Assembly (NCBI RefSeq): GCF_900143005.1
Contig: NZ_FRCS01000001.1
Span: 806,001-870,000, forward strand
Direction of reading: 5' to 3'
DNA length: 64,000 nt
From: Cryptosporangium aurantiacum
Lineage (GTDB): Bacteria > Actinomycetota > Actinomycetes > Mycobacteriales > Cryptosporangiaceae
Notes under the pieces: generated by a model
What the model was told of the DNA's origin: nothing
What the model saw: the letters and a program-made list of their open reading frames with translations, nothing else
The model's database searches: none
Part shown: piece by piece, positions 1 to 64,000 of the stretch
Numbering within the stretch: the first letter of the stretch is position 1
Layout of the letters: each line of letters opens with the position of its first letter
Made by a program: the position numbers and the translations under genes

Positions 1-336
1 GACCGCGATGATCGCCGCGCCGACGATCGCGGAGAGCGCGAACGTCAGCAGCCGGTTGCCGAACTCGATGTACCCGTGGATGCCGTACTCGGGGGTGTTC
101 GTGTAGCTGTCGTCGGTGCACTTCGGCCACGTCGGGCAGCCCAGGCCCGACCCGGACAGCCGGACCGCCACACCGGTCAGGACGATCACGATGTTGCCGA
201 CGATCGTCCCGAAAGCGAGCCACCGCACCAGCCGCGGAGCGTCCCGCAGCCGCTCCAGCCACGCCGGGCCTCGTCCGGCGGGGGGCGGCTCGGAGTCGGT
301 CGCGGAGCCGGCGGCGTCGGCGGTCGCGGTAGTCAT
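1..336 (-). CDS. ctaA: Heme A synthase (COX15/CtaA family), 3' end outside window
   Basis: This is the N-terminal 112 residues of a membrane heme A synthase, which oxidises the C8 methyl of heme O to make heme A for cytochrome oxidase. The start is the ATG at 336, read leftward. About 35 soluble residues are followed by a membrane helix running into TGVAVRLSGSGLGCPTWPKC, the diagnostic first-helix and Cys-loop signature of CtaA/Cox15. A second helix begins near residue 95 before the window ends. The conserved Cys pair of the extracytoplasmic loop is present. The gene is divergent from purU with 85 bp between starts. Identification rests on this signature; the heme-binding His residues of later helices are not visible here. 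Confidence 0.9.
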   Translation of the reverse strand, partial: MTTATADAAGSATDSEPPPAGRGPAWLERLRDAPRLVRWLAFGTIVGNIVIVLTGVAVRLSGSGLGCPTWPKCTDDSYTNTPEYGIHGYIEFGNRLLTFALSAIVGAAIIAV

Positions 337-421
337 GGCGGGCATTCTATGCGCCGTAGACGTTCTGCTCCGGAGGCCTCCCGGACCTGCTCGAACAGCG
401 TCGGCGGGTAGCCTCCACGGG

Positions 422-1273
422 GTGCAACCCCAGTTCGTCCTCACGCTTTCCTGCGCCGATCGGCCCGGCATCGTTCACGCGGTCGCGGGCCGGCTCGCCG
501 ACGCCGGGTGCAACATCCTGGACAGCCAGCAGTTCGGCGACGCGTTCACCGGCCGGTTCTTCATGCGCGTCCACATCTCCGGCCCGGCCGGACGCGGCGC
601 CCCCGAGCTGCGCGAGCAGTTCGCGCCGGTGGCGACCGACTTCGGCATGGACTGGGAGGTGCACGACCTGTCCGTCCGTCCGCGGGTGCTGATCCTGGTC
701 AGCAAGCTCGGGCACTGCCTGAACGACCTGCTGTTCCGGCGGGAGACCGGCGCGCTGAAGATCGACGTCCCGGCGATCGTGTCCAACCACCCGGACTTCG
801 CGGCGCTGGCCCGCTGGCACGGGGTGCCGTTCCACCACCTGCCGGTGACGCCGGACAGCAAGCCGGAGGCCGAGGCCAAGCTGCGGGCGCTGGTCGACGA
901 GCACCAGATCGACCTGGTGGTGCTCGCCCGCTACATGCAGGTGCTCTCCGACGATCTCTGTCGTGACCTGGCCGGACGTGCGATCAACATCCACCACTCG
1001 TTCCTGCCGAGCTTCAAGGGTGCCCGCCCGTACCACCAGGCGCACGCGCGTGGCGTCAAGGTCATCGGGGCGACCGCCCACTACGTGACCGCCGCTCTCG
1101 ACGAGGGGCCGATCATCGAGCAGGAGGTCGCCCGGGTCGACCACACCGACAGCCCGGACGACATGGTGGCCGTGGGCCGCGACGTGGAGTGCCTCGCGCT
1201 CTCCCGGGCCGTCCGCTGGCACGTCGAGCACCGCGTGCTGCTCAACGGCGACCGCACGGTGGTTTTCCGCTAG
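422..1273 (+). CDS. purU: Formyltetrahydrofolate deformylase PurU
   Basis: A 283-residue cytosolic enzyme that hydrolyses 10-formyl-THF to formate and THF, balancing the one-carbon pool. Residues 1-80 form an ACT regulatory domain (starts QFVLTLSCADRPGIVHAV). From about 86 onward lies the formyltransferase fold, with RVLILVSKLGHCLNDLL, the SNHPD segment, INIHHSFLPSF carrying the catalytic Asn/His, and DEGPII carrying the catalytic Asp. I chose the GTG at 422 because it begins exactly at the ACT domain and gives the usual family length. The same frame stays open upstream to 116, but that stretch has no domain and lies opposite ctaA. The stop TAG shares CTAG with the convergent AAC(3) gene. Confidence 0.95.
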   Translation: MQPQFVLTLSCADRPGIVHAVAGRLADAGCNILDSQQFGDAFTGRFFMRVHISGPAGRGAPELREQFAPVATDFGMDWEVHDLSVRPRVLILVSKLGHCLNDLLFRRETGALKIDVPAIVSNHPDFAALARWHGVPFHHLPVTPDSKPEAEAKLRALVDEHQIDLVVLARYMQVLSDDLCRDLAGRAINIHHSFLPSFKGARPYHQAHARGVKVIGATAHYVTAALDEGPIIEQEVARVDHTDSPDDMVAVGRDVECLALSRAVRWHVEHRVLLNGDRTVVFR

Positions 1274-2145
1274 CTCCAGCCGGCGCGGTGGACGGGTATC
1301 CACGTGGCGGCGAAGCGCGCGGCGGCGTCCAGATCGAAGAGACGGGCGTGAGCCGAACCGACCGGGCCCGCCGTCACCGCACCGGTGGCCTCCCAGGCCG
1401 CGCCGAGCGTGGCGAAGTCGCGCTCGTCGGCCACGACATCGACGTAGTCGACCCAGCGGCGCTCGCCGTCCGCGCCGAGCACCGCGCACGCCAGGCGTTC
1501 CCGGGGAGCACCGGCCGACCGGGCCTCACCCAGGTGGAACGCCGTGCACGCGTCGTAGCCGGCGCCGAGCAGCAGCACCCGCGCCCCGGCGCCGGCGAGC
1601 GCGGCCAGCGGCGACCGGTCGCCGAACCGGCAGTCCAGGTCATGCCGGGCGAGCAGTGACGCTGCGGCCGGGCCGAGCGCGGCGAACGACGTCTGCGGGT
1701 GGGTGCTGCGGACCGCACCGGGCCACGACCGCAGCGTCTCCGGGAGCCAGCCCATGCCGTCGGAGGGCGTCCGCGCCGGGTCGAACCCCGGTAGCTGTCC
1801 GCGGATCGTGTCCCACCAGTCCGCGGGCACCGCGGGCGCCTGCCACTCGGACGGGTCGGAGTTGCTGCCGGTCTGGGTCGGGACGACCAGCGTCCCGGTC
1901 GGCCCGACGGCGTCCTGCAGCGCGAGGATCGCCGCCTGTTCGCGTCCGGCCACCCAGCCCAGCGTCGACAGCGCGGTGTGCACCAGCAGCACGTCACCCG
2001 GCCGGACGCCGAGCACGCGCAGGTCGGCGGCGAGCGTCCGGCGGGTTCGCGGTGCTGGGGTGCGTGCGACGACGGCTGCTTCGCGGGCCGCGGGATCCGG
2101 CCGATCGGTGGGCGAGGCGACGTGGAGGTCGGTCACGGGCGCCAT
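1270..2145 (-). CDS. AAC(3)-family aminoglycoside N-acetyltransferase homologue
   Basis: A 291-residue member of the antibiotic N-acetyltransferase (AAC(3)) family, which transfers acetyl from acetyl-CoA to the 3-amino group of aminoglycosides or related substrates. Family landmarks are VHTALSTLGWVAG near residue 55, a VVPTQTGSNSDPSEW segment, STHPQTSFAALGP, and SPLAALAGAGARVLLLG. The ATG at 2145 is preceded by GGAGGGG with 5 nt spacing. Composition matches its neighbours and there are no mobile elements, so it looks like an intrinsic chromosomal gene. Such genes often have unknown natural substrates, so resistance is not implied. Its stop overlaps purU by 4 nt. An alternative in-frame GTG lies at 2133. 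Confidence 0.88.
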   Translation of the reverse strand: MAPVTDLHVASPTDRPDPAAREAAVVARTPAPRTRRTLAADLRVLGVRPGDVLLVHTALSTLGWVAGREQAAILALQDAVGPTGTLVVPTQTGSNSDPSEWQAPAVPADWWDTIRGQLPGFDPARTPSDGMGWLPETLRSWPGAVRSTHPQTSFAALGPAAASLLARHDLDCRFGDRSPLAALAGAGARVLLLGAGYDACTAFHLGEARSAGAPRERLACAVLGADGERRWVDYVDVVADERDFATLGAAWEATGAVTAGPVGSAHARLFDLDAAARFAATWIPVHRAGWS

Positions 2146-2244
2146 CGTGCCCCTCCGGCCCGCCGCTACGGAACCGCCACGCGGAGCGGCGAAATCGGGC
2201 GACGGTTATCACTGCAGATCACACCAATCCCGGGCGCCTCGAAC

Positions 2245-2263
2245 ATAGGTAAGGCTACCCTGC
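2245..2263. promoter_or_regulatory. Candidate iron box (IdeR/DmdR-type operator)
   Basis: The 19-mer ATAGGTAAGGCTACCCTGC matches 14 of 19 positions of the remembered DtxR/IdeR consensus TTAGGTTAGGCTAACCTAA, including the central AGG-CT core. It lies about 75-90 bp upstream of sufR and about 100 bp upstream of the divergent AAC(3) gene. Iron-dependent control of a SUF operon is biologically sensible. Assignment to IdeR/DmdR is inference from the motif alone. Confidence 0.55.
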
Positions 2264-2322
2264 GTGACGGTGCTCACTCGTACTCACGCGTAACGGTCGC
2301 TGGCCGGTCTCGCCGATATCCG

Positions 2323-2336
2323 CAACAATAGTGTTG
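2323..2336. promoter_or_regulatory. Palindrome at the sufR start, candidate SufR operator
   Basis: CAACA-ATAG-TGTTG is an inverted repeat with 5-bp perfect arms, ending on the first base of the sufR GTG. A TATCCG hexamer (2317-2322) would place the transcription start inside it, so a bound repressor would block initiation. Autoregulation by SufR is known in the family. The exact binding sequence here is inferred. Confidence 0.5.
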
Positions 2337-3052
2337 TGAAAAACGTCGAGCCGACCACGGCGGCCGGGGCGCAGGCGCCTCCGGCGGGTGCCGTGACGCC
2401 CGGCTCCGACGTCCGGACCCGCGATCGGGTCGCTCAGCTGCTGCTCGAGGAGGGTGGCGCCACTGCGGCCCACCTGAGCGAGCGCCTGGGCCTTACGCCC
2501 GCCGCCGTCCGCCGTCACCTCGACTCGCTGCTGGCCGAGGGGCGCGTGGTGGCTCGTGACCGGCCCGGCCGTGGGCCGCGCGGCCGCGGACGCCCGGCCA
2601 AGGAGTTCGTGCTCACCGACGCCGGCCGCGAGACGTTCCCGCATACGTACGACGATCTGGCCGCCGAGGTGCTGCGCTATCTCGCGCGCCAGCACGGCCA
2701 GGATGCGGTGGCGACGTTCGCCGAAGAGCGTGTGCGGGTACTCGAAGAGCGGTGCCGTGCTGCGATGGCCGACGCCGGCGACGATCCGCTGGCCAAGGCT
2801 GAGGCACTGGCCGGTGCGCTCTCCGCGGAGGGCTACGCTGCCAGCGCGTCGGCGCTCGCGGGTGGTGGGCAGCTCTGCCAGCACCACTGCCCGGTAGCCC
2901 AGGTCGCCGCCGAGTTCCCGCAACTGTGCGAAGCCGAGACCGCGGTGATCTCCCGGTTGCTCGGAAGCCACGTCCAGCGGCTCGCGACGATCGCGCACGG
3001 CGATGGGATCTGCACCACGCACATCCCTCCACGAACACGACAACCCAGCTAG
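2336..3052 (+). CDS. sufR: Fe-S cluster-sensing transcriptional regulator SufR
   Basis: A 238-residue DeoR/ArsR-like winged-helix regulator that controls the suf operon through a bound [Fe-S] cluster. The helix-turn-helix spans about residues 28-75 ([20 protein letters not shown]). A basic [16 protein letters not shown] wing follows. The C-terminal half has Cys181-x3-Cys185-x12-Cys198 and Cys226 as likely cluster ligands. No ribosome binding site is visible and the GTG lies immediately behind a likely start site, so translation is probably leaderless. It is followed after 47 bp by sufB and is probably cotranscribed. The position matches Rv1460 of M. tuberculosis. Confidence 0.93.
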
Positions 3053-3099
3053 TGCACCATGCACCACCTGACCCACACCCGTCCCGGGAGGACGTCCTC

Positions 3100-4566
3100 A
3101 TGACCGCCATCACGCCCGAGAACCGCTCGGAGGCAGGCGCGCCGGTCGCCACTGTGCCCCTCACGCAGGACGAGCAGATCGCGGCGCTGGGCAACTATCA
3201 GTTCGGCTGGGCCGACTCCGACGTCGCCGGCGCCGCCGCGCAGCGTGGCCTCTCCGAAGCGGTCGTCCGGGACATCTCGGCGAAGAAGAGCGAGCCGGAG
3301 TGGATGCTCCGTCGTCGTCTCCGCGGCCTCACGCTGTTCCACAAGAAGCCGATGCCGGACTGGGGCGCCGACCTCGGCGACATCGACTTCGACAACATCA
3401 AGTACTTCGTGCGCTCGACCGAGAAGCAGGCGGCGAGCTGGGAAGAGCTTCCCGAGGACATCAAGAACACCTACGACAAGCTGGGCATCCCCGAGGCGGA
3501 GAAGCAGCGGCTGGTCTCCGGTGTGGCGGCCCAGTACGAGTCCGAGGTCGTCTACCACAAGATCCGTGAGGACCTCGAGGAGCAGGGCGTGGTGTTCATG
3601 GACACCGACACCGCGCTGCGCGAGCACGAGGACATCTTCAAGGAGTACTTCGGCTCGGTGATCCCGGTCGGCGACAACAAGTTCGCCGCGCTGAACACCG
3701 CCACCTGGTCCGGCGGCTCGTTCATCTACGTGCCGAAGGGTGTGCACGTCGAGATCCCGCTGCAGGCCTACTTCCGGATCAACACCGAGAACATGGGCCA
3801 GTTCGAGCGGACCCTGATCATCGTCGACGAGGGTGCCTACGTGCACTACGTCGAGGGCTGCACCGCGCCGATCTACACGTCGGACTCGCTGCACTCCGCA
3901 GTCGTCGAGATCATCGTCAAGAAGAACGCCCGCTGCCGGTACACGACGATCCAGAACTGGTCGAACAACGTGTACAACCTGGTCACCAAGCGCGCGGTCT
4001 GCCACGAGGGCGCGACGATGGAGTGGATCGACGGCAACATCGGCTCCAAGGTGACGATGAAGTACCCGGCGGTCTTCATGACCGGCGAGCACGCCAAGGG
4101 CGAGGTGCTCTCGATCGCGTTCGCAGGCGAGGGCCAGCACCAGGACGCCGGCGCGAAGATGGTGCACGCGGCGCCGAACACGTCCTCGACGATCGTGTCG
4201 AAGTCGGTCGCCCGCGGTGGTGGCCGCACGTCGTACCGCGGTCTGGTGCAGGTGCTCGACGGTGCGGTCGGCTCGAAGTCGACCGTGAAGTGCGACGCGC
4301 TGCTGGTCGACACGATCTCGCGGTCGGACACCTACCCGTACGTCGACGTCCGCGAGGACGACGTCGCGATGGGGCACGAGGCCACGGTCTCCAAGATCAG
4401 CGACGACCAGCTGTTCTACCTGATGAGCCGCGGGCTGACCGAGGACGAGGCGATGGCGATGATCGTCCGCGGCTTCGTCGAGCCGATCGCCCGTGAGCTG
4501 CCGATGGAGTACGCGCTGGAGCTGAACCGCCTGATCGAGCTCCAAATGGAAGGCGCGGTTGGCTGA
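3100..4566 (+). CDS. sufB: Fe-S cluster assembly scaffold SufB
   Basis: A 488-residue scaffold subunit of the SufBCD complex, which assembles nascent Fe-S clusters from SufS/SufU-derived sulfur. The start is the ATG at 3100, preceded by GGGAGGA with a 7-nt spacer. The same frame is open upstream but that segment lies inside sufR. Characteristic segments are [28 protein letters not shown], the beta-helix core, and [11 protein letters not shown], whose Cys corresponds to the sulfur-accepting residue of E. coli SufB. The C-terminal [20 protein letters not shown] helix is typical. No intein is present, unlike M. tuberculosis SufB. sufD follows after 46 bp. Confidence 0.97.
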
Positions 4567-4612
4567 CGCCGAGCCCACGCCAGCGAAACCACTGAGAAAA
4601 GGGATCCAGTAA

Positions 4613-5815
4613 GTGTCTAGCGATGCTCCTGTGCTCGCGGGAGCGCACAGCCATGGTGGGCCGGTCGACGGCAAGCCGCCGGCCAGCAAGGCCGTGGCGC
4701 TGCGCTCCTACGACGTGGCCGACTTCCCCCGGCTGACCGGCCGGGAGGAAGAGTGGCGGTTCACGCCGCTCGGCCGCCTCCACGGCCTGCACGACAGCAG
4801 CGCCGAACCGGCGGCAGAGGCCCTGTCCGAGCAGACCGGCACCTGGGCCGGCGGTGAGCTGCCCAGCGGCGTCCGCGTCGAGCACGTCGACACCGCCGAC
4901 CCCCGGGTGGGGAGCGCGCTGGTTCCGTTCGACCGTCCGTCCGCCGACGCCTACGGCAAGGCCGGGCAGGCCACCGTCGTCAGCGTCGCGCCGAACGCGG
5001 TCGTCGACGAGCTGGTCCGCATCGACCTGACCGGCCGCGACGCCTCCGGGGCGAGCTACCACCACACGGTGCTCGACGTCGGGGCGAACGCCGAGGTCAA
5101 GATCCTGCTCGACCAGTCGGGCAACGTCGCGCTCGCCGACAACGTCGAGATCCTCGTCGGCGACAACGCGAGCGTCACGGTCGTCACCCGCGCCGACTGG
5201 TCGGGCGACTCGGTGCAGCTGCAGCACCAGCGCGCGAAGCTCGGCCGGGACTCCCGCCTGACCCACATCGCGATCACGCTCGGCGGTGACCTGGTCCGGC
5301 AGTACACGTCGGTGGAGTTCACCGGCCGCGGCGGCGAGGTCGACGCCTACGGCATCTACTTCGCCGACGCCGGTCAGCACCTCGAGCACCGGCTGTTCGT
5401 CGACCACTCGGTGCCGGACTGCCGCTCGAACGTCGTGTACCGCGGCGCGCTGCAGGGCGCGGACGCCCACACGGTCTGGGTCGGCGACGTGCTGATCCAG
5501 GACGAGGCGACCGGCACCGACACGTACGAGATCAACCGGAACCTGGTCCTCACAGACGGGGCACGCGCCGACTCGGTGCCGAACCTGGAGATCGAAACCG
5601 GCGAGATCGTCGGTGCCGGCCACGCCAGCGCGACCGGCCGGTTCGACGACGAGCAGCTGTTCTACCTGCAGTCCCGGGGCATCCCGGCGGACGAGGCGCG
5701 GCGCCTGGTCGTCCGCGGCTTCTTCGCCGAGATCATCCAGAAGATCGGCGAGCCGGAGCTGGTCGAGTCGATCACCCAGACCATCGACGCGCGGCTGGCC
5801 AAGGCAGGTGCCTGA
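4613..5815 (+). CDS. sufD: Fe-S cluster assembly protein SufD
   Basis: A 400-residue paralogue of SufB that forms the SufB-SufD heterodimer on which clusters are built and which supports iron acquisition. It begins with GTG at 4613. The N-terminal part contains the REEEWRFTPL segment. The beta-helix core carries LEHRLFVDHSVPDCRSNVVYRG, with the conserved His used at the SufB-SufD interface. The C-terminus has the SRGIPADEARRLVVRGFFAE helix shared with SufB. The stop TGA overlaps the next ATG by one base (TGATG), indicating translational coupling. Confidence 0.96.
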   Translation: MSSDAPVLAGAHSHGGPVDGKPPASKAVALRSYDVADFPRLTGREEEWRFTPLGRLHGLHDSSAEPAAEALSEQTGTWAGGELPSGVRVEHVDTADPRVGSALVPFDRPSADAYGKAGQATVVSVAPNAVVDELVRIDLTGRDASGASYHHTVLDVGANAEVKILLDQSGNVALADNVEILVGDNASVTVVTRADWSGDSVQLQHQRAKLGRDSRLTHIAITLGGDLVRQYTSVEFTGRGGEVDAYGIYFADAGQHLEHRLFVDHSVPDCRSNVVYRGALQGADAHTVWVGDVLIQDEATGTDTYEINRNLVLTDGARADSVPNLEIETGEIVGAGHASATGRFDDEQLFYLQSRGIPADEARRLVVRGFFAEIIQKIGEPELVESITQTIDARLAKAGA

Positions 5816-6144
5816 TGGCTTTCGTCCGTGTCTGCGCGGTCGCTGACCTCGAGGACGACACCCCGCTGGCGGTGGACGTCGAGGGAGAGCCGGTCGCGGT
5901 CGTCCGTTCCGAGGGCGAGTACTTCGCGATCCGCGACGTGTGCTCGCACGCCGACGTCCCGCTCTCCGAGGGTGACGTCGAGGACTGCGCGATCGAGTGC
6001 TGGCTGCACGGATCCCGGTTCGACCTGCGCTCGGGCAAACCGACCGGCCTGCCGGCGACTAAGCCGGTGCCCGTCTACCCCGTGCGGGTCGACGGCGACG
6101 ACGTTCTTGTATCTCTGACCACGAACCAGGAGTTCCCCCAGTGA
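5815..6144 (+). CDS. Rieske [2Fe-2S] ferredoxin of the suf operon
   Basis: A 109-residue single-domain Rieske protein related to the ferredoxin components of ring-hydroxylating dioxygenases. Cys43-x-His45 and Cys62-x2-His65 (CSHADVPL and CWLHGSRFD) provide the complete 2Cys/2His ligand set. It sits between sufD and sufC, overlapping each by 1 and 4 nt, so it is part of the operon. Streptomyces suf operons have a ferredoxin at this position whereas mycobacteria lack it. Its role is not established; electron supply to cluster assembly, or use as a cluster acceptor, are reasonable guesses. Confidence 0.93.
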   Translation: MAFVRVCAVADLEDDTPLAVDVEGEPVAVVRSEGEYFAIRDVCSHADVPLSEGDVEDCAIECWLHGSRFDLRSGKPTGLPATKPVPVYPVRVDGDDVLVSLTTNQEFPQ

Positions 6145-6908
6145 GCACGCTCGAGATCCGCGACCTGCACGTCAGTGTCCAGACCGGCGAAGACACGAAG
6201 CCGATCCTGCGCGGGGTCGACCTCACCGTGAAGTCGGGGGAGACGCACGCGATCATGGGGCCGAACGGCTCCGGCAAGTCCACGCTGGCCTACTCGATCG
6301 CCGGTCACCCGAAGTACACGGTGACCAGCGGTGCGGTGCTGCTCGACGGCGAGGACGTCCTCGCGATGAGCGTGGACGAGCGGGCCCGCGCCGGCCTGTT
6401 CCTCGCGATGCAGTACCCGGTCGAGGTGCCCGGCGTCTCGGTCTCCAACTTCCTGCGCACCGCGGCCACCGCGGTCCGCGGCGAGGCGCCGAAGCTGCGC
6501 ACCTGGGTCAAAGAGGTCAAGGGCGCGATGGAGACGCTCGGCGTCGACCAGTCGTTCGCCGAGCGCAACGTCAACGAGGGCTTCTCCGGTGGCGAGAAGA
6601 AGCGGCACGAGATCCTCCAGCTCGAGCTGCTCAAGCCGAAGATCGCGATCCTCGACGAGACCGACTCCGGGCTCGACATCGACGCGCTCAAGTCGGTCTC
6701 CGCCGGCGTCAACCGCGCGCGCGAGGAAGGCGACATCGGCACGCTGCTGATCACGCACTACACCCGGATCCTGCGGTACATCCGCCCGGACTTCGTGCAC
6801 GTGTTCGTCAACGGCCGGATCGTCCAGGAGGGCGGCCCGGAACTCGCCGACGAACTGGAGGCCTCGGGCTACGAGCGCTTCATCGCGGCCGGGGCGAACG
6901 CCTCATGA
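6141..6908 (+). CDS. sufC: Fe-S cluster assembly ATPase SufC
   Basis: A 255-residue ABC-type ATPase that powers the SufBCD scaffold. It shows Walker A GPNGSGKST, the Q-loop region, the signature FSGGEKKR and Walker B AILDETDSGLD; the DETDSGLD variant is specific to SufC. The GTG start overlaps the Rieske stop by 4 nt (GTGA) and the stop overlaps sufS. There are no membrane segments; it is cytosolic. Confidence 0.97.
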   Translation: MSTLEIRDLHVSVQTGEDTKPILRGVDLTVKSGETHAIMGPNGSGKSTLAYSIAGHPKYTVTSGAVLLDGEDVLAMSVDERARAGLFLAMQYPVEVPGVSVSNFLRTAATAVRGEAPKLRTWVKEVKGAMETLGVDQSFAERNVNEGFSGGEKKRHEILQLELLKPKIAILDETDSGLDIDALKSVSAGVNRAREEGDIGTLLITHYTRILRYIRPDFVHVFVNGRIVQEGGPELADELEASGYERFIAAGANAS

Positions 6909-8182
6909 GCAGCTACGACGTCGAGAGGATCCGGAAGGACTTCCCGATCCTCTCCCGTCGCCTGCACACCGAGGGCGGTGGCGAGGGCGTTCCGGTGATC
7001 TACCTGGATTCCGCCAACACGTCACAAAAGCCACAAGCTGTTATCGACGCGATGAGCGAGCACTTCGCGCGGCACAACGCGAACGTCGCCCGCGCCGTGC
7101 ACACGCTGGGCTCGGAGTCGACGCTGGCCTACGAGGCGGCCCGGGACGCGGTCGCCGGCCTTATCCACGCGCCGAGCCGCAACGAGGTCATCTTCGCGAA
7201 GAACTCGTCCGAGGCGATCAACCTCGTCGCTTACTCGCTGGGCAACTCGGCGGGACGTCCGGCCGGTTCGGAGTTCCCGCTGCTCGGCCCCGGCGACGAG
7301 GTGGTGATCTCCGAGATGGAGCACCACTCGAACATCGTCCCGTGGCAGCTGCTGTGTCAGCGCACCGGCGCGACCCTGCGGTGGTTCCGGATCACCGACG
7401 ACGGCCGACTGGATCTGTCCGAGCTCGACACGCTGATCAACGAGCGGACGCGCTTCGTGTCCTACGTCCACCAGTCGAACATCCTGGGGACGTTGAACCC
7501 GGTCGAGCCGATCGTGTCGCGGGCGCGGCAGGTCGGCGCGCTGGTGATGCTCGACGCGTCCCAGTCGGTGCCGCACATGCCGGTGAACGTCGCCGACCTG
7601 GGCGTCGACTTCATCGCGTTCACCGGGCACAAGATGGTCGGCCCGACCGGCATCGGCGTGCTCTGGGGCCGGGCGGACCTGCTCAACTCGATGCCGCCGT
7701 TCCTCGGCGGCGGCGAGATGATCGAGACCGTCTCGATGGACGGTTCGACGTTCGCGGAGGTGCCGCACCGGTTCGAGGCCGGGACGCCGCCGATCGCCGA
7801 GGCCGTCGGGCTCGGTGCCGCGGTGAAGTACCTGACCGAGATCGGGCTGGAGAACATCCAGGCGCACGAGCACCGGCTGGTCGAGTACGCGCTGCCGCGC
7901 CTGCATTCCGTTCCCGGCCTCACGATCGTCGGGCCGGACACCGCAGACGCCCGGGGCGGGACGATCTCGTTCTCGCTCGGCGCGATTCACCCGCACGACA
8001 TCGGGCAGTATCTCGATGAGCTGGGTATCGCGGTCCGGGTGGGGCACCACTGCGCCCGTCCGACCTGCGTTCGGTTCGGAGTTCCGGCGACGACCCGCGC
8101 CTCGTTCTACCTGTATACGACCGATGCGGAAATCGACGCGCTGGTCGACGGGTTGCACCAGGTAGTGAGGTTCTTCGGCTAG
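6905..8182 (+). CDS. sufS: Cysteine desulfurase SufS
   Basis: A 425-residue PLP-dependent class V aminotransferase-fold enzyme that converts cysteine to alanine and passes persulfide sulfur to SufU. The PLP lysine is in TGHKMVGPTGIGVLWG, with the upstream MLDASQSVPHM aspartate. The catalytic cysteine lies in RVGHHCARPTC; HHC[AQ]P is the group II desulfurase hallmark. The ATG overlaps sufC by 4 nt (ATGA). sufU follows after 13 bp, consistent with the SufS-SufU pairing of Gram-positive bacteria. Confidence 0.97.
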   Translation: MSSYDVERIRKDFPILSRRLHTEGGGEGVPVIYLDSANTSQKPQAVIDAMSEHFARHNANVARAVHTLGSESTLAYEAARDAVAGLIHAPSRNEVIFAKNSSEAINLVAYSLGNSAGRPAGSEFPLLGPGDEVVISEMEHHSNIVPWQLLCQRTGATLRWFRITDDGRLDLSELDTLINERTRFVSYVHQSNILGTLNPVEPIVSRARQVGALVMLDASQSVPHMPVNVADLGVDFIAFTGHKMVGPTGIGVLWGRADLLNSMPPFLGGGEMIETVSMDGSTFAEVPHRFEAGTPPIAEAVGLGAAVKYLTEIGLENIQAHEHRLVEYALPRLHSVPGLTIVGPDTADARGGTISFSLGAIHPHDIGQYLDELGIAVRVGHHCARPTCVRFGVPATTRASFYLYTTDAEIDALVDGLHQVVRFFG

Positions 8183-8195
8183 TGAAGGGCGAAGG

Positions 8196-8660
8196 ATGAG
8201 CGGCCTCTTCGGCGACGCGATGTACCAGGAGATCATCCTGGACCACTACAAGCACCCGCACGGACGTGGTCTGCGTGACCCGTTCGAGGCGCAGGTGCAC
8301 CACGTCAACCCGACCTGCGGTGACGAGGTGACGCTGCGGGTGCACCTGGACACCGGGAACGTCGCCGACGTCTCGTACGACGGCGCCGGGTGCTCGATCA
8401 GCCAGGCATCGGCGTCGGTCCTGCACGAGTTGCTCGTCGGGCAGTCGGTGGAGGACGCTTTCAAGACCGTCGACACGTTCGTCGAGCTGCTGCAGTCGCG
8501 CGGTCAGATCGAACCGGACGAGGACGTGCTGGAGGACGCGGTCGCGTTCGCCGGCGTCGCGAAGTACCCGGCGCGGGTGAAGTGCGCGCTGCTGGCGTGG
8601 ATGGCTTTCAAGGATGCGACCGCCCAGGCGGCGGCCGCGCCGGAGAGGACGACGGCATGA
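8196..8660 (+). CDS. sufU: Zinc-dependent sulfurtransferase SufU
   Basis: A 154-residue IscU-like protein that accepts persulfide from SufS and delivers it to SufBCD. The zinc/sulfur-binding residues Cys41, Asp43, Cys66 and Cys130 are seen in NPTCGDE, GAGCSIS and RVKCALL. The insertion between the second and third Cys, lacking the IscU LPPVK motif, marks SufU rather than IscU. Its stop overlaps sufT by 4 nt (ATGA). Confidence 0.95.
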   Translation: MSGLFGDAMYQEIILDHYKHPHGRGLRDPFEAQVHHVNPTCGDEVTLRVHLDTGNVADVSYDGAGCSISQASASVLHELLVGQSVEDAFKTVDTFVELLQSRGQIEPDEDVLEDAVAFAGVAKYPARVKCALLAWMAFKDATAQAAAAPERTTA

Positions 8661-9019
8661 CTGAGCCGACGGCGCCGACGGCGCCCGGTGGTGCGGCGCT
8701 CGACATCGCCAAGGTCGAGGACGTCGAGGAGGCCATGCGGGACGTGGTCGACCCCGAGCTGGGCATCAACGTGGTGGACCTGGGCCTCGTCTACGGCATC
8801 CACGTGGACGACGCGAACGTCGCCACGCTGGACATGACGCTGACGTCGGCGGCCTGTCCGCTGACCGACGTGATCGAGGACCAGACCAGGGCGGCGCTGG
8901 TGAGCGGCGGCCTGGTGGAGGACTTCCGGGTCAACTGGGTCTGGATGCCGCCGTGGGGCCCGGACAAGATCACCGACGACGGCCGCGAGCAGCTCAGGGC
9001 ACTCGGCTTCAACGTCTGA
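8657..9019 (+). CDS. sufT: SufT / MIP18-family (DUF59) Fe-S maturation factor
   Basis: A 120-residue DUF59/MIP18 protein, last gene of the suf operon, implicated in delivery or maturation of Fe-S clusters. The conserved acidic motif VVDPELGINVVDLGLVY covers residues 30-46. The reactive cysteine is Cys67 in TSAACPLTDVI, and a W-x-MPPW segment ends the fold. The ATG at 8657 overlaps the sufU stop; the frame is open further upstream but only in sufU antiphase. A strong hairpin terminator starts 22 bp after the stop. Confidence 0.94.
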   Translation: MTEPTAPTAPGGAALDIAKVEDVEEAMRDVVDPELGINVVDLGLVYGIHVDDANVATLDMTLTSAACPLTDVIEDQTRAALVSGGLVEDFRVNWVWMPPWGPDKITDDGREQLRALGFNV

Positions 9020-10490
9020 CGCGGCACCGCCGAGTTTCCGGCCCCGCCGCCCCCTCAGGGGCGGCGGGGTTTCGCGTCTCAGCGCCCGGCCGCGCTGCGG
9101 CGCCCGGCGGTGCGGCGGGCAGCGGCTGTGCGGCGGGCCGCGGCGCGGCCGCTGGGAGCGAGCGGGGGCCCGATCGTCGGAGACGCCGCCGGGCGGCGAG
9201 GAGCAGGGCGGCCGCGGGGGCCAGGGCGGCGGCGCTGACGACCAGGGCCGCCCGGAGGGACCAGTACGTGCCGATCGCGCCGAGTGCCGGGCCGCCCACG
9301 ACCTGGCCGGTGGCGTCGAACATGTCGCGGGTGGACAGCACGGTCGCGCGGACCGAGGGGTCGGTGCGCTCGACCAGCCACGCGGTCAGCACCGGTGCGA
9401 ACGCGGTCCGGGCCGCGGCCAGCGCCAGCGCGGCGCCGATCGCCAGGTAGACGTTCGTCGCCAGCCCGAACACGACCGTCGTCACGAGGAGCGCCGCGAC
9501 GACGCCGAGCAGTATCCCCATCGTGTCCGCGTCCTTCGCCCGGGTGGCGATGAGCTGCGTGACGACGAGCCCGAGCAGTGTCGCCGCGACACCGAGGACG
9601 CTGAACCAGGTCGTGGCGTCCGGGCCGGGGAGCCGGTAGGTCTCGAGGAGATGCGCTCCCCAGAGCCGGTCGATCGCCTCGCTCCAGCCGCCGACGAGCG
9701 CGACGACGGCGAACACCAGCAGGAACGCCGGTCGCACCCGGATCAGCCCCCAGGCGGCCCGCACGGTGTCCACTGCCCCCGGCTCGGCCTCGGCCCCCGG
9801 CTCGGCTCCGGCTCCGGCCTCGGCCTCGGCCGAACGCGGCCGGGCACGTTCCGGCATCACGAGCGTGAGCACCACCGCCGTCGCGATCAACACGCCGCCG
9901 CCGACCAGCAGCGGCAGGCTCGTGCGCACCCCGGCGACCAGCCCGCTGACCGCGGTACCGCCGAGCGTCCCGATCAGCCCGGCCTGCGACCCGCGCAGGT
10001 ACACCCGGGTGAGGCCGGCGGTCCCGCCCGCACCCGCGGTCCCGCCATCACCTGCGGTCCCGCTTTCACCCGCGGCGCCGACCTCACCTGCGGTCCCGCC
10101 CTCGCCGGCTCCCTCGACCTCGCCGGCGATCCATGCCTCCAGCGCTCCGCTGACCAGCGCGTATCCCAGCGCCCCGATCACCTGCGCGGCCAGGATGCCG
10201 AGAAACAGCGGCAGCAGCGCCTCGACCACACATCCGACGCCGAGCACCGCGACACCGGCGATCACACACGCGCGGTTGTGCCCGAGATCGGCGAGTACGC
10301 CGGTCGGCAGCTGGAACGCGAAGTACGCGGCCTCCAGCGCCGTGCCCACCAGCACCAACTGCAGCGGATCGAGCCCGGCGGCGTCCACCCGGTAGACCAC
10401 GATCGTCGTGTAGACGAGCCCGGTACACGCTGCCAGCGTGCACCGCAGCCCGAGGAACACGCGGTAGGCCCCCACCGAGCAAGGACACAC
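9009..10490 (-). CDS. MFS transporter with glycine-rich repeat insert
   Basis: A 493-residue major facilitator superfamily protein with about 12 predicted membrane helices and no assignable substrate. After helix 4 it carries a repetitive cytoplasmic insert of six-residue units (GEGGTA, GESGTA, GDGGTA, GAGGTA). The central loop has a second low-complexity run (EAGAGAEPGAEAEPG). The C-terminal 65 residues are Pro/Ala/Arg-rich and soluble. The GTG at 10490 is the longest start; a GTG at 10475 beginning VGAYRVFLGLR is equally plausible. The 3' end overlaps sufT by 11 bp and contains the suf terminator. The last part of the tail may therefore not be conserved. Confidence 0.8.
   Translation of the reverse strand: MCPCSVGAYRVFLGLRCTLAACTGLVYTTIVVYRVDAAGLDPLQLVLVGTALEAAYFAFQLPTGVLADLGHNRACVIAGVAVLGVGCVVEALLPLFLGILAAQVIGALGYALVSGALEAWIAGEVEGAGEGGTAGEVGAAGESGTAGDGGTAGAGGTAGLTRVYLRGSQAGLIGTLGGTAVSGLVAGVRTSLPLLVGGGVLIATAVVLTLVMPERARPRSAEAEAGAGAEPGAEAEPGAVDTVRAAWGLIRVRPAFLLVFAVVALVGGWSEAIDRLWGAHLLETYRLPGPDATTWFSVLGVAATLLGLVVTQLIATRAKDADTMGILLGVVAALLVTTVVFGLATNVYLAIGAALALAAARTAFAPVLTAWLVERTDPSVRATVLSTRDMFDATGQVVGGPALGAIGTYWSLRAALVVSAAALAPAAALLLAARRRLRRSGPRSLPAAAPRPAAQPLPAAPPGAAARPGAETRNPAAPEGAAGPETRRCRVRR
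9042..9072. terminator. Hairpin terminator of the suf operon
   Basis: A perfect 12-bp GC stem, CCCCGCCGCCCC (9042-9053) and GGGGCGGCGGGG (9058-9069), with a CTCA loop is followed by TTT. It lies inside the 3' coding end of the convergent MFS gene, so it may act on plus-strand transcripts only. Confidence 0.85.
10014..10121 (-). repeat. In-frame 18-bp minisatellite inside the MFS gene
   Basis: Six imperfect 18-bp units, such as acccgcggtcccgccatc at 10032-10049, are head-to-tail. Each adds six residues (G-x-x-G-T-A) to a cytoplasmic loop. Copy-number change would preserve the frame. Confidence 0.85.
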
Positions 10491-10531
10491 CGGCCGCGGA
10501 CCGCGTCCAACCGATTATTAGGGTGGCCCTC

Positions 10532-11221
10532 GTGACGAAGGGAAAGCCGGCCGCTGGGGGAGGGCGCTGGGTCGAGGTGCCGCCGGAGCGGCTGCAGCGG
10601 TGGTTCGCCGGGTTCGCCGAACGGCACGGCGCCGTGCGGGCCGAGGCGTCGGCGGGAATCGTCACGCTCGTCGGGGCCGACGAGGCGGTCGCCGAGTGCC
10701 ACGTCCCGTTCCCGCCGCTCCCGGCCGAGGAACGCGACCCGGCCGAGGCGCCCGACCCGGCCGAGGGGCGCGACCCGCTCGACGCGTTGATCGCTCATGC
10801 GTGTCGTGACCGGCGGGTCGGTGTGCTGCTGGTGCGGCTCGGCGGGTACGCCGCGGGGGTGTTCGAGGGCGTCCGGCTGGTGACGTCCAAGGTCGACACC
10901 CGTCAGGTGCACGGCCGGAACAAGGCCGGTGGCTGGTCGCAGCAGCGATTCGCCCGTCGGCGCGAGGGCCAGGCGCGGCAGCTCACCGACGCCGCGGCGG
11001 CCACCGCTGCCCGGATCCTGCTCCCCGAGGTCACCACCCTGGACGCGGTCGTGCTCGGCGGCGACCGCACGGCGGTGGACGCCACGCTGGCCACCCCGGC
11101 GCTGGCCCCGCTCCGGGAGCGAGCCGTCGAGCGTTTCCTCACGGTCCCCGATCCGCGCCGAGACGTGCTGGAGGCGACCCCGGCCGCGTTCCGAGCGGTC
11201 CGGATCCGGCTGACGCCCTAG
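10532..11221 (+). CDS. acVLRF1-family peptidyl-tRNA hydrolase (Vms1-like)
   Basis: A 229-residue protein of the actinobacterial VLRF1 release-factor-like family, related to eukaryotic Vms1/ANKZF1, which cleaves peptidyl-tRNA on stalled 60S subunits. The diagnostic segment is VHGRNKAGGWSQQRFARRRE around residue 130, where a conserved Gln takes the place of the eRF1 GGQ glutamine. An N-terminal globular part and a C-terminal alpha/beta part (LDAVVLGGDRTAVDATL) flank it. The start is either GTG 10532, with AGGG upstream, or GTG 10523 three codons earlier. It is divergent from the MFS gene with about 40 bp between. A role in bacterial ribosome rescue is inference from the eukaryotic homologue. 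Confidence 0.8.
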   Translation: MTKGKPAAGGGRWVEVPPERLQRWFAGFAERHGAVRAEASAGIVTLVGADEAVAECHVPFPPLPAEERDPAEAPDPAEGRDPLDALIAHACRDRRVGVLLVRLGGYAAGVFEGVRLVTSKVDTRQVHGRNKAGGWSQQRFARRREGQARQLTDAAAATAARILLPEVTTLDAVVLGGDRTAVDATLATPALAPLRERAVERFLTVPDPRRDVLEATPAAFRAVRIRLTP

Positions 11222-11805
11222 GACTTCCGCGCCCGGTGTGCCCGGAGCTTGTGGCGGTTGCCGCACCGCTCCATCGCGCACCACCGCCGGGCGCCGGGGC
11301 GGGACGAGTCGACGAACACCAACGGGCAGTTGTCGCTCGCGCACTCGCGGAAACGCTCGGCGTACGGCCCGGTCAGCAGGTCGATCATCTCCCGCGCCAG
11401 CGTCGACAGCACCTGCGAAGCCCGCACCGGAGCCGCCCAGGCCGCGGCCGTGCCGTCCGCAGCGAGTTGGGGGACCAGCGGCGCCACGGCCGCGAAGCGG
11501 TTGATCGTCGCGACGGCGTCGATCGGGAGCGCCTGACGCGCGGCTTGGGCGTGTGCCGTTTCCCAGATGGCCTGGCGCAGCTTCTTGGCCGCGGCCAGGT
11601 CGCGATGGGTCGCGGGCACCTCCGCGGACAGCGGCGGCTGAGCCAGCCATTCGGCCAGGTCGGTGGGCTCGTGGAGGGTTTCGAACACCGCGTACTGGCC
11701 TTCGCCGCCGCTGTGGGCGAAGTCCAGGCAGACGGCGCCGGCGTCGAACCAGAACGACCCGCCCTTGGGGTCGTGCAGTCGCCGCCCGGTTGCGCTCACT
11801 CGCAT
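11218..11805 (-). CDS. CGNR zinc-finger (ABATE) putative transcription regulator
   Basis: A 195-residue protein with an N-terminal ABATE stress-response domain and a C-terminal CGNR zinc finger (about residues 150-190). The finger has two Cys in ECASDNCPLVF and two in RRWCAMERCGNRHKL, the hallmark CGNR signature. Members are presumed DNA-binding regulators. The ATG at 11805 is preceded by TATAGT with a 6-nt gap, a leaderless promoter arrangement. It is divergent from ridA and convergent with the acVLRF1 gene, sharing CTAG at the stops. Targets are unknown; the adjacent ridA is a candidate. Confidence 0.85.
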   Translation of the reverse strand: MRVSATGRRLHDPKGGSFWFDAGAVCLDFAHSGGEGQYAVFETLHEPTDLAEWLAQPPLSAEVPATHRDLAAAKKLRQAIWETAHAQAARQALPIDAVATINRFAAVAPLVPQLAADGTAAAWAAPVRASQVLSTLAREMIDLLTGPYAERFRECASDNCPLVFVDSSRPGARRWCAMERCGNRHKLRAHRARKS

Positions 11806-11811
11806 GTAACC

Positions 11812-11817
11812 ACTATA
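11812..11817 (-). promoter_or_regulatory. -10 element of the CGNR gene (leaderless)
   Basis: TATAGT on the minus strand lies 6 nt before the ATG, so transcription would begin at or next to the start codon. No clear -35 element is seen. Confidence 0.55.
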
Positions 11818-11832
11818 ACCAGTGTTGTAGGC

Positions 11833-11853
11833 GACACCGGTAAAACTGGTGTC
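11833..11853. promoter_or_regulatory. Inverted repeat in the CGNR/ridA divergent promoter
   Basis: GACACCGG-TAAAA-CTGGTGTC has 8-bp arms with one mismatch and sits 20 bp upstream of ridA. It is a candidate operator shared by the divergent genes; the CGNR protein is the obvious but unproven binder. Confidence 0.45.
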
Positions 11854-11873
11854 AACGCGAGGAGGAGGTCGTC

Positions 11874-12263
11874 ATGGCGGTACGACACATCAACCCGGAA
11901 GGGCTCCACCGCAGCCCGGCGTTCAGCCAGGCCGTCGTCGTCGAACAGCCGGCGAAGACGATCTACATCGGCGGGCAGAACGGAGTCGACGCCGAGGGCG
12001 CAGTCGTCGGACCTACGCTGGCCGAGCAGGCCGAACGAGCGCTCCGGAACATCGCGACGATCCTGGAGAGCGAGGGCGCGAGCCTGGCGAACGTCGTCCA
12101 CTGGCGCATCGCGGCGGTGGACGGGCACCCGATCGAGGAGGGCGTGGCGGCGTTCCAGAAGGTTTGGAACCCGGCCGACCCGCCCCCGGCCATCACGGTG
12201 CACCTGGTCTCCGCGCTGGCGCCCGGGTTCCTCGTCGAGATCGACGCCGTCGCGGTCGTGTGA
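11874..12263 (+). CDS. RidA family protein
   Basis: A 129-residue member of the YjgF/YER057c/UK114 family, small trimeric proteins that deaminate reactive enamine/imine intermediates. Visible family traits are IYIGGQNGVDAEGAVVG, the NIATILESEGASLANVV helix and PAITVHLVSALAPGFLVEIDAVAVV at the C-terminus. A canonical RidA would have an Arg near position 105; here the C-terminal segment lacks a clear one, so it may belong to an Rid4-7-like subfamily. A strong GAGGAGG precedes the ATG. It is separated by 29 bp from the next gene. Confidence 0.88.
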   Translation: MAVRHINPEGLHRSPAFSQAVVVEQPAKTIYIGGQNGVDAEGAVVGPTLAEQAERALRNIATILESEGASLANVVHWRIAAVDGHPIEEGVAAFQKVWNPADPPPAITVHLVSALAPGFLVEIDAVAVV

Positions 12264-12292
12264 CGTTCGTTCGACGCGAGAGAGGAGGCGGC

Positions 12293-13381
12293 GTGAAGGT
12301 CAGTTGGGAGCAGGTCTTCGCGTGGCGGATGCGGCGGCAGTACCTGGACCCGCGCACCACCCGCCCGGCGACCGAGATCGTCAGCCGGCTGTGCGGTGTC
12401 CAGGCGCAGGTCGCGAGTGCCGCCGAGACGGCGGTCGGCCTGCGGCGATCCGCACCCGAGCGGGACGGTGTCGCGGGGGCCCTGGCCGATCGGTCACTGA
12501 TGAAGACCTGGGCCATGCGCGGAACCCTGCACCTGCTGCGGCCGAGTGAGGCGGGCGCCTACCTGTCGCTGCTGGAGACCGGCGGCTTCTGGCGCAAACC
12601 CTCGTGGCAGCGGGTCGCGGGCGTCACGCCGGAGCAGATCGACGAGCTGACCGAGAAGGTCGGGGACGTCCTCGACGGCGCGGTGCTCACCCGCGACCAG
12701 CTGGTCACCGAGATCGTCCGGGACGAGCGGTTCGCCGGGTTGGAGACCCAGCTGCGCTCGGGGTGGGGCCAGGTCCTCAAGCCGCTGGCGTGGCGGGGAG
12801 TGCTCTGCCACGGCCCCAACCAGGGCAGCCGGATCACGTTCACGAATCCGGCGAGCCAGTTCCCGGAGTGGAAACAGCGACCGGAGCCCGACGAGGCCGC
12901 CCCCGCCGTGATCGCGGCGTACCTGGGTGCCTACGGCCCCGCCACCCCGGAGGCGTTCGACGGCTGGCTGTCGCGTAACGGCACCAGCAGGCCGCGTCTG
13001 CGCCGGTGGTTCGCTGACCTGGGCGACACGCTGACCGAGGTCGACGTGGAGGGACGCCGGACGCTGATCCTGACCGAGCACGCGGACGAGCTCGCCGACA
13101 CTCCCGAGTGCACGACCGTCCGCCTGCTCGGCGGTTTCGACCAGTACGTCCTCGGTACGGGAACCAACGACGAGGCGCTGCTCGCGAAGGCGCACCGGGC
13201 GGCGGTGAGCCGTACCGCCGGGTGGATCTCCCCGATCGTCGTCGTGAACGGGCGGATCGTCGGCGTGTGGGAAGTCCTCGACGGCGAGATCGTGCTGACC
13301 CCGTTCCCGGGCGCCGATCCCGTGCCGCCGGACGAGCTGGCACGGGAAACAGCGCACGTCGCACGTGCGATGGGACTCTAG
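12293..13381 (+). CDS. Winged-helix DNA-binding (HTH_42 / AlkX-YcaQ-like) protein
   Basis: A 362-residue protein of the HTH_42 superfamily. This superfamily also includes the YcaQ/AlkX DNA glycosylases that unhook crosslinked bases. It shows CGVQAQVASAAETAVGLR near residue 35, MRGTLHLLRPSEAGAYL around 75, a central winged-helix region, and GGFDQYVLGTG near 285. GTG at 12293 is preceded by GAGGAGG with a 4-nt spacer; the frame is open upstream but lies over ridA. Glycosylase function is not proven. Its stop overlaps the convergent response regulator by 4 nt (CTAG). Confidence 0.8.
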   Translation: MKVSWEQVFAWRMRRQYLDPRTTRPATEIVSRLCGVQAQVASAAETAVGLRRSAPERDGVAGALADRSLMKTWAMRGTLHLLRPSEAGAYLSLLETGGFWRKPSWQRVAGVTPEQIDELTEKVGDVLDGAVLTRDQLVTEIVRDERFAGLETQLRSGWGQVLKPLAWRGVLCHGPNQGSRITFTNPASQFPEWKQRPEPDEAAPAVIAAYLGAYGPATPEAFDGWLSRNGTSRPRLRRWFADLGDTLTEVDVEGRRTLILTEHADELADTPECTTVRLLGGFDQYVLGTGTNDEALLAKAHRAAVSRTAGWISPIVVVNGRIVGVWEVLDGEIVLTPFPGADPVPPDELARETAHVARAMGL

Positions 13382-13983
13382 ATCCAGCCGGAGCGGCGGG
13401 CCGCCGCGACGGCCTCGTGCCGGTTCTGGGCGCCGAGCTTCCCGGTCGCGGACGACAGGTGGTTCCGCACGGTGCCGGGGGAGAGCGAGACGCGGACCGC
13501 GATCTCCTCGATCGTCGCGCCGTCGGCGGCCAGCTCCAGCACGTCGGCCTCCCGCGGGGTGAGCGGGCTCTCCCCGGCGGCGATCGCGTCCGCAGCCAGC
13601 TCCGGGTCGACGTACCGGCCGCCGCCGGCCACCGTCCGGATCGCGGCCGCCAGCACCGAGCCGGACGACGTCTTCGGGAGGAACCCCCGCACGCCGATCT
13701 CGAGCGCACGCTTCAGGTAGCCGGGCCGTCCGTGGCTGGTCAGCACCATCGTGGCGCAGCCCGGGACGTCGGCGTGGATGCCCGCGGCCGCGGCCAGCCC
13801 GTCGGCGCCGGGCATCTGCAGATCGAGCACCGCGACGTCCGGCAGCTCCTTGCATGCCATCGCGATCGCCTCGGCCCCGGACGCCGCCTGCGCCACGATC
13901 AGCAGGTCGTCCTGCAGGTCGAGCAGCCCGGCGATCGCGCTGCGCACCAGGTTCTCGTCGTCGGCCAGCAGTACCCGGATCAA
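13378..13983 (-). CDS. NarL/LuxR-family response regulator
   Basis: A 201-residue two-component response regulator. The receiver domain has Asp8/Asp9, phospho-acceptor Asp54 (VLDLQMPGADG) and the Lys in FLPKTSSG. A GerE-type helix-turn-helix (LTPREADVLELAADG) covers residues 135-195. I place the start at TTG 13983, overlapping the kinase stop as TTGA and preceded by GAGGAGG inside the kinase gene; no ATG or GTG is available at this point. It is cotranscribed with the kinase and the ABC exporter, which it probably regulates. Confidence 0.9.
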   Translation of the reverse strand: MIRVLLADDENLVRSAIAGLLDLQDDLLIVAQAASGAEAIAMACKELPDVAVLDLQMPGADGLAAAAGIHADVPGCATMVLTSHGRPGYLKRALEIGVRGFLPKTSSGSVLAAAIRTVAGGGRYVDPELAADAIAAGESPLTPREADVLELAADGATIEEIAVRVSLSPGTVRNHLSSATGKLGAQNRHEAVAAARRSGWI

Positions 13984-15158
13984 ACCCGTGCCTCCTCGAC
14001 CACCGCGTTGGCCGGGAGGTCCGCGCAGAGCACAAACACCCCGTCCCGCTGCTCGAACGTCAGCTCGCCGCCGAGCGGACGGAGCCGTTCGGCCAGCCCC
14101 GCCAGCCCGGATCCGTGGCCGAGTGGGCCGCTCGCGCCGTCGTTCTCGATGCGCACCCGCACGTTGCCGTCCTGTTCCCGTACCTCGATGCGGCACAGCG
14201 TCGCCGCCGAGTGCCGCACCACGTTCGTCACGCCCTCGCGCACCACCCACGCCGCCGCGGTCCGGACGTCGTCCGGCAGCGTGGCGACCTCGGCGCTGAT
14301 CCGGCTGGTCACCCCGGCGGAACGCAGCAGCGCCGCCGACCCCTCGAGCTCGGTCCGCAGGTCGACCGCGCGGTATCCGCGCACGGCGGCCCGCACCTGC
14401 CGCAGCGATTCCTGGGCGATGTTCCGCGCCTCCTCGGCGCGTTCCGCGGCCTCCGGGCGGCCGCGCCGGGCCAGTTCGGCGGCGAGATCACTGGTCATCG
14501 CGATCGCCGAGAGGTCGCGCCCGACGATGTCGTGCAGGTCGCGGGCGAACCGCAGGCGCTCCTCGGCGACCGCGAGCTCGGCCCGCGTGCGGTCGGCGTC
14601 CGCGAGCCGCCGCACGACGTTGACCAGCCAGAGCGAGAGCTGCACCGCGGACGCCACCGCGACCAGGACGGCCAGCACGAAGAACGCGACCTCGAACATC
14701 AGGCCGGGCCCGTCGTGCCGGGCGTCGGACTGCAGCGCGATCGCGACCGCCACCACGGCGCCGACCGGCACGTAATAGCGGGCGCCCCAGCCGCCGAGCG
14801 GAGCGAGCCCGAACGCCGCGATCAGCACCAGGCCGGGCCCGCGGGCGTTCCCGATCGGCGCCAGGCTCACGATCAGCGCCCCGGCCAGCACGGCGCCGCC
14901 CCAGACCCAGTAGTCCCGGCGCCGCAGCGAGTGGCCGGTGACCAGACGGTCGAGCACGTACAGCACGACGACCGACACCGCCAGGACCACCGCGACCAGC
15001 GTCGTCCGCACCGGGCCGGTGATCTCGCCTGCCCGCGACGCCGGGATCGAGCCGACGACGAACGGCCCGACGGCGGCGAGCGGAAACATCGAGCACCGCG
15101 TGTAGAGCGTGACGCGCGCGACGTCGTCGGCCTCGCGCCACCATCGATGTAACGCCAT
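13980..15158 (-). CDS. Membrane sensor histidine kinase (HisKA_3)
   Basis: A 392-residue NarL/DesK-type kinase. Several hydrophobic helices (residues about 20-180) are followed by a short coiled coil and the dimerisation motif RFARDLHDIVGRDLSAI with the phospho-accepting His. The HATPase domain (WVVREGVTNVVRHS; GSGLAGLAERL) follows. The ATG at 15158 has GGGGGTGAG just upstream; TTG 15173 and GTG 15167 are alternatives. It lies 22 bp after the ABC permease gene. The sensed signal is unknown; linkage to an exporter suggests envelope or peptide stress. Confidence 0.9.
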   Translation of the reverse strand: MALHRWWREADDVARVTLYTRCSMFPLAAVGPFVVGSIPASRAGEITGPVRTTLVAVVLAVSVVVLYVLDRLVTGHSLRRRDYWVWGGAVLAGALIVSLAPIGNARGPGLVLIAAFGLAPLGGWGARYYVPVGAVVAVAIALQSDARHDGPGLMFEVAFFVLAVLVAVASAVQLSLWLVNVVRRLADADRTRAELAVAEERLRFARDLHDIVGRDLSAIAMTSDLAAELARRGRPEAAERAEEARNIAQESLRQVRAAVRGYRAVDLRTELEGSAALLRSAGVTSRISAEVATLPDDVRTAAAWVVREGVTNVVRHSAATLCRIEVREQDGNVRVRIENDGASGPLGHGSGLAGLAERLRPLGGELTFEQRDGVFVLCADLPANAVVEEARV

Positions 15159-15180
15159 GCGGCTCACCCCCAAGCCCAGA

Positions 15181-15927
15181 TCATGCCCTGGGCGACCAGC
15201 GGAACGACGTCCGGATCAGTAGGACGCCCGCCGCGATCCAGGCCAGCAGGATCCCGGTCTGTCCGGCCGCGGAGACCCAGTCGACCGGGCCCAGCCAGCC
15301 GTCCCGCACCAGCTCGAGCACGGCGGCCAGCGGCGTGAACCCGCAGATCCGCTCGACGGCCGGCGGTAGCTCCTCCAGCGGAACCACCAGGCCGGCGCCG
15401 AACAGGCAGACCGCGAGCACCGGCAGGCTGGTGATCTGCACGGACTCCACGGTCCGGGAGATCACCGCGGTGAGCAGCGCGACGACCGCGAACACGGCCG
15501 CGCCGAGAAGCACCGCGAACAGCACGATGACCGGGTTGTGCGGAACCGGCAGGCCGAGCACCACCCCGCCGACGGCCGCGAACAGCAGGACCTGGACGAG
15601 CGCTACGACCGAGCCGGGCAGCGATGTCGCGGTCAGGATCTCGGCGTCGGAAGCCTCCCCGGTCCGCAGGCGCTGCAGCACACCCTCCTCGCGGCGCGCC
15701 ACCGAACCGCTGAGCACGGTGTAGTAGACGACGAACAGCAGCACCATGCCGATGAACAGGCCGACCATGGTCGCGGCTTCGCTGTCGTCGGGCGCTCCAC
15801 CGTCCCCGGCGGTGGCCAGCGCCCCGACCAGGCCGAGCGGCACCAGCAACGCGGTGAACAGCAGCGTCTTGTTGCGGCGCAGCAGCAGCACTTCGGCGCG
15901 CCCCAGCGAGTAGGTCCTGGCGATCAT
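15181..15927 (-). CDS. ABC transporter permease (ABC-2 type)
   Basis: A 248-residue integral membrane protein with six predicted helices, including FTALLVPLGLVGALAT near the N-terminus and WIAAGVLLI at the end. The EEGVLQRLRTG segment is typical of ABC-2 exporter permeases. It overlaps the ATPase gene by 4 nt (ATGA) and forms an export complex with it. Substrate is not predictable from sequence. Confidence 0.9.
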   Translation of the reverse strand: MIARTYSLGRAEVLLLRRNKTLLFTALLVPLGLVGALATAGDGGAPDDSEAATMVGLFIGMVLLFVVYYTVLSGSVARREEGVLQRLRTGEASDAEILTATSLPGSVVALVQVLLFAAVGGVVLGLPVPHNPVIVLFAVLLGAAVFAVVALLTAVISRTVESVQITSLPVLAVCLFGAGLVVPLEELPPAVERICGFTPLAAVLELVRDGWLGPVDWVSAAGQTGILLAWIAAGVLLIRTSFRWSPRA

Positions 15928-16850
15928 CGGACTCCCTCCAGCTCACGGTCAGCGGATTCTTCGCCGCGGGCCAGCGCCAGGAACGCGGTCTCCAGCGACG
16001 CGGGGGTGGCGCGCAGCTCGGGCAGCACGACGCCGGTGTCCTCGGCCCAGCACAGCACGCGGACGAGCGTCCGCTGCAGGGTGCCGGTGCGGACCACGAC
16101 GTGCCTGCTGCTGACCTCGACGGCCTCGCCGTCGAGAACCCCGGCCGGCGGCCGGCCGGCCGCCGCACCCCAGCGGATCTCCGCGCGGTGGGTGGCGACG
16201 ACCTCGTCGAGCGTGCCCTCGGCGACGATCCGGCCGCGGTGCAGGATCGCCAGCGAGTCCGAGAGCTCCTCGGCCTCCTCCAGGTGGTGCGTGGTGAGCA
16301 GCACCGCGGTGCCGTCGTCGACCAGCGCGCGGATCAGCGTCCAGACCTGGCGGCGGCTCTCCGCGTCGAGCCCGGTCGTGGGTTCGTCGAGCAGCAGCAG
16401 GTCGGGGCGCCCGAGCAGCGCGACCGCGAGGTCCAGCCGACGCCGTTCGCCACCGGAAAGGCTTTTGATCGGGACGTTCAGTCGGGCGCCGAGGTCGACG
16501 GATTCGATCGCCTCGGTGGCCGGCCGGGGTCGGCGCATCGTGCCCGACCACATCCGGACGGCCTCGGCGACGGTCAGCTCGCCGGGTAACCCGCCGGACT
16601 GCAGGACGACGCCGGTGCGGTGCCGGACGGCCCGGCGCTCCCGGATCGGGTCGTGGCCGAGCACCCGGACGGTGCCCGTGGTCGGGGATGCGAGCCCGGC
16701 GACGACGTCCATCGTGGAGGTCTTGCCTGCGCCGTTCGTGCCGAGCAGGCCGAACACGCCTCCGGGCCGGACCGTGAAGCTGATCCCGCGGACGGCCTCG
16801 GCACCGGATCGGTAGGTGCGGGTCAGTTCGCGGACCTCGACGGCGTTCAC
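15924..16850 (-). CDS. ABC transporter ATP-binding protein
   Basis: A 308-residue ABC ATPase of the DrrA/antibiotic-export type. Walker A is GTNGAGKTST, the signature LSGGERRRLDLA and Walker B LLLLDEPTTGLD. An H-loop TTHHLEEAEELSD follows, with a C-terminal extension of about 90 residues. The GTG start overlaps the small upstream gene by 4 nt (GTGA). It pairs with the downstream ABC-2 permease. Confidence 0.93.
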   Translation of the reverse strand: MNAVEVRELTRTYRSGAEAVRGISFTVRPGGVFGLLGTNGAGKTSTMDVVAGLASPTTGTVRVLGHDPIRERRAVRHRTGVVLQSGGLPGELTVAEAVRMWSGTMRRPRPATEAIESVDLGARLNVPIKSLSGGERRRLDLAVALLGRPDLLLLDEPTTGLDAESRRQVWTLIRALVDDGTAVLLTTHHLEEAEELSDSLAILHRGRIVAEGTLDEVVATHRAEIRWGAAAGRPPAGVLDGEAVEVSSRHVVVRTGTLQRTLVRVLCWAEDTGVVLPELRATPASLETAFLALARGEESADRELEGVR

Positions 16851-17071
16851 CGGGCGCCCTGCTTCCGGGCGGCGAGGCCCAGCCGCAGGGCCAGGTACAG
16901 GCCGAACACGACCGACAAGATCAGCATGAACTGCCGGTCGTCGACGATCGTCCAGACCACGCCGAGTAAGACGAGGCTGGACACGGTGACCGCCAGCTCA
17001 CGGGGGACGGTGGGCGCCGACGTGAACGACATCAGGTCGGCGAGGTAGTTCGACAGCGCGTTGTTCGCCAT
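16847..17071 (-). CDS. Small two-helix membrane protein heading the ABC/two-component operon
   Basis: A 74-residue protein with two hydrophobic stretches, LAVTVSSLVLLGVVWTIV (about 26-43) and FMLILSVVFGLYLALRLGL (about 48-66), and a basic C-terminus. I do not recognise a family. It is the first gene of the operon and overlaps the ATPase start (GTGA). It may be an accessory or regulatory subunit of the exporter or sensor. Confidence 0.7.
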   Translation of the reverse strand: MANNALSNYLADLMSFTSAPTVPRELAVTVSSLVLLGVVWTIVDDRQFMLILSVVFGLYLALRLGLAARKQGAR

Positions 17072-17160
17072 GCCTCCAGCGTGGTGGCGCTCGGAGCGTC
17101 CGGACCGTGCGCCGATGCACGACGTTCCGGGAGCCGTTCACGCCTATCCCATGACGAATG

Positions 17161-18045
17161 TCATACCCGGTCGAGCGTGCTGCACGTCTTCGGATCGCCG
17201 CTGGAGTGGCCGGTGTTGAACCACTGCTCGCGCTGGGCGGCCGAGCCGTGCGTCCAGGTCTCGGGGTTCACCCGGCCACCGGACTGCTCTTGGATCCGGT
17301 CGTCGCCGACCGCTCCGGCGGCCTGGAGCGCGGACTTGATGTCTTCGGCCGAGACGCTCTCGACCAGGCTCTGCGCTCCGCCCGAGGCGTTCCGCGTCCA
17401 CACCCCGGCGAAACAGTCGGCCTGCAGTTCCAGCGCGATCGAGTACTTGTTCTCGTTGCCGGGGTCCCGCTGCTGGAGGCGGCGGACCTCACTCTCGAAC
17501 CCGGTGAGGTACTGGATGTGGTGGCCGAACTCGTGGGCCAGCACGTACGCCTGGGCGAACTCGCCGGGCGCGCCGAACCGCTGCGCCAGCTCGTCGTAGA
17601 ACCCGAGGTCGATGTAAATGCGCTGGTCACCGGGGCAGTAGAACGGGCCGACCGCGGACGTGGCCTGACCGCACGCGGTGTTCACGCCCTGGGTGAAGAA
17701 GCGGAGCCGGGGGTCCGCGTACTGCGCGCCGAGCGCCTTGGTGCCCTCGGTGCTCCAGTAGTCGCGTAGATCGTCGAAGACCGCGACCTGGCGGCACTGG
17801 ACCAGCTCGAACCGCTGGGCGTTGCTCACCGCGCACTCCTGCGCCAGGTTCGCCGAGCTGCTGGGCGCCGGGCTCGACGAGTCGTCGCCGAGCGTGTTGT
17901 ACCCGAGCAGGGCCAGCACGACGGTGACGATCAGCCCCAGCGCGCCGCCGCCGACGACCATCGGGCCGCCGCTGAAGCCGCCTCCGCCGCCGCGCGCATC
18001 CTCAACCTTGGAGAGATCAAGATTGGCGTCCTCGTCGAAGTCCAT
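17161..18045 (-). CDS. Membrane-anchored neutral zinc metallopeptidase (YpfJ family)
   Basis: A 294-residue putative metallopeptidase. A glycine-rich cytoplasmic N-terminus is followed by one membrane helix (about 29-49), then an extracytoplasmic peptidase domain. HEFGH at 171-175 and the downstream ELQADCFAG (Glu207) provide the zinc-binding and catalytic residues. Several Cys pairs (71/84, 125/137) may form disulfides outside the cell. The ATG at 18045 gives MDFDEDANLDL. It is divergent from the ABC-F gene. The natural substrate is unknown. Confidence 0.88.
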   Translation of the reverse strand: MDFDEDANLDLSKVEDARGGGGGFSGGPMVVGGGALGLIVTVVLALLGYNTLGDDSSSPAPSSSANLAQECAVSNAQRFELVQCRQVAVFDDLRDYWSTEGTKALGAQYADPRLRFFTQGVNTACGQATSAVGPFYCPGDQRIYIDLGFYDELAQRFGAPGEFAQAYVLAHEFGHHIQYLTGFESEVRRLQQRDPGNENKYSIALELQADCFAGVWTRNASGGAQSLVESVSAEDIKSALQAAGAVGDDRIQEQSGGRVNPETWTHGSAAQREQWFNTGHSSGDPKTCSTLDRV

Positions 18046-18154
18046 CGCACGCACCGTCCGTCCCGTGCCCCGCCTTCCTGGGGGCGCGCCCGTCCGGTAC
18101 CCGGCAGGCGACGGCGCCAACCCAGCGGCCGGAAAAGCGCTCCGCGCAGACGGG

Positions 18155-18178
18155 TAGACTGGCTACGTGCACTCGTAG
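18155..18178 (+). promoter_or_regulatory. Promoter and putative 3-codon leader ORF of the ABC-F gene
   Basis: TAGACT (18155-18160) resembles a -10 box. Six bases later GTG CAC TCG TAG (18167-18178) would be a leaderless three-codon ORF, 56 nt before the ABC-F start. Translated leader peptides commonly control antibiotic-resistance ABC-F genes by attenuation. This instance is inference. Confidence 0.4.
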
Positions 18179-18234
18179 ACCGACCCTCGCCTGACCTGTT
18201 CCATTTCGGCCCGTCCGTCTGCGAGGAATTCCCC

Positions 18235-19836
18235 GTGATCACCGTTACCGGCTTGGAGCTGCGCGCCGGTGCGCGCATCCTGCTGTCCGACACCACGCTG
18301 CGGGTTCAGCCCGGCGACCGGATCGGCCTCGTCGGCCGCAACGGCGCGGGCAAGACCACCACGCTGAAGGTGCTGGCGGGCGAAGGGATGCCGTACGCCG
18401 GCGAGGTCTCGCGCCGGGGTGAGGTCGGTTACCTCCCGCAGGATCCGCGCACCGGCGACCTCGACGTCACCGCCCGCGACCGGGTGCTCTCCGCCCGCGG
18501 GCTGGACGTCCTGCTGCACGACATGGACAAGGTGCAGATCGCGATGGCCGAGGCCGCGACCGACGCCGACCGCGACAAGCTGGTCCGCCGGTACGGCCGG
18601 CTGGAGGACCAGTTCGCCGCGCTGGGCGGCTACGCCGCCGAGAGCGAGGCCGCCCGGATCTGCGCGAACCTGGGCCTGCCCGACCGGGTCCTCGCACAGC
18701 CGCTCCGGACGCTCTCCGGCGGTCAGCGCCGCCGCGTCGAGCTCGCCCGGATCCTGTTCTCCGACGCCGAGACGCTACTGCTCGACGAGCCGACGAACCA
18801 CCTCGACGCCGACTCGATCACCTGGTTGCGCGACTACCTCAAGGGCCACAAGAGCGGCCTGATCGTGATCTCTCACGACGGCGACCTGCTGGACGCCGTC
18901 GTCAACAAGGTCTGGTACCTGGACGCCAACCGCGCCGAGGTCGACCAGTACAACCTGGGGTGGAAGGCCTACCACGCGCAGCGCGAGGCCGACGAGCGGC
19001 GGCGCAAGCGCGAGCGCGCGAACGCCGAGAAGAAGGCCGGCGCGCTGATGTCCCAGGCCGACAAGATGCGGGCGAAGGCCACCAAGGCGACCGCCGCGCA
19101 GAACATGGCCAAGCGCGCCGAGAAGCTGCTGGCCGGGCTCGCCGACGAGCGGGTCTCGGACAAGGTGGCGAAGGTGCGGTTCCCGACGCCTGCGCCGTGC
19201 GGCCGGACTCCGCTCACCGCGGAGGGCCTCTCGAAGAGCTACGGCTCGCTGGAGATCTTCACCGACGTCGACCTGGCCGTCGACCGGGGCACCCGGGTGG
19301 TCGTCCTCGGGCTGAACGGTGCCGGGAAGACGACGCTGCTGCGCCTGCTCTCCGGGATGGAGCAGCCCGACACCGGCGAGGTCGTGCCCGGTCACGGGCT
19401 CAAGCTCGGCTACTACGCCCAGGAGCACGAGACGCTGGACACCGAGCGGACCGTGCTGGAGAACGTCCGCGCGGCGGCGCCGGACAGCAGCGACGGTGAG
19501 CTGCGCCGGTTGCTCGGCGCGTTCCTGTTCTCCGGCGACGACGTGAACAAGCCGGCCGGGGTGCTCTCCGGTGGCGAGAAGACCCGGCTGGCGCTGGCCG
19601 GGCTGGTGAGCTCGTCCGCGAACGTGCTGCTGCTGGACGAGCCGACGAACAACCTCGACCCGGCGAGCCGGGCCCAGGTGCTCGACGCGCTCACCACGTA
19701 CACCGGAGCGGTGGTCCTGGTGACGCACGACCCCGGAGCGGTCGAGGCGTTGAAGCCGGAGAAGGTGATCCTGCTGCCCGACGGGGTGGAGGACAACTGG
19801 TCCGACGACCTGATGGAGCTCGTCTCGCTGGCCTGA
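18235..19836 (+). CDS. ABC-F family translational ATPase
   Basis: A 533-residue soluble protein with two ABC domains and no membrane helices. ABC-F proteins bind the ribosomal E site and rescue or protect ribosomes. Domain 1 has GRNGAGKTT, LSGGQRRR and LLLDEPTNHLD. A charged coiled interdomain linker covers about residues 245-305 (ADERRRKRERANAEKKAG). Domain 2 has GLNGAGKTT, LSGGEKTR and LLLDEPTNNLD. GTG 18235 has GAGGAA upstream. Synteny and layout match Rv1473 of M. tuberculosis. Whether it protects against antibiotics is not decidable from the sequence. Confidence 0.93.
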   Translation: MITVTGLELRAGARILLSDTTLRVQPGDRIGLVGRNGAGKTTTLKVLAGEGMPYAGEVSRRGEVGYLPQDPRTGDLDVTARDRVLSARGLDVLLHDMDKVQIAMAEAATDADRDKLVRRYGRLEDQFAALGGYAAESEAARICANLGLPDRVLAQPLRTLSGGQRRRVELARILFSDAETLLLDEPTNHLDADSITWLRDYLKGHKSGLIVISHDGDLLDAVVNKVWYLDANRAEVDQYNLGWKAYHAQREADERRRKRERANAEKKAGALMSQADKMRAKATKATAAQNMAKRAEKLLAGLADERVSDKVAKVRFPTPAPCGRTPLTAEGLSKSYGSLEIFTDVDLAVDRGTRVVVLGLNGAGKTTLLRLLSGMEQPDTGEVVPGHGLKLGYYAQEHETLDTERTVLENVRAAAPDSSDGELRRLLGAFLFSGDDVNKPAGVLSGGEKTRLALAGLVSSSANVLLLDEPTNNLDPASRAQVLDALTTYTGAVVLVTHDPGAVEALKPEKVILLPDGVEDNWSDDLMELVSLA

Positions 19837-19862
19837 CGCTCCGCGCCCCGCGTACGAACAAA

Positions 19863-19905
19863 ATCGGCGGGAGAGCCCCCTGGGCTCTCCCGCCGATCGT
19901 CGTTT
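19863..19905. terminator. Bidirectional hairpin terminator
   Basis: A perfect 16-bp stem, ATCGGCGGGAGAGCCC (19863-19878) and its complement (19882-19897), has a 3-nt loop. A TTT lies just after it on the plus side. The minus strand reads ATTTTGTT beyond it. It therefore serves both the ABC-F gene and the convergent membrane protein gene. Confidence 0.9.
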
Positions 19906-19914
19906 CCGCGGGTC

Positions 19915-20517
19915 TTACGGCGTCGTCGCCGCGCCGCCCGCGGCGGTGCCTGGCGCTTCCGCGGTCGGAGCGGTCGTCGGCGCCGTCGTCGGGGCGGTCG
20001 TGGTCGGGGCCGTCGTCGGCGCCGCGGTGGTCGGTGCGGTCGTCGGCGCGGTGGTCGGAGCCGCCGTCGTGGGCGCCGTGGTCGGAGCCTTCGTCGGGGC
20101 CTTCGTCGCGCCGGCGGACGGCTTGGCCGTCGCGGTGGCGCTCGGGGCCGGTGCGGTGACACTGTCCGTAGTGGCCTGATCACCGGACTGTGCCGCTGCG
20201 GTGTCGCGGGACAGGTTGCCGGTGTCCGACGCGGAGTCCGAGCTCGCCGCACCGGCGCTGGGCGCCGTGCGGGTGGCGGCGGCCTTGTCTCCGGCCGGGA
20301 ACAGCGTGTCCAGGCCGACCGAGGAGCCGGTGAACAAGCTGATGGCCAGCAGTCCGGTGTAGAGCAAGCAGCACGCGGAGACGAAGCCGGCGACGATCCG
20401 GACCAGGCGTCGGCGGCGTCCGGTCGTGTCGACAAAAACCGGCGAGCGCGAGGTCAGCACGTCATCGCCGAGAGGTTCGAGACTCTGCGTGATGTCGGAG
20501 GGGGCGACAGTGTTCAC
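19915..20517 (-). CDS. PVFVD-motif single-pass membrane protein with Thr/Pro-rich extracellular tail
   Basis: A 200-residue protein of unknown function. Residues 1-25 are short and acidic. Then comes PVFVDTTGRRRRLVRI (from Pro26), immediately before a membrane helix at about 40-62. The positive-inside rule puts the N-terminus in the cytoplasm. Outside lies GSSVGLDTLFPAGDK, a Ser/Ala/Thr region, and a tail of about 55 residues built of APTT/PTTA repeats, probably O-mannosylated or wall-spanning. GTG at 20517 follows TAGTCT by 6 nt, so it is likely leaderless. The juxtamembrane motif recurs in the genes ending at 20741, 21615 and 29220, making a local four-member family. Confidence 0.75.
   Translation of the reverse strand: MNTVAPSDITQSLEPLGDDVLTSRSPVFVDTTGRRRRLVRIVAGFVSACCLLYTGLLAISLFTGSSVGLDTLFPAGDKAAATRTAPSAGAASSDSASDTGNLSRDTAAAQSGDQATTDSVTAPAPSATATAKPSAGATKAPTKAPTTAPTTAAPTTAPTTAPTTAAPTTAPTTTAPTTAPTTAPTAEAPGTAAGGAATTP
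19950..20112 (-). repeat. Thr/Pro repeat-coding region
   Basis: Imperfect 12-15 bp repeats (gtcgtcggcgcc-like on the plus strand) encode about 50 residues of A-P-T-T units. This is the extracellular tail of the PVFVD-motif protein. Confidence 0.8.
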
Positions 20518-20523
20518 GCTTCG

Positions 20524-20529
20524 AGACTA
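20524..20529 (-). promoter_or_regulatory. -10 element of the 19915-20517 gene (leaderless)
   Basis: TAGTCT on the minus strand is 6 nt before the GTG. Upstream at 20544-20556 is CAGCCTTACCTCA, which resembles half an iron box. Confidence 0.45.
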
Positions 20530-20740
20530 AAGACCCACGGGTGCAGCCTTACCTCACGCTCAGTTAGCTCCATTTCCGGTTCTATCCGGACAGACGGGGG
20601 TGCGAATTCCCGGTAAGTCCGGACAAACCCGAGATGGCGCAACGACTTCGACTATCAGGTAACTCACAGTGAGAGCGTGTCGGACATCGGACGAAGTATC
20701 TGAGCGTGACTATGCAAATGCGACTAGTAGCGTTCGCTGG

Positions 20741-21490
20741 TCAGGACGCCCAGGGGAACAGGGTGTCCAGGAGGCCGTCGAGGGCGTTGCCGCTCGGCGA
20801 AGGGCTCGGCGCCGCGGCGGACGGCGTCGGCGCGGGAGGGTTGCTGGGGGCGGCGGAGGGCCGAGTGCTCGCGGCCGGGGCGGAGCGCGTCGACCGAGGG
20901 GTGGCGGCGGGTGCGCTGCCGGTGGCTCGTGCCGCCGGTCCGGTGTCGACGGTCGCGGCCGCGGAGCGGGAGAGTTCGGCCCGGGCGGTGGCGACCGGGG
21001 CGCCGGTGGCCGGCGGCGACTGTTTGCCGCCCGGACGTAACTCCGGGGAAGCGTGTGACTGTGCCCCGTGACCGCCGAGCATGCTGACGACGAGGATCGT
21101 GGCGTACGTCAGGCCGGCGAGGCTGACCAGCCAGAGTGCTGCCCGCAGGCGGCGCCGACGGCGGCCGGTCGTATCGAGGAACACGGGGAGTTCTGCATCA
21201 GCGACCCTGTGTAATAGTTGCGTGTCGTCGGTGCTGTTCGCGGCGTCCGAATCGGAGCGTGTGTCGACCGGAGGCGGGTCCGGCGTCTCGGCGGGGGCGT
21301 CATCCGGGGGCGTGAGACCGTCGCTGGCGGGCTCGCCGACCGGATCCGGGGTATCACCCTGCGATTCCGCCTGCGGCGGCTCTGCGGCCGCGGGCTCGGG
21401 AATCTCGCCGTCCTCGCCCGCCCTGGTGATCGAGGGAGTCCAGAACGCGGGAGTGACGCCTGTGGTGTCGTCGGTAGGGACGAGAGGCAT
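20741..21490 (-). CDS. PVFLD-motif single-pass membrane protein
   Basis: A 249-residue protein of unknown function with the same architecture as its neighbours. It has an acidic, Pro-rich cytoplasmic segment of about 100 residues, then PVFLDTTGRRRRRLR (from Pro102), a membrane helix at about 119-140, and a low-complexity Ala/Ser/Pro/Thr exterior. It ends in LLDTLFPWAS. The LDTLFP string also occurs just after the membrane in the preceding family member. The ATG at 21490 is preceded by TAGCCT with a 6-nt gap; a GTG at 21496 is an alternative. It is separated by 223 bp from the gene at 20517, which holds only the latter's promoter. Confidence 0.72.
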   Translation of the reverse strand: MPLVPTDDTTGVTPAFWTPSITRAGEDGEIPEPAAAEPPQAESQGDTPDPVGEPASDGLTPPDDAPAETPDPPPVDTRSDSDAANSTDDTQLLHRVADAELPVFLDTTGRRRRRLRAALWLVSLAGLTYATILVVSMLGGHGAQSHASPELRPGGKQSPPATGAPVATARAELSRSAAATVDTGPAARATGSAPAATPRSTRSAPAASTRPSAAPSNPPAPTPSAAAPSPSPSGNALDGLLDTLFPWAS

Positions 21491-21496
21491 GCACAC

Positions 21497-21502
21497 AGGC
21501 TA
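21497..21502 (-). promoter_or_regulatory. -10 element of the 20741-21490 gene (leaderless)
   Basis: TAGCCT on the minus strand lies 6 nt before the ATG, the same geometry as in the other three family members. Confidence 0.45.
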
Positions 21503-21614
21503 AAGGGAACGGGACGGCGCTAACCATCCCTGTAAACTGAAATGTCCTACTTCAACACTGGTCCTCCTGGGGGCAATCCTCGTGCCCCCAGGAAGGGCAC
21601 CCCGGTGTACGCAG

Positions 21615-23261
21615 TTAGGGCCCCGGGCTCACGCTGCCGCCGGTCGGCCCGGCGGTGGGCTGCGTGGGGTTACCGGTGGGCTCCGGGTCGTCGGACGGCT
21701 CCGGCTCGCGCGTCCGCGTCGGACGCGGCGTCGGGGCGGGCTCGTCGTCGTCCGGGGCTGCCGCCGACCGGGTCGGATTGGTCACCTGCGGCCCTCGGCT
21801 GGATTCCGGGGCCGGGTCGCCGACCGCTCTCTCCGACGGGCTCGCGGACGCCGACGCCGACGGCGACTCCGACTTCGCCGGGGGAGCTTCGGTCTTCTTG
21901 TCCTCTTTCTTCTCGTCGATGATCGCGCCGCGCATGACCCCAGGCCCGGCGGTCAGGCTGACGATGATGCCGATCAGGAACAGCAGCGCGATGATGCCGA
22001 CCAGGCGGAACAGGATCTTGAGCCGCTTCTGGCGCTTGCCGCTGCTGTCGACGAAAACCGGTCGCCCGAGGTCGTCGGGGCGGGTGAAGAGCTGGGTGGC
22101 CTGGTCGTCGCTGCCCGCGGGCATGCCGGGGACGTCGATCCGCGGCAGATCCTCCGGGCGCCGGATCATCTGCGTCGCAGCGTCATCCGGGCCGCCGACC
22201 CGGGTCGCGGCGACGCCGGGCGGACCGCCGGCCGCACCGGACGACGGCCGCGGTACGAACATCTGGGTCTGCTCGTTGTCCTGGTCACGCAGGGCGCGGT
22301 CGAGCGGTGAGCGGTCGGTCGCCTTGGGTAACACCATCGTGGACTCGGTGTCCACCGCCGGCGGAATCGGCACGTCCCGGCGCGGCGGCGGACCGTCGGC
22401 CGGGGTACGGGCCGCGGGGATGATCCGCGTCTCGGCGCCGGGCGACCCCTCACGGTTGTCGCGGCGACCCAGCGCGGGCAGGCCCAGTTCCTCGGGCCGG
22501 ACCCGGCGAGTCTCCTGGCCGGGCTCCTCGTCGTAGCCGCCCCGGCGGTCATAGCCCGCCCGGTCGTCGTGCCCGCCGTCGCCTCGACGGCCCTCCGGAC
22601 GCCGGTCGCCGTACCCGCCGCGGTCGTCGTACCCGCCACGCTCGTCGTACCCGCTCCGGTCGCGGTAGCCGCTCCGGTCGTCGTTTGCCATCCGGTTGTC
22701 GTACCCACCGCGGTCGTCATAACCACGTCGGTCGTCGTATCCGGCCGCGCCGTTGTAGCCGGGGGCCCCGTCGTATCCGGCCGCGCCGTTGTAGCCGGGG
22801 GCCCCGTCGTAGCCGGGGGCCCCGTCGTATCCGGGAGCCCCGTCGTATCCAGGAGCCCCGTCGTATCCGGCACCGTTGTAGCCGCGGCGCGAGCGGTCGT
22901 CGTACCCGCGCCGGTCGTCCTGCCCGCGCCGGTCGTCCCGACCCGCGCGCTCGTCGTAGCCGCCGCGCTCGTCGTACCGGTCGGGTCGCCGCTCGTCGTA
23001 CCGGCGGTTGTCGTCGTATCCGTTGTACCCGCCGCGGTCGTCGTAGTCGTCGAACGAACCGCGGTGCGCGCCGTCGTCCTCGTACCGACCGCGGGGCTCC
23101 GGCGGCCGCGTCCTCGATGGCTCCGGGGAGGGGTGGTGGCCACGCTCGGCCTCGGTGGAGCGGGGCCGACGGTAGGTCGCCGCGTCAGGGTCCGCGCCGC
23201 GCGGAGGGTCGTACGTCCCGCCGTTCGGGCGGGCGTCGTCATACCGGTAGCCGGAAGCCAT
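21615..23261 (-). CDS. Large PVFVD-motif membrane protein with RGYD-rich disordered domain and TxxΦ repeats
   Basis: A 548-residue protein of unknown function. Residues 1-250 are disordered and rich in Arg/Gly/Tyr/Asp, with GYDGAP tandem repeats. Residues 250-395 contain six spaced motifs of the form T-x-x-hydrophobic (TRRV, TRII, TMVL, TQMF, TQMI, TQLF), several followed by RP-[DE]-[DE]-L. Then comes PVFVDSSGKRQKRLK (about 399), one membrane helix (about 415-437), and an exterior of Lys/Glu/Pro/Ser/Thr. ATG 23261 follows TACCCT by 7 nt. The T-x-x-hydrophobic pattern resembles FHA-domain phosphothreonine ligands, which suggests Ser/Thr-kinase signalling. That role is inferred. Confidence 0.72.
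   Translation of the reverse strand: MASGYRYDDARPNGGTYDPPRGADPDAATYRRPRSTEAERGHHPSPEPSRTRPPEPRGRYEDDGAHRGSFDDYDDRGGYNGYDDNRRYDERRPDRYDERGGYDERAGRDDRRGQDDRRGYDDRSRRGYNGAGYDGAPGYDGAPGYDGAPGYDGAPGYNGAAGYDGAPGYNGAAGYDDRRGYDDRGGYDNRMANDDRSGYRDRSGYDERGGYDDRGGYGDRRPEGRRGDGGHDDRAGYDRRGGYDEEPGQETRRVRPEELGLPALGRRDNREGSPGAETRIIPAARTPADGPPPRRDVPIPPAVDTESTMVLPKATDRSPLDRALRDQDNEQTQMFVPRPSSGAAGGPPGVAATRVGGPDDAATQMIRRPEDLPRIDVPGMPAGSDDQATQLFTRPDDLGRPVFVDSSGKRQKRLKILFRLVGIIALLFLIGIIVSLTAGPGVMRGAIIDEKKEDKKTEAPPAKSESPSASASASPSERAVGDPAPESSRGPQVTNPTRSAAAPDDDEPAPTPRPTRTREPEPSDDPEPTGNPTQPTAGPTGGSVSPGP
22734..22874 (-). repeat. 18-bp tandem repeats coding GYDGAP units
   Basis: Seven 18-bp units plus a 15-bp remnant are head-to-tail (for example gtcgtatccgggagcccc at 22824-22841). 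They encode G-Y-[DN]-G-A-[PA] repeats in the disordered region. Near-identity of units implies recent expansion. Confidence 0.9.
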
Positions 23262-23268
23262 GGCTTTC

Positions 23269-23274
23269 AGGGTA
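23269..23274 (-). promoter_or_regulatory. -10 element of the 21615-23261 gene (leaderless)
   Basis: TACCCT on the minus strand is 7 nt before the ATG. On the plus strand it reads as part of GGGTAAGGC. Confidence 0.45.
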
Positions 23275-23405
23275 AGGCGTGCCGGGAGTGACCCACGATC
23301 TGGAGGTGAAGGTTCCATCCGTTCGGCCCGGTTGTTGCCAACGTTCGGTACATCACAGCGGTGCGTAGGCTCGTCCGGTACGGACCGAATCCGGAGGGGG
23401 CGACG

Positions 23406-24146
23406 ATGCCGATGGAGCCGGAGAGCACTCCGATGACCAGGGGCGATACCGACGCGGACGGTGCCGGGCCGCGGCTGCGCCGCGATCAGCCGGGGCTACT
23501 CACCGTTGCGGTCGGCCCGGTCGGTCGGTTCGACGACAGGGCAGTCCGGACGCTGAGCGGGCTGGCACGAATCGGACGCGAACTGACCGGCGACATCCGG
23601 GTGGTCGTCCTCGAACTCGCCGAAAGTAACGCGTCCACTACCGACAGTGCATCCGGGGAGGATCGCGACCCGGTTCTGGCCGGTTACCAAGAGGGGGTGG
23701 CCTGGCTCCGGCGGGCAGACGTCGTCTCGGTGGCCACCGCACGGGGCCCGCTCACCGGCGTCGCCGTGGAACTCGCGCTCTGCTGCGACCTGCGGCTGCT
23801 CGGCGTCGAGGCGTCGCTCACGCTGACCGGAGCGCGCACCGGGGGCGCGCCGCTGCTCGGGGCCACCGGCCGGCTGGTCGACCTGGTCGGTGCCGCACGG
23901 GCGACCGAGCTCTGCCTCACCGGGCGAACCGTCGGCGCGGCCGAGGCCGAGCGGATCGGGCTCGTCTCCCGGGTCGTGCCCGGCACCGAGTTGGAGGTGG
24001 CCACCGACGCGCTCGTCGCGGGGCTGCTGGCCGCCGACCGCGTCGCGCTCACCGAGACCAAGGCGCTGCTGAACCACACTCTGCGCGACCAGTTGGCCGC
24101 TGAGCGTGAGTCCTTCGCCCGCCGCGCCCGGCCCGACGCCGGTTAG
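23406..24146 (+). CDS. Enoyl-CoA hydratase/isomerase family protein
   Basis: A 246-residue crotonase-fold protein. Recognisable parts are ARGPLTGVAVELALCCDLRL, the AEAERIGLVSRVVPG helix-strand and a C-terminal LTETKALLNHTL. The N-terminal 40 residues are divergent. The usual catalytic Glu positions of hydratases are not evident, so the reaction is uncertain. The ATG at 23406 has GGAGGGGG 5 nt upstream and is preferred over an in-frame GTG at 23361. In M. tuberculosis an enoyl-CoA hydratase (echA12) also neighbours the ABC-F gene. The stop overlaps xth by 4 nt (TTAG). Confidence 0.85.
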   Translation: MPMEPESTPMTRGDTDADGAGPRLRRDQPGLLTVAVGPVGRFDDRAVRTLSGLARIGRELTGDIRVVVLELAESNASTTDSASGEDRDPVLAGYQEGVAWLRRADVVSVATARGPLTGVAVELALCCDLRLLGVEASLTLTGARTGGAPLLGATGRLVDLVGAARATELCLTGRTVGAAEAERIGLVSRVVPGTELEVATDALVAGLLAADRVALTETKALLNHTLRDQLAAERESFARRARPDAG

Positions 24147-24925
24147 TTCACGTCCACGACGACCGGGGCGTGATCCGACGGGGCCTTTCCCTTGCGGGCG
24201 TTGCGGTCGACGTAGGCGTCGCTGACGGTGGCCGCGAGGGCGGCGTCCGCATAGAACAGGTCGATGCGCATGCCGAGGTTCTTCGGGAACGCCCCGGCCC
24301 GGTAGTCCCAGTAGGTGAACGGGTGGTCGTATTTCAACGGCCGCGGCACCACGTCGACCAGCCCGGCCTCGCGCAGCGAGGCCAGCGCCGCCCGCTCCGG
24401 CGGCGTGACGTGCGTGAGGCCGACGAACGCGGCCGGGTCGAAGACGTCGTCGTCGGTGGGGGCCACGTTGAAGTCGCCGGCGACGACGAACGGGCCCGAC
24501 CCCAGCTCCGCGGCCACGGTGTTCCGCAGCGCCTCCAGCCAGGCCAGCTTGTACGTGTAGTGCGCGTGCCCGGGTTCGCGCCCGTTCGGCACATACACCG
24601 ACCAGATCCGGACGCCGTCACAGGTGGCGCCGATCGCGCGCGGCTCCGGGTCGTCGGGGAACCCCGGCTGGTCGACCAGGCCGCGGGTCACCCCGTCCAG
24701 CCCGACCCGGGACAGCAGCGCCACGCCGTTCCAGCGTCCGTCGCCGTGGGCGGCGGTCTCGTAGCCCAGTTCGGCCACCGCGTCGGCGGGGAACGCGTCC
24801 GTGCTGCACTTGATCTCCTGCAGGCAGACGACGTCCGGCTTCGTGGTCGCGAGCCAGTCGAGCAGCCGCGGGAGACGCGCGATCACCGAGTTCACGTTCC
24901 AGGTCGCCAGGCGCACGGCACCCAT
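24143..24925 (-). CDS. xth: Exodeoxyribonuclease III (AP endonuclease)
   Basis: A 260-residue endonuclease/exonuclease/phosphatase-fold enzyme that incises DNA at abasic sites and degrades 3' ends. It has LATWNVNSVIARLPRLLDWL at the N-terminus, the metal-binding QEIKC, YVPNGRE, GDFNVAPTDDDVFDP with catalytic Asp/Asn, and SDHAPVVVDVN at the end with the catalytic Asp-His. Length is standard for XthA. It is divergent from the ABC exporter by 64 bp. Confidence 0.95.
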   Translation of the reverse strand: MGAVRLATWNVNSVIARLPRLLDWLATTKPDVVCLQEIKCSTDAFPADAVAELGYETAAHGDGRWNGVALLSRVGLDGVTRGLVDQPGFPDDPEPRAIGATCDGVRIWSVYVPNGREPGHAHYTYKLAWLEALRNTVAAELGSGPFVVAGDFNVAPTDDDVFDPAAFVGLTHVTPPERAALASLREAGLVDVVPRPLKYDHPFTYWDYRAGAFPKNLGMRIDLFYADAALAATVSDAYVDRNARKGKAPSDHAPVVVDVN

Positions 24926-24989
24926 CCTGCCGCGTGATCGGAATCTGTGCGGCGATTACAGTGTTACATCGCACCGGAGGTGGCGCCCG

Positions 24990-26858
24990 ATGACCGAGCC
25001 GATGGCGGCCATGCAGCTGATGCGCACGATGCGCCGCGGTGGCCCGGATTCGCAACGGAAGCTTCCGCCGGGTACGGCGAAGCGGATCTTGGCGTTCGCA
25101 CGCCCGTACCGGCGTGACATCGCGGTGTTCCTGCTGGCCACCGTGGTGTCGGCGGTGATCGCGGTGGTGACGCCGGTGCTGGCCGGGCGGGTGGTGGATG
25201 CGATCAGCCGGGGTGGGCCCCGGAGTGCGGTGGTGACCGTGGCGCTGGTGATCGCCGGGCTCGCCGTGGTCGACACCGTGCTGTCGATGGTCGGGCGCTG
25301 GTTCTCGTCCCGGATCGGCGAGGGCATCATCCTGTCCCTGCGCAGCCGCGTGTTCGGGCACGTCCAGCGGATGCCGGTCGCGTTCTTCAGCCGGACACAG
25401 ACCGGAGCGCTGGTGAGCCGGCTGAACAACGATGTGATCGGGGCGCAGCGCGCGTTCACGTCGACGCTGTCCGGAGTGGTCTCGAACGTCATCGCGCTCG
25501 TGCTGACGCTCGCCGTCATGCTCACGCTGTCCTGGCAGATCACGCTCGCGGCGCTCGTGCTCCTACCGATCTTCGTGCTGCCGGCCCGCCGGGTCGGGCG
25601 GCGGCTGGCCGCGATCACCCGCGAGGCCGCCGAGCTCAACGCCTCGATGAACACGACGATGACCGAGCGCTTCAACGTCGCCGGTGCGGTGCTCGTGAAG
25701 CTGTTCGGGCGACCGGACGAGGAAGAGGCCGCGTTCACCCGGCGCGCGGCCAGGGTCCGGGACGTCGGCATCCTCTCCGCCGTCTACTCCCGAGCGTTCT
25801 TCGCCGCGCTGACGCTGGTCGCGGCGCTCGCGACCGCGCTGGTCTACGGCGTCGGCGGCTCGCTGGCGCTGGCGGGGAGCCTGTCCGCGGGAACCGTCGT
25901 CAGCCTCGCGCTGCTGCTCACCCGGCTGTACGGGCCGTTGACCGCGCTCTCCAACGTCCAGCTCGACGTCGCCAGCGCGCTGGTGAGCTTCGACCGGGTC
26001 TTCGAGGTGCTCGACCTGCCGCCGATGATCACCGAGAAGCCGAACGCGGTACCCGTGCCCGCCGGGGCGCGCAGCGTCGAGTTCCGGAACGTCTCGTTCA
26101 GCTACCCGGCCGCCGACGAGGTCTCGCTGGCCTCGCTGGAGGAGGTCGCGGTCCTCGACACCGCGCCGCGGACCCGGGTGCTGCACGACGTCGACTTCAC
26201 CGCCCGGCCGGGGCAGCTCGTCGCGCTGGTCGGCCCCTCCGGGGCCGGGAAGACGACGATCAGCCAGCTGATCCCGCGCCTGTACGACGTGGACGCCGGT
26301 GCGGTGCTGGTCGGCGGCGTGGACGTCCGGGACGCGACGACCGCCTCGCTGCGGGACGCCGTCGGCGTCGTCACCCAGGAGGCGCACCTGTTTCACGACA
26401 CGATCCGGGCCAACCTGCTGTTCGCGCGCCCGGGAGCGTCCGACGACCAGCTCTGGGACGCGCTCCGCCGGGCCCGGATCGAGCCGCTGGTGCGGTCGCT
26501 GCCGGACGGCCTCGACACGGTCGTCGGGGAGCGGGGCCATCGGCTCTCCGGCGGCGAGAAGCAGCGGCTGGCGATCGCGCGGCTGCTGCTCAAGGCGCCG
26601 GGCGTCGTCATACTGGACGAGGCGACCGCGCACCTGGACTCGGACTCCGAGCGCGCGGTGCAGCAGGCGCTGGACGAGGCGCTGGCCGACCGCACCGCGA
26701 TCGTCATCGCGCACCGTCTCTCCACGGTCCGGGACGCCGACCTGATCCTCGTCGTCCAGGACGGCCACATCGTCGAGCGCGGCACCCACGAGTCCCTGCT
26801 CGCCGCGGGCGGCCTCTACGCCGGCCTCTACGAGACCCAGTTCGCCCCGGCGGCCTAG
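24990..26858 (+). CDS. ABC exporter (fused membrane and ATPase domains)
   Basis: A 622-residue half-transporter of the multidrug/lipid exporter type. Six membrane helices occupy about residues 40-330 (DIAVFLLATVVSAVIAVVTPV). The ATPase has Walker A GPSGAGKTT, signature LSGGEKQRLAIA and Walker B VVILDEATAHLD, then AHRLSTVRDAD. An unusual acidic insert (SLASLEEVAVLDTAPRT) separates the first nucleotide-binding strand from the rest. The ATG at 24990 has GGAGG 9 nt upstream. It probably acts as a homodimer. Its stop overlaps the next convergent gene by 4 nt (CTAG). Confidence 0.92.
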   Translation: MTEPMAAMQLMRTMRRGGPDSQRKLPPGTAKRILAFARPYRRDIAVFLLATVVSAVIAVVTPVLAGRVVDAISRGGPRSAVVTVALVIAGLAVVDTVLSMVGRWFSSRIGEGIILSLRSRVFGHVQRMPVAFFSRTQTGALVSRLNNDVIGAQRAFTSTLSGVVSNVIALVLTLAVMLTLSWQITLAALVLLPIFVLPARRVGRRLAAITREAAELNASMNTTMTERFNVAGAVLVKLFGRPDEEEAAFTRRAARVRDVGILSAVYSRAFFAALTLVAALATALVYGVGGSLALAGSLSAGTVVSLALLLTRLYGPLTALSNVQLDVASALVSFDRVFEVLDLPPMITEKPNAVPVPAGARSVEFRNVSFSYPAADEVSLASLEEVAVLDTAPRTRVLHDVDFTARPGQLVALVGPSGAGKTTISQLIPRLYDVDAGAVLVGGVDVRDATTASLRDAVGVVTQEAHLFHDTIRANLLFARPGASDDQLWDALRRARIEPLVRSLPDGLDTVVGERGHRLSGGEKQRLAIARLLLKAPGVVILDEATAHLDSDSERAVQQALDEALADRTAIVIAHRLSTVRDADLILVVQDGHIVERGTHESLLAAGGLYAGLYETQFAPAA

Positions 26859-29149
26859 CGCGGTGAGGTCTGGACGTCCCCGGTGCGGCGGAGCTTTTGC
26901 CAGCGGAGGCGTGCGCCGGTCAGGGCCGTGGCCACCGACTGGATCAGGACGACGTACATGAGCTGCCGGTAGACGATCTGCTGCAGCGGGAACGCCCACA
27001 GCGGCCGTAGCCGCTCCCGGTCCAACCGGAACGCGATCACCGCGATCACCAGCTGCACGACGAGCATGCCGAGCCAGCCGAGCGCGGTCAGCGCGGCGTC
27101 GTAGAAGAGCAGCCCATAGATGAGGAACACGTCGATCAACGGCGCGAGCAGCGGCAGCACCACGCCGAACAGCGCCAGGAACGGCAACCCGACGCGTCCG
27201 AACCGCCCGGACGGCCCGCGGTCCGCGAACGCGCCGCGGTGCTTCCACATCGCCTGCATCGTCCCGTACGTCCAGCGGTAGCGCTGGGTGGCGAGCTGGC
27301 CCATCGTCGCGGGCGTCTCGGTCCAGGCCCGCGCCTGGTCCTGGTAGACGACCAGCCACCCGGCCCGGCTCAGCGCCATCGTCAGGTCGGTGTCCTCGGC
27401 GAGCGTGTCGTCGCTGACCCCGCCGACCTGCTCCAGCGCCTCCCGCCGGAACGCGCCGATCGCGCCGGGGACCGTCGGCATGCAGCGCATGATCTCGTAC
27501 GCGCGCCGGTCCACCGCGAAGCCGGTCACGTACTCGATGTGCTGCCAGCGCCCGAGCAGGCTGCGCCGGTTGCCGACCTTGACGTTGCCTGCCACCGCAC
27601 CCACCGCCGGATCCGAGAACGGTTGCGCCAGCGCGGAGATCGAGCCCGGCTCGAAAAGCGTGTCGCCGTCCACCATGACCACGAGCGGATAGTCGGTGGC
27701 GGCCGCGCCGATGTTCAGCGCCCGCGCCTTGCCACCGTTCGCGACCCGGATGATCCGGACGTTCGGTAGGCCCAGCGCCTCGACGATGTTCGCGGTGCCG
27801 TCGGTGGAGCCGTCGTCGACCACGATGACCTCGACCGGCACCGGGCGGCCGTCCGGCGCCCGCCCCACGTAGTCACCGGCGACCAGCGACCGGACCGCGG
27901 CCTCGATCCCGGCGCTCTCGTTGTACGCCGGAACGACGACCGACACCGGCAGCGTGACCGGCGGCGGAGGGCCCTTCTTCCGCTGTTTCCGCTGCCGGGC
28001 GACGTGCCGCCAGGTCAGCACCAGCATCAGGATCAGCCGGGCGATCGTCAGCGCGCCGACCAGGATGATGAGGTACGTGCACCACAGCACGAACTCGTGC
28101 GCCAGCCAGATGCCGTAGAGCACCGCGCGTCCGCGCCACAGCTCGCTGACGGTCGCCGAGCGGTGCACGGTCGCGGTGCTGCCGTCGCCGAAGTTGATGC
28201 CCTCGGACAGCGTCGTGAACGTGTAGCCGAGCTTCTTCATCTTCGGGATGTAGACGTCGAGCGCCTCGACGGTCTGCTCGCGGTTGCCGCCGGCGTCGTG
28301 CATCAGGACCACGGCTCCCACCCCATCCTCCGGGGTGGCGTTCTCGACGATCTCGTTCACGCCGGGCCGCGCCCAGTCCTCACCGTCGACGTCGGCGACG
28401 ACCGTGACGTAGCTCAGATCGCCGGCTTCCTTGATGATCGGCCAGTACGTGTCGTCGATGGCCGCCGCGGTCGACGAGTACGGGAACCGCAGCAGCGACG
28501 TCGTGTCGCCGGTCGCGCCGACCACCGCCATCTGGGTCGCCGAGTACTGCAGGCGACGCTCCCAGGCCGAGATGGTGGACATGTCGGCGTGCGTGAACGT
28601 GTGGATGCCGATCTCGTGGCCCTCGTCGTGGACCCGGCGCGTCATCGAGGGGTCCTCGGTGATGCGGGCACCGACCATGAAGAACGTCGCGTCGACGTCG
28701 TGTTCCTTGAGCACGTCGAGGATCTTCGGTGTCCACGTCGGGTCGGGGCCGTCGTCGAACGTCAGCGCGATCGTGCTGTCCTTCATGCCGAAGGACGCGG
28801 TGGTGCGGTGCTGCGTGGTGTCGATGACCGGTCCGCCCTCGGTGATCTCCGAGGGGACGTCGTCGGTGCTGCCCGCCTCGTGCACGGTGCTCGACGCGCC
28901 GACGGACGCCGTGGCGACCGCGTTGAGGAAGAGGACCGCGCACAGAAAGATCAGGAGGACGATGACGACGGGCACCCGGCCGCGGGCTCGCCGCTCTCCG
29001 CGTCGCTGCTCGTGCGGGCTGGGGCTGCGCCGACGCCGGCCGCGGAGCAGTCCGGCGGCGGGAGGCGGCTCCGGGGGGCCGTCCGGTTCGGCGAGGTCGG
29101 GCCCGGCGTCCTCGGCAGGGTCCTGCGGGCGACGGACGGACCGGGGCAT
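26855..29149 (-). CDS. Bifunctional polysaccharide deacetylase / family 2 glycosyltransferase
   Basis: A 764-residue membrane protein. A Pro/Arg-rich cytoplasmic start and one helix (about 60-80) precede an extracytoplasmic NodB deacetylase (about 110-330) with LTFDDGPDP, the zinc-binding HTFTHADM, RFPYSS and VLMHDAG. A second helix group leads to a GT2 domain (about 400-650) with VVPAYNES, VVDDGSTDG, MVDGDTLF, LAEDTDL and QRYRWTYGT. C-terminal helices complete a processive synthase-like layout. It likely makes and de-N-acetylates a beta-linked amino-sugar polymer. It lies 70 bp downstream of a small PVFVD-motif protein gene in the same direction, probably one operon. Confidence 0.9.
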   Translation of the reverse strand: MPRSVRRPQDPAEDAGPDLAEPDGPPEPPPAAGLLRGRRRRSPSPHEQRRGERRARGRVPVVIVLLIFLCAVLFLNAVATASVGASSTVHEAGSTDDVPSEITEGGPVIDTTQHRTTASFGMKDSTIALTFDDGPDPTWTPKILDVLKEHDVDATFFMVGARITEDPSMTRRVHDEGHEIGIHTFTHADMSTISAWERRLQYSATQMAVVGATGDTTSLLRFPYSSTAAAIDDTYWPIIKEAGDLSYVTVVADVDGEDWARPGVNEIVENATPEDGVGAVVLMHDAGGNREQTVEALDVYIPKMKKLGYTFTTLSEGINFGDGSTATVHRSATVSELWRGRAVLYGIWLAHEFVLWCTYLIILVGALTIARLILMLVLTWRHVARQRKQRKKGPPPPVTLPVSVVVPAYNESAGIEAAVRSLVAGDYVGRAPDGRPVPVEVIVVDDGSTDGTANIVEALGLPNVRIIRVANGGKARALNIGAAATDYPLVVMVDGDTLFEPGSISALAQPFSDPAVGAVAGNVKVGNRRSLLGRWQHIEYVTGFAVDRRAYEIMRCMPTVPGAIGAFRREALEQVGGVSDDTLAEDTDLTMALSRAGWLVVYQDQARAWTETPATMGQLATQRYRWTYGTMQAMWKHRGAFADRGPSGRFGRVGLPFLALFGVVLPLLAPLIDVFLIYGLLFYDAALTALGWLGMLVVQLVIAVIAFRLDRERLRPLWAFPLQQIVYRQLMYVVLIQSVATALTGARLRWQKLRRTGDVQTSPR

Positions 29150-29219
29150 CGCAGTCCTTCGATCGGCCGACCGGGGTCGGCGGGCGGTCGGTGCGCGCCG
29201 CCACTCCCGGTTCGCCCGG

Positions 29220-29495
29220 TCAGCTCGCGGTGGCCGAGGCGGTCGCGGACGTCGTGGCCGAAGCGCTCGGCATCGCGGTCGAGAGATCGACCGAGGAGCC
29301 GAACAGCCCGCTGGCCATCACGCCCAGGTACACCGCGAACGCCAGGCAGACGACGACCGCGAGGACGCGGAGCCAGCGGGCGCGGCGTCCGGTGGTGTCG
29401 ACGAAGACCGGCGCGGACGCTCCGGTGGTCGCGCGGGTGATCGCGCTGTCGTCGGCGGGGCGGTCAGTGACGGTGAGTAATCCGTTGAGGCTCAT
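29220..29495 (-). CDS. Small PVFVD-motif membrane protein upstream of the deacetylase/glycosyltransferase
   Basis: A 91-residue protein of unknown function and fourth member of the local family. A cytoplasmic stretch of 28 residues is followed by PVFVDTTGRRARWLRV (from Pro29), one membrane helix (about 43-64), then GSSVDLSTAMPSAS and a Ser/Ala/Thr tail. The ATG at 29495 follows TACGCT by 7 nt, so it is likely leaderless; the frame is open further upstream to 29540. The gene order suggests it works with the surface polysaccharide synthase encoded next. Confidence 0.72.
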   Translation of the reverse strand: MSLNGLLTVTDRPADDSAITRATTGASAPVFVDTTGRRARWLRVLAVVVCLAFAVYLGVMASGLFGSSVDLSTAMPSASATTSATASATAS

Positions 29496-29502
29496 GAGAT
29501 CA

Positions 29503-29508
29503 AGCGTA
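29503..29508 (-). promoter_or_regulatory. -10 element of the 29220-29495 gene (leaderless)
   Basis: TACGCT on the minus strand lies 7 nt before the ATG. It would also drive the downstream deacetylase/glycosyltransferase gene. Confidence 0.45.
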
Positions 29509-29721
29509 GAACCGCCATGAACCTCGCTAATCGGACTCACAGGTTTAACAAAGCGCCCAATACGGTCACCAGTTGACCTCCAGAAACGGACATTACCGGA
29601 TCATCTTACCGTTTCCGGGGCTCAGGATCGGCATTCCGGTGCCCGTGCCGTCGACCGTTCGGAGGGCTGATACATCCGGACGTCTTCAGTTTCCGCACTC
29701 AGCGTAATCACGTAGAAACGG

Positions 29722-30981
29722 TCAGGCGCCGAGCGCGGTCCACGTTTTCCGGTCAACGATGCCGGTCACCGGCAGGTGGTGCGTCCGCTGGAAGATCTTC
29801 ACGGCGTTCTGGGTCTTGGTCGCGAACGTGCCGGTGACCGTGGGCAGCTTGAGACGACGCTGCAGCGCGGTCACGGCGGCACCCTTCGAGCCGTACTTCA
29901 GCACTGTGTCGCGGTACTGCGTGAGGGGGTTGGGCGCCGCCGGCTTGGCCGTCGCGGGCTTGGCCGTCGCGGCGGGCGTCGCCGGCTTCGCAGCGGGCGT
30001 TGAGGGCTTCGCGGCGGGGGGCGCGGGCTTGTGGGCGGCCAGCAGGGCCCGCCACGTCGCGGCGTCGACCACCGCGGTACCGGGCAGCTTGTGCGCGGTC
30101 TTGAACGAGACGACCGCGGCAGCGGTCTTCGGCCCGAACGCGCCGTCGGCGGTGAGACCGAGCGCGGCCTGGAGCGCCTTGACCGCGTTGCCGCTCGCGC
30201 CCGACTGCAGCTGCGCGCCGGAGAACTTGACCAGCCCGGCGTAGGCCGCGGGGGAGCCGGCCGGAGCGCTGAGCGTCGCGTACGTCGTGCACTTGGCCGC
30301 GTTCAGCGCGCGGTACGGCGCCGCGTAGTTCAGGTCGGCGGTGCGGCACGGCCCGAAGTCGTTCGCGGCCACCGAGCCGGTCCAGAACGACGTCCGCTTC
30401 ATCGCGCCGGCCCAGCTCAGGCTGAAGTGCACGTGGTCGCGGTGGCAGGTGGTGTCCCAGCTCGCCTCCGGGTGCGACGCGCACGTGGAGTACGGCTTCC
30501 AAGCGGCGTTGTAGCTGCCCCAGATCCGGCCGTCCCAGATGATGTACATGACGCCGAGCCGGCGGGCGTTGGCGTACTTGTTGCCCGCGGAGTCCGTGGC
30601 GAACAGCCAGTTGAGCACGGCGGTGGCCTGCGCGGCCTGGGACGGCTTGCGGATCGAGTTCATCCAGTCGACGGCCCGGCCGTCGTAGTGCTCGCTGGAC
30701 ATCGTCCCGGTGCAGGAACGGGTCACGCCGTAGGACGTGTCCGGGTACGTGGCCTTCAGCAGCGCGCCGAACGCGATCGCGCCGGGCTTGTCGACCCACT
30801 CGCAGGAGGTCTGCGCGACGTACGGGGCCAGCGCCTCGATCCCGCTGGGCAGCTTGGCCGGGGCCGACGGGGTCTTCACCGGGGCGGCCGCGGAGGCCGC
30901 GACCGGTGCGGCCGCGATGCCGGTGACCACGGACAGGGCCAGGGCCGCGCCGAGCGCGCGCAGCCGGCGGAGTCGGGGCAT
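29722..30981 (-). CDS. Secreted protein with ARB_07466-like domain and two peptidoglycan-binding domains
   Basis: A 419-residue exported protein. A Sec signal peptide (RRLRALGAALALSVVTG, ending near ASAAAP) is followed by an ARB_07466/D,D-peptidase-like domain. That domain has SCEWVDKPGA, SSEHYDGRAVDWM and TCHRDHVHFSLSW, whose His/Asp pattern resembles metal-binding M15-type folds. Two PG_binding_1 domains follow (GNAVKALQAALGLTADGAFG and GAAVTALQRRLKLPTVTGTF), separated by an Ala/Pro/Lys linker. I chose ATG 30981; an in-frame GTG at 31002 is possible. It probably acts in the cell wall, either as a hydrolase or as a binding protein. Confidence 0.82.
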   Translation of the reverse strand: MPRLRRLRALGAALALSVVTGIAAAPVAASAAAPVKTPSAPAKLPSGIEALAPYVAQTSCEWVDKPGAIAFGALLKATYPDTSYGVTRSCTGTMSSEHYDGRAVDWMNSIRKPSQAAQATAVLNWLFATDSAGNKYANARRLGVMYIIWDGRIWGSYNAAWKPYSTCASHPEASWDTTCHRDHVHFSLSWAGAMKRTSFWTGSVAANDFGPCRTADLNYAAPYRALNAAKCTTYATLSAPAGSPAAYAGLVKFSGAQLQSGASGNAVKALQAALGLTADGAFGPKTAAAVVSFKTAHKLPGTAVVDAATWRALLAAHKPAPPAAKPSTPAAKPATPAATAKPATAKPAAPNPLTQYRDTVLKYGSKGAAVTALQRRLKLPTVTGTFATKTQNAVKIFQRTHHLPVTGIVDRKTWTALGA

Positions 30982-31237
30982 CGAACGCAGCGAGATCGTC
31001 ACGGCGGCCAGATCGGCGCCCGACGGTTGCCGTCTGACCCGAACGCCGCGCGCGCACCTGGCCCGCACCGATCCCGATCCCGGCGCGCTCCCGACGCCGC
31101 GCGGGTTTATCACTGCAAACCGGGCGCCCCCGCTGACCAGCCCTATCTCTGCCTCAAGAATTGGGTTCGGGCCTGCCGGAAAGCCACACGGTGCGCTTAA
31201 GGTCCGCAGAGAGAGACGGACGGGGAAGGTGTAAGCA

Positions 31238-31954
31238 GTGGTGGACGCATACGCGGCTGCAGCGCAGTACTACGACCTGCTGCACGCTGAGCAGTCGGCC
31301 GCCCGGGCACACGCGATGCTCGCGGCCGCCGAGGTCCGGCACGGCATCCTCGACCTCGGGGCGGGTACCGGCTCGGTGTTCGCCACGCTCGCGGCCGAGA
31401 TTCCCGACGTACCGATCGTCGCGGTCGAACCATCGGTGGGGATGCGGACCGCGCTCTACGCCCGCCTGGCCGCCGATCCGGCGCTGCGGGCACGCACGAC
31501 CGTGCTGCCGGAGACCGCCGAGCGATACGCGTCCGCCGAGTTCGCCGACCTGGCGCTGTGCCTCGGCACCAGCCCGGCGTTCCCGCCGCCGTATCGCCCG
31601 GACATCTGGGAGCGGGTCCGTACCGCGCTCGTCCCCGGCGGGCTGTTCCTGCTGGACGAGCCGCAGTTGACCGAGCCGGTCGCGCAGGAGCCGCGCGAGC
31701 TCGGCCGGGTCGCGGTGGGCACGCACACGGTCGTCGGCTCGGTGCGCGGGGAGCCGGCGGGTCAGCGGCAGTGGTGGGAGTACCGGTACACGGTGCTGGA
31801 CGCCGAGGGCGAGGTCCTCTCCGAGGAGGAGACCGAGTTCTACACCTGGCCGGTGTCGCCGGACGAACTGCGCACCGAACTCGCTGACGCGGGCTTCGTC
31901 GTCAAGGACGACATCGCCTACGAGGGCGGCACCCTCATCCAGGCGCTGCGCTAA
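31238..31954 (+). CDS. Class I SAM-dependent methyltransferase
   Basis: A 238-residue Rossmann-fold methyltransferase. The SAM-binding glycine motif ILDLGAGTGSVFATLA is at about residues 38-53, followed by VAVEPSVGM (acidic end of beta2), an FADLALCLGTSPAF strand and LVPGGLFLLDEPQ. The substrate is unknown. GTG 31238 is preceded by GGGGAAGG with 8 nt spacing. The stop overlaps acnR by 4 nt (CTAA). Confidence 0.87.
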   Translation: MVDAYAAAAQYYDLLHAEQSAARAHAMLAAAEVRHGILDLGAGTGSVFATLAAEIPDVPIVAVEPSVGMRTALYARLAADPALRARTTVLPETAERYASAEFADLALCLGTSPAFPPPYRPDIWERVRTALVPGGLFLLDEPQLTEPVAQEPRELGRVAVGTHTVVGSVRGEPAGQRQWWEYRYTVLDAEGEVLSEEETEFYTWPVSPDELRTELADAGFVVKDDIAYEGGTLIQALR

Positions 31955-32523
31955 CGGCGCCGGACGGCCTCTTCGACGAGGTCGAGCACCGCGCCCAGCT
32001 TGGCGGCCGGGCGTCCCATCGCGAGGTGGAGCACCAGGCCGTCCAGCGCCAGCTCGAGGAACCGCTGCAGCGTGTCGAGGTCGACGTCCTCGCGGAGGAC
32101 GCCCGCCTCCCGCTGCCGGGTCAGCCGGTCGTGGGTGGCCTGCGAGATCGCCTCGGAACGCGCGGCCCAGCGGGCGGCGAAGTCCTTGTCGGTGCGGAGC
32201 CGGCGGGACACCTCGAGCTGAGTGCCGAGCCACCCGGCCTGCTCGGGGCTGAACTCGTCGTCCAGCAGGTTGCGCATGACCTGCACCAGGCCTTGCTCGG
32301 CGACGACCCCGGCCATCTCGGCCGCGTCGTCCTCGGCAACGGCGAGAAAAAGCGACTCCTTGTCGCGGAAGTGGTGGAAGATCGCACCACGGGAGAGGCC
32401 GGTCTCCTCTTCCAGCCGGCGGACCGTCGCGCCCTCGTAGCCGTGCCGGGCGAAACACGCCCGGGCACCGGCGAGGATTTCCTGCCGACGGGCGTCGAGG
32501 TGCAGCTGACTGACCTTGGGCAT
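31951..32523 (-). CDS. acnR: TetR-family regulator AcnR
   Basis: A 190-residue TetR protein with helix-turn-helix at about 15-60 (ARQEIL, GATVRRLEEETGLSRGAIFHHFRDKESLF). Its position just downstream of, and codirectional with, aconitase is that of AcnR, the repressor of acn described in Corynebacterium. The C-terminal ligand domain (TDKDFAARWAARSEAI) is typical. Promoter sequences upstream of acnR and acnA share a 9-bp core (CCGTACGTC), suggesting it binds both. Citrate/Mg responsiveness is known for the Corynebacterium protein only. Confidence 0.9.
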   Translation of the reverse strand: MPKVSQLHLDARRQEILAGARACFARHGYEGATVRRLEEETGLSRGAIFHHFRDKESLFLAVAEDDAAEMAGVVAEQGLVQVMRNLLDDEFSPEQAGWLGTQLEVSRRLRTDKDFAARWAARSEAISQATHDRLTRQREAGVLREDVDLDTLQRFLELALDGLVLHLAMGRPAAKLGAVLDLVEEAVRRR

Positions 32524-32557
32524 GTCCTGATCGTGTCAGCCGGAACCCGGTTGATGC

Positions 32558-32569
32558 AATCCGTACGTC
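32558..32569. promoter_or_regulatory. Candidate AcnR operator at acnR
   Basis: AATCCGTACGTC lies 35-46 bp upstream of the acnR start. It matches AAACCGTACGTC upstream of acnA in 11 of 12 positions and is centred on the palindrome CGTACG. Confidence 0.5.
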
Positions 32570-32585
32570 TGGTTTTCTAGCGCGA

Positions 32586-32621
32586 ACCGGCCCCGCGGCG
32601 TCTGCACGCCGCGGGGCCGGT
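32586..32621 (-). terminator. acnA transcription terminator
   Basis: A perfect 16-bp stem ACCGGCCCCGCGGCGT with a CTGC loop begins 17 bp after the acnA stop. There is no clear T-run behind it, as is common in high-GC actinomycetes. Read-through into acnR is possible. Confidence 0.8.
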
Positions 32622-32637
32622 CAACCACAGCGCCAAC

Positions 32638-35466
32638 TCAGCCGAGCAGGCTCCGCAGCACGTACTGCATGATCCCGCCGTGCCGGTAGTAGTCGGCCTC
32701 ACCCGGCGTGTCGATCCGCACCACCGCGTCGAACTCGACCCCGGTGTCCGTGCTGACCTTCACGGTCTTCGGCGTCGGCCCCTCGTTCAGGGCCGTCACC
32801 CCGGTCACCGAGAACGTCTCCTCGCCGGTCAGGCCCAGCGACTCCGCCGACTGCCCGGCCGGGAACTGCAGCGGCAGCACGCCCATGCCGATCAGGTTCG
32901 ACCGGTGGATCCGCTCGTAGGACTCCGCGATGACGGTCTTGACGCCGAGCAGCGCGGTGCCCTTGGCCGCCCAGTCACGCGACGACCCCGAGCCGTACTC
33001 CTTACCCGCGAGCACCACCAGCGGCGTCCCGGCCGCGGCGTAGTTCTGCGCGGCGTCGTACACGGTCGTGACCGGCCCGTCGGCGACGGTGAAGTCCCGG
33101 GTGAAGCCACCCTCGGTCCCGGGGGCGATCTGGTTGCGCAGCCGGATGTTCGCGAACGTGCCCCGGATCATCACCTCGTGGTTGCCGCGCCGCGACCCGT
33201 ACGAGTTGAAGTCGCGCCGCTCCACGCCGTGCTCGGTCAGGTACTTCCCGGCCGGCGAGTCCGCCTTGATCGCACCCGCGGGCGAGATGTGGTCGGTCGT
33301 CACCGAGTCGCCGAGCTTCAGCAGCACCCGCGCGCCCTCGATGTCGGTCACCGGCGTCGTGTCACGCGAGAGACCCTCGAAGTACGGAGGCTTCCGCACG
33401 TACGTCGACTCGGTGTCCCACTCGAACGTGTTCCCGGTCGGCGTCGGCAGGTTCTGCCAGCGCTCGTCACCGGCGAACACGTCCGCGTAGTCGCGGGAGA
33501 ACATCTCGCTGTGGATCGCGGAGGCGATGACCTCCTCGACCTCCTGCGGCGACGGCCAGATGTCGGAGAGGTAGACCGGCTTGCCGTCCGAACCCGTGCC
33601 CAGCGGCTCGCGCGTGATGTCGATGTCCATCGACCCTGCCAGCGCGTACGCGACGACCAGCGGCGGCGAGGCCAGGTAGTTCATCTTGATGTCCGGGTTG
33701 ATCCGGCCCTCGAAGTTCCGGTTGCCCGACAGCACGGCGGCTACGGCCAGGTCGGCCTCGTTGATCGCCGCGGAGATCTCGTCCTGCAGCGGACCGGAGT
33801 TACCGATGCACGTGGTGCACCCGTACCCGACGAGGTTGAAGCCGATCTTGTCCAGGTACGGGGTGAGCCCGGCCCGGTCGTAGTAGTCGCTGACGACCTT
33901 CGAGCCCGGGGCCAGCGTCGTCTTCACCCACGGCTTGCGGGTCAGGCCGCGCTCGACGGCCTTCTTCGCCAGCAGCGCCGCGCCGATCATCACCGACGGG
34001 TTCGACGTGTTCGTGCAGGACGTGATCGCCGCGATCGTCACCGCACCGTGGTCCAGCTCGAACGTCGTGCCGTCGGCCATCGTCACCGGGACCTTGCGCG
34101 ACGGGCGGCCGTTCGCGCCGGGAGCGCCGTGGTGCGGCTTGTCGGCCTCGGTGTTGCGTCCGTTGGCGGGGGAGTCCGACGCCGGGAACGACTCCTCGGA
34201 GGCCTCGTCCGCCGGCCCGCCCTCTTCGGCAGTGCCGTACTGCTCGTCGTCGTGGACGTAGTTGCGGATGTCGCCGCGCCACTGGGCCTTCGCGTCGGCC
34301 AGCACGATCCGGTCCTGCGGGCGCTTCGGGCCGGCGATCGACGGCACGATCGTCGACAGGTCCAGCTCGAGGTACTCGGAGAACACCGGCTCGACCGACG
34401 GGTCGTGCCACATGCCCTGTTCCTTCGCGTACGCCTCGACCAGCGCGAGCTGCCGCTCGGGACGGCCGGTGAGCCGCAGGTAGTTCACGGTCTCGGCGTC
34501 GATCGGGAAGATCGCGGCGGTGGAGCCGAACTCCGGGCTCATGTTGCCGATCGTGGCCCGGTTGGCCAGCGGAACGGCGGTCACGCCGGTGCCGTAGAAC
34601 TCGACGAACTTGCCGACGACGCCGTGCTTGCGCAGCATCTCGGTGATCGTCAGCACCAGGTCGGTGGCGGTGGTGCCCTCGGGCAGCTCGCCGTGCAGCT
34701 TGAAGCCGACGACCCGCGGGATCAGCATGCTCACCGGCTGGCCGAGCATCGCGGCCTCGGCCTCGATGCCACCGACGCCCCAGCCCAGGACGCCCAGCCC
34801 GTTGACCATCGTGGTGTGCGAGTCCGTGCCGACACACGTGTCGGGGTAGGCGGTGTTCGCGTCGCCGCGGACCATCACCACCCGCGCCAGGTGCTCGATG
34901 TTCACCTGGTGCACGATGCCGGTGCCCGGCGGGACCACCTTGAACTCGTTGAACGCTCCCTGACCCCAGCGCAGGAACTGGTAGCGCTCGAGGTTGCGCT
35001 GGTACTCCAGGTCGACGTTCCGCACGAACGCGTCCGGCGCGCCGAACACGTCGGCGATCACCGAGTGGTCGATGACCAGCTCGGCCGGCGCCAGCGGGTT
35101 GATCTTCGCGGGGTCGCCGCCCAGTTCGGCCACCGCCTCGCGCATCGTCGCCAGGTCGACCACGCAGGGCACGCCGGTGAAGTCCTGCATCACGACCCGC
35201 GCGGGCGTGAACTGGATCTCGGTGTCCGGCTCAGCCTCCGGATCCCAGTTCGCCAGCGCGCGGATGTGGTCGGCCGTGACGTTCGCGCCGTCCTCGGTCC
35301 GCAGCAGGTTCTCCAGCAGGACCTTCAGCGAATACGGCAGCCGGGCGATCTTGTCCTGGAGACCCTCGACGGCGTTCAGCCGGAAGATCTGGTACTCCTC
35401 GTCGCCGACCGTGAGCGAGCCGGCCGACCCGAAACTGTCGATGCGCGGGGGGGAGCCCTCTGACAC
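32638..35466 (-). CDS. acnA: Aconitate hydratase AcnA
   Basis: A 942-residue [4Fe-4S] enzyme that isomerises citrate to isocitrate in the TCA cycle. The start is GTG 35466 with AAGGAG 6 nt upstream, giving [13 protein letters not shown]. Cluster ligands are Cys in [10 protein letters not shown] and the pair in [11 protein letters not shown]. The active-site SRR-type loop is [16 protein letters not shown] 45-residue acidic insert before the cluster region contains [10 protein letters not shown], a motif also found in small free-standing bacterial proteins. It relies on the suf operon for its cluster. Regulation by AcnR is likely. Confidence 0.96.
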
Positions 35467-35545
35467 GTCGCACTCCTTCGTCGGTTCTCCTGGCCAGTCT
35501 CGCCTACCGGGGCTTACGCCCGGCAAGCGGCTGGCGTGAGCTTGT

Positions 35546-35557
35546 AAACCGTACGTC
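35546..35557. promoter_or_regulatory. Candidate AcnR operator at acnA
   Basis: AAACCGTACGTC lies 80-91 bp upstream of the acnA start, just downstream of the predicted -10 TACGAT. It is nearly identical to the element before acnR. Confidence 0.5.
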
Positions 35558-35569
35558 CGTCTTGCATCG

Positions 35570-35584
35570 TACCCGATTCGGGTA
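35570..35584. promoter_or_regulatory. Perfect palindrome TACCCGATTCGGGTA in the acnA promoter
   Basis: Arms of 7 bp around a single central base overlap the -10/spacer region of the predicted acnA promoter. It is a candidate site for a second regulator. The binder is unknown. Confidence 0.55.
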
Positions 35585-35766
35585 GACGCTCTGTGTTCGG
35601 CTTACCCATTCATATCGACGCCTGCACGGTGACCGCCCCCCGGTATCGCCCTGAGCACCGGTTCGGTCAGCCGTCGTCGATCGCGGAACCGCGGCGCATC
35701 GCGGGGACATCGCGGTGCCGGTCCCGGCGTCCAGGCCGGCTGCAGCGACACGGTGGGACGCGAGGG

Positions 35767-36156
35767 TTACGCGGTCACCCAGTCCGGTGCCTCGGTCGTC
35801 CCGGTGGCTCTCACCTGCTCGCCCTCGCCGGCCACCTCGTCGTCGCCGATGAGGAACGGCGTCGTCCCGTCCAGCCCGTAGACCTGGATCGGGTAGGCGG
35901 TACCGGCGTCGGCGACGGTCTGGGTGACGCACGTGCCGGGCTGGGCCGTCGCCGACTTCGCCCTGGTTTCAGGGAACAGGACGTACGCCGGGTAGTCGCC
36001 CTCGGCGCACACCTCGAACGAGGGCTCAGCCTCCGACTCGGCAGCCGCCGGCGCGTGCGGCTGGGCGTCGGTGGCCTCGGCCCACCCCACCGATCCGGCG
36101 ATCACCAGCAACGACAGGACGGACAACACCGGAAGGGACCAGGGCGACGATCGCAC
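35767..36156 (-). CDS. Putative secreted protein of unknown function
   Basis: A 129-residue protein with an N-terminal signal peptide or anchor (PVLSVLSLLVIAGSVGWA) and a small extracytoplasmic domain. Two Cys (in FEVCAEGDYP and GTCVTQ) could form a disulfide, around YVLFPETRAKS. I recognise no family. There is no operon partner: acnA and aminopeptidase P are on the same strand but well separated. Confidence 0.65.
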   Translation of the reverse strand: MRSSPWSLPVLSVLSLLVIAGSVGWAEATDAQPHAPAAAESEAEPSFEVCAEGDYPAYVLFPETRAKSATAQPGTCVTQTVADAGTAYPIQVYGLDGTTPFLIGDDEVAGEGEQVRATGTTEAPDWVTA

Positions 36157-36226
36157 GCTCCCATCCTCCCTACCGCACTCCGCCCACAGGCGTTCCTGGA
36201 CGTTCCCTTACCGGATCCCTAACCGC

Positions 36227-36262
36227 GCCCGGTTCTGCCCGGCAGCCCGGTTCAGCCCGGCA
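36227..36262. repeat. 18-bp direct duplication at the aminopeptidase P 3' end
   Basis: gcccggttctgcccggca is followed directly by a copy differing at one base. The second copy contains the aminopeptidase stop codon (minus strand, 36252-36254); the corresponding position of the first copy is not a stop. Confidence 0.8.
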
Positions 36263-37754
36263 GTCGCAGTCCGGCCGCCCGCTCCGCGGCCATCCATGCC
36301 TCGACGGCGTCCGGGTCGCGCGGCAGCGCCGCTGACAGCACCTCGGCGCCGTCGTCGGTGACCAGGACGTCGTCCTCGATGCGGACGCCGATCCCGCGGT
36401 ACTCCTCCGGCACCGTGAGGTCGTCGGGCTGGAAGTACAGGCCCGGCTCCACGGTGAGTGCCTGCCCGGTTGCGAGCACACCGTCCAGATAGGTCTCCGA
36501 CCTGGCCTTCGCGCAGTCGTGCACGTCGAGGCCGAGCATGTGGCCGGACGCGTGCAGCGTCCACCGGCGGTGCAGGCCGACCTCGTCGTCCAGCGACTCG
36601 GCGGCGGACACCGGGAGCAGACCCCAGTCGGCCAGCGCACCGGCGATGACCCGCATGCACGCCCGGTGGATGTCGCGCCACACCACGCCGGGCCGGATCA
36701 CCGCGATGCCGGCCTCCTGAGCGGCCAGCACGGTCTCGTAGACCCTGCGCTGGACCGGCGAGAAGCGTCCGCTCACCGGCACCGTGCGGGTGATGTCAGC
36801 GGTGTAGAGGTGCCGGTTCTCGACCCCGGCGTCCAACAAAACCAGTTCTCCGGGGCGGCAGACGCCGTCGTTGCGCCACCAGTGCAGCGTGCAGGCGTGC
36901 GCACCGGCGGCGGCGATCGTGCCGTAGCCGACCGTGTTGCCGTCGTGCCGGGCGCGCAGCCCGAAGACGCCGTCGACCAGGCGCTCGGAGGATTCCCGGT
37001 CGGCGGGCAGCGCCCGGACGACGTCGGAGAAACCGCGGACGGTGGCATCCACCGCGTCGCGCAGCTGCTCGATCTCCCAGGCGTCCTTGACCAGCCGCAG
37101 CTCGCCGAGCGCGGCGGCGAGCTGACCGTCGCGTAGTCCGTCGTCGGGCGCCGCGAGTGTGGCGTCCAACTCGGCGTTGTGACCGCGCAGGACGCGGGTG
37201 GTCGCGGGATCGAGCTCGGCCACCACCTTCGGGAGCGCGTCCAGCGAAACGCAGGGGAGACCGAGCACGGTCGACCATTCCTCGGCCGACCGCCGCGGAC
37301 CGACCCACAGCTCGCCGCCGCGGCTGCGGAAGAACTCGTCGGACTCCCGCGACGCCCGCACCCGGACGTAGAGCGTCGCGCCGTCCGGGCCGGCGACGAG
37401 CACCGCGTCCTGCTCGTAGCAGGTGGTGAGCCAGGCGAAATCGGAGCCGGGCCGGAACTCGTAGGACGAGTCGTTGTTGCGGACCTTCGCGGTGCCGCTC
37501 GGGATGACCAGCGTCTCGCCGGGGAACCGCTCGGCCAGCCGGGCCCGCCGCTCGGCGGTGTACGCGGCCGACGGCGCCGGGGAACTCGCCGCGGTCGGCG
37601 GCTCCGCCCAGCCGGTGCGCATGAACTCGGCCAGCCGCTCGGGTACCGGGAGGTCGTGACTCGCGGTGGTGATCGACGGGTCGGTCTCGGCCAGCTCGCC
37701 GTCCCCCGGCCCGTTGAACACAGTCGGCGTCGTCGACGCGTCGTGCTGATCCAT
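36252..37754 (-). CDS. pepP: Xaa-Pro aminopeptidase (aminopeptidase P family)
   Basis: A 500-residue M24 metallopeptidase that removes N-terminal residues preceding proline. The N-terminal creatinase-like domain spans about 50-225. The pita-bread catalytic domain has metal ligands Asp in LLDAGVENRHLYTADITRT, His in HASGHMLGLDVHD, Glu in LTVEPGLYF and Glu in GIGVRIEDDVLVT. All five ligands of AMPP enzymes are present. ATG 37754 begins MDQHDAST. It is divergent from asnB with 140 bp between. Confidence 0.93.
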   Translation of the reverse strand: MDQHDASTTPTVFNGPGDGELAETDPSITTASHDLPVPERLAEFMRTGWAEPPTAASSPAPSAAYTAERRARLAERFPGETLVIPSGTAKVRNNDSSYEFRPGSDFAWLTTCYEQDAVLVAGPDGATLYVRVRASRESDEFFRSRGGELWVGPRRSAEEWSTVLGLPCVSLDALPKVVAELDPATTRVLRGHNAELDATLAAPDDGLRDGQLAAALGELRLVKDAWEIEQLRDAVDATVRGFSDVVRALPADRESSERLVDGVFGLRARHDGNTVGYGTIAAAGAHACTLHWWRNDGVCRPGELVLLDAGVENRHLYTADITRTVPVSGRFSPVQRRVYETVLAAQEAGIAVIRPGVVWRDIHRACMRVIAGALADWGLLPVSAAESLDDEVGLHRRWTLHASGHMLGLDVHDCAKARSETYLDGVLATGQALTVEPGLYFQPDDLTVPEEYRGIGVRIEDDVLVTDDGAEVLSAALPRDPDAVEAWMAAERAAGLRLPG

Positions 37755-37894
37755 CTGGCCGCCCCCTCGGTGTGTCGCCCGGCGCTCTCGACGCTACCGC
37801 GCGATAACCCGCGCCCGCACGGCTCACCTGCGCCGATCTCCGCTCGGCCACCGCACCGCGAACGGGGTGGGCAGGCAGTGGGAAGATGGCGACC

Positions 37895-39826
37895 ATGTGC
37901 GGTCTGCTCACCTACGTCAGTTCCTGCGGGGACGCCCACCACCAACGCGACGGGGTGGCCGCCGCGCTGGAGAGCATTCACCACCGGGGCCCGGACGAGA
38001 CCGGGGTCCGGGTGTCCGGCGACGACGTGGTGCTGGGCTTCAAACGACTCGCGTTCATCGACGTCGAGAACTCCCACCAGCCGCTGGAGTACGCCGACGG
38101 CCGGTACGTGATCACGTTCAACGGCGAGATCTACAACTACCTCGACCTGCGCAAGCAGCTCGCCGAGGTCGGCGCGTCGTTCGCCACCGAGGGTGACACC
38201 GAGGCGATCGTCGCGGCCTACCACTACTGGGGCCCGGAGTTCGTCAGCCGGCTGCGCGGCATGTTCGCGTTCATCATCTGGGACCGGTTCGAGCGCACCG
38301 CGTTCGCCGCCCGCGACCACTTCGGCATCAAGCCGCTGCACTACACGGTCACTCCGACCGGGATCTTCGTCTCCAGCGAGAAGAAGGCGCTGCTGCCGTT
38401 CTCCGCGGCCGCGCGCTCCGGCGACGCCGGCCTCGACCCGGCCGCGCTCTCGCACTACCTGACGCTGCAGTACGTGCCGGAGCCCGGCACGCTGCACACC
38501 GACATCCACCGGCTGGGTAGCGGCGAGACGCTGACCTGGAAGCCCGGCCAGGAGGTCACCCGCGACCGGTACTTCCGGCCGGACTTCCGGCCGACCTCCA
38601 CTTCCTCGCCGGAGCGGTTGTTCGCCGAGATCCGGGACGTGCTGCGCGAGTCGGTCGGACTGCACCTGCAGAGTGAGGTGCCGGTCGGCGCGTTCCTGTC
38701 CAGCGGCATCGACTCGACCGCGATCGTCGCGCTGGCCCGGGAGCACAAGCCCGACATCCTGACGTTCACCGCGGGCTACGAGGTCGACGGGTACTCCGAG
38801 ATCACGGTCGCGGAGCAGTCGGCCAAGTGGCTCGGCGTGAAGAACTTCCCGGCGCTGATCACCGCGAACGACATGATGGAGTCGCTGCCACGGATCGTCT
38901 GGCACCTCGACGACCCGGTCGCCGACCCCGCGCTGGTCCCGCTGTACTTCGTCGCGAAGAAGGCGTCCGAGCAGGTGACCGCCGTGCTCTCCGGCGAGGG
39001 CGCGGACGAGTTCTTCGGCGGTTACGGCATCTACCGCGAGCCACTCTCGCTCAAGCCGATCACGTCGCTGCCCGACCCGCTGCAGAAGGGCCTGCGCGCG
39101 GTCAGCAAGGTGATCCCGGAGGGCGTGAAGGGCAAGAGCTTCCTGGAGCGCGGCACGACGCCGCTGCAGGAGCGCTACTACGGCAACGCGCGGATCTTCA
39201 CCGAGGCCGAGAAGTCCAAGCTGATGCGGCGGTACGACCCGTCGGTGCAGTACACCGACGTCACCGAGCAGCACTACCGGGACGCCGCCTACCTCGACGA
39301 CGTCACCCAGATGCAGTACATCGACCTCTACACCTGGCTGCGCGGCGACATCCTGGTGAAGGCCGACCGGATGACGATGGCGCACTCGCTGGAAGGCCGG
39401 GTGCCGTTCCTCGACGTCGGTGTCTTCGACGTCGCGCGGAAGATCCCGCAGGAGCTGAAGGTCACCAGCAAGGGCATCCGCAAGTACGCGCTGCGGCAGG
39501 CGCTCGAGCAGGTCGTGCCGCCGCAGATCGTCAACCGGCCGAAGCTCGGCTTCCCGGTGCCGACCCGGGTCTGGCTCAAGGGCCTGATGTTCGACTGGGC
39601 GCGCGGCATCCTGGCCGACTCGAAGGCAGGCGACCTGCTGGACCTGCAGTACGTCGACCGGCTGCTGCAGGCGCACAAGGCGGGGGAGGCCGACAACTCT
39701 CGCAAGGTGTGGACGGTGCTGGTGTTCTGCGTGTGGCACTCGATCTTCGTCGAGGGCCGCATCGACCCGCGCCCGGCACCCGCGGAGTCCGCGCTCCTCA
39801 CCAAGCGGGCGATCCGCCAGCGCTGA
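37895..39826 (+). CDS. asnB: Asparagine synthase (glutamine-hydrolysing)
   Basis: A 643-residue enzyme with an N-terminal class II glutaminase domain and a C-terminal ATP-pyrophosphatase synthetase domain. The nucleophile must be the residue after the initiator Met, so the start is ATG 37895 (MCGLLTYVSSC), not the in-frame ATG nine bases upstream. Glutaminase landmarks are HHRGPDETG and FNGEIYNY; the synthetase P-loop is FLSSGIDSTAIVAL. Further landmarks are LSGEGADEFFGGY and LEGRVPFLD. A strong hairpin follows the stop. Confidence 0.95.
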   Translation: MCGLLTYVSSCGDAHHQRDGVAAALESIHHRGPDETGVRVSGDDVVLGFKRLAFIDVENSHQPLEYADGRYVITFNGEIYNYLDLRKQLAEVGASFATEGDTEAIVAAYHYWGPEFVSRLRGMFAFIIWDRFERTAFAARDHFGIKPLHYTVTPTGIFVSSEKKALLPFSAAARSGDAGLDPAALSHYLTLQYVPEPGTLHTDIHRLGSGETLTWKPGQEVTRDRYFRPDFRPTSTSSPERLFAEIRDVLRESVGLHLQSEVPVGAFLSSGIDSTAIVALAREHKPDILTFTAGYEVDGYSEITVAEQSAKWLGVKNFPALITANDMMESLPRIVWHLDDPVADPALVPLYFVAKKASEQVTAVLSGEGADEFFGGYGIYREPLSLKPITSLPDPLQKGLRAVSKVIPEGVKGKSFLERGTTPLQERYYGNARIFTEAEKSKLMRRYDPSVQYTDVTEQHYRDAAYLDDVTQMQYIDLYTWLRGDILVKADRMTMAHSLEGRVPFLDVGVFDVARKIPQELKVTSKGIRKYALRQALEQVVPPQIVNRPKLGFPVPTRVWLKGLMFDWARGILADSKAGDLLDLQYVDRLLQAHKAGEADNSRKVWTVLVFCVWHSIFVEGRIDPRPAPAESALLTKRAIRQR

Positions 39827-39830
39827 GGAA

Positions 39831-39873
39831 CGCGAAACCGGGCTCTCAGGGTCGCTTAGAGCCCGGTATCGCG
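39831..39873. terminator. Bidirectional terminator between asnB and MBL gene
   Basis: ACCGGGCTCT (39837-39846) pairs with AGAGCCCGGT (39858-39867) around an 11-nt loop. CGCG boxes outside extend the stem. It fills the 47-bp gap between convergent genes. Confidence 0.8.
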
Positions 39874-40683
39874 TCAGAGCGCGCCGTCGAGGAACGCGTA
39901 CGCGCGCTGGACGGCCAGGACCGACCCGAACGGGGCCTTGGCGGCTACCTCTTCGGCGGGTGCGTGGTCGCGCCAGCCGTCCCGGCACGCCCACTCCAGC
40001 GCGGCCAGCTCGGCATGCTGGGCGGCGACCGCGTCCGGGGTCATCGGGTTGCCGTGGCCGGGGACGACGGTGGACGGGCCCAGCTCGATCAGCGCCGCGA
40101 CCGTGCCCGCCCACTCCAGCGGCCAGGAGTCGTCGAACGACGGGGGAGCGCCGTCCTCCAGCAGGTCGCCGGCGAGCACCACGGCGGCGTCCGGGACCAC
40201 GACGACGAGGTCGTTGTCGGTGTGACCGCGACCCAGATGCCGCAGGTCGACCGTGCGGCCGCCGAGGTCGAGCGTCACCTCGCCGGGTACGGCCCGGTCG
40301 GGTCCGCGCAGCGTCACGGTCTCCAGGCCGGGAATGTCGAACTCGGCTGCGATCGCCGCGACCCGTTCCTTGCCGCCGTCCTCGGCGATCCAGCGGTCGT
40401 ACCGGGCGAGACACTCGGTGTGCGCCCACACCTCGGTGTCCGCGTCCGGAGCCAGGACCGCGTTGCCGTAGCAGTGGTCGAAGTGGTGGTGGGTGTTCAC
40501 GACCCGCCAGGGCAGCGGCGTCACCCGGCGGATCGCGTCGGCCAGCTCGGTCGCCTGCGCCGGCGTCGAGAGCGTGTCGACGACGAGCGCGCCCGCGTCG
40601 CCGAGCACCAGCACCGCGTTGACGTCCAGCACCGGCTGGCGCCAGACCAGCACACGGTCGGCGACCTCGACCCAGTCGGTCAT
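39874..40683 (-). CDS. MBL-fold metallo-hydrolase
   Basis: A 269-residue metallo-beta-lactamase-fold enzyme with the zinc motif NTHHHFDHCYGN, the third His in LRHLGRGHTDND, Asp in VLAGDLLEDG and the last His in VVPGHGNPM. It contains all canonical ligands. The substrate is unknown; lactone or thioester hydrolysis would fit the downstream thioesterase. It overlaps the thioesterase gene by 4 nt (ATGA). Confidence 0.88.
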   Translation of the reverse strand: MTDWVEVADRVLVWRQPVLDVNAVLVLGDAGALVVDTLSTPAQATELADAIRRVTPLPWRVVNTHHHFDHCYGNAVLAPDADTEVWAHTECLARYDRWIAEDGGKERVAAIAAEFDIPGLETVTLRGPDRAVPGEVTLDLGGRTVDLRHLGRGHTDNDLVVVVPDAAVVLAGDLLEDGAPPSFDDSWPLEWAGTVAALIELGPSTVVPGHGNPMTPDAVAAQHAELAALEWACRDGWRDHAPAEEVAAKAPFGSVLAVQRAYAFLDGAL

Positions 40684-41084
40684 TGTGTTCCTCTCTGCGC
40701 CAGCCGGCCCAGGAACCGGGCGCGGTCGATCGCGGCCCGCTCCACGGTCACCTCGGCGACCACCCGTCCGTCCGGCTCGATGTCGTCGCGGACGACCACC
40801 GCGAAGTGCAGCGCCCGGCCGTCCACCGTGTCGAGGGTGGCGGTGGCCGTGGCGGTCGCACCCACCGGCGTCGGCAGCCGGTGCGCGAGCTCGACCCGGA
40901 CGCCGACCGTCGTCATCTCGGCGGGCAGCGCCTCGCGGATCGCGTCCACGGTGGCGGCTTCGGCGAGCGCTAGCAGCCGCGGGGTCGCCAGCACCGGGAC
41001 GTCGCCCGACCCGACGGCCTCCGCCGTATCGGCGTCGGTCACCGTGAGTACGGACCGACCGGTCGAGCCGAGCGGAAGATGCAT
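40680..41084 (-). CDS. Hotdog-fold thioesterase family protein
   Basis: A 134-residue protein resembling the FlK-like thioesterases, with VPVLATPRLLALAEAATVDAI near the N-terminus, TTVGVRVELAHRLPTPVGATA and the central strand LHFAVVVRDD. The ATG at 41084 (MHLPLGSTG) gives the family-typical length; the frame continues upstream without domain support. It precedes and overlaps the MBL gene, suggesting a two-gene operon acting on acyl-CoA. Confidence 0.85.
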   Translation of the reverse strand: MHLPLGSTGRSVLTVTDADTAEAVGSGDVPVLATPRLLALAEAATVDAIREALPAEMTTVGVRVELAHRLPTPVGATATATATLDTVDGRALHFAVVVRDDIEPDGRVVAEVTVERAAIDRARFLGRLAQRGTQ

Positions 41085-41188
41085 GCCGCGAAGCCTATGC
41101 GGTAGCGGTGCCGGCCCCCGGCGGCGGTGTGCCCACGCGCGCGATCTCCGGTGAATTTGTGCCACTGACGTAGAGCGGACACGCACGT

Positions 41189-41213
41189 ACGGCTGGTACT
41201 CGACGGCTGGTAC
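41189..41213. promoter_or_regulatory. Direct repeat in the sirtuin/thioesterase divergent promoter
   Basis: ACGGCTGGTAC occurs at 41189-41199 and again at 41203-41213, a 14-bp period. It sits just before a likely -10 (TAGCGT, 41217-41222) of the sirtuin gene. It is a possible activator or repressor site. Confidence 0.45.
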
Positions 41214-41230
41214 GCATAGCGTTTGTGCGC

Positions 41231-42007
41231 ATGAGGGACGGGCAGGCGGTCGCGCGCTGGATCGCGGACGCAAAACGGGTAACCGCGTTGACGGGTGCAG
41301 GTATCAGTACCGATAGCGGTATCCCGGACTTCCGCGGCCCTAATGGGGTATGGACGCGCAACCCGGGCGCGCAGCGGTTGTTCACGTTGAGGGACTACGT
41401 GTCCGACCCCGACATCCGCCGGGAGGCGTGGCAGATCCGTCGTGCGCACGCGGCCTGGACGGCTCGGCCGAACGCGGCGCACTACGCGTTGGTCGATCTG
41501 GAGGCCAGCGGTCGACTACGCGCGGTGATCACGCAGAACATCGACGGTCTGCACCAGCTCGCCGGCACCAGCGAAGACCTGGTGATCGAGGTGCACGGGT
41601 CGCTCTACGAGGTGGAATGCCTCTCCTGCGGCTCCCGGTTCGCGATGTCCGACACGCTCGAGCGGGTCGCGGCAGGCGACGAGGACCCGGCGTGCCTGCG
41701 CTGCGGCGGCATCCTCAAGGCGGGGACGATCTCGTTCGGTCAGCCGCTGGTGCCGGAGGTATTCGCGAAGGCGCGGGCGGCCACGGCCGACTGTGACCTG
41801 TTCCTCGCGATCGGGACGTCGCTGTCGGTGCAGCCGGTGGCGGGGCTGGTCGAGGTGGCGAAGAAGCAGGGCGCGAAGGTCGTGATCCTCAACGCCGATC
41901 CGACGCCGTACGACGGCGTCGCGGACGCGAAGCTCTCCGAGCCGATCGGGAGCCTGCTGCCCCGGCTGGTGGGCGGAGATTCGTCCAGGGCGGCGTCGGC
42001 GGGGTAA
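41231..42007 (+). CDS. cobB: NAD-dependent protein deacylase (sirtuin)
   Basis: A 258-residue Sir2 enzyme that removes acyl groups from lysine using NAD. Motifs are [30 protein letters not shown], the catalytic His in [14 protein letters not shown], and a zinc ribbon with ECLSCGS and CLRCGG. The C-terminal [13 protein letters not shown] binds NAD. ATG 41231 lies 8 nt after TAGCGT, a leaderless arrangement; GTG 41225 is an alternative. It is likely monocistronic, though the next gene starts 47 bp later. Confidence 0.94.
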
Positions 42008-42053
42008 GGCGCGGATTCGAGGTCCCGAGCGGCGCGGCTGTACCCTCGGCCGG

Positions 42054-43193
42054 GTGATCTTGGAGGACACCGCGACCCAGCCGCCCCAGGAACCCGTGCC
42101 CGGCCCGGACGCCCGCAGTCGCATCCGGGAGTTGCTGGGACAGCGTCGGGTCGCGGTGCCGTTGTTCGCGGTTGCCTTCGCGATCTACTGGTACTTCGTC
42201 GGGCTGCCGACCGACCCGATGCTGGCCGCGCTCTGGCTCTGGTTCGGCACGATCGCGTTCCGGCCGGATCAGCCGTGGCGCTACCACCTGGGCTTCGCCC
42301 GTGACTGGACCCCGATCGTCCTGCTGCTGGTCGCCTACGACTTCAGCCGCGGGTTGGCAGATAACGGCGTCGCGCCGCACGTCACCGAGATGATCCACGC
42401 GGACGAGTGGCTGACCGGGGTGATCCCGACGGTCTGGGCGCAGGAGCACCTCTACGACCCGGACCAGATCCACTGGTACGACGTGCTCGCGTCGTTCGTC
42501 TACTTCTCGCACTTCGTGGTGTGCCTCACGATCGCGGCCGTGCTGTGGTTCCGTAGCCGGCCGCTGTGGGGCGCGTTCATGCGGCGGTGGTTCACGCTGA
42601 CCGCGGCCGGCCTGGTCACCTACTTCGTCTACCCGGCCGCGCCGCCGTGGTGGGCGCACGAGCACGGGTACATCGTCGACGAGGTCGTCCGGATGTCCGG
42701 TCGTGGCTGGGAGGCGATCGGCCTGCACGGCGGGACGAAGCTGCTGAGCGTCGGGCAGTCGATGTCGAATCCGGTCGCCGCGATGCCGTCGCTGCACTCG
42801 GCGTTCGCGATGTGCGCGGTCGCGTTCTTCCTGACCCGGGTGCGGAAGCGCTGGATTCCGCTGCTGCTGGCGTATCCGGTGCTGATGTCGCTGACGCTCG
42901 TGTACACCGGCGAGCACTACATCATCGACGCGATCGTCGGATACGTGTACGTCGGCGTCGTGTTCCTGCTGGTGTGGCTCGGCGAGCGCTGGTGGGCGCG
43001 CCGGAGCGCCCGGCGGGTCGGCGAGGCCGCCGAGTCGCTGCTCCGATCCACGGCACCGCCCGCGACCGACCAGCCCGCGACGGCGAGCGCGACCGCGGCG
43101 ACGGGCGCCGCGGCGCCCGCGGTGGCGGGTCAGGCGCCGCGGGCACCCTCGGCCGTCGAGGAACCCGAGTCGGCGGGCCGCTCCTCGGACTGA
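42054..43193 (+). CDS. PAP2-family membrane phosphatase
   Basis: A 379-residue protein with about six membrane helices and the PAP2 phosphatase active site: MPSLHSAFAM (with His) and YTGEHYIIDAIVGY (with nucleophilic His and Asp). It resembles inositolphosphotransferase/AUR1-like enzymes of actinobacteria, which act on phospho-lipid or phospho-inositol headgroups. The C-terminal 60 residues are Ala/Thr/Pro-rich and cytoplasmic. Its last 64 bp overlap the convergent PH-domain gene. Confidence 0.88.
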   Translation: MILEDTATQPPQEPVPGPDARSRIRELLGQRRVAVPLFAVAFAIYWYFVGLPTDPMLAALWLWFGTIAFRPDQPWRYHLGFARDWTPIVLLLVAYDFSRGLADNGVAPHVTEMIHADEWLTGVIPTVWAQEHLYDPDQIHWYDVLASFVYFSHFVVCLTIAAVLWFRSRPLWGAFMRRWFTLTAAGLVTYFVYPAAPPWWAHEHGYIVDEVVRMSGRGWEAIGLHGGTKLLSVGQSMSNPVAAMPSLHSAFAMCAVAFFLTRVRKRWIPLLLAYPVLMSLTLVYTGEHYIIDAIVGYVYVGVVFLLVWLGERWWARRSARRVGEAAESLLRSTAPPATDQPATASATAATGAAAPAVAGQAPRAPSAVEEPESAGRSSD

Positions 43194-44635
43194 ACCGCCG
43201 CTTCCGCGGGCGGGAGGGCCGTTTCGGCGGCCGTGAGGTCCGGCTCTGCGGGCGGGAGGTCGGCGGGGTGGGTCGGTTCGGTGGCCGGGGCGCGGTTGGT
43301 GCGGGCGCGGTCGACGAGGTCGGTCGCGACCCGGGCGGCGTTCGCGGTCTCCTGGTGCAGCACGGTCGGCGTGGTGTGCCCACCGGCCGGGTCGAGCCGC
43401 ACCGACGCGAGGTCCAGCGCGCGCTGCCACGGCCCCTGCGTGATCCGGATGCTCTGCGCACGCGCGTGCAGCGCGACGTCGTGCCGGGCGGTCAGCCATC
43501 CGGAGCGGGTGACCAGCGCGGTGTCGGTGATCGCGTAGGCGAGCCGCCGGTACTGGAACGGCGCGCGCCAGCGGGCCCGCACCGGCGCCGGGTGCAGGCC
43601 GATTGCGTCCGGCCCGTCGGCCGGGACGGTCGGGAGGACCGCGTGCAGCACCGCGAACGCCTCCGCGGCCGGCGCGACCGGGACGAGCGCGCTGCGGCCG
43701 CTCTCCTGCTGACCGCCGGCGCCGTAGCCGGCGACGTCGATCTCGATCCGCACCCAGCCGAACGGGCGCCACAGCAGCGGCTGCCGGATCCGCACCGCCT
43801 GGATCCGCGGGATCGGGATCGTCTGGTTCCGCACGTCGAGCATGCCGCGGTGGACGCGCAGCCCGTCCGCGTCGCGTCCGACTGTGAAACCCCACTCGCC
43901 GAGCAGGCGGCGGACCGGAACCTGGATCAGGCCCACGATGCCGCTGACGAACGTGAACACGGTCGCGGCCGACGGGTCTTCGGTGGTGAACTCCAGGATC
44001 GGGAAGACCAGCAGGAACGGCGCCGACAGCGTGTTGACGGTGAGTAGCTGCGAGAGGATCAGCCGTCGGTGGTCCACCCGGAACAGGCCACCCACGGCGG
44101 TGGTGACGCTCGGCGCCGATGGGGCCACCGGGGTGGCGGGCGCACCCGCGTCGGCGGCCAGCCGGAGCAGGTGGACCCGGAGCTGTTCGGCTTCTGCGGT
44201 GGTGAGGTAGGCCAGCGGTGCTTCCGCGTCCTTGCCGCCGCCGACGACCTCCATCCGGACCTCGGCCAGCCCGAACAGCCGGCCCAGCGCGGGCCGGACG
44301 ACGTCCACCGCCTGGACGCGTTCGAGCGGGATCGTCCGCTGCCGCCGGGACAGGATGCCGTCACGGACGTGCAGCTCCCGCGCGGCCACCCGGAACCCGG
44401 TGAACCGCCAGGCGACCCAGGCCACGACGAACCAGCCGAGGACGATCAGGCACGCCGCGATCGCCAGCGCGCGCCAGCCCGCCGAACCCCAGGCCTGATA
44501 GGAAACGAGGCCGAGGACGACGCCGATGCCCCGTGCGCCGCGGATCAGCGGGCTGAGCGGGTGCAGCCGCCGGAATCCCGCGTCGGAGTCGGCCGCGAGT
44601 GGCGCGAGGGGAGCTGACGCGGAGGGCTCGCTCAT
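43130..44635 (-). CDS. Multi-bPH-domain membrane protein (YdbT-like)
   Basis: A 501-residue membrane protein containing bacterial pleckstrin-homology domains (bPH_2) alternating with hydrophobic pairs. Segments are RRQRTIPLERVQAVDVVRPALGR around residue 100, RGMLDVRNQTIPIPRIQAV around 280, and ARHDVALHARAQSIRITQ near 385. It is similar to YdbT of Bacillus, which acts with YdbS. ATG 44635 overlaps the upstream YdbS-like gene (ATGA). The acidic/Pro C-terminal tail overlaps the PAP2 gene by 64 bp. The function is not established, though YdbST has been linked to resistance to lantibiotic-like compounds. Confidence 0.85.
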   Translation of the reverse strand: MSEPSASAPLAPLAADSDAGFRRLHPLSPLIRGARGIGVVLGLVSYQAWGSAGWRALAIAACLIVLGWFVVAWVAWRFTGFRVAARELHVRDGILSRRQRTIPLERVQAVDVVRPALGRLFGLAEVRMEVVGGGKDAEAPLAYLTTAEAEQLRVHLLRLAADAGAPATPVAPSAPSVTTAVGGLFRVDHRRLILSQLLTVNTLSAPFLLVFPILEFTTEDPSAATVFTFVSGIVGLIQVPVRRLLGEWGFTVGRDADGLRVHRGMLDVRNQTIPIPRIQAVRIRQPLLWRPFGWVRIEIDVAGYGAGGQQESGRSALVPVAPAAEAFAVLHAVLPTVPADGPDAIGLHPAPVRARWRAPFQYRRLAYAITDTALVTRSGWLTARHDVALHARAQSIRITQGPWQRALDLASVRLDPAGGHTTPTVLHQETANAARVATDLVDRARTNRAPATEPTHPADLPPAEPDLTAAETALPPAEAAVQSEERPADSGSSTAEGARGA

Positions 44636-45138
44636 AGACCGGCTGCCCTGGCCTCGCCGAGGGCCGCGAGGCGGTCGCGGAGCCGGGCGGCTTCGACGGT
44701 GGGCAGGCCCGGGATCACGGCGTCGGACGCCGCGGCGGCGGTGTGCAGCTGCACGGTCGCGAGCCCCAGCGCGCGCTCCAGCGGCCCGGCCTTGACGTCG
44801 ACGTACTGCATGCGGCCGTAGGGCACGACCGAGAGTTTGCGGACGACGAGGCCGTGCCGGACCAGCAGATCGTCCGACCGCTCCGCGTACCCCCACGACC
44901 GGACGCTGCGAGTCACGACCGCCAGCCCCCAGGCGATGGAGCCGAACCCGAGCACCCCGATCGTCCACGGCAGCCACGTCACGTCGGTCCAGACGGCGGT
45001 CGCGACCACCGCGGCGACGATCGGGACGAGGAAAGTCAGCAGCCCGGCGCGGCGCACCCAGGCCAGGCGCGGGGAGACCTGCTGCCAGCCCGCGTCCTCC
45101 GGCCAGAGCGCGAGATTGTCGCTCGACGGGGCAGCCAT
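44632..45138 (-). CDS. bPH-domain membrane protein (YdbS-like)
   Basis: A 168-residue protein with two helices (LTFLVPIVAAVVATAVW and PWTIGVLGFGSIAWGLAVV) and one bPH domain (LVRHGLVVRKLSVVPYGRMQYVDV). It is the smaller partner of the downstream multi-PH protein and overlaps it by 4 nt. The two probably form one membrane complex. ATG 45138 begins MAAPSSDNLAL. Confidence 0.85.
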   Translation of the reverse strand: MAAPSSDNLALWPEDAGWQQVSPRLAWVRRAGLLTFLVPIVAAVVATAVWTDVTWLPWTIGVLGFGSIAWGLAVVTRSVRSWGYAERSDDLLVRHGLVVRKLSVVPYGRMQYVDVKAGPLERALGLATVQLHTAAAASDAVIPGLPTVEAARLRDRLAALGEARAAGL

Positions 45139-45176
45139 GCCCCCAGACTAGTAGCGGTCAGCGAACGAGCGTCCGG

Positions 45177-45380
45177 TCAGTGGTCGGCCGGCTCCACGGC
45201 GAGCAGGAAGCCACGGACGTCGAGGAACGTCGACAGGTGCTCGCGGTGCTCAGCGCACGCGGCCCAGGTCTTGCGCCGATCGGCGGTGTGGAGGCGGGGA
45301 TTGCGCCAGCGGAGCAGGTACTCGGCGGACTGACGGCACCCCTTGGCCGAGCAGACCGCGAGCGTGCTCTCGGACGTCAC
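45177..45380 (-). CDS. Small Cys/His-rich protein (CSAKGC family)
   Basis: A 67-residue conserved actinobacterial protein. CSAKGC at residues 10-15, then a TWAACAEHREHLSTFL segment, give three Cys and His residues in a likely zinc site. Homologues are often labelled acetone carboxylase, which the sequence does not support. The GTG at 45380 is preceded by GGGAG. The predicted transcript begins with a stable hairpin about 45 nt upstream. Confidence 0.75.
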   Translation of the reverse strand: MTSESTLAVCSAKGCRQSAEYLLRWRNPRLHTADRRKTWAACAEHREHLSTFLDVRGFLLAVEPADH

Positions 45381-45424
45381 CAGATCTCCCGCCCCCGACC
45401 AGGGTTCCCACCCCGGAAAGCGAA

Positions 45425-45464
45425 ACGACGCCAGGCGACCACGGGGGAAGCCGCCTGACGTCGT
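45425..45464 (-). promoter_or_regulatory. 5'-leader hairpin of the small Cys-rich gene
   Basis: On the minus strand ACGACGTCAGGCG pairs with CGCCTGGCGTCGT (13 bp, one mismatch) around a 14-nt loop that includes CCCCC. A TAAGAT (45469-45474) would start transcription at the hairpin. TTTCG follows the stem, so it could attenuate or stabilise the message. Confidence 0.5.
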
Positions 45465-45645
45465 CTGAATCTTACACCGGCCCGTGTAGCTGTTGTCCAG
45501 ATCCGAGAAGCGTTCACGATTTGGCCGCGTTCCTCTCAGCAAATCCACGGGGGTCACGCCGAGCGGTCGGTCGCTTTCGCCTGGCAGAGTGGTAGCCGAC
45601 ATGCCACGGCGGTGGGTGGACGAGTGACCCTGCGGGAGGAGATCG

Positions 45646-46737
45646 GTGGCCCAGCAGCACACACCGGCAGAGGACGCGACCCAGCTCGAGCGGACGCTCT
45701 TCGAGGTCAAGCGTGTGATCGTCGGGCAGGATCGGATGGTCGAGCGAATGCTCGTCTGCTTGCTCGCTCGCGGGCACTGCCTGCTGGAAGGCGTCCCCGG
45801 CGTCGCCAAGACGCTCGCGGTCGAGACGCTCGCCCGGGTCGTCGGCGGGACGTTCACCCGCATCCAGTTCACGCCCGACCTGGTCCCGGCCGACATCCTC
45901 GGTACCCGGATCTACAAGCCGAGCACCGAGGCGTTCGACGTCGAGCTCGGCCCGGTCTTCGCGAACTTCCTGCTCGCTGACGAGATCAACCGCGCACCGG
46001 CGAAGGCCCAGTCCGCGTTGCTCGAGGTGATGGCCGAGCGTCAGGTCTCGATCGGTGGCCAGACGTACAAGCTGCCGGACCCGTTCCTCACGCTGGCGAC
46101 CCAGAACCCGATCGAGCAGGAGGGCGTCTACCCGCTGCCGGAGGCGCAGCGCGACCGCTTCCTGATGAAGGTCGTCGTCGGGTACCCCACCGACATGGAG
46201 GAGCGCGAGATCGTCTACCGGATGGGCGTCAACCCACCGCAGGCGGAGACCGTGCTCAGCCCCGAAGACCTGCTGCGGCTGCAGACGACGGCCGACAACG
46301 TCTTCGTGCACAACGCGCTGGTGGATTACGCGGTCCGGCTGGTGCTGGCGACCCGCACGCCCGCCGAGCACGGCCTGAACGACGTCGCCCAGTGGATCTC
46401 GTACGGTGCTTCGCCCCGGGCGTCGCTGGGTCTGGTGGCCGCGACCAGGGCGCTGGCGCTGATGCGCGGTCGCGACTACGCGCTGCCGCAGGACGTCGTC
46501 GACCTGGCACCGGACATTCTCCGGCACCGGCTGGTGCTTTCCTACGACGCGATCGCCGACGGCGTCCCGCCCGAGCACATCGTGCAGCGCGTCCTGGAGA
46601 CGATCCCGCTGCCGACGGTCTCGCCCCGCCAGCAGGCGGACGCCCGGCCGGTCTCCTCGGTGCCCGGCTCCGGCGGCCCGGCGTATCCGGCGGCGACCTG
46701 GCCGGCCGCGGGTGCCGCCGGGGAGCGGCCCGCGTGA
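45646..46737 (+). CDS. MoxR-family AAA+ ATPase
   Basis: A 363-residue AAA+ ATPase thought to chaperone or activate partner proteins with VWA domains. Walker A is GVPGVAKT (about 49-56), Walker B LLADEINRAPAK, sensor motif ATQNPIEQEGVYPLPEAQ. The Ala/Pro-rich tail starts near residue 335. GTG 45646 follows GGAGGAGA. It heads a three-gene operon with DUF58 and VWA genes, as Rv1479-1481 in M. tuberculosis. Targets are unknown. Confidence 0.93.
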   Translation: MAQQHTPAEDATQLERTLFEVKRVIVGQDRMVERMLVCLLARGHCLLEGVPGVAKTLAVETLARVVGGTFTRIQFTPDLVPADILGTRIYKPSTEAFDVELGPVFANFLLADEINRAPAKAQSALLEVMAERQVSIGGQTYKLPDPFLTLATQNPIEQEGVYPLPEAQRDRFLMKVVVGYPTDMEEREIVYRMGVNPPQAETVLSPEDLLRLQTTADNVFVHNALVDYAVRLVLATRTPAEHGLNDVAQWISYGASPRASLGLVAATRALALMRGRDYALPQDVVDLAPDILRHRLVLSYDAIADGVPPEHIVQRVLETIPLPTVSPRQQADARPVSSVPGSGGPAYPAATWPAAGAAGERPA

Positions 46738-47750
46738 TTCGGCTCGCCCGGCGATCCGAACCGGTGGCGGCCGGTGCCGCCACCGCCACCGCGGCTGACA
46801 TGGCCGCGGAGTCCGCCGCCGCCGAGGCGGTGCTCAAGCGTCTCCAGCTGACCGTCACGCGCAAGCTCGACGGCCTCCTCCAGGGCGACTACGTCGGTCT
46901 GCTGCCCGGTCCCGGGAGCGAAGCCGGCGAGAGCCGCGAATACACGGCTGGGGACGACGTCCGCCGGATGGACTGGCCGGTCACCGCACGGACGACCGTG
47001 CCGCACGTCCGGCAGACGATCGCCGACCGCGAGCTGGAGACCTGGCTCTGCGTCGACCTGTCCGCGAGCCTGGACTTCGGCACCGCCCGGTGCGAGAAGC
47101 GTGACCTGGCGATCGCCGCGGCCGCGGCGATCGGCTACCTGACGGTTCGCGGCGGCAACCGCGTCGGTGCGGTGGTCACGAACGGGGAGACGTCGCGCCG
47201 CCTGGCCGCCCGGCCCGGCCGGAACAACGCGCACGGCATGCTGCGCCGCATCTTCCAGACGCCCCGCGCCCCGGCCGGCGGCACCGCGGCCAACGCCGGT
47301 TACCTCGCCGAGGCCGTCGACGCGCTCAACCGGCCGCCGCGGCGCCGCGGGCAGGCGGTGGTGATCTCGGACTTCCTCACCGACGACATCGTGCGGAGCG
47401 AGCGCGGCGACACCGAGCCCGCGTGGGAGCGGCCGATGCGCAAGCTGGCCGTCCGGCACGACGTCCTGGCGATCGAGATCGTCGACCCGCGCGAGCTCTC
47501 CCTCCCGGCCGTCGGCGTCCTCACGGTCGTCGACCCGGAGAGCGGAGCGGTGCACGAGGTTTCGACCGACGCCAAGGTGCGGAAGGCCTATGCGGACGCG
47601 GCCGCTACCCAGCGCACCGCGATCGCGGGTGCGCTGCGGCGCGCCGGGGCCGCGCACCTGCGGCTGTCCACCGACTCCGACTGGCTGCTCGACATCGTCC
47701 GGTTCGTGGCCGCGCAACGGCGCGGGCGAAGCAGAGGGACCACCCGATGA
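46734..47750 (+). CDS. DUF58 domain-containing protein
   Basis: A 338-residue soluble protein with the DUF58 signature REYTAGDDVRRMDWPVTART around 65-85, followed by a VWA-like region (LCVDLSASLDF) with a DxS motif. GTG 46734 overlaps moxR by 4 nt (GTGA). The MoxR-DUF58-VWA trio is a widespread conserved operon; DUF58 is presumed to link the ATPase to the membrane VWA protein. Confidence 0.9.
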   Translation: MIRLARRSEPVAAGAATATAADMAAESAAAEAVLKRLQLTVTRKLDGLLQGDYVGLLPGPGSEAGESREYTAGDDVRRMDWPVTARTTVPHVRQTIADRELETWLCVDLSASLDFGTARCEKRDLAIAAAAAIGYLTVRGGNRVGAVVTNGETSRRLAARPGRNNAHGMLRRIFQTPRAPAGGTAANAGYLAEAVDALNRPPRRRGQAVVISDFLTDDIVRSERGDTEPAWERPMRKLAVRHDVLAIEIVDPRELSLPAVGVLTVVDPESGAVHEVSTDAKVRKAYADAAATQRTAIAGALRRAGAAHLRLSTDSDWLLDIVRFVAAQRRGRSRGTTR

Positions 47751-48697
47751 TCCGATTTCTCACCCCCTGGTGGCTGCTCCTGCTCGTGGCGGTCGGCCTG
47801 CTGGCCGGCGCCTACGTCTGGGTGCAACTGCACCGGCGTACGTACGCGGTCCGGTTCACGAACGTGGCGCTGCTCAAGTCGGTCGCGCCCAAGGCGCCCG
47901 GCTGGCGCAGGCACCTCGGGGCGACCGCGTTCCTGCTCTGCCTGCTCGTGCTCGCGCTCGGTATGGCGAAACCGTCGACGGACGTGAAGCAGCCGCTGGA
48001 GCGCGCGACGATCGTGCTCGCGCTGGACGTCTCGCTGTCCATGCAGGCCACCGACGTCGACCCGGACCGGATCACCGCGGCGAAGGCGGCAGCCAAGCAG
48101 TTCGTCGAGGAGTTGCCGGAGAGCTACAACCTCTCGCTGGTCTCGTTCGCGAAGAGCGCGACGGTCGTGGTCTCGCCGACCAAGGACCACGGGCAGATCA
48201 CGTCCGCGATCGACGGTCTGGAGCTGCAGGAGTCCACCGCGATCGGCGAGGCGATCTACGCGTCGCTGCAGGCCATCCAGTCGGTGCCCGCCGACGGCGC
48301 GAGCGGGGCGCCGCCGGCGCGGATCGTCCTGCTCTCGGACGGCTACACGACGTACGGGCGGCCGAACGAGGAAGCCGCGAAGGCCGCGTCGACCGCGAAG
48401 GTTCCGGTGTCGACGATCGCGTTCGGCACCCAGGAGGGCGTCGTGGATCTGAACGGCACCCGGACGCCGGTGCCGGTCGACCGGGACGCGCTGCAGGCGA
48501 TCGCCCAGCAGACCGACGGCCGGTTCTACTCCGCGGTGACCGCGCAGGAGCTGAAGGACGTCTACCGCGATCTGGGCAGCTCGATCGGCTACCGCACGAC
48601 GCCGCGCGAGATCACCCAGTGGTTCGTCGGCGCGGCGCTGATCTTCGGGTTCGCCGGTGCCGTGATGAGCCTGCTGTGGACCTCCCGCCTGCCCTGA
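47747..48697 (+). CDS. VWA-domain membrane protein (BatA-like)
   Basis: A 316-residue protein with two N-terminal membrane helices (LLLLVAVGLLAGAYVW and ATAFLLCLLVLALGMA), a VWA domain with MIDAS motif ALDVSLSMQATD, STAIGEAIY and LLSDGYTTYG, and a C-terminal helix FVGAALIFGFAGAVMSLLW. The metal-binding site is complete. ATG 47747 overlaps DUF58 by 4 nt. It probably interacts with MoxR. fabG follows after 92 bp. Confidence 0.92.
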   Translation: MIRFLTPWWLLLLVAVGLLAGAYVWVQLHRRTYAVRFTNVALLKSVAPKAPGWRRHLGATAFLLCLLVLALGMAKPSTDVKQPLERATIVLALDVSLSMQATDVDPDRITAAKAAAKQFVEELPESYNLSLVSFAKSATVVVSPTKDHGQITSAIDGLELQESTAIGEAIYASLQAIQSVPADGASGAPPARIVLLSDGYTTYGRPNEEAAKAASTAKVPVSTIAFGTQEGVVDLNGTRTPVPVDRDALQAIAQQTDGRFYSAVTAQELKDVYRDLGSSIGYRTTPREITQWFVGAALIFGFAGAVMSLLWTSRLP

Positions 48698-48750
48698 CGT
48701 TACTGGTCAGTTTCGGAGGCGGTTGGTCCCCGGCGGGGCCGACACCGTAG

Positions 48751-49494
<744 letters not shown>

Positions 49495-49520
49495 GCTTTC
49501 TCACTTCGGAAGGAGGCCGG

Positions 49521-50291
49521 GTGTCCGGTCTGTTGGAAGGTAAGCGCATCCTCGTCACCGGGGTGATCACCGACGCGTCGATCGCGTTCTCGGTGGCCCG
49601 GATCGCCCAGGAGCAGGGTGCGACCGTCGTCCTCACCGGATACGGCCGGCTCTCCCTGGTCGAGCGGATCGCCAAGCGGCTGCCGAAAGAGGCGCCGGTG
49701 ATTCCGTTCGACGTCACCAGCTCCGAGGACGTCGCCGGTCTCGCGGACAAGGTCCGCGAGCACGTCGACGGCCTGGACGGCGTGCTGCACTCGATCGGGT
49801 TCGCGCCGGCTTCGTGCCTCGGCGCCCCGTTCATGGACGCGCCCTGGGACGACGTCGCGACCGCGCTGCACGCGTCGACGTACTCGTACAAGTCGCTGGC
49901 CGAGGCGACGCTGCCGCTGATCCCGGAGTCGGGCGGGTCGATCGTCGGGCTGACGTTCGACGCGACGCAGGCCTGGCCGGCCTACAACTGGATGGGCGTG
50001 GCCAAGGCCGGGCTGGAATCCGCGAACCGGTACCTCGCCAAGGAGCTCGGGCCGCGCAAGATTCGGGTGAACCTGGTGGCGGCGGGGCCGCTGCGGACGA
50101 TGGCCGCGAAGAGCATCCCGGGCTTCCAGCAGTTCGAGGAGGCGTGGGGCCCGCGGTCGCCGCTGGGCTGGGACCTCAACGACCAGGCGGCGGCGGCACG
50201 CGGCTGCGTGGCGCTGCTGTCCGACTGGTTCCCCGCGACCACCGGAGAGATCGTGCACGTCGACGGCGGGTTCCACGCGATCGGTGCGTGA
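49521..50291 (+). CDS. fabI: Enoyl-ACP reductase (InhA/FabI type)
   Basis: A 256-residue NADH-dependent reductase completing the FAS-II cycle. It has GVITDASIAFSVARIAQEQG, HSIGFAPASCLGAPFMDAPW, and the catalytic Tyr/Lys in AYNWMGVAKAGLESA. VAAGPLRTMAAKSIPGF is the flexible substrate loop. The similarity is to InhA rather than E. coli FabI. GTG 49521 follows GGAAGGAGG. It is cotranscribed with fabG; hemH starts 94 bp downstream. Confidence 0.94.
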   Translation: MSGLLEGKRILVTGVITDASIAFSVARIAQEQGATVVLTGYGRLSLVERIAKRLPKEAPVIPFDVTSSEDVAGLADKVREHVDGLDGVLHSIGFAPASCLGAPFMDAPWDDVATALHASTYSYKSLAEATLPLIPESGGSIVGLTFDATQAWPAYNWMGVAKAGLESANRYLAKELGPRKIRVNLVAAGPLRTMAAKSIPGFQQFEEAWGPRSPLGWDLNDQAAAARGCVALLSDWFPATTGEIVHVDGGFHAIGA

Positions 50292-50385
50292 GGCGAACGG
50301 TCGCCTGGCCCGTGCGTGAGGCGCGGGTCACCCGCAGGCCCCGTCAGCGCGCCGTGGCGCCGGGGGAGTGGCAGGATCTGGAGCT

Positions 50386-51435
50386 GTGACCGGTAGCTAC
50401 GACGCCGTGCTCCTGCTCTCCTTCGGCGGCCCCGAGGGCCCCGACGACGTGATGCCGTTCCTGGAGAACGTCGTCCGCGGCCGTGGGGTGCCCGCTGCCC
50501 GCCTGGCCGAGGTCGCCGAGCACTACCAGCACTTCGGTGGGGTCTCGCCGATCAACGAGCAGAACCGGGAGCTGCTGGCCGCCCTCGGCAAGGAGTTCGC
50601 CGCTCACGGCATCGACCTGCCGCTCTACTGGGGCAACCGGAACTGGCATCCGCTGCTCGCCGACACGCTGCGGCAGATGCGCGCGGACGGCGTCCGGCGG
50701 GCGCTGGCGTTCGCGACCTCGGCGTACTCGTCGTACTCCTCGTGCAGGCAGTACCGCGACGACATCGCCACAGCCCAGCGCGAGGTCGGCCCGGACGCTC
50801 CCGAGGTGGAGAAGCTCCGACACTTCTACGACCACCCCGGCTTCGTCGGCCCGCACGTCGACGCGGTGAAGGCGGCGCTCGGGAGCCTGGACCCCGCGCG
50901 GCGGGGGACGACGCGGATCGTGTTCACCGCGCACAGCGTCCCGATGTCGATGGACGCCTCGAGCGGGCCGGACGGCGGGCTCTACAGCGCGCAGCTGACG
51001 ACGGTGGCCGGGCTGGTGTCCGCTGCGGCGGCGCCGGACCTGGCGTGGGACCTGGTATGGCAGTCGCGGAGCGGCCCGCCGCAGGTGCCGTGGCTGGAGC
51101 CGGACGTCAACGACCATCTGCGGGCGATCGCGGGCGAGGGCGTCACTGACGCCGTCGTCAGCCCGATCGGGTTCGTGAGCGACCACCTCGAGGTGATCTG
51201 GGACCTCGACAACGAGGCGAAGCAGACCGCCGGGGAGCTCGGCCTCGGGTTCGCCAGGGCGGCGACGCCCGGCACCGATCCGCGGTTCGTCGGGATGGTG
51301 CGGGAGCTGGTGACCGAGCGGCTGTACGCGTCGTCGTCGCAGCGGCGCCTGGCGCCGTGGGAAGCGTCCGGCCCGTCGTGCCTGCCCGGCTGCTGCCCCG
51401 CCCCGGCCCGCCGCCCGGCCCCGGCCGGCCACTGA
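50386..51435 (+). CDS. hemH: Coproporphyrin/protoporphyrin ferrochelatase with [2Fe-2S] Cys set
   Basis: A 349-residue ferrochelatase inserting iron into porphyrin; in actinobacteria the substrate is coproporphyrin III (CpfC). Motifs are LLLSFGGPEGPDDV, ATSAYSSYSSCRQY and TAHSVPMSMD with the catalytic His. Near the C-terminus PIGFVSDHLEVIWDLDNEA holds the Glu. Exactly four Cys are present: Cys120, Cys332, Cys336 and Cys337. This fits the [2Fe-2S] cluster found in mycobacterial ferrochelatase. GTG 50386 is preferred over GTG 50368. It sits downstream of fabI as hemZ does in M. tuberculosis. Confidence 0.94.
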   Translation: MTGSYDAVLLLSFGGPEGPDDVMPFLENVVRGRGVPAARLAEVAEHYQHFGGVSPINEQNRELLAALGKEFAAHGIDLPLYWGNRNWHPLLADTLRQMRADGVRRALAFATSAYSSYSSCRQYRDDIATAQREVGPDAPEVEKLRHFYDHPGFVGPHVDAVKAALGSLDPARRGTTRIVFTAHSVPMSMDASSGPDGGLYSAQLTTVAGLVSAAAAPDLAWDLVWQSRSGPPQVPWLEPDVNDHLRAIAGEGVTDAVVSPIGFVSDHLEVIWDLDNEAKQTAGELGLGFARAATPGTDPRFVGMVRELVTERLYASSSQRRLAPWEASGPSCLPGCCPAPARRPAPAGH

Positions 51436-51447
51436 CGGCCGCGCTGC

Positions 51448-51529
51448 GGCCGAGCCCCGCGGTCGAGCCGCGCGCCCGCGGTCGAGCCGCGCGCCCCGGC
51501 CGAGCCGCGCGCCCTGGCCGAGCCGCGCG
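51448..51529. repeat. 18-19 bp GC-rich tandem repeats after hemH
   Basis: About four and a half units of the form GGYCGAGCCGCGCGCCCN fill the gap between hemH and the convergent gene. No terminator-like hairpin with a T-run is seen, though the repeats could form structure. Confidence 0.85.
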
Positions 51530-51532
51530 AAA

Positions 51533-52330
51533 CTACTCCAGCGGTGAGTTGACCGCGGCTGCTCGGGCGCGGCGGGCGGCGGTGGCCAGCGGTCGCAGTG
51601 CCGCGTCCCTGGCCGAGGTCTCGTAGGCGTTCACCGCCGCCCCTGACGCGTCCGCGGACGCCAGCGCGAGCACGCCCGCGATCGTCGTCGCCCGTGCGGA
51701 CAGCCGCCGCGCCCGCGGACCGTATCCCACCGGCAGCGCCGGTCCGGCCCCGTCCTCGCCACGGAGCGCCGCCAGCCCGCGCGCCAGCCCCGGGGGCAGG
51801 CGCGCGACGTCGAGCTGGCGGAGCGCGCCGATCGTCTCGGTGAGCGCCATCGTGAGGTCGTGGTCGGCCTCGGCCAGCGTCAGCGGCTCGACCGGCACCG
51901 GCGTCTCCGGCAGCGGATACGCCAGCCAGCGTGTCCCCGCCCACCGGTCGGCCGGGTCCGGCAGCACCGGCGACGACGTGTCCTCCTCCGGCACCAGGCC
52001 GGTCGCCCCCAACACGACACCCTCACCGACCACCAGCGCCGCCGAGCTGAACGCGCCGGGGCCGGGCAGCCCACGCGGGTCGCCGGCGGCCGGGAGCACG
52101 ACCCGCACCGCGTCCGGCGACACCCGCGGAGAAGCGGTGAGCGCCGCGGCCAACGATTCCTCGGTGCCGTCCGGATGACGCACGAGGTGCTCCTCGCCGC
52201 CGGTCACCTCGTCCAGAAGCTCGTCGAACGAGGCCAGCCCGGCACGCCAGGAGCGGACCCAGGCGGCGAGCGTCGCGCTGCGCTGGCCCGGCGGAGCCGG
52301 GATCTGCTGGTCGGAACGGCGATGGAGCAC
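51533..52330 (-). CDS. Conserved hypothetical protein
   Basis: A 265-residue protein I do not recognise. It has no membrane segment or signal peptide. Hydrophobic strands (AVRVVLPAAGDPRGLPGPG, AALVVGEGVVLGATGLVPE) and a C-terminal helical half rich in Ala/Arg suggest a soluble two-part fold. The GTG at 52330 follows TACCCT by 6 nt (leaderless); ATG 52357 is an alternative with no such signal. M. tuberculosis also has a minus-strand hypothetical gene (Rv1486c) after its ferrochelatase, but homology is not checked. Confidence 0.7.
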   Translation of the reverse strand: MLHRRSDQQIPAPPGQRSATLAAWVRSWRAGLASFDELLDEVTGGEEHLVRHPDGTEESLAAALTASPRVSPDAVRVVLPAAGDPRGLPGPGAFSSAALVVGEGVVLGATGLVPEEDTSSPVLPDPADRWAGTRWLAYPLPETPVPVEPLTLAEADHDLTMALTETIGALRQLDVARLPPGLARGLAALRGEDGAGPALPVGYGPRARRLSARATTIAGVLALASADASGAAVNAYETSARDAALRPLATAARRARAAAVNSPLE

Positions 52331-52336
52331 GGAACG

Positions 52337-52342
52337 AGGGTA
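52337..52342 (-). promoter_or_regulatory. -10 element of the 51533-52330 gene (leaderless)
   Basis: TACCCT on the minus strand is 6 nt before the GTG at 52330 and decides that start. Confidence 0.5.
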
Positions 52343-52446
52343 GCTCGCGCACGGCATACCGCCGGGGGACGATGCCCCGGACGAGCGCGGCCCAACCGTG
52401 ATTTCAGTCCGGTTTAGAGACCGGGGGGACCGGCTACCAGAACCGC

Positions 52447-52593
52447 ATGATCGGCATCCTGCTTACCATCATTGCGGCGATCCTCGTCATTTTAGGGATC
52501 TTCCGGATCGTCCGGGGCGACCTCCTCTGGGGCATCGTCCTGATCATCGTCGGCCTGCTCGTCGGCCCCGGTGGTTACAGCATCTTCGGCTAG
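52447..52593 (+). CDS. GPGG-motif small membrane protein
   Basis: A 48-residue hydrophobic protein (starts MIGILLTIIAAILVILGIFR, ends GPGGYSIFG). Two short helices flank a RIVRGD turn. The closing GPGG is the hallmark of a small actinobacterial membrane protein family with unknown function. No strong ribosome binding site is seen. It lies between divergent hypothetical genes and is easily missed because of its size. Confidence 0.8.
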   Translation: MIGILLTIIAAILVILGIFRIVRGDLLWGIVLIIVGLLVGPGGYSIFG

Positions 52594-52714
52594 CCGCGAG
52601 AACCATCCCCACAACCCCCACACGGATCCCCCGGACGGCTCCCGCCGCCCGGGGGATCGTCCACGTCCATAGCGGACCTCGGCGTGGCGACGGGTCCGAC
52701 GACAGGAGCGCCGC

Positions 52715-52720
52715 TATCCT
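52715..52720 (+). promoter_or_regulatory. -10 element of the DUF3097 gene (leaderless)
   Basis: TATCCT lies 7 nt before the GTG at 52728 and supports that start. Confidence 0.5.
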
Positions 52721-52727
52721 CCCGCCC

Positions 52728-53555
52728 GTGCGCAGCAAGGACTATCGCGACGTTCTCGCCGGCGACTGGCGCAAGCGCCGCACGATACCCACGGTCGAGG
52801 CCGAGCCCGACCTGGTCGTCGAAGAGGCCGGCTCCGGCTTCTGTGGTGCGGTGATCACTTGCGCGAAGGACGCCGTCACGCTGGAGGACCGGTTCGGCAA
52901 CCGGCGCGTCTTCCCGCTCGCGCCCGCCGCCTTCCTGATCGACGGCGAACCCGTGACGCTGATCCGGCCGACGACGACGTCGAGCAGCGCACCGCGTCGC
53001 ACGGCGTCCGGGTCGGTCGCGGTGGACAACGTCCGCGCCCGCGTCGCCAAGGCCAGCCGGATCTACGTCGAAGGGGTGCACGACGCCGCGCTGGTCGAGC
53101 GCGTCTGGGGTGAGGACCTCCGGATCGAGGGTGTGGTCGTCGAACCGCTGCACGGCGTCGACGACCTGCCCGCGCTGATCCGGGCGTTCGGCCCGGGCCC
53201 CGAGCGCAGGCTCGGCGTCCTCGTGGACCATCTGGTGCCCGGCAGCAAGGAGAGCCGGATCGTCGCCGAGATCAGCTCACCGCACGTGCTGGTGACCGGC
53301 CACCCGTTCGTCGACATCTGGCAGGCGGTGAAACCGTCGGCGGTCGGCATCGCCGCCTGGCCGCGCGTCCCCAAGGGGAGGGACTGGAAGCAGGGTGTCT
53401 GCGACGCGCTCGGCGTCGCCGATCCGCAGGAGATGTGGCGGCGGGTCCAGGCCGGCGTGAACAGTTACGCCGACCTGGAGACCGAGCTTCTGGGCGCCGT
53501 CGAGCGGCTCATCGATCATGTGACCGCCGATGTCTACGGGGCTGAGGTCCGGTAA
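52728..53555 (+). CDS. DUF3097 family protein
   Basis: A 275-residue conserved actinobacterial protein. Family traits are SKDYRDVLAGDWRKR at the start, SGFCGAVITCAKDAVTLEDRFGN, and IYVEGVHDAALVERVWG near residue 110. GVLVDHLVPGSKESRI follows near 165. The EGxxDAxLVE strand and the later VDxLVPG loop look like a TOPRIM-type acidic site, an observation not a proven assignment. GTG 52728 is leaderless by position. The function is unknown. Confidence 0.83.
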   Translation: MRSKDYRDVLAGDWRKRRTIPTVEAEPDLVVEEAGSGFCGAVITCAKDAVTLEDRFGNRRVFPLAPAAFLIDGEPVTLIRPTTTSSSAPRRTASGSVAVDNVRARVAKASRIYVEGVHDAALVERVWGEDLRIEGVVVEPLHGVDDLPALIRAFGPGPERRLGVLVDHLVPGSKESRIVAEISSPHVLVTGHPFVDIWQAVKPSAVGIAAWPRVPKGRDWKQGVCDALGVADPQEMWRRVQAGVNSYADLETELLGAVERLIDHVTADVYGAEVR

Positions 53556-53613
53556 CCGACGCGGGGCCGCCTGAGCTGTATCCGCACGTGCGTAAGCGTG
53601 GGATATTCGAACT

Positions 53614-54048
53614 GTGAGCGCCTGGCTGATCTGGCTGATCGTTGCTGTGGGCCTGCTCGTCGCCGAGATTTTCTCTCTCGACCTCGTGCTGGTCATGTTC
53701 GCCAGCGGTGCGCTGGCCGCTGCCGTCGCCGCCGGTGTCGGTAGCCCGCTGCTCGTCCAGGCGCTGGTGTTCGCGCTGGTGTCGGTCGCCTCGTTGGTCG
53801 TGGCCCGGCCGCTGGCCAAACGTCGGCTCGAGGTCGCCCAGGATCCGGTGAAGCACGGCATCGACGCGATTCGCGGCGCCGATGCGCTCGTTCTGGAGCA
53901 GGTCGACGAGCACCACGGCCTGGTGAAGATCGGCGGCGAGCAGTGGACCGCGCGGGCCTTCGACGGCACGCAGGTGATCGAACCTGGCCAGAAGGTTCAG
54001 GTAGTGGAAGTGAAGGGCGCGACCGCGCTCGTCTGGAGGCAGCCCTGA
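53614..54048 (+). CDS. NfeD-family membrane protein
   Basis: A 144-residue protein with two helices (LIWLIVAVGLLVAEIFSLDLVL, then ALVFALVSVASLVVARPL) and a C-terminal OB-fold domain (GADALVLEQVDEHHGLVKIGGEQWTA). It is the short NfeD1b-type partner of stomatin-like proteins. GTG 53614. The stop overlaps the SPFH gene by one base (TGATG). Rv1487-1488 have the same pairing. Confidence 0.92.
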   Translation: MSAWLIWLIVAVGLLVAEIFSLDLVLVMFASGALAAAVAAGVGSPLLVQALVFALVSVASLVVARPLAKRRLEVAQDPVKHGIDAIRGADALVLEQVDEHHGLVKIGGEQWTARAFDGTQVIEPGQKVQVVEVKGATALVWRQP

Positions 54049-55106
54049 TGGAGGACTCAGTCGTCCTCATTGTCGTCGCGATCATCGTTGTGGTCGTGCT
54101 GTTCGTGCTGGGCCGCGCCGTGCGGATCATTCCGCAGGCCCGCGCGGCCGTCGTGGAGCGTCTGGGCCGCTACAGCCGGACGCTCACGCCCGGGCTGACC
54201 GTCGTGGTGCCGATCATCGACAAGGTACGGCCGCTGATCGACCTCCGTGAGCAGGTCGTCTCGTTCCCGCCGCAGCCGGTGATCACCGAGGACAACCTCG
54301 TGGTGAGCATCGACACGGTGATCTACTTCCAGGTGACCGACCCCCGGGCGGCCACCTACGAGATCGCCAACTACATCCAGGCGATCGAGCAGCTGACGGT
54401 CACCACGCTGCGGAACGTCATCGGTGGCCTGAACCTCGAGGAGACGCTCACCAGCCGGGACCAGATCAACGGCCAGCTGCGCGGCGTGCTCGACGAGGCC
54501 ACCGGCAAGTGGGGGATCCGGGTCAACCGGGTCGAGTTGAAGGCGATCGACCCGCCGCACTCGATCCAGGACTCGATGGAGAAGCAGATGCGTGCCGAGC
54601 GTGACCGGCGGGCCGCGATCCTCACCGCGGAGGGCACCAAGCAGTCGCAGATCCTCACCGCCGAGGGTGAGAAGCAGTCCGCGATCCTCCGCGCGCAGGG
54701 TGACCGGGAGGCGCGGGTGCTACAGGCCGAGGGCCAGGCACGCGCGATCGAGACGGTGTTCGCCGCGATCCACGCCGGCAACCCGGACGAGCGTCTGCTC
54801 TCGTACCAGTACCTGCAGATGCTGCCGCAGATCGCGCAGGGCAGCGCGAACAAGGTCTGGATCGTCCCGGCCGAGCTCGGCAAGGCCCTCGAAGGCTTCG
54901 GCAAGGCGTTCACCGGCACTGCCGCGCCGTCGAACAACGGTCAGGCGGTCACGCCGGCTGCGCCGCCGGCGTCCCCTCTGCCTACGCCGGTCAGCCCGGA
55001 GCAGTCGGCCGAGGCCGAGGCCGAGGCGGAGGCCGCTGCCCGCGCGGCCGAACAAGCGGTTGCGGACGCCACGAGCAGCACCCCCGGCGTGCATCGGCCG
55101 CTCTGA
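54048..55106 (+). CDS. SPFH/Band 7 (stomatin-like) membrane protein
   Basis: A 352-residue protein. One N-terminal helix (VVLIVVAIIVVVVLFVLG) anchors an SPFH domain (about 30-200; GRYSRTLTPGLTVVVPIIDKV). A coiled-coil region of Ala/Glu repeats (AEGTKQSQILTAEGEKQS) and an acidic tail follow. Such proteins oligomerise in lipid microdomains with NfeD partners. The ATG overlaps the nfeD stop. The frame is also open further upstream but that part lies over nfeD. Confidence 0.93.
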   Translation: MEDSVVLIVVAIIVVVVLFVLGRAVRIIPQARAAVVERLGRYSRTLTPGLTVVVPIIDKVRPLIDLREQVVSFPPQPVITEDNLVVSIDTVIYFQVTDPRAATYEIANYIQAIEQLTVTTLRNVIGGLNLEETLTSRDQINGQLRGVLDEATGKWGIRVNRVELKAIDPPHSIQDSMEKQMRAERDRRAAILTAEGTKQSQILTAEGEKQSAILRAQGDREARVLQAEGQARAIETVFAAIHAGNPDERLLSYQYLQMLPQIAQGSANKVWIVPAELGKALEGFGKAFTGTAAPSNNGQAVTPAAPPASPLPTPVSPEQSAEAEAEAEAAARAAEQAVADATSSTPGVHRPL

Positions 55107-55139
55107 AGGGCGCCGTGGATGGAGGATTCCTCCGCTGAG

Positions 55140-55185
55140 TGAATGAACCGTGCTCCCTGCCATAGCGGGGAGCACGGTTCATTCA
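55140..55185. terminator. Bidirectional terminator after the SPFH gene
   Basis: An 18-bp perfect stem, TGAATGAACCGTGCTCCC (55140-55157) and its complement (55168-55185), encloses a 10-nt loop. It separates the convergent SPFH and MFS genes. Confidence 0.9.
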
Positions 55186-55187
55186 GG

Positions 55188-56423
55188 TCACAGGGGCAAC
55201 GGTTCAGCGACCGCGGGAGAGGGATCCTGGCGGCGGAGGCGGCGGACGCTCGGGGTGGCCGCCGCGGCCAGTGCGGCGGTGAGTGAGAGGGCGGCGGCGC
55301 CGAGCAGCGTCGCGGTCATTCCCACCGAGCCCGCGACCGGACCGGCCACCACCTCACCGATCGGGATCGCCAGGTACGACCCGAGCATGTCGTACGAGTA
55401 GACCCTGGCCAGCCGCTCCGGTGGGATGTGCTGCTGCATCGTCGTCTCCCACGCGACGCTGAACTGTTCGACGCCGATGCCCACCAGGACTCCGAGCGGG
55501 ATCAGCACGAGCAGGTTCGGCGCGACGCCGAGCCCTACCAGGAAGAGCGGTTCCAGCGCCATCCAGAGCATCGCGGCCAGCAGCGGCCGCCGGTAGCGCG
55601 TGCGGAGCGCGATCAGACCGCCGAGCACGAACCCGGCCGTCTCCGCGGCGAGCACGAGCCCCCAGCCGCTGCGGCCGATCGTCTTGTCGGCGACCGCGGG
55701 GCCGAGGACCTGCATCGCCCCGATCGTCGCGTTGATCACCGTGAACGCGACCACGACCACCCAGACCCAGGTGCGGGCGGTGAACTCGCCCCAGCCCTCG
55801 CGCAGATCGGTGACGATGCCGTTGCCGGTCTCGTTCGCCACCCGCGGCACGCGGAGCCCCACGAACACCGCACCGGCCAGCAGGAACGTGGCGGCGTCGA
55901 TCGCGAGACCCCAGCCGGGTCCGACGACGGCCACCAACGCACCTCCGGCCGCCGCGCCGAGGATCAGCGCGGTGTTGGAGCCGATTCGCATCACCGCGTT
56001 GGCCTGCTGGAGGATCTCGCTCGGCACGGTCTGCGGGGTCAGCGCCGCGGTGGCGGGCAGGCTGAGCGCGGACAGCGCGCCGTTGAGCGCCGAGAGGACG
56101 ATCAGCGTCGGGACGTGCGCGGCGTGGGTCAACACCAGCACCGCGACCACGGCCTGGGTGAGGCCGCTGAGCACGTTCGACCCGACCAGCACCACGGGCC
56201 GCGGGAGCCGGTCGGCGAGCACACCGCCGAGCAGCAGGAACGCGACGTTGGCGAGCGACCGGGCGCCGACGATCAGGCCCAGCATCGACACCGAGCCGGT
56301 GAGGTCGAGCACCGCGAACGCGAGCGCGATGGGCGCGACCGCGTTGCCCAGCGTGGTGATCGTGCGGCCGGTCAGGAGCCGCCGGTACGCGGCGTGGCGC
56401 AGCGGCGCGAGCGCGGCGTTCAC
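55188..56423 (-). CDS. MFS transporter
   Basis: A 411-residue major facilitator with 12 predicted helices. GRTITTLGNAVAPIALAFAVLDL is helix 1 and FLLLGGVLADRLPRP the A-motif equivalent. A long central loop VPRVANETGNG and a basic tail follow. It resembles enterobactin-exporter-like MFS_3 proteins. GTG 56423 overlaps the upstream ArsR gene by 4 nt (GTGA), so the regulator and transporter form an operon. The substrate is unknown. Confidence 0.88.
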   Translation of the reverse strand: MNAALAPLRHAAYRRLLTGRTITTLGNAVAPIALAFAVLDLTGSVSMLGLIVGARSLANVAFLLLGGVLADRLPRPVVLVGSNVLSGLTQAVVAVLVLTHAAHVPTLIVLSALNGALSALSLPATAALTPQTVPSEILQQANAVMRIGSNTALILGAAAGGALVAVVGPGWGLAIDAATFLLAGAVFVGLRVPRVANETGNGIVTDLREGWGEFTARTWVWVVVVAFTVINATIGAMQVLGPAVADKTIGRSGWGLVLAAETAGFVLGGLIALRTRYRRPLLAAMLWMALEPLFLVGLGVAPNLLVLIPLGVLVGIGVEQFSVAWETTMQQHIPPERLARVYSYDMLGSYLAIPIGEVVAGPVAGSVGMTATLLGAAALSLTAALAAAATPSVRRLRRQDPSPAVAEPLPL

Positions 56424-56962
56424 TGGTTCATCCGGAACAGCGCCACGGTCGCGTTCACCCGGATCGTGTCGGGGGAGCGGGGCGGTCGCGCGGCCCGGTG
56501 CAGGTCGAGCGTCGCCTCCCGGATCGCGGCGACCACCCGGTCCCAATCGGTCGGCGTCACCCACAGCTCGGCGTCGGTCTGGTTGCCGGGGCCCTCGGCG
56601 GCGAGCAGGCCGGCGCGGCGGCTCAGCTCCTCGGCGAGCACCAGGCAGGCGCCCCGCTGCGCGTCCACCTCGTCCGCGGTGCGGTCGGGCGCGGGGTCGC
56701 GCTCGCGGTCGACGTCGTAGCGGTAGCGCTTGCTGCCGCCACGGCCGGGGCCGCCCTCGTGTTCGACGACGACGGCCGGGAGGACCAGGAGCTTGCGCAG
56801 GTGGTAGCTGGCGTTGGCGTGGGTGATGCCGAGCTCCTGAGCCACCTCGGTCGCGGTCATCGGCGCGCCGGTGAGCAGCGAGAGGATCTGCAGCCGCAGC
56901 GGATGCGCGACGGCCCGCAGCTCGGTGACCCGGGCGCTTTCCAAAGACATGTTGGAAATCAT
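56420..56962 (-). CDS. ArsR-family winged-helix regulator
   Basis: A 180-residue regulator with helix-turn-helix at about 10-75 (AVAHPLRLQILSLLTGAPMTATEVAQEL; ITHANASYHLRKLL) and a C-terminal domain of unknown ligand. No metal-binding Cys motif of classical ArsR is seen. It starts at ATG 56962 or ATG 56950; an inverted repeat TTTCCAA-N7-TTGGAAA spans the second start. Its gene overlaps and probably controls the MFS transporter. Confidence 0.85.
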   Translation of the reverse strand: MISNMSLESARVTELRAVAHPLRLQILSLLTGAPMTATEVAQELGITHANASYHLRKLLVLPAVVVEHEGGPGRGGSKRYRYDVDRERDPAPDRTADEVDAQRGACLVLAEELSRRAGLLAAEGPGNQTDAELWVTPTDWDRVVAAIREATLDLHRAARPPRSPDTIRVNATVALFRMNQ

Positions 56963-57001
56963 GGCACCGGGCTGCGGACCGAGTCAAACAGTTATTGGAA
57001 A
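56938..57001. promoter_or_regulatory. TTTCCAA/TTGGAAA operator cluster of the ArsR gene
   Basis: TTTCCAA (56938-56944), TTGGAAA (56952-56958) and TTGGAAA (56995-57001) occur within 64 bp. The first two form a 7-7-7 inverted repeat over the start codons. The third overlaps the end of the upstream CPBP gene. They are probable autoregulatory sites. Confidence 0.6.
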
Positions 57002-57834
57002 CTTTCTCCGCTGCTGGCCACAGCGACGGCCGCCCGCCGCCGCATCCGGCCGGTGCGGACCGCGTGGCGGAGCAGCAGCGCGGTCGGGACCGCGGCGACC
57101 AGCACCGTCACGACGCTGGCCTCCGGGCCGAACTCGCCGCCGGTGAGCGCGACCGATCCCGACAGCGTCGTGTGCAACAGGCTGTCCGACTGCTCGGTGC
57201 CGGACGTCGCGACGCCGAACACGCCCGCCTGGGTGACGTTCCAGCCGAAGTGGACGCCGATCGGCAGCCAGAGCGAGCCGCTCGCCAGGTACGCGGCGCC
57301 GAGCAGCAGACCGCCGGTGAGCGCGATCGCCAGCGCGCCCCAGAGCGTCGCGTCCTCGTTCAGCAGGTGCATCGCGCCGAACACCAGCGACGAGACGGCC
57401 AGCGCGACCCAGCCGCCGAACCGCTCGGACATGATCCGGACGACGACGCCGCGGATCAGCAACTCCTCGTTGACCGCGATGCACGCCATCACGCCGAACG
57501 TGACGGCGAACCCGCCGATCGAGCCGCCCTCCGCCCCGTCCCACCCGCCGAACAGCGCGATCAGCGCCATCACGAGCGTGAACAGCCCGACGCCGAGCAG
57601 GACGCCGCTACCGACCCGGCGGGCAGCACCCGGGCGGGCCAGTTCCGGCACGTCCGGACGCTGTTCGATCCGCTTGCTCAGCCAGGAGTACGCGAACAGG
57701 GCGATCGCCGCCGTCACCAGCCCGACCGGCAGCGCGAGCAGCGGGACGTCGTGCACCGGCAGGTTGAGCGCTTCGGTCACCAGCAGGACCACCAGCACGC
57801 CGGCGAACAACAAGGGGAAACGGAAGCGGGTCAT
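56992..57834 (-). CDS. CPBP-family intramembrane glutamic metalloprotease
   Basis: A 280-residue membrane protein with about eight helices and the three CPBP motifs: EELLIRG (about 127-133), FGAMHLLNE and VHFGWNVTQ. CPBP proteases, including the abortive-infection-like Abi family, process membrane substrates or act in bacteriocin immunity. ATG 57834 begins MTRFRFPLLF. It is 29 bp upstream of arsR and may be cotranscribed with it. Confidence 0.88.
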   Translation of the reverse strand: MTRFRFPLLFAGVLVVLLVTEALNLPVHDVPLLALPVGLVTAAIALFAYSWLSKRIEQRPDVPELARPGAARRVGSGVLLGVGLFTLVMALIALFGGWDGAEGGSIGGFAVTFGVMACIAVNEELLIRGVVVRIMSERFGGWVALAVSSLVFGAMHLLNEDATLWGALAIALTGGLLLGAAYLASGSLWLPIGVHFGWNVTQAGVFGVATSGTEQSDSLLHTTLSGSVALTGGEFGPEASVVTVLVAAVPTALLLRHAVRTGRMRRRAAVAVASSGESFQ

Positions 57835-57951
57835 GGTTGCGGAAGCCTCTCGACGGTGCCCAGGGGAACACCGGTAACGCTAGAAATTTCGGGCGTCCGC
57901 GACGTCCCCCGGCGACGGACACTTCCGTGTAGCTCGCACGGGGGACAACGG

Positions 57952-58608
57952 TCAGGCGCTGACCAACCCGTTCCGGTACGCGTACACCACGGCATGGACG
58001 CGATCCCGCAGGTCGAGCTTGGTGAGGATCCGCGAGACGTAGGTCTTCACGGTCTCCGGGCTGAGCACCAGCTCCGTGGCGATCTCGGCGTTGGACATGC
58101 CCTGGGCGATCAGCGTCAGCACCTGGGTCTCGCGCGGCGCGAGCACGTCCGGACCCACCGGACCGGCGTCGGCCGGCCGCAGCCGGGTTCCGAAGTGACC
58201 GATCAGCTTCCGGGTGACGGCGGGGGACACCAGCGCCTCACCGGCGGCGATCGTGCGTACTCCGGCGATCAGATCGCCCGGCAGCGCGTCCTTGAGCAGG
58301 AATCCGGCGGCGCCCGCCCGCAGCGCGTCGTACACGTACTGATCCAGGTTGAACGTGGTGACGACCAGGACCTTCAGCGGGTCGGCCACGCCCGGACCGG
58401 CGAGCTGCCGGGTCGCCTCGATCCCGTCCAGCATCGGCATCCGGATGTCCATCACGACGACGTCCGGCCGCAGCGCGCGGGCGAGACGGACGGCCTCCGC
58501 GCCGTCCGCCGCCTCGCCGACGACGTCCAGGTCGGGCTGGGCGTCGAAGATCGTGACGTATCCGGTGCGGATCAGCGCCTGGTCGTCGCAGACCAGCACC
58601 CGGGTCAC
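57952..58608 (-). CDS. NarL-family response regulator
   Basis: A 218-residue regulator with receiver Asp54 (VVMDIRMPMLDG), Lys in GFLLKDALPG and a LuxR-type HTH at the C-terminus (APRETQVLTLIAQGMSNAEIA). GTG 58608 overlaps the kinase stop (GTGA), and the frame extends upstream only over the kinase. It forms a two-component pair with the kinase. Confidence 0.93.
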   Translation of the reverse strand: MTRVLVCDDQALIRTGYVTIFDAQPDLDVVGEAADGAEAVRLARALRPDVVVMDIRMPMLDGIEATRQLAGPGVADPLKVLVVTTFNLDQYVYDALRAGAAGFLLKDALPGDLIAGVRTIAAGEALVSPAVTRKLIGHFGTRLRPADAGPVGPDVLAPRETQVLTLIAQGMSNAEIATELVLSPETVKTYVSRILTKLDLRDRVHAVVYAYRNGLVSA

Positions 58609-59807
58609 GGGGCCGCCACCGCAACCGGGATCTCCGCATGCACGCGGAAACCGCCACCGGGCGTCGGATCGGCCGCGAACTCGCCGCCGAAGACGCTCAC
58701 CCGCTCGCGCAGGCCGGTCAGCCCGCGCCCACCGGAGGCCGCGCCGCCTCCGACCGGCGCGCTGCCGTCCGTGGTCACGCTGCCGTCGGTGACCACCTCG
58801 ACCGCGATCCGGCCGTCGGTGTGATCCAGCCGGACCCGGGTGGGGCGGCCGTGGGCATGCTTCACGGCGTTGGTCAGCGCCTCCTGCACCACCCGGTACA
58901 CGGCCAGGTCGACGCCTCCTCCGGTCGGCCGCCGCTCGCCGTGTTCGGTCCACGCGACCGGCTGTCCCAGCGCGCGGATGCGCTCCACCAGATCCTCCAG
59001 CTTCCCGACGGCAGGCTGCCGGTCCGCGTCGTCGGCGGGGTCCAGCACCTGTAACAGGTGACGGAGTTCGGTCAGCGCCTGCCGGCCGGTGCCGCTGACG
59101 GTCGCCAGCGCGTCCGCGGCCCGCTCCGGGTTCGTCCCGACCAGATATCCGGCAGCGTCGGACTGCACCACCATCGCGGTGACGTGATGCGTGACGACGT
59201 CGTGCAGCTCGCGGGCGATCACCGCGCGCTCGGTCGCCAGCGCGGCCGTCACGCTGGCCGCGCGGACGGCCTCGGCGGTGGCCCGCTGCCGCCGCATCCA
59301 GTCACCGGCACCCCACACCGCCACCAGGACGCCGTAGAACGTGACGTACTCGAACGAGCGCTCCGGTGACCCGAGGCTATGCAGCACGAGCGCGAGCACC
59401 ACGTATCCGGCCGTCCCGGCGGCGGCCACCAGGCGGAGCCCGCGCCGCTGATAGGCGCCCACGCTGTAGAGCGCGATGATCAACGTCAGCGACGCGGCGG
59501 TCAACGGGTAGGCCAGGCTCTGGTGCAGGGCGAACCCGATCCCGGCCAGTGCGAGGCAGGCGGCAGGCCACCGCCGCCGGAGCACCAGCGGGACGCAGAG
59601 CGCCACGACCAGGGCGGCACCGAGCGGATCCAGTTGCTTCTTCGGCAGCTCCGCGAGGTCCACGCCGATGCCTGCGACCCCCGGAATGACCGACAGCAGC
59701 AGGAGCACCGCGGCGAACACCGTGTCCTGGGCGAGGGTGCCGAGCCGGTGCCACCGGGCGCGCAGCGGCGGCGGGAGCAACGTTCGTCGCCGACCCGGCT
59801 CCTCCAT
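58605..59807 (-). CDS. Sensor histidine kinase (HisKA_3)
   Basis: A 400-residue kinase with about five N-terminal helices (residues 25-160), the phospho-His in ERAVIARELHDVVTHHVTAM, and a HATPase domain (VVQEALTNAVKHA; GRGLTGLRERV). The short loops between helices leave little sensor domain, so intramembrane sensing is likely. ATG 59807 begins MEEPGRRRTLL. Overlaps its response regulator by 4 nt. Confidence 0.92.
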   Translation of the reverse strand: MEEPGRRRTLLPPPLRARWHRLGTLAQDTVFAAVLLLLSVIPGVAGIGVDLAELPKKQLDPLGAALVVALCVPLVLRRRWPAACLALAGIGFALHQSLAYPLTAASLTLIIALYSVGAYQRRGLRLVAAAGTAGYVVLALVLHSLGSPERSFEYVTFYGVLVAVWGAGDWMRRQRATAEAVRAASVTAALATERAVIARELHDVVTHHVTAMVVQSDAAGYLVGTNPERAADALATVSGTGRQALTELRHLLQVLDPADDADRQPAVGKLEDLVERIRALGQPVAWTEHGERRPTGGGVDLAVYRVVQEALTNAVKHAHGRPTRVRLDHTDGRIAVEVVTDGSVTTDGSAPVGGGAASGGRGLTGLRERVSVFGGEFAADPTPGGGFRVHAEIPVAVAAP

Positions 59808-59823
59808 GGGCGCGAGCCTACTG

Positions 59824-60774
59824 TCAGCCCGGAAGCGGGAGCCGATGGGCGTCGAACTCGTACCGCACCCCGGTCAACTCCGTCGAGACGTCCCACAGGC
59901 GCTGCTGGTCGGCGGTGTCGTGCGACCGCGCGGACGAGGCGACGACCTCCGGATACCCGGTGAACCCGAGCCGTCCCGGCGGGCCGACGTACTCGCCACC
60001 GCGCAGGGCGGGGTCGACCGCGGCCCGCACAGCCGCCAGCGCGCCGATCTCCGCGGACTGCAGCAACCAGCCGTTGAGCAGGTGCAGCCGAGGGCTCGCG
60101 ATCGCCCGCTGCCACGGGCGCAGGTGGCGCGTGAACGCGGTGTGCGCGTTGCCGGGATGGGCGGCGACCGCGATCGGGCCGGAGTTCGCCAGCCGTCGCT
60201 GCAGCTCGTACGTGAACAGCAGGTTGGCGAGCTTCGACTGGAAGTAGGCGGTCGGCAGCGAGTGGGGCGCGCTCAGCTGCAGATCGTCCCAATGCATCCG
60301 GCCTCGTTTGTGGCCGAGGCTGCTCACGGTCACGACCCGGGAGCCCGGGGTCGCGAGCAGCCGGTCGAGCAGCAACCCCGTCAGCGCGAAGTGCCCCAGG
60401 TGGTTGGTGCCGAGGTGGATCTCGAAGCCGTCGGCCGTGCCGCGCTCCGGTGACATGCCGACGCCGGCGTTGTTGATCAGCAGGTCGAGGCGGGGGTGCT
60501 GGGTCCGGATCCGCTCGGCCGCCGTCCGGACCGAGGCGAGCGAGGCCAGGTCGAGTTCGATCGTCGAGACCGGTGCGGTGCTCGTCGCGCGGATGCGCTC
60601 GGCCGCGGCGTCGGCCGTGGTCACCGTGCGGCAGGCGAGGACCGTGGTGGCGCCGTGCGCGGCGAGCAGCCGCGCGGTCTCGAATCCCAGGCCGATGTTG
60701 GCGCCGGTGACGACGGCGGTCCGCCCGGTGAGATCGGGGATGTCGGTGGCGGTCCAGCGGGATGCAGAGGGCAT
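59824..60774 (-). CDS. Short-chain dehydrogenase/reductase (protochlorophyllide reductase-like)
   Basis: A 316-residue SDR of the retinol/protochlorophyllide reductase-like subgroup. TGANIGLGFETARLL binds cofactor; NNAGVGMSPERGT, VSSLGHKRG and YFQSKLANLLF carry the catalytic residues. ATG 60774 has GGAGG 6 nt upstream; the frame continues far upstream, but only opposite the TetR gene. It is divergent from tetR, with a double operator between them, so probably repressed by that regulator. Confidence 0.9.
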   Translation of the reverse strand: MPSASRWTATDIPDLTGRTAVVTGANIGLGFETARLLAAHGATTVLACRTVTTADAAAERIRATSTAPVSTIELDLASLASVRTAAERIRTQHPRLDLLINNAGVGMSPERGTADGFEIHLGTNHLGHFALTGLLLDRLLATPGSRVVTVSSLGHKRGRMHWDDLQLSAPHSLPTAYFQSKLANLLFTYELQRRLANSGPIAVAAHPGNAHTAFTRHLRPWQRAIASPRLHLLNGWLLQSAEIGALAAVRAAVDPALRGGEYVGPPGRLGFTGYPEVVASSARSHDTADQQRLWDVSTELTGVRYEFDAHRLPLPG

Positions 60775-60805
60775 GAGAATCCTCCAGGAAGGGGTCCGAT
60801 AGAAT

Positions 60806-60848
60806 CGGGATGGCCATCCCGTTTCGACGATACGGGACGGCCATCCCG
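60806..60848. promoter_or_regulatory. Twin operators for the divergent TetR/SDR pair
   Basis: CGGGATGGCCATCCCG (60806-60821) is a perfect 16-bp palindrome. CGGGACGGCCATCCCG (60833-60848) is the same with one mismatch, 27 bp further on. They occupy the 100-bp divergent intergenic region and are likely TetR-bound. Confidence 0.75.
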
Positions 60849-60874
60849 GTTGTCTACGGAGAGGGAAAGCACGC

Positions 60875-61453
60875 GTGCCGGACGGATTGCGGGCGGACGC
60901 CCGGCGGAACCGGGCCAGGGTCCTCGAGGTCGCGATCGAGGCGTTCGCGACCGAAGGGCTCGCGGTGCCGATCCACGAGATCGCCCGCCGCGCGGGGGTG
61001 GGCACCGGCACCGTCAGCAGGCACTTCCCGACCAAGGAGAGCCTGTTCCAGGCCATCGTCTCCACCCGGGTGGAGCACCTCGTGACGCAGGCGCGCGCGA
61101 TCGAAGCCGAGCACGCGCCGGGCGACGCGTTCTTCGTGTTCTTCGGCGTGATGGCCGCCGAGGGCGCGCTGGACCGCGGCCTGGCCGACGCGCTGATCGG
61201 TGCGGGCTTCGACATCGACGCCGCCGCGGACTCCACCGGATACGACCTGAACGGCCACCTCGAGCGGCTGCTGGCCGCCGCCCAGGAAGCCGGCACCGTC
61301 CGGGGCGACGTCGACTTCGCCGACGTCAAAGCGCTGCTGGCCGGTTGCCTGGCCCGGGAGCGCGGCACCGCAGACGCCGCCGCCAGGGACCGGATGATCA
61401 CGATCGTCCGGGCCGGTCTGCGGCCCGAGCCCGGGACGGCCGAGAATCGCTGA
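60875..61453 (+). CDS. TetR-family regulator
   Basis: A 192-residue TetR regulator with HTH at about 10-55 (RARVLEVAIEAFATEG; VPIHEIARRAGVGTGTVSRHFPTKESLF). Its C-terminal domain has a TetR_C-like helical pattern. GTG 60875 follows GGAGAGGG. The divergent SDR and the twin palindromes make it the probable local repressor. An rRNA methyltransferase gene starts 1 bp after its stop. Confidence 0.9.
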   Translation: MPDGLRADARRNRARVLEVAIEAFATEGLAVPIHEIARRAGVGTGTVSRHFPTKESLFQAIVSTRVEHLVTQARAIEAEHAPGDAFFVFFGVMAAEGALDRGLADALIGAGFDIDAAADSTGYDLNGHLERLLAAAQEAGTVRGDVDFADVKALLAGCLARERGTADAAARDRMITIVRAGLRPEPGTAENR

Positions 61454-61454
61454 C

Positions 61455-62252
61455 GTGCCGGCCATCCAGATCACCGACCCCGACGACCCCCGGATCGCGG
61501 ACTACCGCGCGCTCACCGACGTCGCCCTGCGGACCGCGTTCGAACCACCGCACGGGCTGTTCATCGCCGAGGGCGAGCTGGTCCTGCGCCGCGCGGTGCG
61601 CGCCGGCTTCGCGCTGCGGTCGATCCTGGTGGACGCGAAGCGGATCGACCAGGTGGACACGATCGCGCCGGACGTGCCGCTCTACGCCGCGACGCCGCCG
61701 GTGCTGGAGGCGATCACCGGCTTCCACGTCCACCGGGGCGTCCTGGGATCCGTGCACCGCCCGGCGCCCGCCGACCCGGCCGCGCTGCTCGCGGCGGCGC
61801 AACGCGTCCTGATCCTGGAGGACGTCAACACGCACACGAACGTCGGCGCGATCTTCCGTGCCGCCGCCGGGATGGGCATGGACGCGATCCTGCTCAGCCC
61901 GTCGTGCGCCGACCCGCTATACCGGCGGAGCGTCCGGGTGAGCATGGGCGAGGTCTTCGCGGTGCCCTACGGCAGGCTCGACCCGTGGCCGGCCGCCCTC
62001 GACCAGGTGCGGGCCGCGGGCTTCACACTGCTCGCGCTGACCCCGGACCCGGACGCGATCAGCCTGCGCGCGCTCAGCCCCGCGCAGCGGGAACGGCCCG
62101 CGCTCCTGCTCGGCGCCGAGGGTCCCGGCCTGTCGGGCGAGGTCCTCACGGCGGCCGACGCCCGGGTGCGGATCCCGATGCACCGGGGCGTCGACAGCCT
62201 CAACGTCGCGGCGGCCGCAGCCGTCGCCTGCTACGCGCTGGCGCCGGACTAG
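61455..62252 (+). CDS. TrmH/SpoU-family RNA 2'-O-methyltransferase
   Basis: A 265-residue SPOUT methyltransferase. An N-terminal substrate-binding domain (about 1-100; GLFIAEGELVLRRAV) is followed by the knot-fold catalytic domain with NVGAIFRAAAGMGMDAIL, LLLGAEGPGLS and VDSLNVAAAAAVACY. The target (rRNA or tRNA) cannot be read from the sequence. GTG 61455 directly follows the tetR stop, so it may be coupled to it. It shares CTAG with the convergent dehydrogenase gene. Confidence 0.92.
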   Translation: MPAIQITDPDDPRIADYRALTDVALRTAFEPPHGLFIAEGELVLRRAVRAGFALRSILVDAKRIDQVDTIAPDVPLYAATPPVLEAITGFHVHRGVLGSVHRPAPADPAALLAAAQRVLILEDVNTHTNVGAIFRAAAGMGMDAILLSPSCADPLYRRSVRVSMGEVFAVPYGRLDPWPAALDQVRAAGFTLLALTPDPDAISLRALSPAQRERPALLLGAEGPGLSGEVLTAADARVRIPMHRGVDSLNVAAAAAVACYALAPD

Positions 62253-64000
62253 ATCTTGCGGCGGACGTTCTCCTTCTCGGACGGGCCCGGCGCAGCGGAC
62301 ATGATCCACGGGCCGTCGTCGGACGGATCGAGGATGCCCTCCTCCAGCCACTTGTAGCGCCCGTCCAGGACCCGATCGGCGAGCCGCCGGTCGGTGTCGT
62401 CGCTGTTCGTCCAGAGCGCCTCGAACAGCGCGTCGGCCCGTACCGTGGCCTGGCGGCAGAACGCGTCCGCGAGTTCCAGCGCGGTCGCGCCCCGGTGCGG
62501 CCCGCCGGTCGTCTTGAGCGACGCCGCCCGCACGCACGCCGCGCTCATCGCGAACAGCTCGGCTCCGATGTCGACGATCCGGGCCAGGAACCGCTGGCGG
62601 TGCTCCAGCCGTCCCTGCCACCGCGACATGCCGTAGAACGTCTGGCGCGCGAGCTTGCGGCTGGACCGTTCGACGTACCGCAGGTGCCTGGCGAGCGGCC
62701 CGAACTCCGCGAACGAGTTCGGGAGCTGGCCCGCGCCGACCGCCAGCGTGGGTAGCCAGCCCGCGTAGAACTTGCCGGCCTGTGCCGCCGCCTTGCGCTT
62801 GGCGCTCAGCGTCGCGTCCGGATCGATGATGTCACCGGCCACCGACAGGTGGGCGTCGACCGCCTCGCGCGCGATCAGCAGGTGCATGATCTCGGTCGAA
62901 CCCTCGAAGATGCGGTTGATCCGCTGGTCGCGCAGCGACTGCTCGACCGGGACCGCGCGCTCGCCGCGCGCGGCGAGCGACTCCGCCGTCTCGTAGGCGC
63001 GCCCACCGCGGATCTGGACGAGTTCGTCCGCGACCAGCCACCCCATTTCGGACGCGTAGAGCTTGGCCAGAGCGGCCTCGATCCGGATGTCGTTGCGCTT
63101 CTCGTCCGCCAGTTGGCTGGTCAGGTCGAGTACGGCTTCCAGCGCGAACGCGGTCGCGGCGATGAACGCGATCTTCCCGGCGACCGCGTCGTGCTTGCCG
63201 ACCGGGCGCCCCCACTGCTCGCGGGCGGCGCTCCACTCGCGGGCGATCTTCAGCGACCACTTGGCGGTGCCCGCGCAGATCGCCGGAAGCGAGAGCCGGC
63301 CGGTGTTCAGCGTGGTCAGCGCGACCTTCAGACCCTCGCCCTCACGTCCGATCCGGTTGGCGGCCGGCACCCGGACCTGGTGGAACCGGGTGACGCCGTT
63401 CTCCAGCCCACGCAGCCCCAGGAACGCATTGCGGTTCTCCACGGTGATGCCGGGGGAGTCGGCCTCGACGACGAACGCGGTGATGCCACCGCGTCCGCCG
63501 GTGTACTTGGGAACGCGGGCCATCACGACGAGCAGGTCGGCGACGACACCGTTGGTCGTCCAGAGCTTGACGCCGTCGAGGACGTAGTCCTCGCCGTCGC
63601 GGACCGCGCTGCAGGCGAGCCGGGCAGGGTCGCTGCCGACGTCGGGCTCGGTGAGCAGGAACGCGCTGATGTCGGTCCGGGCGCAGCGGGGGAGGAACTG
63701 CTGTTTCTGCTCCTCGTTGCCGAACAACACGACCGGCTGCGGGACGCCGATCGACTGGTGCGCCGAGAGCATCGCGCCCAGCGCCGGGTTGACGGAGCCG
63801 GCCAGCATCAGCGCTTTGTTGTAATAGACCTGGGTGAGCCCGAGACCGCCGTACGTGGTCGGGATCTTCATTCCGAACGCGCCGAGTTCCTTCAGCGCGT
63901 TGATGACGTCGTCCGGGATCCGGGCGTCGCGCTCGATCTTGGCCGCATCGACACCGGCCAGGAACGTGCCGAGTTTCGCGAGGAAGTTCTCGCCGACCTC
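62249..64000 (-). CDS. Acyl-CoA dehydrogenase, N-terminus outside window
   Basis: At least 584 residues of a flavoprotein acyl-CoA dehydrogenase with an extended C-terminal region. The first window residues already show an alpha-helical N-domain (LGTFLAGVDAAKIERD). FAD/substrate segments are FLLTEPDVGSDPAR and DGVKLWTTNG. The C-domain has RIFEGSTEIMHLLIAREAV. The C-terminal extension after about residue 400 is typical of large ACADs. The frame is open to the window edge, so the start lies beyond 64000. It may oxidise long-chain acyl-CoA. Confidence 0.93.
   Translation of the reverse strand, partial: EVGENFLAKLGTFLAGVDAAKIERDARIPDDVINALKELGAFGMKIPTTYGGLGLTQVYYNKALMLAGSVNPALGAMLSAHQSIGVPQPVVLFGNEEQKQQFLPRCARTDISAFLLTEPDVGSDPARLACSAVRDGEDYVLDGVKLWTTNGVVADLLVVMARVPKYTGGRGGITAFVVEADSPGITVENRNAFLGLRGLENGVTRFHQVRVPAANRIGREGEGLKVALTTLNTGRLSLPAICAGTAKWSLKIAREWSAAREQWGRPVGKHDAVAGKIAFIAATAFALEAVLDLTSQLADEKRNDIRIEAALAKLYASEMGWLVADELVQIRGGRAYETAESLAARGERAVPVEQSLRDQRINRIFEGSTEIMHLLIAREAVDAHLSVAGDIIDPDATLSAKRKAAAQAGKFYAGWLPTLAVGAGQLPNSFAEFGPLARHLRYVERSSRKLARQTFYGMSRWQGRLEHRQRFLARIVDIGAELFAMSAACVRAASLKTTGGPHRGATALELADAFCRQATVRADALFEALWTNSDDTDRRLADRVLDGRYKWLEEGILDPSDDGPWIMSAAPGPSEKENVRRKI

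Follow-up and report, generated by a model that had tools for sequence, protein, structure and literature searches.

The window, a 64,000-nt stretch of Cryptosporangium aurantiacum DNA, carried four minus-strand genes encoding the motif P-V-F-[VL]-D-[TS]-[TS]-G-[RK]-R ahead of a single membrane helix: three genes (p1 to p3) forming an array at 19915–23318, and a matA-like gene lying upstream of a gene for a polysaccharide deacetylase–glycosyltransferase fusion (PDA–GT2) (Table 1). A six-frame scan of the 64 kb found the motif in no other frame: the strict 10-residue pattern matched only at 20442, 21187, 22061, and 29411 of the minus strand, and two looser patterns returned the same four matches with no extra. 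A chance origin of the four motifs was rejected, since 60 random windows with the same neighbor-base frequencies gave 0 matches. The codons of the four copies differed, and the earlier note was thus borne out in describing a motif common to four genes and conserved at the protein level. The longest ORFs, all with uncertain starts, had 200, 251, 567, and 106 residues, and among the lengths given before (200, 249, 548, and 91) only the first was recovered; the motif extension x-x-[RW]-[LV]-[RK] held in three of the four genes, while p1 had Leu at the [RW] place.

Table 1. Motif genes, motif copies, and synthase gene in the window
Feature	Position	Strand	Basis
matA-like gene, 106-residue ORF, start uncertain	29220..29540	-	ORF, motif, orthologous position in G001-G003, structure model
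Motif PVFVDTTGRR of matA-like gene	29382..29411	-	Pattern scan
matB-like gene, PDA-GT2	26855..29149	-	Pfam; NCBIfam best match PgaC_IcaA below cut-off; helices, motifs
Array paralogue p3, 567-residue ORF, long Y/G/R/D-rich cytoplasmic head	21615..23318	-	ORF, motif, hydropathy
Motif PVFVDSSGKR of p3	22032..22061	-	Pattern scan
Array paralogue p2, 251-residue ORF	20741..21496	-	ORF, motif, hydropathy
Motif PVFLDTTGRR of p2	21158..21187	-	Pattern scan
Array paralogue p1, 200-residue ORF, groups with matA in module tree (93/74)	19915..20517	-	ORF, motif, tree, hydropathy
Motif PVFVDTTGRR of p1	20413..20442	-	Pattern scan

Hydropathy gave one hydrophobic stretch per protein, located directly after the patch; 4 to 6 Lys/Arg were present in the 15 residues before this stretch and 0 or 1 after it, and S/T/P/A made up 54–75% of the tails. 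This charge bias and tail composition support a topology with the motif inside and the tail outside the membrane, in agreement with the cytoplasmic patch, single helix, and low-complexity exterior proposed before. The structure model of the matA-like protein had one helix at residues 51–81, with the motif modeled at low confidence. Conservation partly continued into the helix and the residues just outside it, making the patch part of a longer module. Outside the window, the same genome contained two more clear members (C4 and C25) and a degenerate one (C25), and the module occurred at seven places in the 9.58-Mb genome at E ≤ 1e-4.

The matA-like gene was separated by 70 bases from the matB-like gene on the same strand, as its previously noted position before a deacetylase/glycosyltransferase implied. 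The matB-like protein displayed an N-terminal helix, a polysaccharide deacetylase outside, and a GT2 domain with D-D-x-D-QxxRW type motifs inside. Its best family in the library was NCBIfam TIGR03937 (PgaC/IcaA PNAG synthase; 171.2 bits, cut-off 422.3), and it may work like PgaC/IcaA despite this sub-cut-off score. Named Streptomyces usually had the order ftsX–S41–smpB–[motif gene]–PDA/GT2–acyltransferase, and a locus titled S. griseus (L143) had the complete mat-type gene order. This order fits the arrangement of SCO2963–SCO2961 plus ftsEX described in PMC4391728, so the motif gene would occupy the place of matA (SCO2963), as matched by gene order and published description rather than by the letters of SCO2963. 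The motif was present at the mat-type locus in 80 named Streptomyces loci, all chosen by motif and none of them from an S. coelicolor or S. lividans record. MatA (SCO2963/SLI_3306a) likewise has one helix and is encoded before the PDA–GT2 gene, overlapping it in many pairs, and ftsX, smpB, and the acyltransferase gene accompany it in the order of named Streptomyces; the window differed from Streptomyces matAB in having four copies, only one of which adjoins matB, with different heads and stalks. The best reading of these sequences is that the matA-like gene is the matA of the adjacent matB.

In S. lividans, PNAG staining was lost in matA mutants, and the 2018 authors likened MatA to IcaD, its function being given as unclear and no known domain being reported in the accessible part of that paper (PMC5972031). 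SCO2963 was listed as a one-helix membrane glycoprotein of S. coelicolor (PMC6593405). Deletion of matA resulted in small pellets, a phenotype milder than that of matAB deletion (PMC4391728), so the need for MatA may be less than absolute. The accessible parts of PMC5972031, PMC4391728, PMC6593405, PMC7300013, and PMC6629963 contained no description of the motif in MatA, and a literature search by motif strings returned only papers judged unrelated by title. The parts consulted of PMC13390465 and PMC13118837 had no bearing on MatA.

As the earlier note had surmised, no named domain was matched: for the proteins scanned against Pfam and NCBIfam, DUF3040 (E 0.054) and Collagen lay below cut-offs and no accepted family was obtained, and the best of 12 profile matches to solved structures (E 0.74) fell on unrelated helices. 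IcaD and PgaD, accessory to the PNAG synthases IcaA and PgaC, are likewise small membrane partners encoded with a PNAG-type GT2; they have two membrane helices, and the Pfam and NCBIfam libraries contain models of them. The window motif proteins differed from them in having one helix each, and no IcaD/PgaD match was found at E ≤ 0.1 when the four window proteins were compared with Pfam and NCBIfam, or one Streptomyces motif protein with NCBIfam.

The family, formerly taken as local, extended far beyond the window: a profile search with a threshold of E ≤ 1e-5 recovered the module in 54/394 class genomes, one of them considered a false match, as a protein-level family adjoining cell-envelope genes of the kind the earlier note had expected. 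The gene type is already known as matA of Streptomyces, and the accessible literature on MatA describes no domain in it. Two outcomes had been named as speaking against the proposed family, absence outside the window and coverage by an existing Pfam domain; neither was observed. Its usual carrier was a small protein whose gene immediately precedes that of a PDA–GT2 fusion. Among 98 class genomes screened for motif and synthase alike, 14 contained the motif (E ≤ 1e-5), PDA–GT2 (E ≤ 1e-80) occurred in exactly those 14, and the other 84 had neither; by coordinates, the motif gene immediately preceded 15 of the 16 synthase copies in this set, and contig ends interrupted the remaining copy. Adjacency was also seen in 35/40 motif-chosen stretches and in all 75 named Streptomyces loci with enough sequence. 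The stop and the nearest start were at most 20 bases apart in 47 of 53 gene pairs measured, 31 of which overlapped, and none of 110 split loci had the motif at the synthase's own N-terminus. The motif F, D, G, and R were invariant in alignment A4, partly by construction since its rows were picked by pattern, and Ala replaced the motif Asp in locus L103. Motif copies with no nearby synthase comprised p1 to p3 of the array, the copy on C25 with its counterpart in G001 (L094 and L097), L112, and the second copies of G022 (L064, followed by an acyltransferase gene but no PDA–GT2) and G077 (L227, no synthase within 1.5 kb); conversely, a truncated PDA–GT2 in G464 lacked the motif. Two kinds of profile match were treated as false: (i) L107 (E 2.6e-6), surrounded by transporter-like genes as read from their sequences, and (ii) weak matches mainly over the helix, as 0/11 opened loci (L257–L267) had PDA or GT2.

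The module also stood at the start of single-chain GH18–PDA–GT2 proteins from Pseudomonadota and Deinococcota and from another class of actinobacteria, as well as of a Kocuria PDA–GT2; no such fused protein was found in viral contigs. F-x-D-x-x-G-x-R preceded the first helix in seven of the ten fused synthases examined, and the motif was worn or missing in the other three. The module profile scored 21.6–36.8 bits in six fused synthases versus 15.7 for the best of 3000 shuffles, a control based on annotated starts that cut off some N-termini; the Kocuria protein (15.2 bits) did not exceed the shuffles. The invariant N-terminal columns of alignment A5 hold over five chosen rows of the ten, with Novosphingobium RL4, Kocuria, Sulfitobacter, Limimaricola, and Prevotella left out. 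GH18–PDA–GT2 chains of Sphingomonadaceae, Deinococcus, and G524 thus mostly resembled the MatA type in patch plus helix, but they carried the module in cis, had an extra GH18 domain, and lacked a separate stalk protein.

Co-occurrence, adjacency, and fusions, all at the level of sequence, strongly suggest the PDA–GT2 synthase as the common partner of the motif proteins, and we consider it probable that motif plus helix is a synthase-docking or synthase-associated membrane module acting in trans (MatA) or in cis. The motif, its spread, adjacency, co-occurrence, and fusions were computed here, and the requirement of MatA for PNAG and its glycosylation come from Streptomyces papers; what we infer is that MatA docks physically on MatB, which polymer C. 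aurantiacum makes, and what role the array has. In most actinomycetes having the module, a separate single-pass MatA-type protein would have its short patch [PA]-[VI]-F-[VL]-D-x-[ST]-G-[RK]-R in the cytoplasm, lying on the inner surface of the membrane, cross the membrane once, and extend into the wall a disordered stalk that is rich in S/T/P and, in S. coelicolor, glycosylated. It would assemble with MatB, whose GT2 domain would polymerize an amino-sugar chain inside and whose deacetylase would trim it outside, and it would be needed for polymer output, in a role like that of IcaD/PgaD; certain other lineages would have this module as the first segment of the synthase chain. PF02366 (PMT) matched at five places in the C. 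aurantiacum genome but also in 8/14 control genomes, and therefore says little on mannosylation here.

A general targeting or membrane-insertion signal (for poles or septa, or as a strong positive-inside anchor), with synthase proximity reflecting a targeting need, would account for the position of the patch where topology signals sit, for the 4 to 6 Lys/Arg before the helix, and for the copies away from any synthase. We regard it as improbable, given the very few copies per genome, the motif in 0/84 synthase-free genomes at E ≤ 1e-5, and an invariant F, D, and G that positive-inside topology does not need; of the docking or sorting signal suggested earlier, a common partner is strongly suggested and a sorting function is not supported. 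That matA matters solely through translational coupling to matB is very hard to sustain: the frequent stop/start overlaps would agree with it, and coupling was raised for a frameshift mutant in PMC4391728, but a plasmid with matA restored pellets in that mutant (the cloned stretch reaching +1485, beyond matA; PMC4391728), the patch is conserved at the protein level from family to family, coupling to matB does not extend to the array genes, and the module is fused to the synthase in other lineages.

The array calls for separate weighing, as its genes do not lie directly upstream of PDA–GT2 as matA does. All four genomes of the genus that were searched have kept them, at a place that does not adjoin matB, and the head of p3 was a 419-residue Y/G/R/D-rich stretch with repeated T-Q sites. 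The best reading of their sequences is that they are ancient paralogues of matA with the same module and different heads and stalks. Alternatively, they may have left the synthase, with the module serving another partner, which could be a protein of the envelope or the ABC exporter encoded between array and matB; their distance from the synthase gene, their divergent heads and stalks, and the C25 paralogue lying among genes read as sensor kinase, small GTPase-like, and solute-binding protein instead of a synthase agree with such a loss. We think it unlikely, because motif and helix were kept alike, p1 branched closest to the matA of the window in the module tree, and in 4/4 genomes the motifs of the array and of matA lay about 7.5 kb apart. 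The array products most likely serve the same synthase as alternative or regulatory subunits, a shared PDA–GT2 partner being suggested by homology and by the synthase gene about 3.5 kb away. A bolder and doubtful possibility is that amino-polysaccharide synthases of different phyla are controlled by an old common element, the F-x-D-x-x-G-R-R helix module, present first at the enzyme N-terminus (or the reverse), acting in trans as MatA in actinomycetes, and multiplied in this genus into exchangeable subunits whose cytoplasmic heads, one of them condensate-like, would let one synthase obey several inputs.

MatA is needed for the polymer behind Streptomyces mycelial clumping, a cost in industrial fermentation. 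With a short signature seen in trans in actinomycetes but in cis in Deinococcota and Pseudomonadota, MatA function can be tested through point mutations, and the annotation of many unnamed proteins is helped. The paralogues that occur naturally in the window's genus allow one to ask how a single synthase is controlled.

The motif P-V-F-[VL]-D-[TS]-[TS]-G-[RK]-R immediately preceded the hydrophobic helix in all four minus-strand genes for which the earlier note had claimed it, and these were its sole copies in the window: no further motif was found in any other frame of the 64 kb, two looser patterns included, and 60 random windows of equal neighbour-base frequencies gave 0 matches. The longer form ending in x-x-[RW]-[LV]-[RK] fitted three of the four genes, that at 19915 having Leu at the [RW] place; the start codons of all four were uncertain. 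Because the four proteins had Lys/Arg ahead of the helix and S/T/P/A-rich tails behind it, the patch should lie inside and the tail outside, which favored the cytoplasmic patch and low-complexity exterior proposed earlier. The p3 head harbored repeats of G-Y-D-G-A-P and D-D-R-R-G-Y types, reminiscent of condensate-forming regions, and after them several T-Q-[ML]-[FI] sites, which we take to resemble kinase/FHA sites.

Coordinates of the motif genes and associated features
Feature	Location	Coordinates	Strand	Remark
p1	window	19915-20517	minus	array gene
p2	window	20741-21496	minus	array gene
p3	window	21615-23318	minus	array gene
p3 head	window	22062-23318	minus	419 residues by longest ORF; 53% Y/G/R/D
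matB-like gene	window	26855-29149		PDA-GT2
matA-like gene	window	29220-29540	minus	fourth motif gene
PG_binding_1 protein gene	window	29722-31113	minus	two PG_binding_1 stretches; first half metallopeptidase-like by eye; upstream of matA-like gene
L095	G000:C4	270000-287000		second matA-matB pair of own genome
L094	G000:C25	6734-13962		motif gene without synthase
L094, second copy	G000:C25	13483-13962		degenerate motif

A search profile built from the four window copies matched seven places in the window's own genome (G000) at E<=1e-4: the four in the window, one on contig C4, and two on contig C25, one of the latter being degenerate. Three other searched genomes of the genus displayed a run of three adjacent copies and a further copy about 7.5 kb off (motif to motif), the number of profile matches in this genus being five to seven per genome, and a genome of another genus (G004) had two copies. 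In the module tree (61 columns, many forks weak), each array gene clustered with same-place copies from other genomes, and thus the array duplications look older than the genus. The profile search of actinobacterial genomes, suggested earlier as a check, showed that the module recurred: 73/394 genomes of the class matched at E<=1e-3 and 54/394 at E<=1e-5 (hand count), one of these 54 (G182, L107) being judged false, and 15/396 of the phylum sample matched at E<=1e-5. The motif was thus not local to the window.

The gene of a polysaccharide deacetylase–glycosyltransferase fusion (PDA-GT2) adjoined the motif gene in 35 of 40 stretches fetched around motif matches; the other five were L094 (C25 copy), its G001 counterpart L097, L100 (motif gene at contig end), L107, and L112. 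L094 and L097 had large sensor kinase, small GTPase-like, and solute-binding protein genes (names by eye) as neighbors of the motif gene. The synthase-first search found PDA-GT2 at E<=1e-80 in 14/98 class genomes, and exactly these 14 carried the motif at E<=1e-5, at most 10–15 candidates being scored per genome, so that absences are no proof. By coordinates, the motif gene was just upstream of or overlapping 15 of the 16 synthase copies; for the 16th (G073), the two genes lay at the ends of different contigs, with the motif letters present. As counterexamples, G022 and G077 each had a second motif copy with no PDA-GT2 within 1.5 kb of sequence examined; in L064 (G022:C1), an acyltransferase-like stretch directly followed the motif gene without an intervening PDA-GT2, an arrangement resembling loss of the synthase gene. 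The matA-matB pair of L095 had a response regulator and a sensor kinase as neighbors, and two acyltransferase-like genes lay farther off.

The named-genome scan matched at least 597 stretches, 461 of them relatives, and the best 80 among the matches listed were all titled Streptomyces except [Kitasatospora] papulosa. Where these loci had enough flank, PDA (75/75), GT2 (74/74), and acyltransferase (73/73; all Pfam names) came next, with smpB (57/73) and ftsX (53/73) upstream. As PMC4391728 describes the locus, matA (SCO2963), a putative membrane protein gene, overlaps matB (SCO2962) and lies two genes from ftsEX, SCO2961 is an acyltransferase gene, and S. griseus is among the named carriers; L143, titled S. 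griseus, displayed the order ftsX–S41–smpB–motif gene–PDA–GT2–acyltransferase, and by this agreement in gene order the motif gene probably corresponds to matA. SCO2964 is an IclR-type regulator in that description, whereas the Streptomyces loci here had smpB at this place. Deletion of matA gave small pellets and that of matAB a fully dispersed form (PMC4391728); the account in PMC5972031 has MatA without known domain, PNAG staining lost in matA mutants, and a possible IcaD-like role, and SCO2963 is listed as a one-helix membrane glycoprotein (PMC6593405). A PG_binding_1 protein gene preceded the matA-like gene in G001 (L096) as in the window.

The phylum search identified a 1163-residue frame in G524 (another class) composed of MDSKPVFFDPKGRRKRR, helix, GH18, PDA, and GT2; the whole frame was found in 0/35 further genomes of that class. 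The plasmid-record search matched 187 records, and the 10 fetched comprised eight of GH18-PDA-GT2 type, one Kocuria PDA-GT2, and one Streptomyces split pair, the fused set thus being G524 plus nine plasmid-record proteins. Among four proteins tested by Pfam, GH18 was found in G524 and Deinococcus, and not in Sphingobium and Sulfitobacter; for the remainder of this type it was read from alignment to G524. The ten fused proteins had three motif states ahead of the first helix: (i) F-x-D-x-x-G-x-R in seven (G524, two Novosphingobium, Sphingobium, Sphingomonas, Deinococcus, and Kocuria), (ii) a worn form in two (Sulfitobacter and Limimaricola), and (iii) no motif in Prevotella. With a profile built only from stand-alone actinomycete proteins, six of the seven scored 21.6–36.8 bits and Kocuria 15.2, the latter not above the best of 3000 shuffled N-termini (15.7). 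Annotated starts of the fused synthases L248, L252, L254, and L255 fell inside or after the motif, and thus the module is partly or wholly missing from the deposited proteins. Across 110 split loci selected by motif, the synthase had no motif at its own N-terminus, and the patterned motif was upstream in 108, with variants in the other two. Since seven of ten fused proteins carried the module in cis and split synthases had it upstream instead, a synthase tends to carry a single copy, either within its own chain or within the preceding protein.

The gene kind (matA) was already known, and publications report that the polymer requires it; literature searches indicate three novel points: the motif-defined family, the in cis module of other phyla, and a genus with five to seven matches per genome. 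Adjacency, co-occurrence, and fusion make PDA-GT2 the likely partner of the module, giving substance to the common partner suggested by the earlier note, with that of the array genes putative only. We propose that the patch docks on GT2 from the cytoplasm and that the module protein supports polymer output. The structure model of the window matA had one confident helix (51–81) and a low-confidence motif, which would suit a patch folding on its partner but is no proof of it. Of the 80 named loci (best 80 among the matches listed), 66 had an inner element T-[VIMAL]-[QRE]-[LM]-[DES] 25–43 residues ahead of the patch, one had it 73 residues ahead, and 63 had A-P-[WFSL]-L-[PL] just outside the helix; given these two elements, the module may make more than one contact.
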